Assembly (NCBI GenBank): GCA_030280995.1
Contig: JASXTE010000001.1
Span: 15,521,106-15,585,105 of the forward strand
Length of the DNA stretch: 64,000 nucleotides
Direction: 5' to 3'
Source of the DNA: Hemileia vastatrix
Taxonomy: Eukaryota; Basidiomycota; Pucciniomycetes; Pucciniales; Zaghouaniaceae
Part shown: positions 1-64,000 of the stretch, piece by piece
Layout of the letters: every line of letters starts with the position of its first letter
Numbering within the stretch: position 1 is the stretch's first letter
The notes under the pieces: generated by a model
What the model was told of the DNA's origin: nothing
The model's input: only the letters and a program-made list of their open reading frames with translations
Databases searched by the model: none
Position numbers and translations under genes: made by a program

Positions 1-457
1 TTCGTCCGAAATGAGGATAAACTACTTAATTTGTTTTGGTTTTTCTTAATTTGGCCTCTATGTATTTGTCCAGGATTTTTTTTTTCAATTCTTATCAGTC
101 TCTCTGGTTCAAGTCTCTATATAAAAAAGGGAGGCTGGGCCGCCTCAGGCGGCACCTCCAATGTCGGGTGGCCCGCCCGTAATGAAAAAAAAACAATCTT
201 AGTATAATGAAGATGGAAGAAAAGAAAAATTCAAGTGAAGATGGGTATTTTATTTAAAAGAAAATGAAGATAAAAATGAAAATTATTGGTTTTATTTCAC
301 TTCCGGCATGAGGTTAAACTGCAAAATAAAAAATATTTCTAAATTGGATTTTTTTTGGCTTTCAAGAATTTTAATGGTTTTTTAATGGTTTTGGTTTTTT
401 ATGGGAGAAGATTTGTGTTGGAAAATCCTTTTTGTAGAAGATACCCAGGGGCGGGGC

Positions 458-1945
458 TTCTAGATTTTATTTTGGCAAGTGTGGGGGTGACTGATTGGCT
501 GGCTGCTCTTTCAACAGTTACCACAGATTGTCTGTTTCCAACCCCTTCTCTTAATTTTGTTGAATTCTAGTATTGGTTTTTTTTCTTTAACAGGTTTTTA
601 GTCCACCATGACTTTGAACTGGAAATTCTTTTGGTATTCAAGCGTTGGACCCCTCATGCTTATTGGTTTTGTTTAATTTTGTTGGATGTTGTGTTTTTGT
701 TAGAAGGTACCTAGGGGAGGCTTCTAGATTTTATTTTTGGAAAGTGTGGGGGTAACTGATGAGCTGGCTGCTCTGTAGAACAGTTACCCAAGAATGTCTA
801 TTTCAAGCCTTTGGATTTTTTCTAGTTGAATTCTAGTGTTGTTTTTTTGTGATTCAGGTTTTTAGTCCTCTATGACTTTAAACTGGATTGCCTTGGATGT
901 CTTTTGGTACTTTTGGATTGGTGGTGGATCACTGGTGGTCTCCCATCATTTTTACTTATTGGAGGGAGCCCACCCAGTGATCTTTTCTGTTGACCTGGAG
1001 CTAGCTTGGCTATGTGGTTCTAGGGTGTTGGCTGTGAAAGTGGTGGATTCAAGATCATTTTCTTTTTTTCTCTTTTTTTTCTTTTTATTTTTTTATGGAG
1101 GCTATGTTTTTTCAAAGGCTCAAGATAGGGCTCTGGCAATGTTTTTAGTAGAAGAGGAGGAGTCAAAATAAAAATAAAAAAATTAATTTTTTTTTAGGTG
1201 TGACCACATCAAGGTGCACTTGGATGTGGGTAAGGTATCAGGGGGATCAGCTCATCAATTGGCTGGGGGATACCATTTTATTTTGTTTTATTTGTTAAAG
1301 GAGGTTAAATGTTTTGGCTTTGATGGTTTTTGGTTTGGGGATTTATGGGATATATCTTCAAAATTTTTTTTCTGGAAAGTCCTTCATGACTTTAAACTGA
1401 TCTTTTAATTATGGGCTCAAGATTTTTTTATGGAAAGTCCCCCAAGACTATAAACTGAGGATTTTTTTGGAGTCCCCCAAGACTTTAAACTGAAAATTCT
1501 GTTAGTCCCCCAAGACTTCAAACTAAGGGCTGTTAGTCCCCCAAGACTTTAAACTGAGGGTTGTATGTCCATCAAGACTTTAAACTGAAAATTCTGTTAG
1601 TCCTCTAAGACTTAAAACTGGCTGGTTGTTAAAGATTTATTCAAGAATTTAATTTTACTACTGAGGATCTAGTAGTCATCCAAGACTTTAAACTGGCTGG
1701 CTTCAAGATTTTGTCAAGAAGTAGTCCCTCAAGACTTTAAACTGAACACTGTGTTAGCCCCCCAAGACTTTAAACTGATGATTGTTGATGGTGTAGTCCC
1801 CCAAGACTATAAACTGAGGAATGGGAGGAAGTGTGAGGTGGAAGTTTAAAGGCAGAAGGATCCAAAAGGGAACTTCTGAATTTTGTAAAGGCAAGTTTGG
1901 GGGTGACTGATGGGCTGGCAGCTCTATATACAGTTACCCCAGAAA
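458..1945 (+). repeat. Three dispersed copies of a ~100-bp structured repeat
   Basis: Homologous segments near 458-545, 730-850 and 1877-1990 share the order: AT-rich lead, GGGGGTRACTGATGRGCTGG, GCTGCTCT, then CAGTTACC. The GGGTRACTG and CAGTTACCC parts are inverted repeats (486-522, 750-789, 1900-1940) with G-T wobble changes between copies, so an RNA hairpin is plausible. A degenerate copy lies in B3 near 45800-45890 on the other strand. Confidence 0.7.
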
Positions 1946-2162
1946 GTTAGTTACTTCTTTAAATCTTTTTCTGGTTGATCTCTGGTTCTGGGTTCTGTGA
2001 TTCAGGTTTTTGCAGTCCCCCAAGACTATAAACTGAGGATTTTTGGAGTCCCCCAAGACTATAAACTGAAGGCTGTTTGTCCCCAAAGACTTTAAACTGA
2101 GGGCTTTTAGTCCCCCAAGACTTTAAACTGAGGGTTGTGAGTCCCCCAAGACTATAAAATGA
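600..2162 (+). repeat. Hairpin minisatellite, 18 copies, in family-B 3' UTR
   Basis: I count 18 copies of a 23-bp unit, consensus AGTCCCCCAAGACT followed by TTTAAACTGA, starting near 600, 864 and 1378 and then dense from 1436 to 2162 at spacings of about 30-35 bp. Each copy can form a stem AGTC/GACT around a 6-nt loop; loop bases vary more than the stem and the TTTAAACTG tail. The related family-C array at 28310-28462 has GGTC/GACC instead. Confidence 0.85.
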
Positions 2163-2487
2163 GGAAATTTTTATGCTGGTAGAAGGTTATAGTCAGGAAG
2201 ACTTGTCAACTGGATATCAATTTTCATTGTTGGAAGCTGGTACAGCCAGATTTGGAATTCAGGAACAGAAGAAAGAGATTTTTTTTCACAGGGATAGATT
2301 GAATTTAAAGGCATGGTGCAAGAGAAGTTTTTAAGAAGAAGCTTGGATTGCTGGTTCAGAAGTTCACTTAGGATGGAATAGGATCTGGTGGAAGAGAGAA
2401 ATGGGCTGTTTGTAAAGATTCTGAAGAGGTGTTTTAACATGGTTTTTGGCAAAGTAAGAATGGGGACATTCTTGATTGGAGGGAGGA

Positions 2488-3411
2488 TGTGGTGATCCAA
2501 ACCTGGGTAGGCCTTTGAAATGCATATTTGGGGTATTTGGTATGTAGGGTGTTATTGGGGTTATGGTGTTATTAGTGGTTTTTTTCATCTTTAGGTGATA
2601 GTTAGTAGTTTTTATGGAGGGTTAAGCTAGGGTCACTTATTATGTCACAGATTAATTTCCTTTCTTTTCTCTTCATTTTGGTATCCCTTATGGGTGGTTA
2701 CCTTGTTTTATAGGGTAGTTATGGTGTTATTATTGGTATTTATTGGATGTTTATTGCTTAGTGGTGCTTATGTAGGCTTAAGAAAGGGTCACTTATTATG
2801 TCTCAGCTTATTTTCCTTTATTTTCTTTTCATTTTGGTATGTCTTATGTGTTTTTATCTTGTTTATTAGTGAAGTTTTGGGTTTTTAGGGTTTTTAGTGT
2901 TTTTATTGGTTGTATGGGTGTTTTAGGGCCTAGAAGCGGCCTGCCTGCCCCTAGGAGGCATCTCCGATGTCAGGCAGCCTTCCCGCCTCTGTTTTAGAAG
3001 GTTGGGGAGCGCTTCTGGAGGATTTTTATTCAATTTGGCTGGATTTTGGGTGGGGAATTGGTCAGGGTGGTCTGTGCACTGGCTGTATGATGTGTGTGTG
3101 GGAAAATTTATAGGGGGATCATCTTATCTCTTTACTTATCGCCTCTCTGTTACTCACTGTCTCATTGGCTTGTGTTTTGTTGGAATATATTACTGTTCAT
3201 TTCAACTCTTTATAGTAGTTTGTCTGGGACTATTATCTTCACTTTTAATGTGGTCAAGAGTGTTTAATTAGAGGGTCTAGAAAACAGATCTCCAATTTTC
3301 TGCAACAGGTAAATCTCACTAGTTTTTTCTAAAGGGACAGGGGATTTTCTCTCTGGTTTTCTCCAACTACCTTGGTCAAGGCCTATAGCTAGTACTATAG
3401 GATTGTCTACA
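2488..3411 (+). repeat. Family-B LTR (924 bp)
   Basis: The LTR starts TGTGGTGATCC after a purine tract and ends GATTGTCTACA. Its last 500 bp match the end of the B2 LTR at 48428-49521, including GAAGGTTGGGGAGCGCTTC and GCCTATAGCTAGTACTATAG. It has the TG...CA ends of an LTR. A GC-rich patch at 2932-2995 recurs in B2 at 48880-48945 and in the 3' UTR at 131-178. Confidence 0.8.
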
Positions 3412-4042
3412 ACGGTAGTCAGGATCATCTTCAGATGAGCAATGTTAAAAAGCTGGAGGGGATTGATTGCATTAAAGTACAGGTGTGTTGGGAGGATTAC
3501 TTAATTTTTGAGAACCAGATGTTATATTATTAGTAGTATCATGTATAAACCAAGGGTTGAAATCAACTTGGGAACCAAAAAGATTTTCCATTTCCTCATA
3601 GAAAGGACACAAGACAATGAGATTTTCCAAAACTGTAGTAATTCTAATATCCAAATCTTTATCATCAATACCAAAGCCAGTGGAAGTGGAAGTGAAATGA
3701 GCCTTTTTATATTTGGATTGATAAATTTTGAACCTCTCCTTCTTTTGCTTAGGATTTATATCAACTCTCCCCTTTGTTTTCTTTTTTACTTCATCTTTCA
3801 TTAAAAAGAAGCCATTGACCTTTGATGAAGGTGGAAATCCAATTTGGGTGGACTTCTCACAATCAAAACATGCATCATAGTTTGATTTAATTTTTAAGAA
3901 GTTGATGATGATGAGACAATATTCCTTTTTTTAGCTTTCTAGACTTTGATTTCTCAGGTGAGGGGCTTGCATTACCGCATGAACCTTGTGATGTAGCATT
4001 TTTTTGTGTTGCATTTTGAGTGTTGGATTTTTTGGGGGGCAT
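3412..4042 (-). pseudogene. Myb/SANT-like Harbinger accessory protein, broken (H1)
   Basis: Start ATG at 4042 (MPPKKSNTQ), matching the MPPRHSKSQ start of the better copy at 29993. A basic, serine-rich N-terminus precedes the helix-rich DNA-binding region, including SKVNGFFLMKDEV, RVDINPKQKKERFKIYQSKY and then CPFYEEMENLFG. A one-base change near 3925 breaks the frame between the N-terminus and that region. The reading continues to DDPDY at 3412, where the B1 LTR interrupts it. In PIF/Harbinger elements a Myb-like protein partners the DDE transposase in the nucleus and binds the element ends; that role is inferred from the family. Confidence 0.75.
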
Positions 4043-4405
4043 GATGAAACTAGTATTTTACAAGAAAATATATTAAGACATTTAAAAATTAAAAAAAGAA
4101 GAAAATAAAAATGCCTGGTTAAAATGTTGCAACAAAATGTTTTAAATCTCACTGAAGAGTGTGTGCCAACAATTGATGAGCGAATGCAGGTCTGGGTGTC
4201 AATTTTGACAGGGACAAGGTGGGAAAGGAAGGGATGATGTGGGGAACATGTGGTTGTGAAAAAAAATTGGGAAAAAAATTCTGATTTGAGGTCATAACTG
4301 AAACCCATTTATGAAATAAGTGACTTTTTTGAAAAATTTAAATGCTGATTTGGTTTGAAATCTACACTTAAGATAAGTGTGGATATTCCAGAACTGACAC
4401 CCTCT
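3412..4405 (-). mobile_element. PIF/Harbinger-like copy H1, 5' end only
   Basis: The 5' terminus on the minus strand reads AGAGGGTGTCAG from base 4405 inward, followed by a near-palindrome (about 4362-4390) like the one in the H3 and H5 ends. The base triplet outside the end is ATT, as at H5. The copy holds the first part of the Myb-like gene and is cut at 3411 by the B1 LTR; the remainder should lie left of B1, outside the window. Confidence 0.75.
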
Positions 4406-4450
4406 ATTTTACATAATAGGGGGTATCAATTTTAATGGAATCTGAAATAA

Positions 4451-4597
4451 GGGATCAGGAATTTTTTTCCTGGAATCAGACATTATTAATTGCAGAATAT
4501 TCTTATCCACTAGCCCTGGGGCTAGTCGATAAGGAATCTACAATAATGCATTATCCCATCTCTTATACCCTAATTTCCATTCCTGATTCCTGATCCC
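4451..4597. repeat. Subterminal inverted repeat of H2
   Basis: GGGATCAGGAAT at 4451-4462 is inverted as ATTCCTGATCCC at 4586-4597, and an inner hairpin CTAGCCC-TG-GGGCTAG lies between them. It sits just inside the left end of H2, so it could be a transposase-binding or foldback structure, or a small nested foldback element. Confidence 0.6.
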
Positions 4598-4852
4598 AAA
4601 CTCATCACATCCATGATTTATTTTTAAGAAAGTAATTGCGGCTTCCATCCTTATGGATCTCATCACTATATGATACTTAATTTTGGTGGCAAACACATAA
4701 AATATTTTCTCATCTTTATATGTCTCTTCACTCTGTGATACTTAATTTTTGTGGAGAACATATAGAATTTTTTTCTATCTACACACCCCATCTTCTCATT
4801 TGGTGGCAAATTCCCACTTTCGACTCATCACCTTAACCTTCTACCAAAAACA

Positions 4853-5105
4853 ATGAAGCACCTCTCTACTAGGAAGCAACTTCACACAGCTATGAATGCT
4901 ATCACTTTAGTTTTGGCTGCAGACTCTGACTCTGACTCTGGGTTTGAAGACACTTTAGCTTATATGTCTTTTCATTGATATTTGTGAAGAAGAGAATCCC
5001 AGACCTGCACCAGCTCTTCCCTCCATTGAATCACAAAACATTCTTTCCACCAGCATATGCTTGTCATTATTTCAACCACCCTCCAAAATTTTGAAAAACA
5101 GCCCT
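4853..5105 (+). pseudogene. Harbinger transposase N-terminus, degenerate (H2)
   Basis: From the ATG at 4853 the frame reads MKHLSTRKQLHTAMNAITLV and then an acidic serine-aspartate stretch (DSDSDSGFEDTLAYMS), resembling the N-terminus of the H5 transposase (AMIFMALELLLDSGCDSDSD and following). A stop occurs at 4976, and traces such as RIPDLHQLF are seen only after frame changes. Position about 435 bp inside the element end and strand both fit the H5 arrangement. No catalytic region is recognisable downstream. Confidence 0.5.
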
Positions 5106-5935
5106 TTTATTTTTTTCTTCATACTCTCCAAATGTTCAACTTCTGTGCTTTATTCACTGGGTTTTGTGTTTTTTTTTGAATTTTCATTTTTATTTTGAAT
5201 TTATGCTGAATGTCTCTTTTTTGGATGTCTTTTGTTTTCATTCACCATCTCAACATGACATCACATATTTTATGAAATTTCATAATTTTTAACTGTTTCT
5301 TTTTTCATTTCTCCCTCATATCCTTTTACTCTTCTCCTCCAACATTTCTCAATGAATTTGGTTTCATTTTTTTCTCATCTAATATCTCCAGGTAAGTCAT
5401 TTTATTCTTTTTTTGATTTTTTGATTGCTAATTATATTTTTTTTTGTTTTTTTCAGTTTTATTTATTTATTTTTTGCATCTAAACTTTTTTTGTAAGTGG
5501 TTATTTTTGATTTCAATGGTAAAATGTACCTTTTTTTTCTCTCCCTCTTTACTTTCTTTTTTAGCTCCATCACCCTACTCTTCATCCCTCCTTGGCATGT
5601 TCATTACCCCCCTTTCCCCTATTTCACTTTTTTTTGACTCCATGTCATTAAAACACATACATTTCACATTCTTTATGCATTTCACTTACTCAATATTCAA
5701 TTTGTCCGAAATTCCAACATCAATCTTTCTCTCTCTATTTTTCCTACTTTTCAATCAAGGTAAGTTTCATCTCCTTTTTTTCATGCATATATAATATTTC
5801 ACTCCTTCTCTGAAGATTTATAACTTAAATATATGTATAACTCATATCTGGATAACAGTGAGCATATGAAACTCCTCTTTTTTCATCTCCATTACCACTT
5901 TTCAAGTTTTAAAATAATTTTGAAAATCAGATGTG
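5106..5935. other. T-rich decayed interior of H2, no gene seen
   Basis: Pyrimidine-rich, low-complexity sequence where the catalytic part of the transposase would be expected by comparison with H5. No HARBI1-type motif can be read in any frame. I treat the open frame here as chance in T-rich DNA. Confidence 0.5.
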
Positions 5936-6252
5936 TAATTAGGTTTAGGTTTATTCAAATCTGATGTTATTTTAACCGCAGATTATTTTGAAGGATACCT
6001 TTTATTTCCCACAAACAGATTATAATTTGGTTCAGTGGTTGCTGAGATATTGACTGTTAAAGTTGAGCCTTTTTTTCCCAATTTAAATTTTTAAATTTAA
6101 TGTTTTAATGTGAAATATTAGGTTTATGTTTATTTAAATCACATTTCCTTTAACTGAAGATTCTCCTGAAGCCTATCCTTCATTTTCATAAACGGATTTT
6201 AATTTAGTTTATTGGTTGCTGAAATATTGACTATTAAAGTTGAGCATTTTTT
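5936..6252 (-). repeat. Tandem repeat inside H2, about 1.8 copies of ~180 bp
   Basis: Two units starting near 5940 and 6118 share ATTAGGTTTA, a central AACNGAAGATT-like part and GGTTGCTGARATATTGACT. The reverse complement matches the three-copy, 300-bp repeat of H3 (13084-13735), for example GATAGGCTTCAG and GTGAAAATCTCAGCAACCA-like segments. The repeat is thus part of this transposon family. Confidence 0.7.
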
Positions 6253-6325
6253 TTCAAATATCACACATGTTATTTTTTATTTTTTATTGCACAATTAAAG
6301 AATAAGGCTTTTTAAACTCTTGTCT

Positions 6326-6752
6326 GATGATTATCTAGGATTTTATATCACAAATCATAGAATCACTCAATTATTTCTAAGATTTGTGATATAAAATCCA
6401 AAAGTAACATTTTGGTTTTCATAACAAGATTTATACTGACAAGAATGACTCCAATTATCTTACTTTGAAGATTTTCTCTTATATTAATCCTAATACTGGA
6501 CAACCTATTCCTTCCCCAGCTAAAATAAAAGGTCATGGGTTATACTTTTTGGATCAAAACTGTATAATCAATTTTTGATTGGGAACTTGAATCATCAAAA
6601 CTATTTGGAACTCTTCTTAGAGTCATCATCAAACAAACAAAGCTCCACCTGGATTGGAATCTTGTCAAGAGTTTACACATTTCAAATGTTCTTTTCAAAT
6701 CAGTCAAAACTTAATACACCAAAGAAACCAGGTAAAAAAAGAAGGTAAATTT
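6326..6752 (+). pseudogene. 2OG-Fe(II) (TET/JBP-like) oxygenase C-terminal half (H2)
   Basis: From 6417 the frame reads FHNKIYTDKNDSNYL, IFSYINPNTGQPI, PSPAKIKGHGLYF, three stops around a degraded core, then NKAPPGLESCQEF and FQISQNLIHQ near 6735. It aligns residue for residue with the H5 gene (FHN, stop, IHTDSNDANYL; GLESCQDF; FQISQKLIQQ). The metal-binding HxD of H5 (HTD) is YTD here, so this copy is dead. The gene lies on the strand opposite the Myb gene and ends facing it, as in H5. A 62-bp foldback (6338-6399) interrupts the part upstream of FHN. Confidence 0.65.
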
Positions 6753-6779
6753 AAAAGATATAAAAAAACTTTATGTAGA

Positions 6780-7250
6780 TCAAAAAAGTATGGGGATGAG
6801 TAGAGTCATCAAATATTTTTTATTTTTTCCTAAATTTTTTACAATTAACTCTAATATTTCAAATTCCAAAAATAAAGCAATGGGACAATGACCCTGTGTT
6901 GTATAAACAGTAATCATGACAAACTTTATTTGTTTCATGAGGTTCCTTGGCCTACACTTGTGGAAAGTCCCAAACATTTGTTTCTAGATGTATCCACATT
7001 TCAGCTAGAGGAATTTTCATTACTTTAAAACTAAAAAAATTGATATATAATAGCTGTTTATATATTATTTTATGTAATTATATTAAGTTTTGGTGATTTT
7101 CACCCCTTACTTCAATGAAATGCAGGGGAGAGTATTGCCAAATTTTCAAATCTGACATGTGAAATTGATGACTTAGAAAAACTTTGGTGATACCCACCCC
7201 TTGCTTCAATAAACTGCAGGGGAGGGTATTGCCAAATTTTTAAAACAGAT
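6780..7250. other. Conserved intergenic block between convergent Harbinger genes (H2)
   Basis: This segment matches 12390-12830 in H3 and 31550-31990 in H5. It has two parts: a ~150-bp block containing TTTGGGACTTTCCACA and ATACAACACA (on the minus strand here), and a repeated ~95-bp unit able to form a hairpin. The clearest hairpin is 7186-7233: GGTGATACCC-A-CCCCT pairs with AGGGG-A-GGGTATTGCC. Lying between two tail-to-tail genes, it may serve as shared 3' ends; a short protein frame on the minus strand (6780-6977) is an alternative. Confidence 0.55.
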
Positions 7251-7647
7251 ATAGAGTTTTGTTAACTTAGCTGTATTTATAAAAGTAAATTTAATTATTT
7301 GAATGTAAAGAAGAAAAAATGTATGAGTTTTTCATTTTTTTTTTGAAAAAAAAATCATCTAGAATCAAGACCGTTAAAAAGTCAGCACATTTTTAATTAT
7401 CACCAAAATGAAATAAAACAAAATTTATTTAACAAAAAAAATAGATAATCTAAAATGTTTCAATAAAATAGTTCACAAATCAGTGAGGAGTGTGTGCCAA
7501 TGATTGATTATTAGCTTAAAGGCATTCTAACAAGAAAAATTCATAAATGAAATAAAAAAACTAGTTATCAAACATTTTCATTAAGCTTTAAATTTCCTCA
7601 GTAGATTTATTAGCTTTAAAACATTCTCTCAAGAAATCTTTCTTTTT

Positions 7648-8920
7648 TTAACCATCTCCAAGTTGATACTTGAGTTTTGTTTGATCCAATAGAAAATTGT
7701 ACTCTAGAGCCTTCTTGCCTTCCTTTATCTCAAATTTCTTCACCTCCAAGTCATGTGCCCTCTCATCCCTCTTTAAAGAAAGCTCAAACTTCTTCTCCTC
7801 TAAGTCATGTACCCTCCAATCCCTCTGCAAAGAAAGCTCAAATTTCTTTGCCTCCAAGTCTTGTGCCCTATCATCCCTTTTTAAAGAAAGCTTGTGTTGT
7901 TTCTTTTGAAAGTTGAGAGTATATCTTGCAACTTCAACTTTACCTAGAGTGAAAAGGAATATTAACAAAAGAAAAGAAAAGCTCACTTAATTATTAAGAG
8001 GTATGCTATCACTTATCAGATTCACGTTTCACCAGAAAATCATCAATGGAAGAAAAAGGGGTTTGGAAAAACTATTTCTGTTTCACTTTCTATGACTGTT
8101 GAGATTCAAATTAGTTGATGCTATTAGCTTCTTTTTGGAGGTAACATTTTCCTCTTCATCATTGATGGTAGCTTCAAATTCATTTGCTTGATGATCCTGG
8201 GTTTTTTCATTAGCCTTTTTAGAAATAAAAAAAATAAAACAACTAGAGAATAAATAAAAACTTACTGGAGTGGGATCATGTTGTTTATATCACCTTAAGG
8301 ATATATTGGAATGCTACCTAGATTTTTTGAGTTTAGAACAGGGGAGGATTGAGTGAGGTAAGAGGATGGGAAAAGATTTCTTTTGACATCATGTTCGGAG
8401 ATAGAATCTTCACCATCCAACATGTTGGCAGGATTAACATCAGCCTGCTCCCCAAAAATAGCATCCATCTCTATAAATTATGGACATAGAGATTCAAGTT
8501 TATCATCTATGGATTTTATTCCCTTACTGATATTGATGTTTGTAATACTAAAACCAGTAAAAAATAAAAGAGTTTATTCCTTCTTGTATTTGACTTGGTA
8601 ATGCTTGAAATTTTCAGACATATTTTTAGGCAAAAGATCAATCCTTCCCTTTGTCTTGTTTTGTAATTCATTGGCCATTAGAAGATACACATTGACTTTT
8701 GATGAAGAGGGCCATCCTACTTTAGTTGCGTTCTCAGTACCAAAAAAAGAATCATAATTAGTTTTAATTTTCAGCCAGTTGATAAATGAGATGATCATAT
8801 TTTTTTATTTGAACAGTCTTTGATTTCTCAGCTGAGCGGGGGAAGGAGGAAGTAATGGGATTTGAAGAGCAACAGGGGGAAGGATGCCTTTGAGAAGATC
8901 TTTGATGACAGTTTGGCATT
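7648..8920 (-). pseudogene. Myb/SANT-like Harbinger accessory protein, broken (H2)
   Basis: Start ATG at 8920 (MPNCHQRSSQ). The DNA-binding region follows at 8798-8574 (INWLKIKTN, SKVNVYLLMANEL, GRIDLLPKNMSENFKHYQ). The C-terminus at 7986-7648 is a charged coiled-coil segment with three tandem copies of a unit like RDxRAHDLEEKKFELSLK, ending KLKYQLGDG. H5 carries only one such unit (QALDLEEKKIEAEQ), so repeat number varies. The middle (8000-8570) is broken by stops and probable introns. The start codon lies 11 bp from the edge of the C1 LTR, which separates the gene from its promoter. Confidence 0.7.
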
Positions 8921-8931
8921 TGGAATCTTAG

Positions 8932-9983
8932 TACAGCTCTAAAAGTCTATTTATAATCTTTATTGGGAATATGACGGTGATCAGAGAAGCCCAATTAGCT
9001 TAAAATATTTTATTATTAAATGAAAAATGAAGTTGAAAAAGTCAAGATAATAATGTTTGGTAAGATTTATTAAGTTCACGGGTCATATGATATTTTACGG
9101 CAGAAAAATTGATTTTTAAAAATGTCAAGAAGCTTAAGAGCCTTTGGGAATTTTCTCTGAATTTTTACCATTTTTTTTATATTTTTAATTGATTTTTAAA
9201 GATTTATTAAATTATTTACGTTTTTTAAAAATCACTTAACTTTGATGATTTTTCACAGGGTGAATAGAGCTGCACAGACTACGAAAATTTATTAGAAATG
9301 TTAAGGAGAAGTAGCTCTATCATGTGTAATTTTTCTAGATTTTTAATTATAGATTTAAGGTTCTAATTGAGTCCAGAGGTCCGGACAAGCTCTGGATGAA
9401 TTCGGCCTGCGCTCCAGAGGGAAGGAGGGCACGTGACTGATTAATATGCATATAAGGCTGTAGACTCAAAATTATTCAGGAGAGGATGCAAGATAAAAAA
9501 CAGAGAGATAGATGAATATTACAACCATTATTCATATTTTTCTTTTTTCAACAAAATAATTAATTATTTATAATACCCTTATAAAATAACAATTTTACAT
9601 AACACTTTAAATATTTTACTCAACAACTCTTAAACATTAACATATAGGGTATCATTATAAAGGTCTCAACTCCAGGGACTCATTTATAGTATCTGTTTTC
9701 AAAAATTATTAAAATCTAAAAACATTAAAACTTCATTCTTTTAAAATATTGTTTCTGGTGTAACTTTATTGTTGCATTTCAGTTGTTTTGCACAGAAGAA
9801 CCGCTCAATAATCCTAACAAGCATTAATTAGAAAGGGTTTCATTCTTTATTATTATCAAGTAGACTTTTAAGCTTATTGATCTAAAAAACTCACAAATTC
9901 ATTTAGAGGGACAGGTTTTTCTCTGATTATCCAACTCCTTCGGATTCAGCTTACAGCAAGGTGACTGTAAGAGTCTACCTACA
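8932..9983 (+). repeat. Solo LTR of family C (C1)
   Basis: It matches the C2 LTR at 13736-15075 minus its MITE, including TCTAATTGAGTC, GGACAAGCTCTGG and the ending GAGTC..CTACA at 9983. A TATAAGG box near 9450 corresponds to the C2 box near 14565. No internal sequence adjoins either end and H2 resumes on both sides, so this is a solo LTR left by recombination. The left edge (about 8932) is approximate; no target duplication is visible. Confidence 0.7.
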
Positions 9984-10541
9984 ACAGGGAATGTTGAGAT
10001 ATTTGAAGATAAAAAGGAGAAGAAAAAATTAGATGATATAGGGAGAGGTTTTGCATGGAAATAAATATACAGGATGAGAGTGTACAGCAAGATAGGTAGG
10101 CTGGCACATCCAGAAAATTGTCCAAGATGTGGTTATGAAAAATTGAGGATAAAAATGTTGGATAGAGGTGAACATTGACACATAAGAGGTCTGATAACCC
10201 AATTATTATCAAAAATAATTATGGAAGATAATTGGGGTATGAGGATTTTTATCCACAATTAGTTTAAATGTGCTTTGTTAAACTTTAATACCCCCCAATT
10301 TTGTAACTTGGTTTATAATTAATATAGTAAATTCTTCTGTTTAATATCAATTTAGGGGCTCACTTACTATTATTACATTGTTTAAGTAATTAATGGGTGG
10401 ATACAAAGGATTTTATTTCTTTTTTGGTAACTTGTTTATGGAAACTCTATATTCTTTTTTACACTTATATTTTTTGTGTTTTATACTCTTTTCACCCTGT
10501 AAATACATTTGAGTGATGTTTTAGTAGGTCTTACTTGCCTA

Positions 10542-10549
10542 TATAAAGG
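10542..10549 (+). promoter_or_regulatory. TATA box of chromovirus F LTR
   Basis: TATAAAGG in a context (TTGCCTA...GGCC) shared with the E LTR box at 37187, suggesting the RNA polymerase II promoter of the element. Confidence 0.5.
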
Positions 10550-11063
10550 CCTTTTTTCCTCTCTTGTAGTCAGTACTACTTACATTTAAATTTTTAAATA
10601 AAAATTAGTTGTTACAAATTTGTGTATTTTTCTAACAATTTTATTGCACTATTAAGCACTACTAGAATTTAAGAAAAATATATATACAAGGTTGCTAAAA
10701 GAGAACTTCAACTATTTCTTGGTGTCTTTTTATTAGCAGATAGAAATTATAACTTACCTATAGCTTAAAAATCCCATATACGTCTTTGTCATTATCTTCT
10801 TTCCCATTTGTATGTCCTTTCTTCATCTTTCTTTTCTTTTTCCTATTTTTTATCCTTCTTCTTCTTCTATTTATTTCTTCATCCTTCTAGATGGCCAGAA
10901 AAAAATTGGGGACCTTTCCTAAAAACATATTTACTTTTTTGGACAAATGAATTGACACACAAACCACCCTTGCACAAGAATTTGAAATTTTGTTTCAACT
11001 ATGAATAAAACCAGGTCTTTATATCATTACTTAATATATACTTAAACAAGTATATATTTCAGG

Positions 11064-11348
11064 GATAATCTTCATGTAGATGAAACTGAGGTAGATGTTC
11101 AGTTTAAATCTGTAATTTGTTCAAAATTAACTTACAAAAATTCCTTAGCTGACAAAAAACCATCAAATTCTTCAGGATATAGAAATTTCAGGAGGAGTGG
11201 CAAACCCCCCTCCCCCAACAACTCTGAAATAAGTCAAAAATTAAATAAATCTGGACAATCTTTTAAAAGACATAAAGATAAAAAAGATCCCTCTGGCCCA
11301 GCAGGTAAAAATCTGTAAAGTCACATAAAAGAACTGAGAGCAGACAGT
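11064..11348 (+). pseudogene. gag N-terminal fragment of chromovirus F
   Basis: The frame includes KDKKDPSGPAGKN, matching QDKKDAVFPADKES of the E Gag near residue 78, followed by a stop and a shift. In the +1 frame the same bases read IKIKKIPLAQQVKI, closely matching FKIKKMPFSQQIKN of the overlapping ORF of E. No capsid domain remains because H3 cuts the gene at 11349. Confidence 0.55.
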
Positions 11349-11711
11349 AGGGGGTTCCAGTTCTTGCAAATCTGCACTTAACTTAAGTGCAGATTTCAAA
11401 CCAAATAAACACTTCAAATTTGCAAAAAAGTCACTTATTTCAAAAATGGGTGTCAGTTATGACCTCAAATCAGCATTTTTTTCCCAATTTTTTTTTCACA
11501 AACACATGTTGGCCACATCATTTCTTCCTTTCCCACCCCCTCCCTCTCACATTTTACACCCATAAATCAATCCCTCATTGATCCTTGGCACAAACCCCTC
11601 ACTGAGATATGAAACAATTTATTGCAATATTTTAACCAGGAATGTTTTTTTAATTCTCTTTTTAGGATTTCAACCTCTTATTCTCTTTTCTTGTAACATA
11701 AAATTTTCATA

Positions 11712-12160
11712 ATGCCTCCCATAAAATCCAACACTCAAAAGTCAACTCAAAAAATACTTCATCACAAAGGTCTTCCCATATTGCAAGCCTCTCACCTGAG
11801 AAATCAAATTCTGGAAAGCTAAAGAAGGAAGATTATCTCATCATTAAATCAAATAATGACAAATTTTTGAATGTGAGAAGCCCACATTCATCAAAGGCCA
11901 ATGGCTTCTTGTTAATGGCAAATGAAGTAAAAAATAAAACCAAAGGTAGAATCAACATCAATCCTAAGCAAATGGAGGAAATATTCAAAATTTATCATTC
12001 AAAATCTAAAAAGGCTCATTTTGACTCCACATCCACTGGCTTTGTTATTGATGATAATGATTTGGAGATTGGAATTACTACTGTTCCCAAAAAGCTCAAC
12101 ATCATGTGTCTTCTCTATAAAGAAAAGGATATTCTTTTTGGCTACCGATTCCATATTTAA
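11712..12160 (+). pseudogene. Myb/SANT-like Harbinger accessory protein, broken (H3)
   Basis: ATG at 11712 (MPPIKSNTQKSTQK) matches the start of H5. A frameshift and stop near 11820 separate it from the DNA-binding part (SSKANGFLLMANEVKNKT, GRININPKQMEEIFKIYHSK, IGITTVPKKLNIMCLLY), which ends at 12160. It lacks the proline-serine region and coiled coil. No function is expected from this copy. Confidence 0.75.
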
Positions 12161-12389
12161 TTTCAATCTTATCAAAATAGTTATATAATGAGATTCAGAT
12201 AACACCATTTTTCCTATCTGAACTCTAAAATATTGCACTTTTGGAATTTCAGATGGTAAAATAATACTGACACCTGTGAAGAATCATCATCAACAACATA
12301 GTTTTATTACCTCACCACCAATTTGCATTTCCAAAAAAATCCAAGTCAAAAAAATTCTATAACTGTTTGAATAATTTGGAAATAACCTC

Positions 12390-12830
12390 CCCTAAATTTT
12401 ATTGAAGCAATGGGTGGGTATCACCAAATTTTTCTATGTCATCAATTTTGCATGTCAGATTTGAAAATTTGGAAATGCAATCCCCTGTATTTTATTGAAG
12501 AAAGGGGTAAAAATCACCAAAATTATATATAATTACATAAATTAAAAAATAAGATAAGTAAAATTCACTACTTTCAAAGTAATGAAAATTCCCCAAGCCA
12601 AAATGCAGATCAAGCCTAGAAACTAAGTTTGGGACTTTCCACAGGTATAGGCTAGAGGAACCCCATGAAACATATTATTGTTTTCATGATTACTTTTTAT
12701 ACAACACAAGGTTGTTGGCCCATTACTTTATTTTAGTAAATTTAAATATCAGATTTATTTATTAAAAATTTATTAAAGAATAAAAAATATTCAATGATTT
12801 TAAAAATCTACCTAAAGGCTTATAAATTTA
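12390..12830. other. Conserved Harbinger intergenic block (H3)
   Basis: Matches 31550-31990 of H5 and, inverted, 6780-7250 of H2. It contains TTTGGGACTTTCCACAGGTA and ATACAACACAAGGTTG, with the CCCCTGTATTTTATTGAAG hairpin unit upstream. Two stretches (12161-12390, 12720-12830) hold no recognisable gene. Confidence 0.6.
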
Positions 12831-12930
12831 TTACTTTTACCTTCTTTTCTTATCATGTTTATTTTATGGACTAACTTTTGTTTGATCTGATAAGAGCAGC
12901 CTAAAATGAGTGAAGGGTTAGGCATATGAA
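12830..12930 (-). pseudogene. Last ~30 codons of the 2OG oxygenase (H3)
   Basis: On the minus strand the frame reads LILGCSYQIKQKLVHKINMI, aligning with the end of the H5 gene (FSFQISQKLIQQINKLKKK). Strand and position, tail-to-tail with the Myb gene, agree with H2 and H5. Upstream sequence is replaced by tandem repeats. Confidence 0.45.
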
Positions 12931-13083
12931 AATTGAAAAAAAAAGAAAAAAATACACCTTGATGAACGGTAAGAACAATAAGTAAAGAGAAAGGTAGTTT
13001 GAAGAATATTGAAAGGCAAATGAATAATGTATACAATATGTTGTGGATTTTGAAATAAATAAGAGTGAAATTGGGAAAACCAA

Positions 13084-13735
13084 GCTCAAACTTAAAGGTG
13101 AAAATCTCAAAAATCACTGAACCAAATTTTAAATCTGTTTTCAGGAAATAAAAGATAGGCTTCAGAAGAATCTTCACCTAAAAGGACAGTAGATTCATAT
13201 ATACCTACCCCTAATTCTGATTCTGATTTTTAAAATTTTACAAAAACTTGAAAAGTGATAATGAAAATTCAAACAAGAGGGAGATATAAGCCTAGATAAA
13301 AATCATATAATAGTTTCAGAAGCTTTATTCTCTAATTATGCAATATAAAAACATGATATAAATTAAGTCAAATTTGAAAAAATTCAACTTTAAAGGTCAA
13401 AATCTCAGTAACCACTGAAAAAAATTTAAAACCATGTATGGGAAATGAAAGATAGGCTTCAGCAGAAGCACATCTAAGATTCTATTATATTTGAATAAAT
13501 ATAAACCCATTTCTGAGTCTAATTTTCATAATTACACAAAAACTTGAAATGTGATGATGAAAATTCCAACATGAGGAAGATAAAATCCTAGATAAACATC
13601 AGATAAGAGTTTAAGAAGCCTTATTATCTAATTATGCAATATAAAAACATGAAAATATATAAGTGAAATTTGGAAAAAAAGGCTCAACTTTTATGGTGAA
13701 AATCTTAGCAACCACTGAACCAAATTCAAAACCCT
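13084..13735. repeat. 300-bp tandem repeat in H3, 2.2 copies
   Basis: Units begin near 13084, 13384 and 13682, each with CTCAACTTTAAAGGTGAAAA-like sequence, AATCTCAGCAACCACTGAA and, in the first two, AAAGATAGGCTTCAG. The third unit is cut by the C2 LTR. The inverted H2 copy is at 5936-6252. Confidence 0.8.
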
Positions 13736-15075
13736 TGTGGCAGGCTAAAGATTATAATATCACTAAGATTTATTTGAGAATGATATTGGAAGTTTATTAT
13801 AAATATTGGAAATTCCAATCTAATTTTATATAATTTTTATTTTAAAGAATGAATTGTATTTATTTTGTTAAGGTAGTTTTTTTACAAGTCAAGATTAAAT
13901 AGATATTAAACACTACACAATATAGGGGGTGTACTTGCTAGCAAGTCCCCAACCTGAACTCAGATGGAATTCAGGTGGAACTCAGACTGAACTTATACTG
14001 AAACCATACTTAACTCTACTTGAACACCCACCTAAAACTTTTTGGCTGAGTGATGCTCATCCCTGATTGTATGATTCCTTTGTCAATAGTTCAATGTGTG
14101 ATCAATCTGGGATGAGTTTGGGTCCAAGGTTGAAGACTTGCTAGCAAGTCAGCCGCCAATATTGTGTGGTGTAATGGTCAATAGATGCAAGTATAGGTTT
14201 TAATGTGCCTAGAAAAAAAATTAGGGGTCTCAGGAACCTTTGTAAATCTTTGGGGAATTTTTAGTATTTTTATACTATATTTAATAATTTTATTAAATAT
14301 TTATGATAATTTTTTATTTTTCATAAATTACTTAACTTTTATGTTTTTAACTAGATATATAGGGCTTCTCAGACTACAAAAATAAGTTTGGAGAGAAGAG
14401 GAGAGGTGGCTCTATTATCTGTAATTTTTCTATAATTTTTTGTTAAGGATTTGGGGTTCTAATTGAGTCTGGATGTCTGTACAAGCTCTGGAATTCTCCA
14501 GACAAACTCTGGAAAAACTCTGGGATGCTCCAGGCAGGGAAAATAGAGCACATGATCTAGCTAAGAATATAAATCTTTAGACTCATAATAAGATTAGAAA
14601 TAATTTCATAATATCAGAAAACATTATCATTTACCACAAAAATGCATAATAACAATTATTAATTTGTGATACCCTTATAAAATAACACTTTTATATAACA
14701 TTTCATGAATAATATTCCTCAACAAATTTACATATACTTATAGAGTATCATTTTAAAAGTCTAATTTTCAGGGACTTTATTATAAAAACTGTTCACAAAA
14801 ATATAAACTTGATAAAAATATAAATACTCAATCATTTAATTAAATTTTCAGGTACAACTTTACTGTTGTGCTTCTTAACCTCATTATAAAGAATGCTTTT
14901 TCAACATCTCAACAATGTTAATAATAAATAGTTTATTGGTTATTTCATTTCAAGTATAGACTATAGCTTAGTTAATTGTGAACTCTGTATTTACTTAAAG
15001 AGACAGGGTCTTCTTTGTTTTATCCAACTCCTTTGATTCTGCATATAAAAAGGCAACTTTAAGAGTCTTTCTACA
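13736..15075 (+). repeat. 5' LTR of family-C element C2
   Basis: Starts TGTGGCAGGCTAAAG and ends TCTACA. It contains a 262-bp MITE (13910-14171). Without it the length is close to that of the C1 solo LTR. A conserved TATA-like box (AATATAAATC) near 14565 is followed by TTAGACTC, as in C1. Confidence 0.8.
13910..14171. mobile_element. MITE 1 in the C2 LTR
   Basis: About 262 bp with ~38-bp inverted ends: CACTACACAATATAGGGGGT and, inverted, CACCACACAATATTGGCGGC, each ending in the palindrome ACTTGCTAGCAAGT. The related C3 LTR has an empty site (AATTAATGGTCA near 27230 on the minus strand), while C2 shows TAA on both sides, consistent with a 3-bp duplication. No ORF. Confidence 0.75.
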
Positions 15076-15076
15076 T

Positions 15077-15096
15077 TGGTGGCTCCCAATGTGGGG
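15077..15096 (+). other. Putative primer-binding site of C2
   Basis: TGGTGGCTCCCAATGTGGGG lies one base inside the LTR end at 15075 and begins TGG, as expected for a site complementary to the CCA end of a tRNA. B2 has the related GGCGCCCAACCTGGGG after its LTR at 49521. Confidence 0.6.
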
Positions 15097-15212
15097 TTTT
15101 AATTCTTTAGCTTTTAATTAATCTTACTTGGTATCTGGACAGTCTTAGCCTTCAAGAGGCTTATCAAACAAAAGCTTATTTTATTTTAACAGTTTGATCT
15201 TATAATTTTTGG

Positions 15213-15541
15213 ATGTCTTATGCTTCTGGATTTTATGTCTCTGGTGCTTCTGTTCCTGTTATGGCATCAGCTTGGATTGAATATTGAGATGGGCAAAAGT
15301 TCAATGGTGAAGAATTTAAATGGTTTTTAAGCAGAAGATATGAAGCAGCTGCTGCTATGAATGAGGCTTCTCATTTGGATATGGTGATAAAAACCCAATT
15401 TTTTATTTTCAACCAAGAGGTGGAAAATGATGTCATTGATATGGATGGATATAAAAAGTGGGATTGGTTAAAGATTTCAAAAGAGATTGTTGATATATGT
15501 GGTATTAGGTATACGATGGTGTAGATCAACAAGACTGTTGG
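15213..15541 (+). pseudogene. gag of C2, first part
   Basis: From the ATG at 15213 (MSYASGFYVSG), broken by a stop, traces match the B2 Gag: KWFLSRRYEAAA, EASHLDMV, DMDGYKKWDWLK and CGIRYTMV. A stop replaces the residue after YTMV. The frame is interrupted at 15541 by insertion of A2 and resumes at 24969 as VGDWKAKGG, corresponding to VSEWQSYGG in B2. Confidence 0.7.
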
Positions 15542-16698
15542 TCTCAGTATAGTCTAGTATATAAGTATGATATAATAGTGTTATTTTATGGTCCTACTAC
15601 TTATTGATAAATGATTTAGTGATTAAACCACAGGGGAAGACTAATAAAATAGTTATACTCAAATAAAACTCACAATACTTGGATTTAAATGCATGCTAGT
15701 GGTGGAAAATAGAAGAGTAAAATATAGTTATAGCTTATATAAAGATAATATCAATTTATAAGGGCTTTATAATATATTTCTGAATTCTAATAATTGTATT
15801 GTAGTGTTTGTTTGAAGTGTAGTAATTGAATGATTATAATAAACCGTCGAAATCCCCCCTTACTTATATCCAAGTCCACTGGAGTGCACAGACCTTCAAT
15901 CCAGATGATGTCACTGCTATCCCCGGCAATTACAGCACTGTGAGGGCCCATCACCTCCCAATGGCTTCCACTTCAAGCAGTTTCAACACCCAGACCTCCA
16001 GTAAGGACCCTCCATCACTATTAATAATAACACAGAGTCATACCATAAATAGAAAACCCAGATAAAAGCGGATACTATAAAGAAACAGGTAAAATAAATA
16101 ATCAAAAAGAGATTTAAGGAAACAAATAAAATTTCCAAGCCCCCAATAACATCCCCAAGCATCCACATTAACCCAGAAACATCCTTCCAACCCATAAATC
16201 CGTGAATAACCATCCAAGGAAGTAATTTTAGTTGTCCAAACTGGGTGTATGCGCCAGATATAGGTGTCTATGCTTATTTAGGCGTTTTGAGTCCACTGAT
16301 TTCGTCCATATGACCTAAAATAAGCAGAAAAACAAAGGTTATAGGCTATTAAGGGGCTAAAACCCACCTATATACCTAAATATACATAATATACTGCATA
16401 TTTCACTGAATATGAGATTTATGTATACATATAAGCTTATGTATGTCAATAATTACTTCATATCACTTAAGATAAGTATATTATGACTCCATTAACACCT
16501 TAATAAGTATTATTACGCAATGGATAAGGTATTTAAACTATTATAAATTATATAATAGAATAATAATTATATATATATATAATAAAAAAATATATATTAT
16601 TATTTTAACCTTATTTTTAAGATATAAGCTTAATCTAGTTAAGGTTATCTTATTTTAAGCATAATAAATACTCAGTCCTAAGGATATTTAGGCTGACA
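15542..16698 (-). repeat. 3' LTR of A2
   Basis: 1157 bp. It starts TCTCAG (TGTCAG in the other copies) and ends GGCTGACA. The adjoining interior, CTCCCTCACCCC read from the + strand, is the complement of a purine-rich tract GGGGTGAGGGAG, the likely polypurine tract. Confidence 0.9.
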
Positions 16699-18953
16699 CT
16701 CCCTCACCCCAAAAAAATCAATAAAAAAAATGTTAAGACATTTTAATTAATCTTAAGGAATGAAATAATAAAATAAAAAATTTTTATAATACATATACTG
16801 AATGAACAGTATTATTTAGATTTAAATTTTTTCAAGAGATTTTTAAGATCAGAGATTTCATTTTCTGGAATCCACTGGTCATATTCACTTGATTTATTTT
16901 TAAATCTTAATAGATACTCAACTCCCTTTTCTTTAGTAAGGTGTCTCTTTTTAAGTATCTTTTCAATTTCTGCTTTTTCCACTATTTCTTCAGGTTGCTG
17001 TTTATGCCTTCCTGATCTTCTTGGAAATAAAGCAGTATCATTAGAATGGTATGGTTTTATAAGAGAAATAGGAAATACTGGATGTTTTCTATCATAAGGT
17101 GCATATAGAATAACCTCAACAGCATTATTACCAACCATCTTTTTAACTACAAATGGTCCAATGAATGGATCCTTCAATTTAACATTACCATTTAAATTGA
17201 AATGTAGCGTTGAAATAAGGACTTCATCACCCTCTTTGAACATTTGTTCTTTATGGGCTTTATCCCATCTTTTCTTTTCATACTCAAAAGCCTTATTTAT
17301 ACATTCTTGAGCATGTTTTCTGCATAGTTCCTGCATCTGAAGAAAAGATTTAGTACCCGGATGAATATCCAATCTAGGTAACTTATAAAGAGTTTTAGCA
17401 GGGGTATTAGGTACATAACCCAACCATAATTCAAATGGCTTTTTGCCAGTGACAGAATGTACTGTACTATTATATGCAAATTCTAAACCTGGGATAAGGG
17501 TTACCCAATCATGCATGAATTTGTCATTGTCTTTAAAATTAAGACCAAAAGCACAGTATCTTCTTATCATATCTTCTAAGGTTTGTATCATTCTTTCTGC
17601 TAGCCCATCAGTTTGTGGATGGTGTGCTGTAGAAAGTTTTAATTGACACCCTGAAACATCCATAAGTGACGTCCAGAACTCAGAAGTAAATTTAGGATCT
17701 CTGTCAGAAACTATTTCTTTGGGGAAACCTGCTGTATTTAACATTTGTGTCCACCATAAAAAAGCTAAGTCCTTTGCAGAAACCTCTTTGTGGGTAGGAA
17801 TAAATTTACACATCTTTGTAAATCTATCTACAATTACCCAGCAGGAGTTATAACTCTTATTTCCTGCTATTGGCAAACCTGTTACAAAGTCCATGTTAAT
17901 TATTTCCCAAGGAGCTTTTGTTTTCTCAATTTTTTGTAACAAACCAGCTCTTTTGCCAGTTAATCTTTTAGATTTTTGACAAGAATCACATGTCTCAACA
18001 TATTTTTGAACATCCTCAGACATGTTAATTCACCAAGCTGTGTTTTTTACTCTGGTTAATGTTTTATAGTAGTCAAAATGACCTGATAATATATCATCAT
18101 GACATATACTTAACATTAATTCCTTCATTGAAGGGGGAATTACAATTACATTACTTAATTTTTTCCTGTAATATATAAAACCATCCTCAATGGAAAATTT
18201 TCCTTTTTCTAATGCCTATTTATACTTAATTGGTAATGTTTTTATTAAAACATTCATTGAAGCATTAGATGGATCATTTAATATTGTAGTTAATTTACTT
18301 AAGTCAGGATCTGAATTATAATTATCAAGAATTGATTGCATAAATTCATCCTCAATATCTACAATATAAATGCCATAAATGTTAATAATCTCTGACTCAG
18401 GAACATAAGCAGGATTATCATCATTATTAGGCAGAGGTACTCTAGATAACAGATCTACATTAGAGTGCAAGGTTCCTGATTTATGTGTAATAGTCATCCG
18501 TCCTCTGTATTCTTGTACAGCTAATTGCCATCTAAACATGTGTCTATTAGGAGTTTTCATGTTTAAGAGTGACTTAACTGCACTACAGTCAGTGATTAAC
18601 TCAAATTTTTGGTCCTCAAGGTAGTAATGTAGCTTTTCAAGAGCCCATACTACTGCCAAACATTCAAGTTGAGTAGCACCATATTTCAATTCACCACTTC
18701 TCAGACTATGTGAAATATAGAAGATTACTACTTCTGACATTTTACCTTCAATAAGTTGTTTTTGATGTAAAGCAGCACCTAGTCCAATAAAACTTGCATC
18801 TGTATATAATACAAAAGGTAATTGGAAATCTGGTAATCCCAAGATAGGAGCTGTCATTAAACATTCTTTCAACTTATTAAAAGCTTGTTGTCTTTCATTA
18901 TTCCAAATGAAAGCTTCTGATTTCTTTATCAGTGTGGTCAGTGGTGCAGTAAT

Positions 18954-19572
18954 TGATTGGTGTTAACTTTGTGACGGCAAACCTTGCACATATCCACTTA
19001 GTATCTCAATGCGAGATTGGTGCAACAAATGACATTCACAACTCAAGCAACTCAAGAGAAGAACAATTAAATTTTAAGCAAGACATAATCATTAAGAGAA
19101 TAGAAAAAATCATAGATAAAAAGGTAAAAGTTATAAGGTGGCATGGGAAGATAAAAGACAAACATAACAGACTATGTAAGGCGATAAGAGACTATAGAAA
19201 GAAAAGGAGAGGGAGAAAAATAAAGTACTATCTACATTTCATGGATAAGATCCACTTTAGGATAGTTAAAAGAGGTGAGAGATTATTAAAGAGAAAAGTA
19301 ACACATCAGCGAGAAAGTGTATTTAAAAGACAGAAAGCAGAAAGTAAAGTAATAGATGACCCAATAGTAAAACTGCATTCTCAAACTATGAAATGCGTTA
19401 GAGTAAAAGCATACTTGCATAAGCATAGACATTTGACGACGGACATATATATAAGGAGGAGGATGTAGGGCATTAAGCAGAATAATAATTAATTTTTGGT
19501 AGATAATAAATTCATATTCTGTGTATATATATGATATTTGATAAATATATTTAATTTTAAAAACAATCAATT
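18954..19572. mobile_element. 619-bp insertion in A2 RNase H/RT junction
   Basis: Absent from A3 at 60024, which gives the empty site. Ends are imperfect inverted repeats (TTGATTGGTGTTAA and, inverted, TTGATTGTTTTTAA), and TAAT lies on both sides (18950-18953, 19573-19576). The + strand is open for 171 codons (18953-19468) but begins with TTG, not ATG; the product would be very lysine/arginine-rich, and I recognise no domain. A non-autonomous DNA transposon of unknown family is the best reading. Confidence 0.6.
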
Positions 19573-22500
19573 TAATAATTGGTAGTTTTTTATATATTGT
19601 CTATAATAACCACACATTCCAAGAAAAGATTGTACATCCTTCACATTTTGAGGAATGCCAATATTCTTTATTGCAGCCACTTTATTTTGGTCTACACATA
19701 TTTGTAAGCCAGATACAATATGACCAAGCACTTTTAAAGATTCAAACCCAAATTTACATTTTTTAAATGCAAGGGTCAATTTTATTTCATCCATTTTCTG
19801 AAATACTTTCCTTAAATGGATTAAGTGTTCATCAAAAGTTTTAGAGAACACTATGATGTCATCAATGTATACCATTAACCATCCCTCAATCATTTCATTA
19901 TGGAATGTTATATCCATTAACTTTTGAAATACTAATGGAGCATTTTTTGGTCCAAATGGCATTCTGACATACTTATAAATTCCCATGTGTGTTGTTATCA
20001 ACAAAACGTTCTGTGAATTCTTTTCAACAGGAATTTGATGGTACCCTTTATTTCCATCTAGGCAACTAATATATTTAGCACCTTTAAGGGTAGCATGTAT
20101 AGAGGCAATCCTTGGCAAGGGATAAATATCATCTACTGTAAATGTATTTAATGCTCTATAATCACCGCACAGTCTTGCTTTATCTTGTTCATAAGAAATC
20201 AGCACTGGTGATATTAAACAATATTTTGGTGTAGTTTCAACCTTCTCAAGAATGTTCATTTTTAATAACATCTTAATATTATCCTCTATGTCTTTCCTCT
20301 TCATTGGTGAAGCAGGGTATGGTTTCTTTTTAAGACTGGCAGGAATATTATCCATATCACAGGTTAAACTAATTTTAATTTCATGATCTTTTACAAGGCC
20401 AAGTTCATTTGTACCATGTGCAAAAGCCATTGGAAAAGCTTTAATTAATTTCAAAATATTATCTTGCTCAGTTTCACTTATCTGAGTGCCAAATGATGCT
20501 TTTGAAATTTCTGTTTCAAGAAGTTCCATCTCATTGGATTCTCTTCCTTTAGACGGGGAATTTGTTACTGAATCAATGTGTAAGACTGTGTTAAAAGAAT
20601 TTATTTTAAATTTCCTTTTACCATTCATGCCAATTGTAAAATTGTTATTAGCAGGGTCTAATTTTACACCAAATTTAGTCAGAATATCATTTCCAATGAT
20701 AAAACAGTTACTACAATTTGTATTATCCATTACTACAAAGTCACAAGTTACCCTTATATAACCATGTTGGTGTTTAAAGAAAACAGCAGCTTTGTATTTA
20801 CCAATGGGGTGTAGTACTGATCCAAAACCTCTCCAATTTTTTTTTTGAAGTGGTTCAAGCTTAAACTTATATTCACTATCAATTTTCCCTAATGTATTAG
20901 TGGAAACAACTGAACCAGCAGCTCCTGTGTCCAATACTATATTAACATTTTCACCAGAAATGATAGCTGGAACCGTGATAGGTGTCATTCTAAAGTTATC
21001 AGCTTGTATATCCTTAATGATTTCAGCATCCTCAAAATTCATTAAAGATTCATTTGAGTCCATATTTAATATTGGATTTTTAAAGATGGACAAATCATCT
21101 TCCAACATACAGACTTCATTTTCATCACTATATGAGATATTGCTGTCATAATCACTTGATTCTTTACTTTTTTCAGTTTCAGTTTCAGATTCACGTTGAT
21201 TTTCAACAATATTTATGTTTTTCTCACATTTGTGACTTTGACCCAAGGTTTGTTACACTTATAACAAGTATTTGTTTCATACTTTTTAGGTACTACAGGT
21301 GCAGTAGGTTTTTTCTGCTTCTCCTGAAGTGTTTTTGAATTCTGAGTTTTTACAGGTTCAACATGTTGCTTATAAGTGGAATACCTTGATTCATACTTAT
21401 GGTTTAATAATATTTCATTTCAAATATTAATAAAGTCAGAATATTCAGTAACATTTAATGTTCTAGCTACAACAATGTCTCTGACAGATATAGGTAATTT
21501 GTATATTATCTTATCTTTCCATAAGTTAAAATCAATATGAGGCTCATTGGCTTTTAATATTTTGTTTAAATTCATTAAAAATACCATAGGTTTGTCACCA
21601 TTCAACGGATTATACCTAGTCTTCTCATACAGTCTCTGCTGAGCAAGCCTGAATTTAGAACCTCCAAATTGTTTTTCAATAAGTTGTTTCCATTCAGCCC
21701 AAGAGTAGTCTCTACCCTCACTTAAGACAGCTTCAAACCATAATAAAGCAACATCCTTAAATAAAGAAATTAATTTTGATGTTATCTCTTCATCTGGTAA
21801 CTTATATGAGAATTTCAAGTTGTCAATTCTTTGAATAAAATGTTGCCAATCAGAGCTGGCTTCCCCATCATAAGTTGGGTACTGATCTATCTTAGGCCAG
21901 TTCTTCTGATTGGATTTTATCTCACTAATCTTAGGTAAATTCAACAACTCATTCACTTTTGATAAATGGTCTTGTATTTCTTCCTGCACAGATTTGTGAC
22001 TTACATTTTCAGATTTGACACTACCACCAGATGGTTTTAATTGTGGTGGTATAGGCAAGGAATGAGATTCACTTTTGCCAATGAAAGGATTATTATTATA
22101 TTGATTATACTTATGATTATCCTGGTTCATTAGTAGATTGGCTGTTTCAATCTCAACTTTAGTTAATCTTTGTAGCAACTCAGAGACACTTTGATTTATC
22201 TGGGCAAAAGATAACTTTGTTCTTGATTCAGTTTTTAATAAATGTGTTTCATATAATTTTTCTAACTCACATAATTTGTTTGAAAGGTCATTATATTTAT
22301 TACTTAATGAATCATATTTAAGAGTTAGAGACAAATGTTCTTTCTCTAATTCTTTATTACGTGTTGCTAATTGAGAAATGTTCAATGTCAAGGATGAAAT
22401 TGTGTCACTAGTGAGCTTAACTGTCTGTTCCTCACAATCAGTCATTCTATTCCACAATTCTGAAACAATTCTATGGACAGTTGGATTATTGTTAAAATAT

Positions 22501-22753
22501 TCCATGTCCTCCTTTTCAATTCTCTCACTCTCCTGTGAACTTCTCATCTCACTAGTAGGTGGTTGCAACTGAGGATTAACTGTATTATCATTGGATATAG
22601 TACTGTTATTATGGACAAAAGACAAGTCAGGTGTATCTACTCTAAAACCTAAATTTCTTAAATCTTCCTCTATTTTTTGTACAGATTTAACATCAATAGA
22701 ATTACCTATATTGTAATTATCAGTATTATGTCTAATCTGAGAGGGTAAGTTAC

Positions 22754-23215
22754 TTACAAAGGGATGGTTGCCAATCCTGATTTTTGGCGATTTTTTCCCT
22801 TGTAAGGGTGAGCTGAGGAAGTCAGATGAGGGGATGGATCCCTGTTGCAACTGTGGCTTGTCCACTGTTGGTGAAACCAGTCCCATTTCCATTTGTCTAC
22901 CAGGATTTTCTCCTGGGAGTGAGTGGAACCTCCTTGGGTAGGGGGTTGCTGATTTGATTGAATGGGCTGGCCTCCCTTTAATTCTGCCATTGCCTGATTC
23001 ATCTGCTGAAACCCTACCTTGCAATTGTTTTGCAACTGCTCTACTTCTTTGAACATGAGAGATTTTGATTCCTCCAACTTCAGAACCTGTTTGGCCAGGT
23101 GGGACAGTTGATCCTGAAGAGGAGGAGACGTCTTTTTGATATTTATCTTTTTTAAGAGGGCATCCTTTTCCTCTATACTCATGCTTTCTGGCTGGGGGTA
23201 CTGTTGTCCCTCCAT
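22754..23215 (-). CDS. Overlapping +1 ORF in A2 gag (153 aa)
   Basis: The frame is +1 relative to Gag and starts at an ATG in strong context (ACCATGG) at 23215, 85 bp after the Gag start. The product (MEGQQYPQPESM...) has NIKKTSPPLQDQLSHLAKQV, a charged helical stretch, a glutamine-rich part, the aromatic motif DKWKWDWFHQQW and a tail AHPYKGKNRQKSG. The same frame in E has SKWQWDWLNTQW and PHPYQGGKRRRK. Unlike the Gag frame it has no stop in this degraded copy. Function unknown; leaky scanning past the Gag start is a possible mode of expression. Confidence 0.6.
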   Translation of the reverse strand: MEGQQYPQPESMSIEEKDALLKKINIKKTSPPLQDQLSHLAKQVLKLEESKSLMFKEVEQLQNNCKVGFQQMNQAMAELKGGQPIQSNQQPPTQGGSTHSQEKILVDKWKWDWFHQQWTSHSCNRDPSPHLTSSAHPYKGKNRQKSGLATIPL

Positions 23216-23535
23216 GGTGATGTCCTGGAAAGTTTTTGTTAGATTTAGACCTGGTATTATAAGCAGGCTGTTCACTTACACTATCCTGGAGAGCACTCAT
23301 ATTGTTCAGAATGACAATATTTTACGTCTACAAAAGGAAAAAACTCTATGGAATTAGTAGACAAAAGATATTAGCAATTATATTACTAATAAAAAAGCAA
23401 TGGAGCTTACCCTGAATTTATATCTTTATTTATTTAAATAAAATGTAAGAAAAATTTGAAAAAATCTGTTAAAAATATAATAATAATTTTAACTAGACCT
23501 CTATAAGGGTGAATAATTAGCTTACCAAGCTTTAG

Positions 23536-23606
23536 CCAAATACCAATTTAATTGGGTGTTATATTGGTGTCCAAATACCAAGTGAAATTGGGTTTATATT
23601 GGGTAC
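23536..23606 (-). repeat. Two 35-bp tandem repeats in the A2 leader
   Basis: CCAAATACCAATTTAATTGG and CCAAATACCAAGTGAAATTG start 35 bp apart, each followed by GGGT..TATATTGG. Each can fold (ACCAATT with AATTGGGT; ACCAA with TTGGGT). They lie between the 5' LTR and the gag start. Confidence 0.6.
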
Positions 23607-23811
23607 AGTTACTACTGTAAATATCTAATTTTTATGGTAAAAAATTAGTACAATTATTATAAGGGTTCTTTTCCGCAATAAATGAGTTATGATGACCCAC
23701 TAATATGCAGCAGACCCAAATATTTGGTTAATTTTGAGCTGTAATAAGGTAAAAATCACGTCCCAAGGCTTATACTAAATAATAAGTAAAATATAAGGAA
23801 AGACCCCCGAT

Positions 23812-24968
23812 TGTCAGTATAGTCTAGTATATAAGTATGATATAATAGTGTTATTTTATGGTCCTACTACTTATTGATAAATGATTTAGTGATTAAACCT
23901 CAGGGGAAGACTAATAAAATAGTTATACTCAAATAAAACTCACAATACTTGGATTTAAATGCGTGCTAGTGGTGGAAAATAGAAGAGCAAAATATAGTTA
24001 TAGCTTATATAAAGATAATATCAATTTATAAGGGCTTTATAATATATTTCTGAATGCTAATAATTGTATTGTAGTGTTTGTTTGAAGTTTAGTAATTGAA
24101 TGATGATAATAAACCGTCAAAATCCCCCCTTACTTATATCCAAATCCACTGGAGTGCACAGACCTTCAATCCAGATGATGTCACTGCTATCCCCGGCAAT
24201 TACAGCACTGTGAGGACCCATCACCTCCCAATGGCTTCCACTTCAAGCAGTTTCAACACCCAGACCTCCAGTAAGGACCCTCCATAACTATTAATAATAA
24301 CACAGAGTCATACCATAAATAGAAAACCCAGATAAAAGCGGATACTATAAAGAAACAGGTAAAATAAATAATCAAAAAGAGATTTAAGGAAACAAATTAA
24401 ATGTCCAAGCCCCCAATAACATCCCCAAGCATCCACATTAACCCAGAAACATCCTTCCAACCCATAAATCCGTGAATAACCATCCAAGGAAGTAATTTTA
24501 GTTGTCCAAACTGGGTGTATGTGCCTGATATAGGTGTCTATGCTTCTGTAGGCGTTGTGAGTCCACTGATTTCATCCATATGACCTAAAATAAGCAGAAA
24601 AACAAAGGTTATAGGCTATTAAGGGGCTAAAACCCACTTATATACCTAAATATACATAATATACTGCATATTTCACTGAATATGAGATTTATGTATACAT
24701 ATAAGCTTATGTATGTCAATAATTACTTCATATCACTTAAGATAAGTATATTATGACTCCATTAACACCTTAATAAGTATTATTGGGCCATGGATAAGCT
24801 ATTTAAACTATTATAAATTATATAATAGAATAATAATTATATATATATATAATAAAATAATATATATTATTATTTTAACCTTATTTTTAAGATATAAGCT
24901 TAATCTAGTTAAGGTTATCTTATTTTAAGCATAAGAAATACTCAGTCCTAAGGATATTTAGGCTGACA
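23812..24968 (-). repeat. 5' LTR of A2
   Basis: 1157 bp, TGTCAG to CTGACA. On the minus strand the interior begins ATCGGGGGTCTTTCC at 23811, where the primer-binding site should be; it does not start with TGG. The U3 side is AT-rich with several TATA-like runs, and I cannot choose one. Confidence 0.9.
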
Positions 24969-26121
24969 GTTGGTGATTGGAAGGCTAAAGGTGGTGTTTC
25001 TACTATGGTGTATTTTAAAAAGTTGGTTAGAAAGTTTGATAAGATGGTGGAATATTTGATTCAGGTGAAGGAAAAAGGCCATGAAAATCAGGCCAAGGAT
25101 CTATTCTGATCATCTTTGATTAAGGAAGTTAGGATGGATGTGTGGAAGGAACTTTCTATAAAAAAATTAAAAAAGATCTGCTAAATGGGTAACAGAAGCT
25201 GAATTCATTAGAGGTCATTAAAAAAATATCCAGGTTTATCTAGAAAATTTGGCTCTGGAAAAATATCAAGAATCTTGTACTAAAATATTTTTAGCAAGGT
25301 AAGTGAAGTTTTGGCTGAAAATAACAATATAATTGTAAAAGCTCAAGAAGTAAAGAAGGCTCAGATGGGTAAGCCTTCTGTTTAGATTGAGGGAAATGTG
25401 AACCACAAGATGATTGATCACTTTTCTGACTTAGTAAAGCTTCTAATAATATTTTTTCAAGAAACTCAGAAGGCCAACAGAGTGCCTGTGGCTTCTTCAT
25501 CATCTTCTTCTTATAAATATAGGAGTTATGAGAGGAGGAATCATGGTTTTATTGTCAATGGTAATTAAGTTTATGTGAGTGGAAGTTGAAATGGTGGTAG
25601 TAATGAGAATGGTAATGGTGGAAATGGATTTAGTGGTGCTTATGGCAAATCCATAGCCTGTTCCTTTTATATTAGTAAGGGTCACAGAGCTGGAGATTAT
25701 TTTTATTTGGATAAGGAGTCAAAAGCTGTTAGAGTCAAATTTGATGGAAAGTTTTATAAATTTCCTGATGGATCTTTCATTAAAACCAGTGATGGGAAAG
25801 CTACTTTGGATCTAGTTAGAAGAAATATAATGGCTGAAAAAAGGTTAGATTTGAAGAATTAAATGGTAAAGAAGATGATGGTTTTAAAGGTGGTAAGAGT
25901 AATGGTACTAATAAAGGTGGAATAGTTGATAAGAAAAAAAGAAGGAGTTCAGTAAGGTCACATTTTCAACTTCTTTTAATAGTTTGAAGTTGTGTTGAGT
26001 TTCAAGAGTAGATGGTCACCGTATGGTCAGGGAGTATGATTTTGATGCTGCTAAAAGGGCTACTTCTACTAAATCTAAGATTAGCATTCAAATCCATAAC
26101 AAAATAAACCAGGAAAGGTGG
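24969..26121 (+). pseudogene. gag of C2, second part
   Basis: Resumes with VGDWKAKGG and follows the B2 Gag: VEYLIQVKEKGHENQAKDLF, VRMDVWKELS, SEVLAENNNIIVKAQ, a ruined zinc knuckle (CSFYISKGHRAGDY, two Cys replaced by Tyr), then KFDGKFYKFPDGSF near 25750. Stops interrupt every segment. Beyond 26000 only traces remain, and the sequence meets the inverted C3 LTR at 26122. No protease or polymerase is present. Confidence 0.7.
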
Positions 26122-27392
26122 TGCAGAAAGACTCTTAAAGTTGCCTTGCTGTAAGCAGAATCCAAGGGAGTTGGATAAACCAAAGAAAACCCTGTCCCTT
26201 CAAATAAATAAAGAGCTCAAAATTAACTAAGCCATAGTCTCTACTTGATATGAAATAACCAATAAACTATTTATTATTAATGGTGTTTAGATGTTGAAAC
26301 AGTGTTATTTATAAAACGGGGTATCAAAGTTAGAAATCTTCCATTTCAAAATACCACTTTTTTCCACCAAATCAACCATGATTATTTTTTAACATATGGC
26401 ATATTAAACAACAAAAAATCTTTTTACTGAGAATTAATGTCAATTTTGTGGCTTACTTTTTGTGTTGTGATATACCTGTTAAATAATTACAGATTTCTGA
26501 CTTTGTTACCCCCTAATGAGGGTAAGAAAAACAACAGTGAAGCTGTATTTATAAAAGTTATATAAAAGATTGAATAATATATTTTTATAAAGCTTTTCTT
26601 TTTACAATTTTGTTATTAAAATAAGATCCCTTATTATGATACATTTAAAATGGTACCCTATATTTTATTATATATGATAATGAGTGAATTTAATTCAATT
26701 TTATGTAAAAGTGTTAAATTTATAAGGGTATTACAATTTTATAATTTGTTATGCAAAAAATAAAGATTTTTGTTAAATATGCAATGTTGTGGTTGGTGAT
26801 TTAGCTGTTAGATTCTCTTTTATGCTGTATGATTTCAAGTTTACAGGATTTATATGCATAGTATGACACATATCCTACTTTACCTAACTGGAGAATTCCA
26901 CAGCTCATCTGGAGCTATCTGGAGCTTGTACTGACTTCTGGACTCAATTAGAAACTTAAAATATTACTAAAAGATTTAGAAAAATTAAATCTGATAGAGA
27001 TACTTCTCCTCTACATTGAAAACTCATTTTTTTAGTCTTGGAAGCCCTATTGATCTAGTTGAAAACATCAAAGTTAAGTAAATTATAAAAAATCGAAAAT
27101 AACAAAAAATAATTTATAAAATTATTAAAAATTGTAGAAAAATTGAAAAAATTCTAAAAAATTTCACAAATGTTCTTGAGACTCTTGAATTTAATTTCCA
27201 TGCACTTTTATACCTATACTTGAATTACCTGACCATTAATTATTTTTTTAATCTTTAATTGTAAAATTAACCCTTTTAAACCACTTTTAATGCTCATTAT
27301 TTTAAATATAACAATTTTAAAATTAGATTGGCTTTCCAATCTCAATAAATATCTCCCAAAAACAATCTTATAATAAAATTTAGATTGCCACA
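26122..27392 (-). repeat. 3' LTR of family-C element C3, inverted
   Basis: The reverse complement runs from TGTGGCAATCTAAA (27392) to AAGAGTCTTTCTGCA (26122) and matches the C2 and C1 LTRs. A 195-bp MITE is inserted at 26318-26512. On its 5' side, read on the minus strand, GGAGGGAGAA matches the polypurine region of B1 at 2475-2487. Confidence 0.75.
26318..26512. mobile_element. MITE 2 in the C3 LTR
   Basis: 195 bp with ~22-bp inverted ends: GGGGTATCAAAGTTAGAAAT at the left and GGGGTAACAAAGTCAGAAAT inverted at the right. The C2 LTR at 14880-14925 lacks it and gives the empty site. No ORF. The ends differ from MITE 1 and from the Harbinger copies. Confidence 0.65.
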
Positions 27393-28500
27393 TTCTCCCT
27401 CCAATGAAGAATGTCCCCATTCTTTAAAGTTGCATAAATGATTATTCATATATTCATTTTCTATTCATCCTTTTCAACATGAAGACATTATGAAGTGAAA
27501 TTTAATATCATAAAGTTTTTGATATCATGGTTGAAAGATTCCGAAGAGATTATATATATTGATTTTATTCTCTTCTTAAGACTTTACTTCTTTAATTTTT
27601 TAATTCATTTAGTGCTGGTAACTGTTATTATCTGGTTGATTTTAATTCTTTATAATTTGTCATATTATTTTCGTATTTGGAAATAAACTTTTGATAAAAA
27701 ATACATGCCTTGTGATGATTCCAATACTGAGAGAAAGGTTTGAATCCCTTCATACTCTTCTCTGCCAGTCTCCATTATTTCCACAGCATGAGAGTGGGCC
27801 TTCCTAGTGAGCCAAATACTTTTGATTTTATTCCCATTGGGATTCCCCCTGAGGCAAATACTATGATTCCATTCTCTCCATAAGGTCCTACAAGCTTCCA
27901 CCAAAATTGTCTACCAAAGAGACCCACTAAATCCAAATCCTATCCTTCTATGATTCAGCATCACAACATTCAAATAAACTTCAAAAACTTTAAAATAAAT
28001 CCTAATTTTTATCATAAACCATAATTTTCCAGAAATTCTTAGCACCTATATTTTTGACTTTTAATCAATCTCCATTAGTAAAATTTAAAATTTCCATTTC
28101 TATTTAATCCCAAATAACTACCTTTAATGACATCTACATTGCCTAAAGCTAGTTGCAATATTTTCATTAATGACAGAGCTCTCCCAATGAGTGGGTACCA
28201 GTTTGAGTACTGATGAACCAGTGATAAATTTAAAAATTACTGAATTATATATCCCACTTGATTAAAATTCTTTCCTAATATCCTTGAAATCCAAACATTT
28301 AATTGATTGCCAGTTTATAGTCTTAGTGGAACAAAGTGAAAGTAATTTACCAGTTTAACGTCACAGGGGACCAATGATTGACATTTTAATGCTATTTCCA
28401 GTTTAAGGTCATAGAGGACCAAATCCTATAGTTCATTTCCAGTTTTAGGTCATAGTGGACCAATGATTGTACTGATTCCAACTGACTACTACTGTCCTTA
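27393..28500 (-). mobile_element. 3' untranslated region of family-C element C3
   Basis: Continues inward from the C3 LTR on the minus strand. It has no gene but contains the hairpin repeats at 28310-28462. Long 3' UTRs of this type also occur in B1 and B2. The left-hand 900 bp hold no other structure I can name. The inner end near 28500 is approximate. Confidence 0.5.
28310..28462 (-). repeat. Four hairpin repeats of the family-C 3' UTR
   Basis: Four units in 150 bp, on the minus strand of the type GGTCCTCTATGACC followed by TTAAACTGG. They correspond to the AGTC...GACT units of B1 but three of the four have GGTC, mostly paired with GACC, so the end pair of the stem changes on both sides together. 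Confidence 0.7.
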
Positions 28501-29635
28501 AGCCCATTTTCACCATATTTTTCCCCCTTTCCTATTTTCCTATCCAGGTTATCCTTTCCCTCCTAATTATCAAATTTTCAAAATGACTCTATCTAACTTC
28601 ACTGCTTCTTGTGACTAAGCCTGTGATTACTGTTCCTTTACCCATCAAGAGGGCACCTACTTCTATAACCAGAAAACATATACCTGCAACAGGGCCTGTT
28701 TCAACTGCTTTGAAAAGAAGAGAAAAAACTCTGGCCTGAAGTATGGCTCATTCCCCCTTCCTGCTGCCAGATTTTCCTTTCATTTCAAGCCTTCTACTTC
28801 TTCTCCAAAATCATCCACCTCAAAAGTTTCTAATCCTTTCACACCATCAGATTTTTTAAATATTCCTTCTGACTCTGAGTCTCTGGGTCCACCTCATTCT
28901 GCTCTTTATGCTTCTCCTTTTCTCCAATCAAGACTCTCTTACATCATCCCTAGAACTCCCACTGCTTCAAAAGCAATGTTGAATCCATCTAAATTAGTCC
29001 TAGATTTTTCTCCTTCTCCTTCTTCTTTCTCTCACCTCCTATTCAGAGCCTATTCCTCCTCAACCTAAATTTAGCAGCCCTCATTGTCTTTCTTCTTCAT
29101 CAAAAAGACCCATATCTCCTAGTCCTCTAATAATTTGCCATAAGAAAAGAAATATTTCAATAGAGAATGGATCACCAATCCCTGCTCCTTTCAGAGACAT
29201 CCTAACTTTCCTAAAACCACCCTCATATCACAACATTAAAAATACCTACTCTTCCCTTCTTGAATAAAAAATTCTGTCAAGCCCATCTTTAAATCTTGAG
29301 ATTGACACAGTTGACTCTAGTAAGTAATTAATATTTTCATTATTATTTTAAATTTTATCTCTTGACTTTTATTGATGACCTGATCTAGATTCTTGAGGAT
29401 CCCATTATTCTCTGTATGCTTATTTCATCCCTGATCCAGAACTTACTTCAGCTATGGTGAAATGTAATGAGGTCGCTCAACAATTATATTATATTTTCAA
29501 ATTTAACATGGCCCACTACAAAGACTATTTGCCAAAAGATTGTGCAGAAGTATTTTCAATAGAAAAGTTTTGAAATGTAACTTTAAAATGGCCACTTGGC
29601 TTGAACATAAACAACATTTTCAATTTGAGGATATT

Positions 29636-29690
29636 AGGGGGTGTCATTTCTGGCAAATCTGCACTTAACTTAAGTGCAGATTTCAAACCA
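29636..29690 (+). repeat. Left end of H5 with internal palindrome
   Basis: The 18-bp outer end AGGGGGTGTCA..TCTGGC is followed by AAATCTGCACTTAA-C-TTAAGTGCAGATTT (29655-29683), a perfect 14-bp stem around one base. The right end has a matching palindrome with CCGC for CTGC. Confidence 0.85.
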
Positions 29691-29992
29691 AATCAGCACT
29701 TAAATTTTGCAAAAAAGTCATTTATTTCAAAAATGGGTGTCAGTTATGACCTCAAATCAGCACTTTTTTTTGGTTTTTTTTCACAACCACATGTTGGCCA
29801 CAAAACATCCCTTCCTTTCTTACCCCATCCCTGTCACATGTGACACACTGACCTTCCTCGCTACCTACCCATCAATCCTCGGCACACACCCCTTCCTGAC
29901 ATTTTCAAAATGTTGACCAGGCATTTTTACATTCTTATTTACTTATTTCTTCTACCTCTTAATATTTTTTCTTGTTATGTGCCAGTTTCATA

Positions 29993-31320
29993 ATGCCTCC
30001 CAGACATTCCAAATCTCAAAAGGTAACTCAAAAATCTGCTTTGTCACAAAAGTCTCCTCGTAAAGCAAGCCCTACACCTGAAAAATCAAAGTCAGGTTCA
30101 GGTCAGCTTAAAAAGGATGATTATCTCATCATAATCAACTTCCTTAAAATAAAATCAAATTTTGAAACATGTTTTGGATGTGAAAAGTCCACTCGTATTG
30201 GACGTCCACCTTCTTCAAAGGTTAATGGCTACTTATTGATGGCCAATGAAGTAAGGAAGAAAACAAGGGGGAGAATTGATATCAATCCTAAACAAATGAA
30301 GGAGGGATTTAAAAGTTACCAATCAAAATATAAAAAGGCTCATCATGCTGCAAATGAAACTTGCTTTGGTATTGACAATGATGAGTTGGAGATTGGAATT
30401 ACTACTGTTTCTGAAAAGCTCAATGTCATGTGTCCTTTCTATGAGGAAATGGATAATCTTTTTGGCTTCCAAGTTGATGTAAACCCTTGGTTTCTACACA
30501 ATACCACTAAGGATATACCCTCTGGATCCAAACCTTCCTATAATCCTCCTGACACACCTTTACTTGAAAGAAATCAATCCCCTCTACCTTCTAACAATAG
30601 TTCAGCTGAAGATGATCCCGACTATCAAGAAGAACAATTATATTGCAGCAGATCTGAATCCTCAGAGGCCCAAAATTTAAATGTATGTTTACTTTTTGTT
30701 TTTTCTTCAATTCTTCTCTGAATTTCTCTTTCTTTCTAGTCTCCTCCTACTCAAACTCAATCTCCATTAAATAATCTCAATTCTGGAAATGTGAATCCCA
30801 CTTTAGAAGCTGCTTTAGATGAACTTCCTGAAGCCTCTTGTTCAAACTCCAAACTAAAGCGTCGAGCCTCAACTTCAATGAACTTGAACCATCTATTAAA
30901 ACGTGGTAATTCTTCAACAAGCTCATTTGGCTCCCTTGAGGATTATTTTGCAAAAAAAAGATATAAGTAAGATTCATTTACTATATATCTTAATCATTAA
31001 CTCATTTGTTTATTTATTTCAATTTAATTTTCTCAGAAAAATCAACTATTGCAAAAAATTCCCTTGACTTTGAGAAGATGAGGTTTGATAATATGCTAAG
31101 AAAGATCAGCAAGCCTTAGATTTGGAAGAAAAAAAAATTGAGGCAGAGCAGATGGAAAAAGTAAATGAGCGTCAATTTCAAGGAGAAATGGCTACTTGTG
31201 AATTGGAAAAACAAGAGAGTTTTTAAAAAAAGATTTCATTATGGAATGTGTAAAAAATGGCCAATCTTATGAGGACATTAAAAATTACTTGACCTTTTCA
31301 ATTGATAAATTGTTTTTCTA
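29993..31320 (+). pseudogene. Myb/SANT-like Harbinger accessory protein (H5)
   Basis: Best copy of this protein. Start ATG at 29993 (MPPRHSKSQ), in the same place relative to the element end as in H1 and H3. Residues 1-40 are basic and serine-rich. About 41-115 form the Myb/SANT-like DNA-binding region (KKDDYLIIINFLKIKSN; SSKVNGYLLMANEVRKKT; NPKQMKEGFKSYQSKYKKA), then ITTVSEKLNVMCPFYEEM, a proline-rich acidic linker, a GT-AG intron at 30683-30739 and exon 2 ending KRGNSSTSSFGSLEDYFAKK. A second intron (30967-31036) leads to a coiled coil (QALDLEEKKIEAEQ) that is open only after a frame change, so the C-terminus is broken. Expected to help the transposase bind the element ends. Confidence 0.75.
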
Positions 31321-31549
31321 GTTAATTTAATTTTGTTTGATTTCTTTTTGGTAATATTTTCTTATATGCTGGCTTATCAAAGGTCTTGAATATAGTACAT
31401 TATTTTTGACAAATTTTTGAAATTATCATACATTTTTTCTATCTTTAAATTCAATTCAATAAGTTTGCCTATACTTTTATTTTGACAAAAATTTGAAAAT
31501 ATAATAAAAATTTTCTATCTTTACTTTCAAGTAAATAAGTTTGCTTATC

Positions 31550-31990
31550 TAAATTTTTCTAAGTCATCAATTTCACATTTCAGATTTAAAAAATTGGCAA
31601 TGCCCTCCCCTGTATTTTATTGAAACAAGGGGTGGGTACCACCAAATTTTTCTAAGTCATCAATTTCACATGTCAGATTTAAAAAATTGGCGATACCCTC
31701 CCCTGCATTTTATTGAAGTAAAGGGTGAAAGTCATCAAAATTTAATATAATTACATAAATTAATTATTATATAAATAAGATATGTCAAATTTACTACTTT
31801 TAAAGTAATGAAAATTCCTCATACCAAAATGCAGATCAAGTCTAGAAACTAGGTTTGGGACTTTCCACAGTTATAGGCTAGAGGAACCCCATGAAGAAAA
31901 TTAATGTTATCAGGATTACCTTTTATACAACACAAGGTCGTTGGCCCATTACTTTAATTTCATAAATTGAAATATCATATTTATTTATTA
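31550..31990. other. Conserved Harbinger intergenic block (H5)
   Basis: Two ~95-bp tandem units (31557-31745), each with CTAAGTCATCAATTTCACAT and a CCCTCCCCT...AGGGGTGGG-type hairpin, then the ~150-bp block with TTTGGGACTTTCCACAGTTA and ATACAACACAAGG. It lies between the 3' ends of the Myb and oxygenase genes. The first 230 bp after the Myb gene (31321-31550) show nothing. Confidence 0.6.
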
Positions 31991-32129
31991 AAAATTTATG
32001 GAAGAATATTAAATATTTGGTGACTCTACAAATCCCCATACTTTTTAGATCTACCTAAAGAATTTTTAAATTTATTACCTTTTTCTTCTTTTTTTAACTT
32101 GTTTATTTGTTGGATTAACTTTTGACTGA

Positions 32130-33000
32130 TCTGGAAAGAGAAACTGAAATGCGTGAAGTCTTGACAAGATTCCAAACCTGGAGGAGCCTTTGTGGTTTGG
32201 TGATTATCGTAAGAAGAATTCCAAACTGTTTTGATGATTCCACTTCCTAATCCAAAATCGATTATACATCTACGATCTGGGAAATATAATCCATGTCCTT
32301 TAATTTTTGCAGGTGACGTAATAGGATGTCCAGTGATAGGATTAATATATGTGAAAATTCTGTAAGTGAGGTAATTCGCATCATTCGAGTCGGTGTGAAT
32401 TCAGTTATGAAATCCAGAATGAGTGATTATAACATTTGAAAATATTAGATAATCACTGCTAATATCTTCCCATTCAGAGTCGCACCAATTTGGTATTCCA
32501 AGTCTTGTAGCAACTTCATGATTTTTTTCAAAAGCTTTATTGAAGAGTTTTTTAAGTCAAAGAGCAAGAAATGAATTAAATGAAGGTAGAGTATTCCATT
32601 TTCGAAAATCTTTATCTAATTAAGCTTTAGATAAAGATCTGAGTAAAGAATATATGCCTATATTATTTAAATTCAGTAAAATGATATTAAAAAATACAGA
32701 AAAAATTTTAAACATACCAAGAAAAAAACCTTTATCAAACCCTGGTCTCCATCCAATACCAATCATGATTCCACCCAACAAAATCTTAGTCCTTAAAGGT
32801 AAGCAAACCAAAGCCATTTGAAAAAGTGTTATGATGAGATCTCAGAGTTGATTAAATGATTCATCTTTTAAACCATTAAAAGAATGGTTTTTGTAAATAA
32901 ATTGAGGTTTGAAAGTATTATTAATAACAGCTTTAACTTCATCACCTCCAGTTTCAGTTAAATAATGTATATTTTCGGGTAACGTTTTCAAATATTGTTT
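32130..33000 (-). pseudogene. 2OG-Fe(II) (TET/JBP-like) oxygenase in Harbinger H5
   Basis: Read on the minus strand from about 33000: VCLPLRTKILLGGIMIGIGW, RPGFDKGFF, a probable intron, KWNTLPSFNSFL, ATRLGIPNWCDSEWEDIS, SNVIITHSGFHN, a stop, IHTDSNDANYLTYRIFTYIN, KIKGHGLYFPDRRCIIDFG, KTVWNSSYDNHQTTKAPPG and FSFQISQKLIQQ near 32130. HTD is the expected HxD metal site, the His of DNHQT the distal ligand, and the order fits the TET-like 2OG-Fe(II) oxygenases expanded in basidiomycetes (oxidation of 5-methylcytosine or similar in the TET/JBP group; substrate here unknown). Four or more stops make this copy dead, but the domain is readable end to end. It faces the Myb gene tail to tail. Fold assignment is by motif only. 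Confidence 0.65.
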
Positions 33001-33425
33001 TTTTTAACTTTAGTTTTATAGTATTTTATTTTTGAGATATGGCCAAATATTTGATCCAAGTGAATTTTTTTTTAAATTTCTTTTATTTTGATACTGTTCA
33101 TTTTTGTCAATGTTTTAGATGATTATTGAAAAGAAGTTGAATTTGAAGATGATAATGAAGTTAAAGAAGATGAGAGTGAGGTAAGTGGTGAATCTGAAGT
33201 TAAAGATATGTATTTTTCTACTTAAAAATTTTTTACTTTTCAAACACCCAAAATTATACATTAAAAAAACTCACTTAGTTTAAATTAAAAAAATTAAAAT
33301 CCTCAAAAGACTTATAATAAATTTTTTTATTTCACTTGAACTTGATGAATATTTTTCTTTAAAATTAAAAAATTCAAAAAAAAATTCAAAAAAAAAATTC
33401 AAAAATCTGGGAATTTTTTTTTATC
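33000..33425. other. AT-rich spacer in H5
   Basis: Between the oxygenase and the C-rich arm. A short acidic stretch (FEDDNEVKEDESEVSGESE, near 33140-33210, + strand) is open but isolated and follows a stop; I do not call it a gene. Confidence 0.4.
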
Positions 33426-34100
33426 ACTTCCCCATTCCCCTTAATTCCCTGCTCCAAACCCCTCTCCCACCTCCCCAAATCCCTTGTACAAACCCCCCCT
33501 CCAACCTATTCACATCCCCTTTTAAACCCCTCCAAACCCCCTTCCAAAACCGCCTTCAATCTGCCCCAAACCCCCCTCCAAACCCCCCTCCAAATCCCCT
33601 CCAAACCCCCCTCCAAATCACCCTCCAAACCCCCCTCCAAACCCCCCTCCAAACCCCCCTTCAATCCCCCCCAAACCCCCTCCAATCCCCCCCCCAAGGC
33701 CTTCTTCAATCCACCTATATTCCCCCCCCTCCAACCCTGCTAACACCCCTAACCTCCCCCTCCTATCTCCCCTCCAAAGCCCCCCAATCCCCCCTAAAAA
33801 CCCCCCTACCCCCCCCCCCCCCCCAAAGTCACTTAACAATTCACTAACGAATTGTTAAGGAACGTTTAAGGGGGGGGTATGGGGGTTTTGAGGGTGGGGA
33901 TTGGGGGGGGTTTTGAGGGGGATAGGAGGGGGGATAAGAGGGGGTGCTAGGAAAGGATTGAAGGGGGGTTTGGAAGAGGGGTTGAAGGGGGTGATTGGGA
34001 GAGTTTGGAGGGGGGATTCAGGGGATTTGGAGGGGTGATTCAGAGGTTTTGGAGGGGGGTTGGAGAGGAATGAGGGGAGGAAATGAGGACACAAACAAGG
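33425..34100. repeat. Strand-asymmetric inverted array: C-rich arm, hairpin, G-rich arm
   Basis: From 33425 to 33830 the + strand is built of short CCCCCTCCAAAC-like units and a C-only run. From 33860 to 34090 it is the reverse, GGGGGTTTGGAGAGG-like units. The centre is a perfect hairpin, CTTAACAATTC (33832-33842) and GAATTGTTAAG (33849-33859), with a 6-nt loop. The G arm has many runs of four or more G, so quadruplexes on one strand of each arm are possible. Open frames here are repeat artefacts. Confidence 0.85.
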
Positions 34101-34280
34101 GGGAGAAAGGGAGAGATGAGACTAAAGAGGGAGAAAAGGGAGCTTAGAGTGAGCCAAGGAGGGTAAATAAGGCAGCCAAAAGGGGGGAAACGGGGAAGTA
34201 TCCATTCCAAGGAGAGGGTAAAGGTGGGAAAAAGCCCAGGCCAAGGGGGGATAAAGAATAGGATAAATGAGAGAAAAGAG

Positions 34281-34304
34281 GGAGAGAGAGAGAGAGAGAG
34301 AGAG
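34281..34304. repeat. (GA)n microsatellite
   Basis: About 12 GA units inside H5, followed at 34330-34420 by A-rich sequence with short AAAACC and AAAAAC motifs. No gene between 34100 and 34727. Confidence 0.9.
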
Positions 34305-34727
34305 AAAAAGGTTAATTTTACCTATAAATTTAAAAAAAACCACTTACAAAAAAACAAAAAAAAAAAAGAGCAAAAACCCAAAAAACCAAAAAAACAAAAA
34401 AAAATTAGCAAAAAATCAAGTAAAAAAGATATAATGACTTACCTGGAGAGATGAGTTGAGAAGAAAAAGATTTGTGAAATTGTTTGAGTGATGTAGGAAG
34501 AGAGGAGAAAACGAATATGAGTGAAGAAAAAAAAGAGAGTGACTGAAAAAATTGCGTCAGCTGAAAATATGTGATTTCATGTTGAGTTGATGAAAGAAAA
34601 CACAGAGAGATAAAAAAAATAAGACTTTAACAGCAAATTCAAAAACCAAAAAAATATGCAAAAAAATTTACCATTCTCAGTGAATAACACATGCAAATTG
34701 ATCATTTGAAGATAATGAAAAAAAAAA

Positions 34728-35993
34728 TTAAAATTGTGTTGAAAAATGTTGGAGTGTTATTCGAAGAATTTTTGCCCTTATACTATTTGATTGAGAAATA
34801 GAAGTGTTGGATATAGTCGGAGGTGAATCAACTTGTTCTTCTTCATACAGCTCTAACCATTGATCTTTGAGGTCAGCAAGTAGGTTATGAAGTATAGTGC
34901 AACACAGAATCCAGTTTATCACCGCCTCCATTTGAGATTTATTTCTAAGAGGACTTCTTAATTCCCTTAAACTAGAAAAATGGCCTTTCAAGATTCCAAT
35001 AGAATGTTCAATACGGACTCTTGACTTTGCCAAATGATTGTTGAACTTGGCATTTTGACTGTCTTCTGAAGCTGCTCCCCGAAAAGCATGAAGTACATAC
35101 TTTCCATTCACATAAGCAGAATCTGAAAGAAGATACTGATCTTCATCAAAGAATTTTTCAGGTTCATTTGAAATTTGAATTCTTTGGAAGACGTAGGAGT
35201 CATGACATGAGCCAGGATAGCCAGCGAAGAATGATATAAATTTTTTGTTTATGTCATATATAAGCTGAACAAAAATTGAATATCTATAAAGAAGATATAT
35301 TTGTTTGTGTTAGTTTCAAAGAGAATGAAAAGAGTTAAAAATAATCTACCTCTTTTTACGGTCAAAGTAATTGTTTTCATCTTGAGCAGGTTTCTGGCTC
35401 AAAGGAATAGTAGTACCATCAACAAAACCAATACATCCTGGGAAGCCCTCTGCTTGCATAACCTGAGTTGATTCAAGTCACTCTTCTTTTGTTGGCCAGG
35501 TGAGAAGTTGAGATTCCAAGGAGTTGATGGCAGTGATACATAGTTTGGTATAAGTGTTAACTGAACCATACCCTAAATCAAAGACATTTTCTAAACGTTT
35601 CAAAGCAGCTCCATTACCATTTGAACCCAAATGACATAGTGTGATGGCCAATTGAATTGAAGGATGTCGTTGTTCTTTTTGAGAATTATTGTGAAATATG
35701 GGTTGATCCTGAATAAGCTCACGCAATTTAAGGAAAAATTCCTGAGAAGTCCTGAACAGCTGTCTAAAACTGGGTGTAGATAGGTTAAGAAGTGTTTGGA
35801 TGGTGTACTTGGGGGTATGAAGTACTTGAGGCTTTCTGGGAAGAAGGTAAAATTTCGTGGCCATTTTTGATAAAAAGACAAAATCTTCTTCTAGATCAGA
35901 ATCAGAATCACAACCAGAGTCCAAGAGAAGTTCAAGAGCCATGAAAATCATTGCTTTATTTAATTTATCACGATTTGAAAGTGAGGAAGGCAT
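34728..35993 (-). pseudogene. PIF/Harbinger DDE transposase (H5), one stop codon
   Basis: Two exons on the minus strand, 35993-35350 and 35283-34728, joined across a 66-bp GT-AG intron (35284-35349), give exactly 400 codons. The acidic N-terminus (LLLDSGCDSDSDLEEDF) is followed by helical segments. The catalytic core is recognisable: first Asp in GFVDGTTIPL, second in YPGSCHDSYVFQR, Glu in SRVRIEHSIGILKGHF, then ILHNLL near the end. Length and motifs fit HARBI1-type transposases, which cut and paste elements with 3-bp target duplications. One in-frame TGA (35478-35480), in WPTKEE-stop-LEST, is the only lesion I see; a tryptophan codon is likely there in the family. The gene starts about 290 bp from the right end. 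Confidence 0.85.
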
Positions 35994-36218
35994 GACTCTT
36001 ATATGATATGATATGAAAATGTAAATGATGTACGATGTTTTGAGTTATGAATTGTTATGCTGGGGAGTGCTGCGTATGAATGGGATGATGCTGACAAATC
36101 AGAGAAATGGTACTTGATGGTGAAATCAGCTCTATTGGTTGAGAAAGTGCGGATTTGAGTGAAATAAGTGACTTATTTCATTTTGAAATCCACCAGTATT
36201 GAGGCTAGTGTGTTTTGG

Positions 36219-36279
36219 AAATCCGCACTTATTTAAGTGCGGATTTGTAAGTGCGGATTTGCCAGAGCTGACACCCCCT
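36219..36279 (-). repeat. Right end of H5 with internal palindrome
   Basis: AAATCCGCACTTA-TT-TAAGTGCGGATTT (36219-36246) then GTAAGTGCGGATTTGCCAGAGC and the outer end GACACCCCCT. The CCGCACTT half is repeated a third time. Matches the left end inverted, with a T-to-C change on both sides of the palindrome. Confidence 0.85.
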
Positions 36280-36442
36280 ATTGAAAGATTTAATAAAGCC
36301 TCTTCTGAAACCCTCACTGTGCCATCTTCATCAAAAGAGAAACTTCCTTAATTCTTCAGGCTCCTGCTATAAATTTAAAATAAACTAAAAAAACTATATA
36401 TATAAAATCCCAAAAACATAATACTACTATTTATATTATTTC

Positions 36443-36443
<1 letters not shown>

Positions 36444-36486
<43 letters not shown>
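36444..36486. repeat. (ATT)n microsatellite
   Basis: About 14 TTA units in the flank between the split gene and E; the surrounding 36352-36600 is AT-rich without a gene. Confidence 0.9.
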
Positions 36487-36487
<1 letters not shown>

Positions 36488-36599
36488 TAAAAAAAAATTT
36501 AAATTAGAAAAAATTCGTAATAGAAAATATAAAATTATAAATCTGAAAATTAAATAAAATTTAAATAAAATTGTTATTTAAATATGTTATGAAATTTGT

Positions 36600-36657
36600 A
36601 AATTAAAATTAGAAAATATGTATAAAAGATGTCCTGCAGCCATTTTTTGAGCCATAT
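36600..36657 (-). mobile_element. Family-B 3' UTR fragment left of E (part of B3)
   Basis: On the minus strand it reads ATATGGCTCAAAAAATGGCTG, matching GGATCAGCTCATCAATTGGC of B1 (1250) once joined to 45415 onward. E therefore split the conserved 3' UTR block of a minus-strand family-B element. Confidence 0.55.
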
Positions 36658-37477
36658 TGTCAGCCAGGCTACTAGACTTACCCAGTGAAATAAGTAATTA
36701 TTTACTGGATGAAGCCGCACCTTATCATCTTTAATTATTATTTAATTATCATTTAGTTACATTAACATTAGTTATAAATTAACTAGTTACAGAATGTTAA
36801 AATTAAATTAATTAATTAAATAAATAAGTAAAATTATAATTATAATTTTGTCCCTTATATTTTCTCTAACACCGTGCTAAACTGACAGGTTGGGAAAAAT
36901 AAAACTTTATATTTAAAAAATAAAATACAAAGATAAAATAAGATTTAAATATTCAAATAATATTAAATATATACAAATAAATCAAATTTCTTATTTGGAA
37001 TTGACATTTACAGTAAATATTAAAAATATTGATGTATTTCTGACATACTCTGTAAATACATCTTTTTTGACGCCTTCTTTTTGGAATAACTTTATTATTT
37101 GAAATACTCTTTCTGGAATGTTCTTTTTCTCTCTTTTTCCCTACTGTTTTTAGAATTTGATTTCCGTGCTTTGTCTCTCCTTTGCCTATAAAAGGCCTCT
37201 CTTTTGTTGTCTTTTGATCATTCTATCTTACCAAACCATTTTATTACAACAATAACCAAATAAACACTTATTCTTATATTCTATATCATTAGTACTTACA
37301 ATAGCGTAATTCTAATTTATAAATTATATTAATATTTTAATCCTACCTCTGTTATTGAGTAAAACATTCACCTTTGAATTAAGAAATACGTACAAGGTTG
37401 TTGAAAATCCATTTAAGCCTTATAAATCCTCGTAGAACTACGTACCAAATCTTCTAGACTAAAAGTGACCCTTGACA
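36658..37477 (+). repeat. 5' LTR of E
   Basis: 820 bp, TGTCAG to CTTGACA. Contains TATAAAAG at 37187 and ends in a part with more CpG than the surroundings. Confidence 0.95.
37187..37194 (+). promoter_or_regulatory. TATA box of the E LTR
   Basis: TATAAAAG in TTGCCTATAAAAGGCC, 290 bp before the LTR end; a start site about 25-30 bp downstream would give an R region of roughly 250 bp with U5. The same box in the 3' LTR is at 45124. F keeps it at 10542. Confidence 0.7.
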
Positions 37478-37499
37478 ATTGGGAACCTTTCCGAAATAT
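37478..37499 (+). other. Putative primer-binding site of E
   Basis: Interior starts ATTGGGAACCTTTCCG. TGGGAACC two bases in could pair with a tRNA 3' end; the tRNA is not identified. Confidence 0.45.
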
Positions 37500-37937
37500 C
37501 GACGGTGCAATGTTACTTGAGGCGTAATCGAGAGGACCATCGGCGTAGAAGCACCTGTAAAGGACGAGTGGAGGCAAGAAAACGACAAACGTCATACGTC
37601 ACGTGATAAAAGTTTTTGCTGCGAATGGGAATTGAACCGCGCTCCAAAACTTAAGTTCATATACTGACTAAAGATAGTATATATCGTGGTAATTATTGTG
37701 ACTACTATTTGTGGGTTACTCTTCACTCTTCATTTGCTACGTATTTCCTTTTACTCAGCACTCTGTAAGTGGCATTAATTTGCTCATTTTGCAGGGGGAG
37801 GTGTCTGGTAATTGGAATTTAATTTTATTATTATATTTTTTTTTATTTTTCCTGGTTGACCATAATAGAGCAATAACTGTTCTTAGTCCCAGAGGTAATA
37901 AAATAATTATATATTAATATTAATTATTATCATTTTT

Positions 37938-38427
37938 CAGTTGACAATTGTCCTGATTAATTTGAATTTTAATTGTTCCAGTTGACAAACTGTCCTGACA
38001 ATAATATATTTTATTAAATAAAATAATTATTATAATTTTTCAGTTGACATTTGTCCTGATTAATTAATTGTTCCAGTTGACAAATTGTCCTGACAATTAT
38101 ATTTTTTTTAATAAATAATTAACATTTCATTACTTCAGTTGACTTTGAGTCCTGGTAATCCAATAAATCTTTTTAAGTAATAAAATTCATATTTAAATTA
38201 CTTCAGTTGACATTAAGTCCTGTTAGTTAATTAATCAGTTAAAATAATTTTATTAATAAAGATTCATATTTGATTATTTCAGTTGACAATAAATCCTGGT
38301 AATAAATTAGTTGATTTAAATCCTGAAAATAAAAATTAATAGAAATTCTAATTTATTTCTACAGTTAGTTGCATTATCCTGGTTTTAAATTTGTTTTATT
38401 AATTTTATTTAAGTTGATTTTTATCCT
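37938..38427 (+). repeat. Ten-copy hairpin array in the E leader
   Basis: Copies of CAGTTGAC-N(3-5)-GTCCTG begin at 37938, 37979, 38041, 38074, 38136, 38204, 38280, 38308, 38362 and 38411, with irregular spacing of 28-76 bp in AT-rich spacer. CAG pairs with CTG and GAC with GTC around a two-base bulge. Copies 8 and 10 have GAT...ATC and copy 5 GACT...AGTC, so the inner stem changes on both sides together. Copy 9 is the least regular. The array lies just upstream of the gag ATG at 38536. Confidence 0.8.
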
Positions 38428-38535
38428 AAAAAGATTTTTTTTTATTTATTTTTATTTTATTTCTGTTAAATAAAAATTAAAAATAAAGGACTAATTAATT
38501 TTGTCTCTTTTCCTTCATTTCAGTAGAATCTTAAA

Positions 38536-41500
38536 ATGACTGATCAAAGTGGTTTTACTGCACGTGAAGAAGAACTAGACTTAATTGATTATGATGAGCC
38601 TACTTCTGTAAGTTCTCCTTTAACAAGAAGAATTTCTCAAACTAATAAATCCTTGCCCCAAACAGGATGTGGAAATGGAAGAAGTAGAAATCCTAGTGGA
38701 CAATACTCAGGATCAGAAACCCAGGACAAACCCACCAGAAGAGCTTCCAAGAGGCTTCAAGATAAAAAAGATGCCGTTTTCCCAGCAGATAAAGAATCTG
38801 TCAACCCACATAAAGGAGTTAAAGACAGACAGCTTAAAACTAAAGGTAAGGGTAGATGCCTTGGAAGAATGGGAGAAAAGAAAAAATACTTCTCTCCAAG
38901 AGAAAAGGAAACCTCTTCCTCCCAGGGATCAACAACAATTGGCTCCCCAGTCCCAAGAGATGGTAGAAGTGTCCAAGTGGCAGTGGGACTGGCTCAACAC
39001 ACAGTGGGACTACTTAGCTCAAAATCTGAATCAATTACCTCAGGTAGGTCCATCAAGGCCCACCCAGGCAAACCCCACTCCTCCCCACCCTTATCAAGGA
39101 GGCAAAAGAAGAAGGAAGCCCAATATGGTGATACCCAGCAAACCCTGGTACGTCCCTCTATTGATTCTCAAGTGCCTTTTCTTGTGGCTGACTCTGTTCC
39201 TTCAGGTAAATCTGGAAGGCAAGATGAAACCTTGAGACCTATAGAGGCTAGGAATAGTAGACAGTTATCTCATGTATCCAATCCATTACTTTTAATTGCT
39301 ACCTCAATAATTAATCCTGATATGGCTGTGATTGATGAAACTCTTGACCCTGAGTTCTATGAGAGTCTGGAAAGTTACTCAGCTTCCTTATTGAGAAACA
39401 CTCCAGATGTAGCAAGAATTAATGATGAGCACTTGAGAGATATTATTGCCAAGCAAAATCATATAATGAACAATATGCAATTGACTCAGAGATATAATAG
39501 TTTGTTAACTGATAAGGGTAATCAGGCATTAAAAAGTGAAGCACAGAGAGTCTCTGATGAATTGTCTCATTACAAAGCAACCCATGAAAAGAAAATTGCT
39601 TTATGGCAAAATATAAAAAATGATTTGTCTAAACTAAAAGATACTGTATCTGCCTGTTGCCAGGAGGTAGAGATAGATAAGATAAATCTGAAAAGATTGA
39701 GTGACCAGTTGTCATCTTTTCAACATAAAAATCAATTATCTTTTGCAACTGTCAATGAAAGTTTATCTAGTCTTCCAAGAATGAAAACAAGACTAACAAC
39801 CATTGAAGAAACATTGAACTCATTGTTAAATGACCAAAAATATTCTGACAATTCTGTGAAGGAACATATAGTGCAGGATTCTCAACCAGTACCTGTGGCT
39901 AGTTCATCTAAAATAAAAATTGATCCAGAAATACCTGTTGATAACACTGAGTTTCCATCAAAAACTGATGATGCACCAGGATCTGCAACAGAAGGATTAA
40001 ACAATGAGATTTCAGCACAATTAGAGAAATTACAGCTGCTTCTTACTCAGAAACAAGCTAGTACTAAGGAGACTCCTTCAAATCAAAAGAATTGGCCAAA
40101 ACTTGACCAGTACCCAACATTTGATGGTGATTCTTCCTCTGATTGGCAGCAATTTATTTGCAGAATTGATAATTTAAAAAATTCTTACAAACTCCCAGAT
40201 GAGGAAATTGTGTCCAAATTAATTTCTTTGTTCACTAATGTTGCCCTGATGTGGTATGAATCTGTTCTCCTGGATGGGAATGACTATTCATGGGAGGATT
40301 GGAAGAAATTAATTAAAGCACAATTTGGTGGCTCCAAGTTCAGAATGGCTCAACAAAGGCAGTATGAGGAAACTAGATATAGCTCTTCTACTGATAAACC
40401 TATTGAGTTTTTAATGAAACTTGTAAAAATCTTAAGGGCAATGGACCCAAATATGGAGTTTGATTTATGGAAGGACAGGATCCTCTATAAATTACCAATG
40501 TCTCTGAGAGACTTGATTGTGGCTAGGACTGAGTTCTCCAAAGAACCCTCTTCCTTCATTAATACTTGCAATGAGATACTTCTAAACAATAAGTATGATG
40601 CAAGAAGATTCATTCCTAGGACCCCTTTGGAGAAACCCTCCACTTACCAACAAAAACCTCTGGAAAAGGTTGGTAAACCTTCTGCCCCTATTGCACCAAA
40701 GAAGTATGCAACAAACACTTGCTTCAAGTGCAACAAGCCTTGGAAGAAAGGCCATGTTTGTGACAAGAAGATAAATCTTGTGGAACAAACAGAGGAGCAT
40801 GCTGATGACACAGTGGCACTGGATGATACATCAAGTGATTGTGCCAGCAATATTTCATATGAATCTCAACAAGAAATCTTGATGCTGGAAGAAGATATTC
40901 ATTATTTAAATACTATTGACATTGATAATAATGATTTATCTACAGTTGAGGATGCTGAGATCATAAAGAACATTGAGGATAACTCAATTGTTATTGCCCC
41001 TCTTAAGGCACCAGTTTTGATTAATGGAACCAGCATTGATGTTGTTCTGGATTCTGGAGCTGGTGGAAGTGTAGTATCTGAAAGAGCACTTGCCTCAGTA
41101 GATAAAGACTATAAATCTAAACTGTTGCCTATCATTTCTGAAAATTGGAGAGGGTATGGCTCTGTTTTGTCCCCCAATGGTAAATACAAAGCCACAGTGT
41201 TTTTTAAATATAACCATGGTTTTGTAAGAGCTATTTGTGATTTTGTTGTCATGAAAAATGATAACTTGAGCAATTGGTTTATTGTAGGGAATGATATTTT
41301 AACCAAGTATGGCATAAAATTGGATCCTTCAAACCAATGTTTCACAATGGGGTTGAATGGGAAGAGAAAATTTAAAATTTCCTCCCCTAAAAAATTATTA
41401 AAACCAGAATTGAACACATGTAATTCTGTGGTTCAATATAAAGGAAGATCTACAAGGGAAATGCATGCCCTTATTTCTGAAATTGACAATGCCTCTTTTG

Positions 41501-44500
41501 GAGAACAACTTTCTGGTGAGGATAAAGATTCCATCATTAACTTGATAAAATCTTTTCCTATGGCCTTTGCTCATGGGTCACATGAACTGGGATTAGTTAA
41601 AGAGGAAATGAAACTTTCATTGTCTTGCCCATTAACTGATATACCACCTAGTTTAAAGAAGAAGCCTTATCCTGCTTCTCCCACAAAGAGAAAAGATATT
41701 GAAGATAATATCTCTACCCTTTTAAAAATGAATATTATTGAAAAGGTAGTTGAAACACCTAAATATTGTGTTATCTCACCTGTCCTAATTTCTTATGAGA
41801 AAGATAAAGCCAGGTTATGTGGTGATTATAGAGCACTAAATACTTATACTGTTGATGATATCTATCCTTTACCTAGAATCAGCTCTATACATGCTACTTT
41901 ACAGGGTGCTAAATATATCAGCTGTTTGGACGGTAATAAGGGATATCACCAGGTACCTGTTGAGAAAAATTCTCAGAAATTTCTGATGATTGCCACTCAT
42001 ATGGGTATTTATAAGTATATTAGGATGCCATTTGGCCCTAAAAATGCCCCTTCTGTTTTCCAAAAAGTAATGGATAACACATTCCATCAAGAGATAATTG
42101 AAGGTTGGCTGATGGTTTATATTGATGATATCATTATATTCTCAAAAACATTTGAGGACCATCTTAAACACCTGTGTAAAGTATTCCAGAAAATGGACGA
42201 AATAAATATGACACTTTCTTTGAAGAAATGTAAATTTGGTTTCCATTCTTTAAAAGTTCTTGGTCATGTTGTTTCAGGCTTACAGATATGTGTTGACCAG
42301 AACAAGGTGGCAGCCATACAACAGGTGAAAGCTCCTACAACAGTAAGAGAGCTCCAAAGTTTTTTGGGAATGTGTGGATACTATAGACAGTATATTAAAA
42401 ATTACCAAGTCATAGCTTTACCCCTTACCCAATTAACTAGAAAGGATGTTGCTTTTGTCTGGAATAGTGAAAGACAAAGAGCCTTTGACACTATGAAACA
42501 CTGTTTGATGTCAGCACCAATTCTTGCTTTACCTGACTTTGATCAACCATTTGTTTTGTACACTGATGCCAGTTTCATTGGTCTTGGTGCTTCCCTCCAT
42601 CAAAAACAAGTGATAAATGATAAAGTTTCAGAAGTAGTAATTTGTTATATTTCAAGAACCTTGAGAAATAGTGAATTGAAATATGGTGCTACTCAATTAG
42701 AGTGTTTAGCTGTAGTATGGGCTCTAGAAAAGCTTCATTATTACCTAAATGACCAGAAATTTGAACTTGTCACTGACTGCAGTGCAGTTAAATCCCTTTT
42801 GAACTTGAAAACACCTAATAGACATATGTTTAGATGGAAGCTGGCTGTTCAAGAGTACAGAGGGAGAATGACAATTATTCACAGAGCTGGTATTGGTCAC
42901 TCAAATGTGGATATGTTATCAAGGTTACCCTTACCAAATGATGACTCAAATCCTGCATATGATCCTGAGGATGAAATTATCCATATCCATGGGATATATG
43001 TGGTTGATATGGAGGAAGAGCTATTACAGCTTATTCTGGAATCATATGGTAAGGACACTGACTTGAAAAAGTTATGCACCATATTAAATGATCCAAAGAA
43101 TGCTTCAATACAAGCATTAATTAAAACCCTTCCACCAAAGTACCAAAAAGTTTTGGAAAAAGGAAAATTTTCAATTGATAAAGGATATCTATATTATAGA
43201 AGAAAGTTGAGTAATGTTATTGTTATTCCTCCTTCTATGAAAGAAATCATCTTGAAAATTTGTCATGATGACATATTAGCTGGACATTTTGATCTTGACA
43301 AAACAATGATCAGAATTAAGAACACTGCTTGGTGGGCTAATATGTCTGAAGACACAAAATTATATGTTGAATCCTGTGATTCATGCCAAAAATCAAAAAG
43401 ATTAACTGGTAAAAGAGCAGGATTAATGCAACATATTGAACCTCCTGATGCCCCATGGCAAATAATAAACATGGATTTTGTAACAGGATTACCTATTGCT
43501 GGTAAAGACAGTTATAACTCTTGTTGGTTTATTGTGGACAGATTCACAAAAATGTGTAAATTTATCCCTACCCACAAGGATGTTTCCACTAAAGAATTAG
43601 CTTTCTTATGGTGGTCTCATATGTTTAATACTGCTGGTTTTCCTAAAGCCATAATCTCTGACAGAGACCCTAAATTTACTTCTGAATTTTGGATGTCTCT
43701 GTTGGATGTTTGTGGTTGTGATCTGAAACTTTCTACTGCCCACCACCCTCAGACTGATGGTTTAGCTGAAAGAATGATTCAGACTTTAGAGGACATGATA
43801 AGAAGATATTGTGCCTTTGGCCTTGAGTATAAAGATAATGACAGATTCACTCATGATTGGGTTACCTTACTTCCTGGGTTAGAATTTGCTTATAATAGCA
43901 CTGTTCATTCTGTTACTCAAAGGAAGCCTTTTGAGCTCTGGCTTGGATATGTTCCTAATACTCCTGCCCAAATTCTCAATAACAAAATACCTAAATTGGA
44001 TATACATCCTGGTGTAAAATCTTTTCTTCAAATGCAACAACTATGCAGAAATCATGCTCAAAAATGTATTGAAAAATCATTTGAATATGAGAAGAAAAGA
44101 TGGGACAAATCCCATAAAGAATACACTTTTAAAAAGGGTGATGAAGTGTTGATTTCTACAGTCCACTTCAACTTACAAGGTAATAACAAATTAAAAGATC
44201 CATTTGTTGGTCCTTTTGTTGTCAGAAGAATGATTGGAGATAATGCAGTTGAAGTTATTCTGTATTCCCTATATGACAGAAAACATCCTGTTTTTCCAAT
44301 ATCTCTTTTGAAACCTTACACATCCAATAGTGATTTATTTCCAAGAAGGAGGGGTAGACCAAAGAAAACCCCAAATGAAATCACTGAGACAGCAGAAATT
44401 GAAAAAATATTAAATGACAGAATAGTCACTGCTGAGAAAGGTACAGAATACTTATTGAGATTCAAGAATAAATCATCTGAATATTATTCTTGGATACCTG

Positions 44501-44559
44501 GGAAGGAGATATCTAATCTTCCTACTCTACTAAAAAAGTATAAGAAGAAAAAATCATAG
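38536..44559 (+). CDS. Gag-Pol polyprotein of chromovirus E (2007 aa)
   Basis: One frame from ATG 38536. Residues 1-250 are low complexity; about 300-480 is coiled coil; 519-680 is the capsid-like domain (NWPKLDQYPTFDG to NEIL); zinc knuckle C729, C732, H740, C742; aspartic protease VVLDSGAGGS with D839; reverse transcriptase with LCGDYRALN and YIDD at 1195-1198; RNase H TDAS with D1344; integrase zinc site H1577, H1584, C1614, C1617 and catalytic D1647, D1709, E1745 (exact D,D35E); GPF at 1892; RRRGRPKK, AT-hook-like, at 1937-1944; chromodomain about 1954-2002 (EIEKILNDR, GTEYLLRFKNK, SSEYYSWIP). All catalytic residues are present. Gag and Pol are fused with no frameshift, so their ratio must come from proteolysis or other means. 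Confidence 0.95.
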   Translation: MTDQSGFTAREEELDLIDYDEPTSVSSPLTRRISQTNKSLPQTGCGNGRSRNPSGQYSGSETQDKPTRRASKRLQDKKDAVFPADKESVNPHKGVKDRQLKTKGKGRCLGRMGEKKKYFSPREKETSSSQGSTTIGSPVPRDGRSVQVAVGLAQHTVGLLSSKSESITSGRSIKAHPGKPHSSPPLSRRQKKKEAQYGDTQQTLVRPSIDSQVPFLVADSVPSGKSGRQDETLRPIEARNSRQLSHVSNPLLLIATSIINPDMAVIDETLDPEFYESLESYSASLLRNTPDVARINDEHLRDIIAKQNHIMNNMQLTQRYNSLLTDKGNQALKSEAQRVSDELSHYKATHEKKIALWQNIKNDLSKLKDTVSACCQEVEIDKINLKRLSDQLSSFQHKNQLSFATVNESLSSLPRMKTRLTTIEETLNSLLNDQKYSDNSVKEHIVQDSQPVPVASSSKIKIDPEIPVDNTEFPSKTDDAPGSATEGLNNEISAQLEKLQLLLTQKQASTKETPSNQKNWPKLDQYPTFDGDSSSDWQQFICRIDNLKNSYKLPDEEIVSKLISLFTNVALMWYESVLLDGNDYSWEDWKKLIKAQFGGSKFRMAQQRQYEETRYSSSTDKPIEFLMKLVKILRAMDPNMEFDLWKDRILYKLPMSLRDLIVARTEFSKEPSSFINTCNEILLNNKYDARRFIPRTPLEKPSTYQQKPLEKVGKPSAPIAPKKYATNTCFKCNKPWKKGHVCDKKINLVEQTEEHADDTVALDDTSSDCASNISYESQQEILMLEEDIHYLNTIDIDNNDLSTVEDAEIIKNIEDNSIVIAPLKAPVLINGTSIDVVLDSGAGGSVVSERALASVDKDYKSKLLPIISENWRGYGSVLSPNGKYKATVFFKYNHGFVRAICDFVVMKNDNLSNWFIVGNDILTKYGIKLDPSNQCFTMGLNGKRKFKISSPKKLLKPELNTCNSVVQYKGRSTREMHALISEIDNASFGEQLSGEDKDSIINLIKSFPMAFAHGSHELGLVKEEMKLSLSCPLTDIPPSLKKKPYPASPTKRKDIEDNISTLLKMNIIEKVVETPKYCVISPVLISYEKDKARLCGDYRALNTYTVDDIYPLPRISSIHATLQGAKYISCLDGNKGYHQVPVEKNSQKFLMIATHMGIYKYIRMPFGPKNAPSVFQKVMDNTFHQEIIEGWLMVYIDDIIIFSKTFEDHLKHLCKVFQKMDEINMTLSLKKCKFGFHSLKVLGHVVSGLQICVDQNKVAAIQQVKAPTTVRELQSFLGMCGYYRQYIKNYQVIALPLTQLTRKDVAFVWNSERQRAFDTMKHCLMSAPILALPDFDQPFVLYTDASFIGLGASLHQKQVINDKVSEVVICYISRTLRNSELKYGATQLECLAVVWALEKLHYYLNDQKFELVTDCSAVKSLLNLKTPNRHMFRWKLAVQEYRGRMTIIHRAGIGHSNVDMLSRLPLPNDDSNPAYDPEDEIIHIHGIYVVDMEEELLQLILESYGKDTDLKKLCTILNDPKNASIQALIKTLPPKYQKVLEKGKFSIDKGYLYYRRKLSNVIVIPPSMKEIILKICHDDILAGHFDLDKTMIRIKNTAWWANMSEDTKLYVESCDSCQKSKRLTGKRAGLMQHIEPPDAPWQIINMDFVTGLPIAGKDSYNSCWFIVDRFTKMCKFIPTHKDVSTKELAFLWWSHMFNTAGFPKAIISDRDPKFTSEFWMSLLDVCGCDLKLSTAHHPQTDGLAERMIQTLEDMIRRYCAFGLEYKDNDRFTHDWVTLLPGLEFAYNSTVHSVTQRKPFELWLGYVPNTPAQILNNKIPKLDIHPGVKSFLQMQQLCRNHAQKCIEKSFEYEKKRWDKSHKEYTFKKGDEVLISTVHFNLQGNNKLKDPFVGPFVVRRMIGDNAVEVILYSLYDRKHPVFPISLLKPYTSNSDLFPRRRGRPKKTPNEITETAEIEKILNDRIVTAEKGTEYLLRFKNKSSEYYSWIPGKEISNLPTLLKKYKKKKS
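38675..39235 (+). CDS. Overlapping +1 ORF in E gag (186 aa)
   Basis: The frame is +1 to Gag and begins at an ATG with G at -3 and +4 (38675), 139 bp after the Gag start. The product starts MEEVEILVDN and continues with FKIKKMPFSQQIKNLSTHIK, a charged helix, SKWQWDWLNTQW, PHPYQGGKRRRK and a C-terminal hydrophobic stretch (YVPLLILKCLFLWLTLFLQV) able to span a membrane. A2 and A3 hold a homologous ORF in the same relative frame without the hydrophobic tail. Where frames can be compared, this one is more conserved than Gag (RSVQVAVGLAQ against GRQMEMGLVSP). Function unknown; overprinting is my inference. Confidence 0.6.
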   Translation: MEEVEILVDNTQDQKPRTNPPEELPRGFKIKKMPFSQQIKNLSTHIKELKTDSLKLKVRVDALEEWEKRKNTSLQEKRKPLPPRDQQQLAPQSQEMVEVSKWQWDWLNTQWDYLAQNLNQLPQVGPSRPTQANPTPPHPYQGGKRRRKPNMVIPSKPWYVPLLILKCLFLWLTLFLQVNLEGKMKP

Positions 44560-44582
44560 CATTTTTTTTTATTATTTTTTTT

Positions 44583-44594
44583 AGAGTAAGGGAG
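44583..44594 (+). other. Polypurine tract of E
   Basis: AGAGTAAGGGAG ends directly at the TG of the 3' LTR, the expected priming site for plus-strand DNA. Confidence 0.7.
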
Positions 44595-45414
44595 TGTCAG
44601 CCAGGCTACTAGACTTACCCAGTGAAATAAGTAATTATTTACTGGATGAAGCCGCACCTTATCATCTTTAATTATTATTTAATTATCATTTAGTTACATT
44701 AACATTAGTTATAAATTAACTAGTTACAGAATGTTAAAATTAAATTAATTAATTAAATAAATAAGTAAAATTATAATTATAATTTTGTCCCTTATATTTT
44801 CTCTAACACCGTGCTAAACTGACAGGTTGGGAAAAATAAAACTTTATATTTAAAAAATAAAATACAAAGATAAAATAAGATTTAAATATTCAAATAATAT
44901 TAAATATATACAAAAAAATCAAATTTCTTATTTGGAATTGACATTTACAGTAAATATTAAAAATATTGATGTATTTCTGACATACTCTGTAAATACATCT
45001 TTTTTGACGCCTTCTTTTTGGAATAACTTTATTATTTGAAATACTCTTTCTGGAATGTTCTTTTTCTCTCTTTTTCCCTACTGTTTTTAGAATTTGATTT
45101 CCGTGCTTTGTCTCTCCTTTGCCTATAAAAGGCCTCTCTTTTGTTGTCTTTTGATCATTCTATCTTACCAAACCATTTTATTACAACAATAACCAAATAA
45201 ACACTTATTCTTATATTCTATATCATTAGTACTTACAATAGCGTAATTCTAATTTATAAATTATATTAATATTTTAATCCTACCTCTGTTATTGAGTAAA
45301 ACATTCACCTTTGAATTAAGAAATACGTACAAGGTTGTTGAAAATCCATTTAAGCCTTATAAATCCTCGTAGAACTACGTACCAAATCTTCTAGACTAAA
45401 AGTGACCCTTGACA
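44595..45414 (+). repeat. 3' LTR of E
   Basis: 820 bp, same ends as the 5' LTR; single visible difference at 44915. Confidence 0.95.
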
Positions 45415-46019
45415 CATATCCATAACATTATACCCACATCTGAGTGTACCTTGATGTGGAATACACAAGAAAAAAAAATTGAAAAAAAAAATTAAGAATT
45501 TTTGAAAAACATAATCAATCAAAAATAGAATTGATCACTGGGTGGGCTCCTTATAAAATGTAGATATGATTGGAGACCACCAGTGATCATTATCACTGAA
45601 AAAATTAATTTTAATAACTTAAAAATGAAATTAAAAATAAAATTATAACATAAAAAAATTCAAAAATAAAATAAAATAAATCCTTGAATCCAGCCTCAAA
45701 TTAGTGTAATAAATTGACTTTGTGTTCCTCCAGTTTATTGTCTTAGTGAACATCCTATATAAAAAAAGCAAAGCCAGGATTTAACTAGAAACATGGTAAC
45801 TATGGTAACAAAAATTATGGTGTAAATATGTATAGAGCAGCCAGTCCATCAATTACTTCCAAACTTGCCAATATTAAATTTGGAAGGATCCCTTGTGAAC
45901 ACTTCAACCAATAATAAATACATTCAAGTACAATTCTTCACAATAAAATTTGAAACATTCTAGTTTCATGATATTTAATTTTTAATGATATTTTTTTAGT
46001 TTATACTCTCTTGTGGAGA

Positions 46020-46255
46020 AAATATTTTCTAAGTAATAGTAAAGTGGTTTATCCTCATTTTGTAGTAAATCTTCATAAACAATAGTGGGTATTTTATCCT
46101 CATTTTGGATTAAGTCTTCAAAAATATAGTTGGTAGTTTATCCTCATTTCGGAGTTTGTCTTCTTAAAACAAAAGTTGGTAGTTTATTCTCATTTCAGAG
46201 TTAGTCTTCTTAAAACAATATTTGGTAGTCTATCCTCATTTTGGACTTAAAGTTT
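46020..46255 (-). repeat. Four tandem copies of the post-stop motif in B3
   Basis: Units of about 62 bp of the form GTTTATCCTCATTTTGGA...TTAAGTCTTCTTAAAACAA on the + strand. B1 and B2 have one or two copies of the motif in the same place, so it expanded in B3. Confidence 0.7.
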
Positions 46256-46261
46256 GGCAAA

Positions 46262-46369
46262 TATTGTGCCCCTAGGATAGAACTTCATAACTTGATCAGC
46301 ATCTACCCTCTTCTTCAAAACAACTTCATCCAACACTTCTAATACATATGAACCACCATACACTTGTTC
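46262..46369 (-). pseudogene. Integrase C-terminus of B3
   Basis: The frame reads GGSYVLEVLDEVVLKKRVDA, DQVMKFYPRGT, matching the B2 end (GGSYVLEELDGAVLKKRVAA, DQVKRFYPRGT). The rest is removed by the D insertion at 46370. Confidence 0.75.
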
Positions 46370-48427
46370 AGTCAGTGTGTGCTAGTATCTAAGTATGATT
46401 TAATAGTAAATATTAATGGTCCAGATACTTATTGATAAATGATTTAGTGATCAAACCTCAGGGGAAGACTAATAAAACAGTTATTCTCAATATTAACTCA
46501 CAATACTTGGATTTTTATGTGTGCTAGTGGTGGAAAAAATATCAATAAAATATACTTATAGCTTATATAAAGATAATATTAACTTATAAATGCTTTATTA
46601 TATATTCATATATGATAAAAAAATTTTAATAGTGTTTTTTTAATAGGTAGTAAGTAAGTGATGCTTAATAACCCATCAAATCCTCCCTTTCTTATACCAA
46701 AATCCACTGGAGTGCAAAACCTTCAATCCAGATGATGTCACTGCTATTGCTGGCAATTAAAGCACTGTGAGGGCCCATCACCTCCCCATTGTGTCCACTT
46801 CAAGTAGATTCAACACCCAGAATTCCAGTAAGGACCCTCCATCACAATTAATGATACTACAGACCCATACCATAAATAGAATAAACAGATAAAAGTGGAT
46901 ACCATAAAGAAACAGGTAGAATAACTTATCCAAAGAGTATATAGTGAAACCCAAAGCATATAAAGGATCCAAATTAACTTTCCAAGCCCCCAATAACATC
47001 ACCAAGCATCCATTTTACCCAGTTATCATATCCCAACCCATGAATCTGTGAAAATCCATCAAAGGAAGTAGATTAAGTTGTCAAAACTAGATATATGCAC
47101 CTGAAATAGGTGTATATGCTTGTGTAGGCTTTATGAGTCCACTGAATACGTCCATATGACTTAAAATAAGCAGAAAACAAATTTTATAGACTATTAAGAG
47201 TTTAAAACCCACTTATAGACCTAAATATACATTATATAACTACATATTTTACTGAATATGAGGTTTATGTATACATATAAGCTTATGTATGTCTACTATT
47301 ACTTAATATCACTTAAGATAATTATATAATGACTCCATTAACACCTTAAAAAGTATTATTAAGCTATGGATAAGCTATTTAAACTACTATAAGTCATATA
47401 ATAGTGTAATAATTATATATATATGCTTTATAACCATATATATAAGTATTTTGACCTTTTTTTAAGTTATAATATTAATGTAATTAAGGTTATCTTAATT
47501 TAAACATAAGAATTACTCAGTCCTAAGGATACCTAGGCTGACACTACCTCACCCAAAAAAAACAATAAAAAATTGTTAAGACATTTTAATTTAATTAATA
47601 AATAAGGAGTGAATAGAAAAATAATTTTTAAATTTTCTATGATACATAAACTGAATTAAACAGTATTATTTGGACTTAAATTTTTTCAAGTGATTTTTAA
47701 GATCAGAGATTTCATTTTCTGGAATCCACAGGTCATATTCATTTGATTTATTATTAAACCTTAGTAGAGAATCAACTCCCTTTTCATTTGTTAGGTGTCT
47801 ATTTTTAAGTATCTTTTTAATTTATGCCTTTTCAACTATTTCTTCAGGTTGCTGTTTATGCCTGCCTGATCTACTTGGAAATAGAGCAGTAACATTAAAA
47901 TGGTATGGTTTATATAAGAGAAATAGGAAATACTAGTATAATAATAACTGTTTAACAGTGTCTTTTTAATGTTTAGTCAGTAAGTGAAGTCTAATAACCC
48001 ATCAAATCCTCCCTTACTTATACCAAAATCCACTGGAGTGCACAGACCTTCAATCCAGATGATGTCACTGCTATTTCTGGCAATTAAAGCACTTTGAGGG
48101 CCCATCACCTCCCCATGGTGTCCAATTCAAGTTGATTTGACACCCAGAATTCAAGTAAGGACCCTCCATCACAATTAATTATACCACAGAACCATACCAT
48201 AAATAGAATAAACAGATAAAAGTGGATACCATAAAGAAACAGGTAGAATAACTCATCCAAAGAGTATATAATGAAACCCAAAGCATATAAAGGAACCAAA
48301 TTAACTTTCCAAGCCCCCAATAACATCCCAAAGCATCCAAATTTACCTATTAATGATATCCCAACCAATAAATCTGTGAAAATGCATTAAAGCAGATTAA
48401 GTTGTCCAAACTACACATATCAGCCGG
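46370..48427 (-). mobile_element. A-like chromovirus fragments D (LTR, 3' coding end, partial LTR)
   Basis: 46370-47543 is a diverged LTR of the A family (ending CTAGGCTGACA). 47544-47935 is the adjoining 3' interior with remains of the chromodomain frame (from about 47655, matching 16812 onward, with stops). 47936-48427 is a second LTR lacking its start. B2 cuts the latter at 48428. The arrangement suggests a truncated element plus a deletion or recombination between copies. Confidence 0.75.
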
Positions 48428-49521
48428 TGTGGTCTTCCAACATTGGCAGGGGCCTTTGTTGTGTGATTTGGCAATGTTTGTGCATGTCTTAATTGACATC
48501 AGTTAAGGATTTGGGTATTTTTCTGGTTTTATTCCGTGGATATTGGGTCTGCAGGTATGTGGATACTATCATTGGATAGCCCCAGTTTTTCTCTATATTT
48601 TATGTCCTATAGACATTTTTCATATTCTAAGTTTTAAGGGGTCATTTCCTCATTTTTCATTTATAAAAGATAGCTGTTTAATTTTGTTTTTCGTGTTTTA
48701 CGGGCTAACCTTAAGTCTTAGGGTTATGTGCTTAGTACCATTGGATAAAGCTAATTTTTCTCTATATTTCATGTCTCAATGTTGTTATAGTGAAATTCCA
48801 TGTTTTAAAGGTTTTAGTAGTTGTAGCTAATTTTTCTAAGTAGATTAGTTGTTTTTATTGGTTTTCTGGCTTCAGGGAGGCCAGGCTGCTTCAGGCGGCA
48901 CCTCCAACGTTGGTCGGCCCTCCTGTCTCTGTTTCAGAAGGTTGGGGAGCGCTTCAGGAGGGTTTTTTATTCAATTTGATGGGTACAGGTGCCAAATTGG
49001 TGGGTGCGCATGGGCTCTTAGATAGTGGTCTGTGTGTACATAGTGAATAAGACAGTTTGGGGCAACCTTAATTATCATACAACCATCCAGAGGTGATATC
49101 CTTGTTCCTCACTCAGTTTTCACTGTTTTCTGGCCACAATTTGGCTGTGTTTGTTGCAAGTGAGTTCTTTATTTAACTTAACTTTGGCAACTGTTTTCTC
49201 AGTTATAGTCTTGCAAGCTATAGCAAGTATTATTGCTGTCTCTGGTGTGGATTTTCAGCCTACATCAAGTATCTTTGCTGTCTCTGGTGTGGACATTGTT
49301 CTACATTTCAGTTCTTTGGTCTGGTAGTCTGTCTGGTGACTACTATCTTGGCTCATCAAGCAGTCAAGTGTGTTGAAAAGGTGCTTTAGCAAAACAGGAA
49401 CCAACTTACTTTAGCAAGTAAATCTCACTCTATTTTTATAAAGGGACAGGGGATTTTCTCTCTGGTTTTTCTCCAACTCCCTTGGTCAAGGCCTATAGCT
49501 AGTACTATAGGATTGTCCACA
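48428..49521 (+). repeat. 5' LTR of B2
   Basis: 1094 bp from TGTGGTCTTCC to GATTGTCCACA; its second half matches the B1 LTR. The next bases (TTTCCGGCGCCCAACCTGGG) are the primer-binding region. Contains the GC-rich patch at 48880-48945. Confidence 0.8.
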
Positions 49522-49612
49522 TTTCCGGCGCCCAACCTGGGGTAGAACTTGCTAGTTCTTTGGAATCTCTGTTTTCTTTGGTTGGCTCTTTTTGGTGTTT
49601 TGGTCTGGAGGG

Positions 49613-50905
49613 ATGGCTTCTGGTTCCTCTATTCCTGTGGTGACTGTCAGTGGGGAGGATGGTCCTCCTGCTGTGATGGTTAGGGAGTGTGTGAGGATTA
49701 AAACTTGGGATGGTACCAAGTTTAATGGGGAGGATGTCAAGTGGTTTCTGGAGAAATATGAAACTGCTGCTGGAGTGGATGGTGCTTCCTACCTGGACAT
49801 GGTGAAGCAGATTATCTTCTTCATTGGTGATAGGGCAGTGGAGAAGGAGATTGTGGCCATGTCTGGCTACAAGAAGAGGGATTTGAAATTATTGTGTAGG
49901 GAGATGGTGGATAGATGGGGTGTCAGGTTCACTATGGTGGATCTGAACAAGTTTGTCAGTGAATGGCAATCTTATGGTGGTGTTGGTAACTTACATAGTT
50001 ATAGAAAGCTTCTGCTACAGTTTGATCCTGTGGTGGAATACTTGGTGGAAGTGGAGGAGCTGGCACATGAAAATGCTGCCAAGGATGTTTTTTAGTCTGC
50101 GCTAGCTAGAGATGTTAGGATGGATGTGTTGAAGGAGTTGTCAAGAAAGGAATCAATGAAGACTCTTTCTAATGGGGACCAGAAGTTGCCTGCCTTGGAT
50201 AAGGTGAAGGAGGCTGTTGAGGCCCATTTGAATTTATTGGCTGTGGACACCTATCAGGAGGGGTGTGCCAAGTATGTCAGCAAAGTCAGTGAGGCTTTGG
50301 CTGAAGAGGAAGTTAGGGAGAAGAAGGGGGAGAGGAATTCGGTGCAGGTTCCCAAACAGGAGAGGGACCCAATGGTGGAGCAGTTGGCTGATCTTACAAA
50401 GCAGCTGCATATTTTTGTTCAGGAGGCTAAGAGGGTCAATAAGGAACCTTCTCAGCCTAGAGATTTTGATAGGAGGGCTGGTAGGAGTAATCCTTGGGTC
50501 TGCTCTTATTGCAGAAGGAGGGGGCACAGGTCCAATGATTTTTGGGAATTGAACAGGGATGTTTCTGAAAGAAAGGTGGAATTTTATGGCATGGTTTTCA
50601 AGTTCCCTGATGGTTCTTTTGTTTAGCCCAGTGAGGGGCAGGCTCCTCTTGATTTGGTCAGGAGAAGGGGAGGTCTCAATCAAAGGAGGCCAAGGTTTGA
50701 GGAGATTCTTGATTAAGGGAGGTCTTCTGGTAAGGAGGATGAGGATACCAAGGGAAAGGGGAAGGAGGTCAATAAGGTCTCTTTTTCTACTTCCTTTGGT
50801 GGTTTGGAGTTGAGTTCTTGTGGTGGGCAGTCAAGTGGTGAATGCTTGGCTGGTGTTTATGATGTGGAAGCAGGGAATGTGGGGAGGCCTAACCAAAGCC
50901 AAATG
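49613..50905 (+). pseudogene. Gag of B2
   Basis: ATG 49613 (MASGSSIPVVTVSG). The capsid-like part (KTWDGTKFNGEDVKWFLEKY) runs to about 50230, interrupted by TAG at 50093-50095. The zinc knuckle CSYCRRRGHRSNDF (50501-50542) has Phe where the last Cys belongs, probably a G-to-T change. A stop at 50624 follows FKFPDGSFV, and frame changes occur before 50905. C2 carries the homologous gene. Confidence 0.8.
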
Positions 50906-50913
50906 CTTCAAAG

Positions 50914-51798
50914 GTGGATCCTAAGCTGAGTGCAGCTAGGAAGAGGTACATCAAAGAGGAGCTGTACAAAATGCAGAAGGGTATGGCTGACATGGGCCCC
51001 CCTAGTTTTTGCGCATTGGACATGAATGGTGAGCCAATGCCAATGGAGGTGGATTCTGACTCTGAGGAGGATGTTCCTTTGGCTTCATTGCCAAAGCCTG
51101 CTGGAGTTAGAGGTTCTGGTGAGGGGTCTGGTTTGGTTCCTGTTAATGGTAAACCTGTTGGTGGTGCTGGTCCTCAAGAAGCTTCTATGACCAAGGTGGT
51201 GAAGCCAAGGGCTCACTTTGAGAGGCCAGTAGTTTCTGGTCAAGTTAATGTTATGGACTCTGTCCTGGTAAGGATGAATCAGGGTCAGGTTTCCCTATCT
51301 TATGGGGAATTGTATGCTATCAGTCCAGGGTTGGCTGATAGACAGAAAAATTTGTTGACCAGGAGAAGAGTTTCTTCTGGGGAGGTAGAATACATTTGTG
51401 ATTCTGCTGAAAAGTTTGGTGAGGGGTTGGAAACTCATTTTTCTGCTCCTCTGAAATATGTCAATGTCACTCTGAATGGCAGGGAGGCAAGGGCATTGGT
51501 GGATTCAGGTTCTCAGATAAACCTGATTTCTTTGTTGAAGGCAACTCATTTGGGCCTCCCCATCAAAACTGGTATTGGTGGGAATTTGAGAGAGATCAGT
51601 GGTCATGTCACTGAATTGGTTGGAACTTCAGAGTTTGTAAAGTTAGATGTTGGCGGAGCCTCAGGGAAGGCTCATTTTTACATTTCTAAAGGTAATGTAA
51701 AAGCAGTTTTGGGTGGGCCATTCTTGATGGATTTTCAGGTAAGAATTGGTTATCAATTTGATTTGGGAATCAGTTTGGAGTTGACTGGTGAAGATTAA
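50914..51798 (+). pseudogene. Aspartic protease region of B2
   Basis: Open for 294 codons, with an acidic linker (MEVDSDSEEDVPLAS) and the retropepsin core: NGREARALVDSGSQINLIS with the active Asp at 51502, LGLPI, then AVLGGPFLMDF. The frame closes at 51796 and no intact path to the reverse transcriptase is visible. Confidence 0.75.
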
Positions 51799-52239
51799 AG
51801 GAGGCTTCACATGAGGTTATCATCCCCTGGAGAGGATGGTTGGGAAACCAGGCCTGGTTTATCTTCAATGTTCCAGTGCATGGATTGCTGCAGGAGAAGG
51901 AAGGAAGTGGGTGCTGCCTCCGGTTTTTTGGAGTGTGGCTCAGGCTCTATTGAGAGTCTGTCTTTTTTAGAGTAATGATTGCTGATCACCCTAGTGCTAC
52001 AACCTCTCCCCAAGATGAGGAAATCCCAGGTTGTAGTTGGTCAGCTCCCTTGGATATATACCAAGTGGATATTCAACTTTCTCTTTTTAATGTTTCTCTT
52101 CTCTGCAAGTATTCATCAAGTTTTTTATCAAGTCTCTGTTCTCTCTCAAGATTCTTAATTATTTTTAATTCAAGCTCAAGGAAGAAGATTGGTTATATAT
52201 CTTTATTGAAAGATATGCGGAAAAGTTTTGGAGTGGTGA

Positions 52240-52800
52240 GATTGGGGTCTAAAAGTAAGTCCTCCCACTTGTGCACTGCTAGGGTTTCCTCTACACCTTT
52301 CAAAAACATTACCTGGGCCACACCTGTGAGCAATGGGGTAACCCCTGATTATTTTTGTAGGTCAGAAGGAAACTCAAGAAAAGAAGATAAAAATTTCAAG
52401 ATAATTCAAGAAAATCAAGAAAAAAATCTGAAGATAATGAAGAAATAAGATAATCAAGATCTATTTTTGGGCCTCCAGCATGAGGTTAAACTGCAGAAAA
52501 TTATGAAGAAAGAAGATCATCAAGATCAATCTTTGGGCCTCCAGCATGAGGATAAACTGCATAATTTTAGAAGAGTTGATTCTGAAGATGAATCAAGATT
52601 TGAAGATTTGGAAGACGGAAGTGAGGATGAAGATTTGGTATTGTGGACAAGTTTTGGAGTGGTGAGATTGGGGTGTAAAAGTAAGTCCTCCCAATTGTGC
52701 ACTGCTAGGGTTTCTTCTACACCTTTCAAAAACATTACCTTGGCCACACATGTGAGCAATGGGGAAACCCTTTGTTTTTGTTCCAGGTCTGGTGGTGAAG
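52240..52800 (+). repeat. ~140-bp direct duplication between protease and RT of B2
   Basis: TTTTGGAGTGGTGAGATTGG to a CAATGGGG..ACCC end occurs near 52222-52340 and again near 52650-52790. Both copies have a GTAAGTCC donor-like start and an AG/GTC acceptor-like end. GGGCCTCCAGCATGAGG is also repeated (52471, 52534). The function of this linker is unknown. Confidence 0.7.
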
Positions 52801-52829
52801 ATTTCCTGAAGATCCCTCAAGTTGAAGGT

Positions 52830-54560
52830 GGAGCGGAAAAGTATAAGAAGGTAGCGCAGAAGATTAGGCCTTTCAATGAGCCTATGCCTGTGGGTTGGAA
52901 TCTGCCCTTGAAGATACCTCCTTTGTCAAGAGATCCGTACTGTACTCCTTTGGTGAAGAATCCTCCAGAATTTGTAGAGATGGCTAGGGTGACCATGGAA
53001 AGGTTGAAGGTTGTTATTTTTGGTCCTGATGGATGGTTGTCTGAGGAAGAAAAGAAGTTGTTGTTTCACGTTATTGTGCTAAGGGAAAAGGCTGTGGCGT
53101 TTGTTGAGGACGAAAGGGGTGTATTGAAGCACTCTTATTGGGAACCTTACTTGATTCTGGTGGTTTGTCATGAACCTTGGCAAATCAAACCTATTCCAAT
53201 TCCAGCCACTATTAGAGAAGATTTTGTGGAGATTGTTAGGGAAAGAGTCAAGACTGGGTTATACCAACAATCGACATCCAGCTACTCAAGTCCGGTTTTC
53301 TGTGTAAAGAAGCAGAATGGGAAGTTGAGGGTGGTTCATGATCTTAGAGCCTTGAATAGAGTCACTATCAAGGACGCTGGTATGCCACCAAGTGCAGAGG
53401 ATTTTGTTGAAGCTTTTGCTGGAAGGCTGTGTTATGGTTTGGGTGATATTATGGGTGGTTATGATGAGAGGGAACTCCATACGGATTTAAGGCCTCTCAC
53501 AAATTTTTTACCTCCTTTGGGAAGATTTCAGCTCACTAGATTGCCTCAGGGAGTAACTAATTCAGTGGTGGTATATCAAGCACAGACGGCTTGGATTTTA
53601 CAGGATGAGGTTCTTACTCATGCTGGTATTTTTATTGATGATGGTGGAATTAAATAACCATCCACTGATTATGGTAATGAGGTGTTAGCAGAGAGCCCTG
53701 GAATAAGGAGGTTTGTGTGGGAATATGCAATAACTCTAGAGAGAGTGTTGTTTAGGATTGAAGAGGCTGGTTTGACCATTTCAGGGTCAAACTTCTGTTG
53801 TTGTGTTCCTGCTTTGGAAATTCTGGGTCATGTGGTATGTAAAGAGGGAAGGATTATGGCAAAGAAGAAGATTAATAAAATTCAATCATGGCCAAGGCCT
53901 AAAAATACTGCTGAAGTCAGGGGATTTTTGGGTGTATGTGTATATGTCAGGATTTTTATTAAGGGTTTTTCTTTGTTGGCTTCACCTTTAAGGAAGTTGA
54001 CCAGAAAAGATGCAAATTGGTAATGAACTGAAGAGTGTGAAGAGGCTTTTCAGAAGTTGAAAAAGGTTGTTGGTGAGGATATTGTTCTTCACAAGTTGGA
54101 TTATGGTGTTGGTGCTGGGAAAATTTATCTGGCAGTGGACTCGAGTTATATTTCTTCTGGTGCTGTTTTGTCTTAGGAGGATAAGACTTGGAGGGTCAGG
54201 CCAGTAAGATATGAGTCTGTGGTGTTTAATGAGATGGAATCTAGGTATTCTCAACCTAAGTTGGAATTGTGTGGTGTAGCAAAAATTTTAAAGAAGCTAC
54301 AGACAGTTTTGTGGGGGAAGCATTTTGAGCTGCAGGTGGATGCAAAATCTTTGGTTCAGATGATCAATATGCCTAGTCTTCCAAATGCTCCAATGACTAG
54401 GTGGGTGGCATTTATTCAACATTTTTCTTTTGACCTGGTACACAAACCAGGTAAAACTTTTACTATGCCTGATGGATTATCAAGGAGGCCACCTACAGAT
54501 GAAGATTCTGAGGCTGAAGAGTTTGATGAAGATTTTCCAGTGGTTAGGGCCAGCACAAAG
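52830..54560 (+). pseudogene. Reverse transcriptase and RNase H of B2
   Basis: PIPATIREDFVEIVRERV, YSSPVFCVKKQNGKLRVVHD, LRALNRVT, RLPQGVTNS and FIDD (53631-53642) mark the RT; a TAA at 53655 follows at once. Then ILGHVVCKEG, PRPKNTAEVRGFLGV and LTRKDANW, with TAA TGA at 54021. RNase H has AVDSSYISSGAVLS with TAG at 54174, then ESRYSQPKLELCGVAKILK and QVDAKSLVQMIN. Three separate stop sites make it inactive. Confidence 0.8.
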
Positions 54561-54946
54561 GGTGCTGAAGATTTTTCTGACCTCCCCCAAGAGGCTAAAA
54601 TGGCTGGATCTGATCTTGATTCTGGTGATCAGGATGTTTTTGTTGATGAAGATGGAGTTGTTGTTTGGGACAGCTCAAATTTGGAAAAGGGTGTTTTTGT
54701 TAGTGAACTGGATTCTCACAAGGTTCAGTGGAAAGAGAAAGACGTGCCAAAATTTAAGGATTGGCGTCCTGGTTGGGATGCTCAATTGGCTCATGTTCAA
54801 ACTGGTGATTTTGATGACAGAATTGTACCCTTGGATGTTGTTTTGTTGGATTTTGAAGATAAGACCTGGGGTCAGTCTGGGTTTTATTTTATTTTGGTGG
54901 AATATCTGTAGACCTTGGAGAGGCCAGATAGTTGTGATGATGATAC

Positions 54947-56137
54947 TTGGTTGGCAATCAAGAAGAAGAGTCCTGGAATTATGTGTCAGGAAGGCGGTTG
55001 ATGAGGACGAGACATCCAAATCCTCAAGTGGTGGTGACTCAGAAGAAGGGTCAAGAATTGGTTTTGAAGTCTTTGCATGAAGACCTTGGTCATAGAGGCT
55101 TTGGGGAGACTTATAGAAGAGTAGCAGAAAGATTTTGGTGGACAGGTATGAAGTTGGCTGTGCAGGGTTGGGTTCAATCTTGTGAAGAATGTCAAAGAAG
55201 AAGTCATTTGAAACCTAAAGAGGTGGGCCGTGCTACAGGTGAATCAACTATTTTTGGAAGGTTCAGTCTGAATGCTGTCCATATTAAAGAGGGCATGTAT
55301 AAATACTTGATTGTTGCTAGGGATGATTTGTCTGGTTGGGTTGAGGCAGTGCCTCTGGTAAATTTGACTTCCAAGAATGTGGCAGAGTTTTTGAAGAAGG
55401 AGTGGATTTATAGGTATGGGTTGATGAAGTTGGTGACTGTTGATGGAGGGCCAGAGTTTGGTGCCGAATTTAAAGAAGCTGTGGCCAGTATTGGTTCTAA
55501 AGTTAGAGTGGCTACACCATATTATGCTGAAGCTGAAGGCATTGTTGAAAGAGGCCATAAAGTTATCAAGAATGCTTTGGTGAAGATGTGTGGAGATAGT
55601 GCTGAAAAGTGGAGGCATTATTTACCCTTGGTGTTATTTGCTGATAGGTTCACTGTGAAGAGGATGACTGGCTATTCTCCATATGAGTTAATGTTTGGTC
55701 AGAAAGCTGTTCTACCTGTGGACTTGGAAGCTTTCTCTTATCTTCGAATTGATTGCGATGAGGTGCACTTAACAGAAGATTTGCTCTGTGCCAGGATGCA
55801 ACAGTTGGAATGTAGAAAGGAATGTCAAGAGAAGGCATACTCTAGAATGATGAAGATTAGGAATCAATCCGTCAGGTACTGGGACAAGAAGTTGGCTCAT
55901 AGACTTAGGAATCCATTGAAACCTGCTTGTTTAGTTTTGGTGTATAATAGAAGTTTGGAGAGTCAGTGGGGGAAAATGTTTGCTGATAGATGGAATGGAC
56001 CTTATAGAGTCAGATATCAGGCGTCTGGAGGTTCTTATGTTTTGGAAGAGTTGGATGGTGCAGTCTTGAAAAAGAGAGTGGCTGCAGACCAGGTCAAGAG
56101 GTTCTATCCCAGAGGCACTAGGCATGAAGAATATTGA
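54947..56137 (+). pseudogene. Integrase of B2, catalytic Asp replaced
   Basis: Open for 396 codons. Zinc-binding HEDLGHRGFGETY and CEECQRR; core FSLNAVHIKEGMYKYLIVAR, VTVDGGPEFGAEF, ATPYYAEAEGIVERGHK. The first catalytic Asp position (LxDxVHI in relatives) is Asn, codon AAT at 55271. C-terminal GPYRVRYQASGG and KRFYPRGTRHEEY end at 56137; no chromodomain. Upstream, a charged spacer after RNase H is interrupted at 54909. The frame is open but the enzyme should be inactive. Confidence 0.8.
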
Positions 56138-56594
56138 CTCCGCAATGAGGATAAACTATGGAAAAATCTTTTTTTTTGTAATTTTTTTTTTTTTGGTGTA
56201 GCAGAGCAACTTTTGTGTTGGAAACTTTTTGTTAGAAGGTTTCTTATTTATTTCATTTGTTTTTGTGTTTCATTATTTTTATTATCTTCTGAATTTCCAA
56301 TTTTTTTGTTTTTTGTTCTCTGTTAATCATTTAAAATATTTAATTGTGTATCCACATCAAGGTGCACTTGGATGAGGGTAAGGTATCAGGGGATCAGCTC
56401 ATCAATTGGCTGGGGGATACCATTTCTATTATTTTTTATATTATATTTTATTTCATTTATTTTTATTTTTATTTCATTTTATTTATGAATTTTTTATTTT
56501 AATATATTAGTAGTAAAAAAAAAAAAAAATCTGAAATTATTTTTATTAATTGTTTTATATTATTATTTTGTTTATAATCTTTTTGCAGGAGCTC
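56138..56594 (+). other. 3' UTR of B2, start
   Basis: ATGAGGATAAACTA after the stop, then AT-rich sequence and the conserved block (56351-56425: CACATCAAGGTGCACTTGGA ... GGATCAGCTCATCAATTGGC). A3 begins at 56595 after the flank AGCTC. Confidence 0.75.
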
Positions 56595-57771
56595 TGTCAG
56601 TATAGTCTAGTATATAAGTATGATATAATAATGTTATTTTATGGTCCTACTACTTATTAATAAATGATTTAGTGATTAAACCTCAGGGGAAGACTAATAG
56701 AATAGTTATACTCAAATAAAACTCACAATACTTGGATTTAAATGCGTGCTAGTGGTGGAAAATAGAAGAATAAAATATAGTTATAGCTTTTATAAAGATA
56801 ATATCAATTTATAAGGGCTTTATAATATATTTCTGAATGTTAATAATTGTAGTGTAATGTTTGTTTGAAGTGTAGTAATTGAATGATGATAATAAACCGT
56901 CAAAATCCCTCCTTACTTATACCCAAATCCACTGGAGTGCACAGACCTTCAATCCAGATGATGTCACTGCTATCCCCGGCAATTACAGCACTGTGAGGGC
57001 CCATCACCTCCCCATGGCGTCTACTTCAAGCAGTTTCAACACCCAGACCTCCAGTAAGGACCCTCCATCACTATTAATAATAACACAGAGTCATACCATA
57101 AATAGAAATCCCAGATAAAAGCGGATACCATAAAGAAACAGGTAAAATAAATAATCAAAAAGAGATTTAATGAAACTAAAAGCATATAAAGGAAACAAAT
57201 AAAATGTCCAAGCCCCCAATAACATCCCCAAGCATCCACATTAACCCAAAAACATATTTCCAACCCATAAATCCGTGAATAACCATCCAAGGAAGTAACT
57301 TTAGTTGTCCAAACTGGGTGTATGCGCCTGATATAGGTGTCTATGCTTCTGTAGGTGTTGTGAGTCCACTGATTTCGTCCATATGACCTAAAATAAGCAG
57401 AAAAACAAAGGTTATAGGCTATTAAGGGGCTAAAACCCACTTATATACCTAAATATACATAATATACTGCATATTTCACTGAATATGAGATTTATGTATA
57501 CATATAAGCTTATGTATGTCAATAATTACTTCATATCACTTAAGATAAGTATATTATGACTCCATTAACACCTTAATAAGTATTATTAGGCCATGGATAA
57601 GCTATTTAAACTATTATAAATTATATAATAGAATAATAATTATATATATATATAATAAAATAATATATATTATTATTTTAACCTTATTTTTAAGATATAA
57701 GCTTAATCTAGTTAAGGTTATCTTATTTTAAGCATAATAAATACTCAGTCCTAAGGATATTTAGGCTGACA
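56595..57771 (-). repeat. 3' LTR of A3
   Basis: TGTCAG to GGCTGACA, followed by CTCCCTCACCCC, the complement of the polypurine tract. Confidence 0.9.
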
Positions 57772-57884
57772 CTCCCTCACCCCAAAAAAAACAATAAAAA
57801 AAATGTTAAGACATTTTAATTAATCTTAAGGAATGAAATAATAAAATAAAAAATTTTTATAATACATATACTGAATGAACAGTA

Positions 57885-60800
57885 TTATTTAGATTTAAAT
57901 TTTTTCAAGAGATTTTTAAGATCAGAGATTTCATTTTCTGGAATCCACTGGTCATATTCACTTGATTTATTTTTAAATCTTAATAGATACTCAACTCCCT
58001 TTTCTTTAGTAAGGTGTCTCTTTTTAAGTATCTTTTCAATTTCTGCTTTTTCCACTATTTCTTCAGGTTGCTGTTTATGCCTTCCTGATCTTCTTGGAAA
58101 GAGAGCAGTATCATTAGAATGGTATGGTTTTATAAGAGAAATAGGAAATACTGGATGTTTTCTATCATAAGGTGCATATAGAATAACCTCAACAGCATTA
58201 TTACCAACCATCTTTTTAACTACAAATGGTCCAATGAATGGATCCTTCAATTTAACATTACCATTTAAATTGAAATGTAGCGTTGAAATAAGGACTTCAT
58301 CACCCTCTTTGAACATTTGTTCTTTATGGGCTTTATCCCATCTTTTCTTTTCATACTCAAAAGCCTTATTTATACATTCTTGAGCATGTTTTCTGCATAG
58401 TTCCTGCATCTGAAGAAAAGATTTAGTACCCGGATGAATATCCAATCTAGGTAACTTATAAAGAGTTTTAGCAGGGGTATTAGGTACATAACCCAACCAT
58501 AACTCAAATGGCTTTTTGCCAGTGACAGAATGTACTGTACTATTATATGCAAATTCTAAACCTGGGATAAGGGTTACCCAATCATGCATGAATTTGTCAT
58601 TGTCTTTAAAATTAAGACCAAAAGCACAGTATCTTCTTATCATATCTTCTAAGGTTTGTATCATTCTTTCTGCTAGCCCATCAGTTTGTGGATGGTGTGC
58701 TGTAGAAAGTTTTAATTGACACCCTGAAACATCCATAAGTGACGTCCAGAACTCAGAAGTAAATTTAGGATCTCTGTCAGAAACTATTGCTTTGGGGAAA
58801 CCTGCTGTATTCAACATTTGTGTCCACCATAAAAAAGCTAAGTCCTTTGCAGAAACCTCTTTGTGGGTAGGAATAAATTTACACATCTTTGTAAATCTAT
58901 CTACAATTACCCAGCAGGAGTTATAACTCTTATGCCCTGCTATTGGCAAACCTGTTACAAAGTCCATGTTAATGATTTCCCATGGAGCTTTTGGTTTCTC
59001 AATTTGTTGTAATAAACCAGCTCTTTTTCCTGTTAATCTTTTAGATTTTTGACAAGAATCACATGTTTCAACATATTTCTGAACATCCTCAGACATGTTA
59101 ATCCACCAAGCTGTGTTTTTTACTCTGGTTAATGTTTTATGGTAGTCAAAATGACCTGCTAATATATCATCATGACATATACTTAACATTAACTCCTTCA
59201 TTGAAGGGGGAATTACAATTACATTACTTAATTTTTTCCTGTAATATATAAAACCATCCTCAATGGAAAATTTTCCTTTCTCTAATGCCTCTTTATACTT
59301 ATCTGGTAATGTTTTTATTAAAACATTCATTGAAGCATTAGATGGATCATTTAATATTGTAGTTAATTTACTTAAGTCAGGATCTGAATTATAATTATCA
59401 AGAATTGATTGCATAAATTCATCCTCAAGATCTACAATATAAATGCCATAAATGTTAATAATCTCTGATTCAGGAACATAAGCAGGATTATCATCATTAT
59501 TAGGCAGAGGTACTCTAGATAACAGATCTACATTAGAGTGCAAGGTTCCTGCTCTATGTTTAATAGTCATCCTTCCTCTGTATTCTTGTACAGCTAATTG
59601 CCATCTAAAGTTGTGTCTATTAGGAGTTTTCATGTTTAAGAGTGACTTAACTGCACTACAGTCAGTTATTAACTCAAATTTTTGGTCTTCAAGGTAATAA
59701 TGTAGCTTTCAAGAGCCCATACTACAGCCAAACATTCAAGTTGAGTAGCACCATATTTCAATTCACCACTTCTCAGAGTATGTGAAATATAGCAGATTAC
59801 TACTTCTGACATTTTACCTTCAATAAGTTGTTTTTGATGCAAAGCAGCACCCAGTCCAATAAAACTTGCATCTGTATATAATACAAAAGGTAATTGGAAA
59901 TCTGGTAATCCAAAGATAGGAGCTGTCATTAAACATTCTTTCAACTTATTAAAAGCTTGTTGTCTTTCATTATTCCAAATGAAAGCTTCTTATTTCTTTA
60001 TCAGTGTGGTCAGTGGTGCAGCAATTCATTGGTAGTTTTTTATATATTGTCTATAATAACCACACATTCCAAGAAAAGATTGTACATCCTTCACATTTTG
60101 AGGAATGCCAATATTCTTTATTGCAGGCACTTTATTTTGGTCTACACATATTTGTAAGCCAGATACAATATGACCAAGCACTTTTAAAGATTCAAACCCA
60201 AATTTACATTTTTTCAATGCAAGGGTCATTTTTATTTCATCCATTTTCTGAAATACTTTCCTTAAATGGATTAAGTGTTCATCAAAATTTTTAGAGAACA
60301 CTATGATGTCATCAATGTATACCATTAACCATCCCTCAATCATTTCATTATGGAATGTTATATCCATTAACTTTTGAAATACTGATGGAGCATTCTTTGG
60401 TCCAAATGGCATTCTGACATACTTATAAATTCCCATGTGTGTTGTTATCAACAAAAAGTTCTGTGAATTCTTTTCAACAGGAATTTGATGGTACCCTTTA
60501 TTTCCATCTAGGCAACTTATATATTTAGCACCTTTAAGGGTAGCATGTATAGAGGCAATCCTTGGCAAGGGATAAATATCATCTACTGTAAATGTATTTA
60601 ATGCTCTATAATCACCGCACAGTCTTGCTTTATCTTGTTCATAAGAAATCAGCACTGGTGATATTACACAATATTTTGGTGTAGTTTCAACCTTCTCAAG
60701 AATGTTCATTTTTAATAACATCTTAACATTATCCTCTATGTCTTTCCTCTTCATTGGTGAAGCAGGGTATGGTTTCTTTTTAAGACTAGCAGGAATATTA

Positions 60801-63751
60801 TCCATATCACAGGTTAAACTAATTTTCATTTCATGATCTTTTACAAGGCCAAGTTCATTTGTACCATGTGCAAAAGCCATTGGAAAAGCTTTAATTAATT
60901 CCAAAATATTATCTTTCTCAGTTTCACTTATCTGAGTGCCAAATGATGCTTTTGAAATTTCTGTTTCCAGAAGTTCCATCTCATTGGATTCTCTTCCTTT
61001 AGACGGGGAATTTGTTACTGACTCAATGTGTAAGACTGTGTTAAAAGAATTTATTTTAAATTTCCTTTTACCATTCATGCCAATTGTAAAATTGTTATTA
61101 GCAGGGTCTAATTTTACACCAAATTTAGTCAGAATATCATTTCCAATGATAAAACAGTTACTACAATTTGTATTATCCATTACTACAAAGTCACAAGTTA
61201 CCCTTACAAAACCATATTGGTGTTTAAAGAAAACAGCAGCTTTGTATTTACCAATGGGGTGTAGTACTGATCCAAAACCTCTCCAATTTTTATTCTGAAG
61301 TGGTTCAAGCTTAAACTTATATTCACTATCAATTTTCTGTAATGTATTAGTGGAAACAACTGAACCAGCAGCTCCTGTGTCCAATACTATATTAACATTT
61401 TCACCAGAAATGATAGCTGGAACCGTGATAGGTGTCATTCTAAAGTTATCAGCTTGTATATCCTTAATGATTTCAGCATCCTCAAAATTCATTAAAGATT
61501 CATTTGAGTCCATATTTAATATTGGATTTTCAAAGATGGACAAATCATCTTCCAACATACAGACTTCATTTTCATCACTATATGAGATATTGCTGTCATA
61601 ATCACTTGATTCTTTACTTTTTTCAGTTTCAGTTTCAGATTCACGTTGATTTTCAACAATATTTATGTTTTTCTCACATTTGTGACCTTTTACCCAAGGT
61701 TTGTTACACTTATAACAAGTATTTGTTTCATACTTTTTAGGTACTACAGGTGCAGTAGGTTTTTTCTGCTTCTCCTGAAGTGTTTTTGAATTCTGAGTTT
61801 TTACAGGTTCAACATTTTGTTTATAAGTGGAATACCTTGATTCATACTTATGGTTTAATAATATTTCATTGCAAATATTAATAAAGTCAGAATATTCAGT
61901 AACATTTAATGTTCTAGCTACAACAATGTCTCTGACAGATATAGGTAATTTGTATATTATCTTATCTTTCCATAAGTTAAAATCCATATGAGGCTCAATG
62001 GCTTTTAATATTTTGTTTAAATTCATTAAAAATACCATAGGTTTGTCACCATTCAACGGATTATACCTAGTCTTCTCATACAGTCTCTGCTGAGTAAGCC
62101 TGAATTTAGAACCTCCAAATTGTTTTTCAATAAGTTGTTTCCATTCAGCCCAAGAGTAGTCTCTACCCTCACTTAAGACAGCTTCAAACCATAATAAAGC
62201 AACATCCTTAAATAAAGAAATTAATTTTGATGTTATCTCTTCATCTGGTAACTTATATGAGAATTTCAAGTTGTCAATTCTTTGAATAAAATGTTGCCAA
62301 TCAGAGCTGGCTTCCCCATCATAAGTTGGGTACTGATCTATCTTAGGCCAGTTCTTCTGATTGGATTTTATCTCACTAATCTTAGGTAAATTCAACAACT
62401 CATTCAATTTTGATAAATGGTCTTGTATTTCTTCCTGCACGGATTTGTGACTTACATTTTCAGATTTGACACTACCACCAGATGGTTTCAATTGTGGTGG
62501 TATAGGGAAGGAATGAGATTCACTTTTGCCAATGAAAGTATTATTATTATATTGATTATACTTATGATTATCCTGGTTCATTAGTAGATTGGCAGTTTCA
62601 ATCTCAACTTTAGTTAATCTTTGTAGCAACTCAGAGACACTTTGATTTGTCTGTGCAAAAGATAACTTTGTTCTTGATTCAGTCTTTAATAAGTGTGTTT
62701 CATATAATGTTTCTAACTCACAAAATTTGTTTGAAAGGTCATTATATTTATTACTCAATGAATCATATTTAAGAGTTAGAGACAAATGTTCTTTCTCTAA
62801 TTCTTTATTACGTGTTGCTAATTGAGAAATGTTCAATGTTAAGGATGAAATTGTATCACTAGTGAGTTTAACTGTCTGTTCCTCACAATCAGTCATTCTA
62901 TTCCACAATGCTGAAACAATTCTATGGACAGTTGGATTATTGTTAAAATATTCCATGTCCTCCTTTTCAATTCTCTCACTCTCCTGTGAACTTCTCATCT
63001 CACTAGTAGGTGGTTGCAACTGAGGATTAACTGTATTATCATTGTATATAGTACTGTTATTATGGACAAAAGACAAGTCAGGTGTATCTACTCTAAAACC
63101 TTAATTTCTTAAATCCTCCTCTATTTTTTGTACAGATTTAACATCAATAGAATTACCTATATTGTAATTATCAGTATTATGTCTAATCTGAGAGGGTAAG
63201 TTACTTACCAAGGGATGGTTGCCAGTCCTGATTTTTGGCGCTTTTTTCCCTTGTAAGGGTGAGCTGAGGAAGTCAGATGAGGGGGTGGATCCCTGTTGCA
63301 ACTGTGGCTTGTCCACTGTTGGTGAAACCAGTCCCATTTCCATTTGTCTACCAGGATTTTCTCCTGGGAGTGAGTGGACCCTCCTTGGATAGGGGGTTGC
63401 TGATTTGATTGACTGGGCTGGCCTCCCTTTAATTCTGCCATTGCCTGATTCATCTGCTGAAATCCTACCTTGCAATTGTTTTGCAACTGCTCTACCTCTT
63501 TGAACATGAGAGATTTTGATTCCTCTAGCTTCAGAACCTGTTTGGCCAGGTGGGAAAGTTGATCCTGAAGAGGAGGAGACGTCTTTTTGATAGTTATCTT
63601 TTTTAATAGGGCGTCCTTTTCCTCTATACTCATGCTTTCTGGCTGGGGGTACTGTTGTCCCTCCATGGTGATGTCCTGGAAAGTTTTTATTAGCTTTAGA
63701 CCTGGTATTATAAGCAGGCTGTTCACTTACACTATCCTGGGGAGCACTCAT
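57885..63751 (-). pseudogene. Gag-Pol polyprotein of chromovirus A3
   Basis: Same order as A2, from ATG 63751 (MSAPQDSVSEQ) to the chromodomain end at 57885. Long open stretches remain: 1016 codons from coiled coil to RT (63076-60026) and 582 codons from RNase H to chromodomain (59633-57885). Lesions: TAA at 63101-63103, TGA at 60026-60028 (Ser in A2), TAA at 59990-59992 and a one-base loss near 59707 in RNase H. The zinc knuckle (CYKCNKPWVKGHKC) and protease (VLDTGAAGS) are intact here. The lesions differ from those of A2, so the two copies decayed independently. Confidence 0.9.
63205..63666 (-). CDS. Overlapping +1 ORF in A3 gag (153 aa)
   Basis: Counterpart of the A2 ORF at 22754-23215, with the same ACCATGG start (63666), the motif DKWKWDWFHQQW and the tail HPYKGKKRQKSG. 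It is open throughout while the Gag frame has a stop at 63101 just beyond it. Differences from A2 are few. Confidence 0.6.
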   Translation of the reverse strand: MEGQQYPQPESMSIEEKDALLKKITIKKTSPPLQDQLSHLAKQVLKLEESKSLMFKEVEQLQNNCKVGFQQMNQAMAELKGGQPSQSNQQPPIQGGSTHSQEKILVDKWKWDWFHQQWTSHSCNRDPPPHLTSSAHPYKGKKRQKSGLATIPW

Positions 63752-64000
63752 ATTGTTCAGAATAACAATATTTTACGTCTACAAAAGGAAAAAACTCTGT
63801 GGAATTAGTAGACAAATAATATTAGCAATTATATTACTAATAAAAAAGCAATGGAGCTTACCCTGAATTTATATCTTTATTTATTTAAATAAAATATAAG
63901 AAAAATTCGAAAAAATCTGTTAAAAATATAATAATAAGTTTAACTAGACCTCTATAAGGTTGAATAATTATCTTACCAAGCTTTAGCCAAATACCAATTT

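What the first reader, a model, noticed from the sequence alone, without database searches (positions are those of the whole stretch)
29636..36279. Harbinger transposon carrying a TET/JBP-like 2OG-Fe(II) oxygenase as a third gene
H5 has exact ends, a 3-bp duplication, a Myb-like gene and a DDE transposase, and between them a minus-strand gene with HTD, a distal His, GIGWRPGFDKG and a C-terminal FSFQIS. TET/JBP expansions in basidiomycetes are known with KDZ transposons; pairing with a PIF/Harbinger transposase would be a different carrier. A mobile element bringing its own DNA-modification eraser could escape methylation silencing. The oxygenase motifs and position are seen; the anti-silencing role is inference.
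Basis: partly seen in the sequence, partly recalled or inferred. Interest (0 to 1): 0.9.

Follow-up and report, generated by a model that had tools for sequence, protein, structure and literature searches.

The report
Rust-fungus Harbinger transposon carrying TET gene
A jumping gene of what is probably a rust fungus carries, besides its two usual genes, a third for an enzyme of the kind that erases DNA methylation marks; such carriers were described in 2025, and this one is a distinct variant that differs in how it inserts and perhaps in its second protein.

Summary
The element is real: 29636-36279, 32-nt inverted ends, ATT on both sides, a Myb/SANT-like gene, a DDE_Tnp_4 transposase and between them a minus-strand Tet-like 2OG-Fe(II) oxygenase gene (PF20515, E=4.4e-9). 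The window copy is decayed. The oxygenase is resident in the family: 9 of 9 copies with both ends in one locus carry pieces of all three genes, and 6 of 6 elements of 5.7-6.9 kb, picked by size alone on one contig, carry it. One open relative (352 codons) was modelled; its fold matches CcTet, TET2 and CMD1. An empty site shows a 3-bp duplication (AWT).

The carrier is not new in kind. Kojima (2025, PMC12730594) described TET-bearing Harbingers (PHISTA) in rusts, with TA duplications and no Myb/SANT protein. This family differs in the first and perhaps in the second: a new variant.

The anti-silencing role stays inference. For it: CpG hypermutation (C>T 22.8% at CpG, 1.4% elsewhere), CpG-centred repeats only near the ends, long-term constraint (dN/dS 0.12-0.27). 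Against it: copies are no less CpG-decayed than a few other repeats, and a 3.7-kb derivative class spread with only an oxygenase relic.

The parts
29633..29635 (.). left target-site duplication ATT
   Evidence: 3-bp duplication shown by the empty site of copy L016 and by 19 of 20 end pairs
29636..36279 (.). whole transposon, 6644 bases, AGGGGGTGTCA...TGACACCCCCT
29636..29667 (+). left terminal inverted repeat
   Evidence: pair I13, 33 nt, 91% complementary, one flanking base included
29655..29683 (.). two subterminal 12-mers (AAATCCGCACTT / AAGTGCGGATTT type), both CpG-decayed here
29993..30682 (+). Myb/SANT-like gene, exon 1 (intron donor GT at 30683 read by eye)
30740..30970 (+). Myb/SANT-like gene, start of exon 2 (shorter here; open to 105-108 codons in several other copies)
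31551..31736 (.). two tandem 93-nt units downstream of the oxygenase gene, also found beside divergent oxygenase genes elsewhere in the genome
32023..33212 (-). Tet-like 2OG-Fe(II) oxygenase gene region, broken in this copy
   Evidence: limits approximate, by eye from open copies L025 and L021
32389..32397 (-). codons of the iron-binding H-T-D motif; the Asp codon lies on a CpG
32200..32202 (-). codon of the distal iron-binding His
33436..34080 (.). C-rich then G-rich low-complexity tract, inverted about 33842-33849, between oxygenase and transposase
34728..35309 (-). transposase, exon 2 (DDE_Tnp_4)
35350..35993 (-). transposase, exon 1 (limits approximate; frame interrupted in this copy)
36145..36260 (.). 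four subterminal 12-mers of the AAGTGCGGATTT type, all with CpG intact here
36248..36279 (-). right terminal inverted repeat
36280..36282 (.). right target-site duplication ATT

Best explanation
H5 is a decayed copy of a large PIF/Harbinger family, probably once autonomous, of a rust fungus (order Pucciniales inferred from protein relatives). The family carries three genes: a Myb/SANT-like, probably DNA-binding protein, a DDE transposase and a TET/JBP-like dioxygenase. Shown: the structure, the 3-bp AWT duplication, residence of the oxygenase in the family, its iron-binding residues, its fold by prediction, long-term protein constraint, and heavy CpG hypermutation of the copies. Inferred: the oxygenase oxidises 5-methylcytosine on the element, chiefly at the CpG-centred subterminal repeats and the gene promoters, so that transposase or Myb-like protein can bind and the genes are transcribed during a burst, and it slows C-to-T decay of the active source copies. 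It may act in trans on all elements with these ends.
Confidence: 0.58

Rival explanations
1. The oxygenase is a passenger: transposons of rusts capture and exchange this gene often, and it rides along without a role in transposition.
For: An element with these ends and no oxygenase match exists (L092); the 3.7-kb class spread with a relic; in L079 the cassette lies in the opposite orientation to the element ends, as if captured or inverted separately; within-family constraint is weak.
Against: dN/dS 0.12-0.27 between lineages, iron-binding His residues unbroken in readable copies, presence in all full-size elements examined. Derivatives may be served in trans.
Confidence: 0.24
2. The oxygenase modifies something else (6mA, thymine or RNA), and the effect on the element is through another mark or through the host.
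For: CcTet, the top Foldseek match, oxidises 6mA as well as 5mC, and CMD1, also matched, adds a glyceryl group to 5mC; both as stated in PMC12730594 section 3.4.
Against: The copies show mutation typical of methylated CpG, so 5mC is a substrate at hand. Nothing here bears on 6mA.
Confidence: 0.13
3. The oxygenase reached H5 as a separate insertion with its own boundaries.
For: Co-conservation of upstream sequence (34218-34666), gene and 93-nt repeats beside divergent copies suggests a movable cassette.
Against: The gene is present at the same place in 9 of 9 two-ended copies that match H5 at 91-94%; no inner duplication or terminal repeat around the gene stands out among the repeats listed (a capped list).
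Confidence: 0.03

Closest known systems
TET-bearing PHISTA/Harbinger transposons of rusts (Kojima 2025, PMC12730594)
   Same: Rust fungi, DDE transposase of the Harbinger superfamily, TET/JBP dioxygenase, a third protein, proposed anti-silencing role.
   Different: PHISTA makes TA duplications and its third protein lacks Myb/SANT; this family makes a 3-bp AWT duplication and has a weak but consistent Myb/SANT-like match.
Canonical Harbinger and Nuwa elements
   Same: 3-bp duplication, transposase plus Myb/SANT protein (as described by Kojima 2025).
   Different: No oxygenase in the two-gene layout; canonical target TWA (recalled), here AWT.
KDZ transposons with TET/JBP genes in basidiomycetes (Kyakuja, Dileera, Zisupton)
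   Same: DNA transposon carrying a TET/JBP gene in a basidiomycete.
   Different: Different transposase superfamily; 8-bp duplication reported for Zisupton-1_PGr.
VANDAL/VANC anti-silencing of Arabidopsis (search listing only, PMC10398659) and Spm TnpA of maize (recalled)
   Same: A transposon protein counters methylation of its own element; non-coding repeats involved.
   Different: VANC is not an oxygenase; here an enzyme of the TET fold is carried. Likeness in working only, no kinship claimed.

Membership tests
PIF/Harbinger superfamily | DDE transposase of the DDE_Tnp_4 type | tested here: met
   E=5.3e-23 in the window, 1.9e-24 in L012
PIF/Harbinger superfamily | Terminal inverted repeats with 3-bp duplication | tested here: met
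   the triplet is AWT, not the canonical TWA (recalled)
PIF/Harbinger superfamily | Second protein with Myb/SANT domain | tested here: inconclusive
   PF13837 in 18 of 18 members, best E=1.4e-4; 14.2-18.8 bits in the four seen, cut-off 27; model pLDDT 45 without a fold match at E<=0.001; no PDB sequence match
PHISTA (Kojima 2025) | TA target-site duplication | tested here: not met
   empty site has a single AAT; 19 of 20 end pairs share AWT
PHISTA (Kojima 2025) | Third protein without Myb/SANT domain | tested here: inconclusive
   weak but consistent Myb/SANT match
PHISTA (Kojima 2025) | Transposase clusters with PHISTA transposases | not testable with these tools
TET/JBP dioxygenases | Pfam Tet-like 2OG-Fe(II) oxygenase | tested here: met
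   window; L025
TET/JBP dioxygenases | HxD and distal His iron triad | tested here: met
   window and 17 other copies HTD (18 of 26 readable), 8 of 26 HTN; distal His 25 of 25
TET/JBP dioxygenases | Double-stranded beta-helix fold like TET | tested here: met
TET/JBP dioxygenases | Oxidation of 5-methylcytosine | not testable with these tools
   needs an enzyme assay

The most novel reading that the evidence does not exclude
A second, separate entry of TET into the Harbinger superfamily: an element that keeps the 3-bp duplication and a Myb/SANT partner and uses CpG-centred subterminal repeats as methylation-sensitive switches, which its own dioxygenase clears before transposition. The catalytic Asp codon itself sits on a CpG (15 of 26 readable copies show a CpG transition there, 8 of them turning Asp into Asn), so that decay of methylated DNA disarms the eraser directly.
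Probability: 0.25. Interest if true: 0.75.

Novelty: new variant of a known kind. Interest (0 to 1): 0.5.

Why it matters
Whether transposons use their own DNA-demethylation enzymes is an open question of genome defence. This family would give a high-copy natural test: about 8000 exact termini in one genome, full-size copies with open or broken oxygenases, CpG-marked ends, and derivatives without an intact gene, so methylation and spread could be compared by oxygenase status.

Tried and rejected

Counts and drops. The 20 end pairs are the first adjacent pairs on contig C2's list, one 1.5-kb pair left out unread; that list shows only the first 100 of about 8000 places. The six elements are the listed pairs of 5.7-6.9 kb (counted by eye); two larger ones (9.1 and 7.4 kb) were not read inside. 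Among nine copies with both ends in one locus the triplets agree in 8; L012 disagrees. Of four copies read across two loci three agree (L022/L034, L024/L036, L027/L038) and L026/L035 does not (CAT/AAT). L017, an irregular tandem, was left out. Besides L016, further joined flanks aligned across the site: L014 and L018 without a gap at 69-75% identity, L013 against L030 and L021 with gaps beyond the site, and L013 against L018 with a gap near it at 67%. score only their best candidates, so copy numbers are lower bounds. Selection tests are uncorrected for several tests; transposase exon 1 (omega 2.7) and the Myb-like gene (1.1) showed no constraint among shared variants, transposase exon 2 did (0.46, p=0.03). 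The dS values behind the nine ratios are high (1.2-2.4), so the ratios are rough; three pairs of close copies gave 0.48, 0.66 and 1.08. The CpG counts rest on 30 rows, six of them short pieces, with a low-complexity stretch masked.

Full report
What is there. The window lies at C26:15521106-15585105 of a 748-Mb assembly in 791 contigs. Between 29636 and 36279 is a complete DNA transposon. Its ends form inverted repeats of 33 nt with one flanking base, 91% complementary, flanked by ATT on both sides. Gene order: Myb/SANT-like gene (+, 29993-30970), Tet-like oxygenase (-, about 32023-33212), DDE transposase (-, about 34728-35993). PF20515 matches the oxygenase piece 32026-32400 at E=4.4e-9 and DDE_Tnp_4 the transposase at 5.3e-23. 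The Myb label is weak: PF13837 below cut-off in the four copies whose bits I saw (14.2-18.8 against 27), but in 18 of 18 members at E<=1, best 1.4e-4.

Is it more than chance. The terminus GGGGGTGTCANTTCTGGMAA is found 3959 times forward and 4035 times reverse in the genome, and never when read backwards. A search with the whole element found, besides H5, copies at 91-94% over most of its length; nine loci, H5 included, hold both ends in regular form (ends). All nine carry pieces of all three genes. The longest open oxygenase frames are 379 (L021), 352 (L025), 328 (L024) and 325 (L013) codons from stop to stop; L025 and L013 keep HTD, L021 and L024 have HTN. The window copy is broken, as is its transposase first exon.

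Is the oxygenase resident. To avoid choosing copies by likeness to H5, I took end pairs from the list for contig C2. The six of 5.7-6.9 kb all carry the oxygenase in the middle. A commoner class of about 3.7 kb, 95-98% identical among long matches, is represented by L079, read whole: it keeps the ends, the first transposase exon and an oxygenase 68% identical to that of L025, inverted relative to the ends. In seven copies of this class, L079 and 1.3-kb stretches of six more, only the C-terminal part of the oxygenase is matched (68-75%), six share one stop, and all seven keep HTD and the distal His: a relic. One 4.6-kb element, rearranged, has no oxygenase match (L092). So the gene belongs to the full-size family, and derivatives have lost, cut or relocated it. 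I found no clean two-gene element, but read few.

The duplication. PHISTA elements make TA duplications, and TA is also present at both ends here, so this had to be tested. Of 20 end pairs, 12 read AAT/AAT, 7 ATT/ATT and 1 is mixed (p about 1e-4 against independence). The decisive case is L016: the repeat into which it jumped has six more copies in the sequences at hand (four in this window), all aligned without a gap; five read CTCACAATACTTGG, a single AAT, and the sixth differs by substitutions. The duplication is three bases.

Signs of methylation. C>T (both strands) is 22.8% at CpG and 1.4% elsewhere, highest at TCG, 33%. Kojima 2025 notes TCG hypermutation in Pucciniomycotina, and passages of PMC12210899 report DNMT1 and DNMT5 in the 12 genomes studied. 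The ends carry the 12-mer AAGTGCGGATTT or its complement, with a CpG at its centre, or a CpG-decayed form: 55 times in ten elements and only within 400 bases of an end; 36 keep the CpG. If these are binding sites, methylation could block them and the oxygenase could free them; this is inference. For mPing of rice, a Harbinger-type element (recalled), immobility goes with higher methylation of its flanks (PMC2715021, abstract read). Against protection: the ratio of CpG loss to transversions is no lower in this family (29.7) than in six other repeat pairs of the window (20.5).

Comparison with what is known. Kojima 2025 (PMC12730594; abstract, sections 3.1 and 3.4, first part of the Discussion and figure legends read) reports TET genes in seven transposon lineages of rusts, including 15 Harbinger families named PHISTA, with TA duplications and a third protein without Myb/SANT. 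The listings of three searches of the paper library showed no other description of a TET-bearing Harbinger. The present family is therefore a new variant: same cargo and superfamily, another duplication, perhaps another partner protein. Whether its transposase falls inside the PHISTA branch could not be tested. The earlier report of TET/JBP expansions with KDZ transposons (Iyer et al. 2014) is known to me from memory and from Kojima's account.

Verdict. Observation confirmed; carrier already known in kind; anti-silencing plausible but untested, with evidence on both sides.

Noticed in passing
window 31551-31736; L001, L003, L004, L006, L008, L079, L092, L093: A 93-nt unit lies in tandem downstream of the oxygenase gene here and has two or three good copies in each of these other loci, as if gene and repeats travel as one cassette; it was not found at that length in L002, L005 and L007. 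Upstream sequence 34218-34666 is shared in part with L002 and L079.
   Followed up: partly
window 33436-34080: A C-rich tract turns into a G-rich tract about a short palindrome, between oxygenase and transposase; by eye a splice donor at about 34449 (minus strand) suggests that it lies in an intron of the oxygenase 5' part.
   Followed up: no
own genome, one search places; L079: A derivative class of about 3.7 kb (95-98% identical to L079) with the same ends, the first transposase exon and an oxygenase relic; by identity it looks younger than the full-size family. Cassette inverted in L079.
   Followed up: partly
own genome: 10849 first-look candidates for PF20515, 150 scored; a group of many hits (profile about 49-211) has a 218-codon open frame, most without stops, whose carrier I did not look at.
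   Followed up: no
L010:11-1222 (-): Next to one copy lies a 404-codon open frame of a related Harbinger transposase (65% and 48% to the two exons), nearest to Puccinia coronata PCASD_11644 at 51%.
   Followed up: no
window 32389-32397: The catalytic Asp codon sits on a CpG; 15 of 26 readable copies show a CpG transition there and 8 have lost the Asp.
   Followed up: yes
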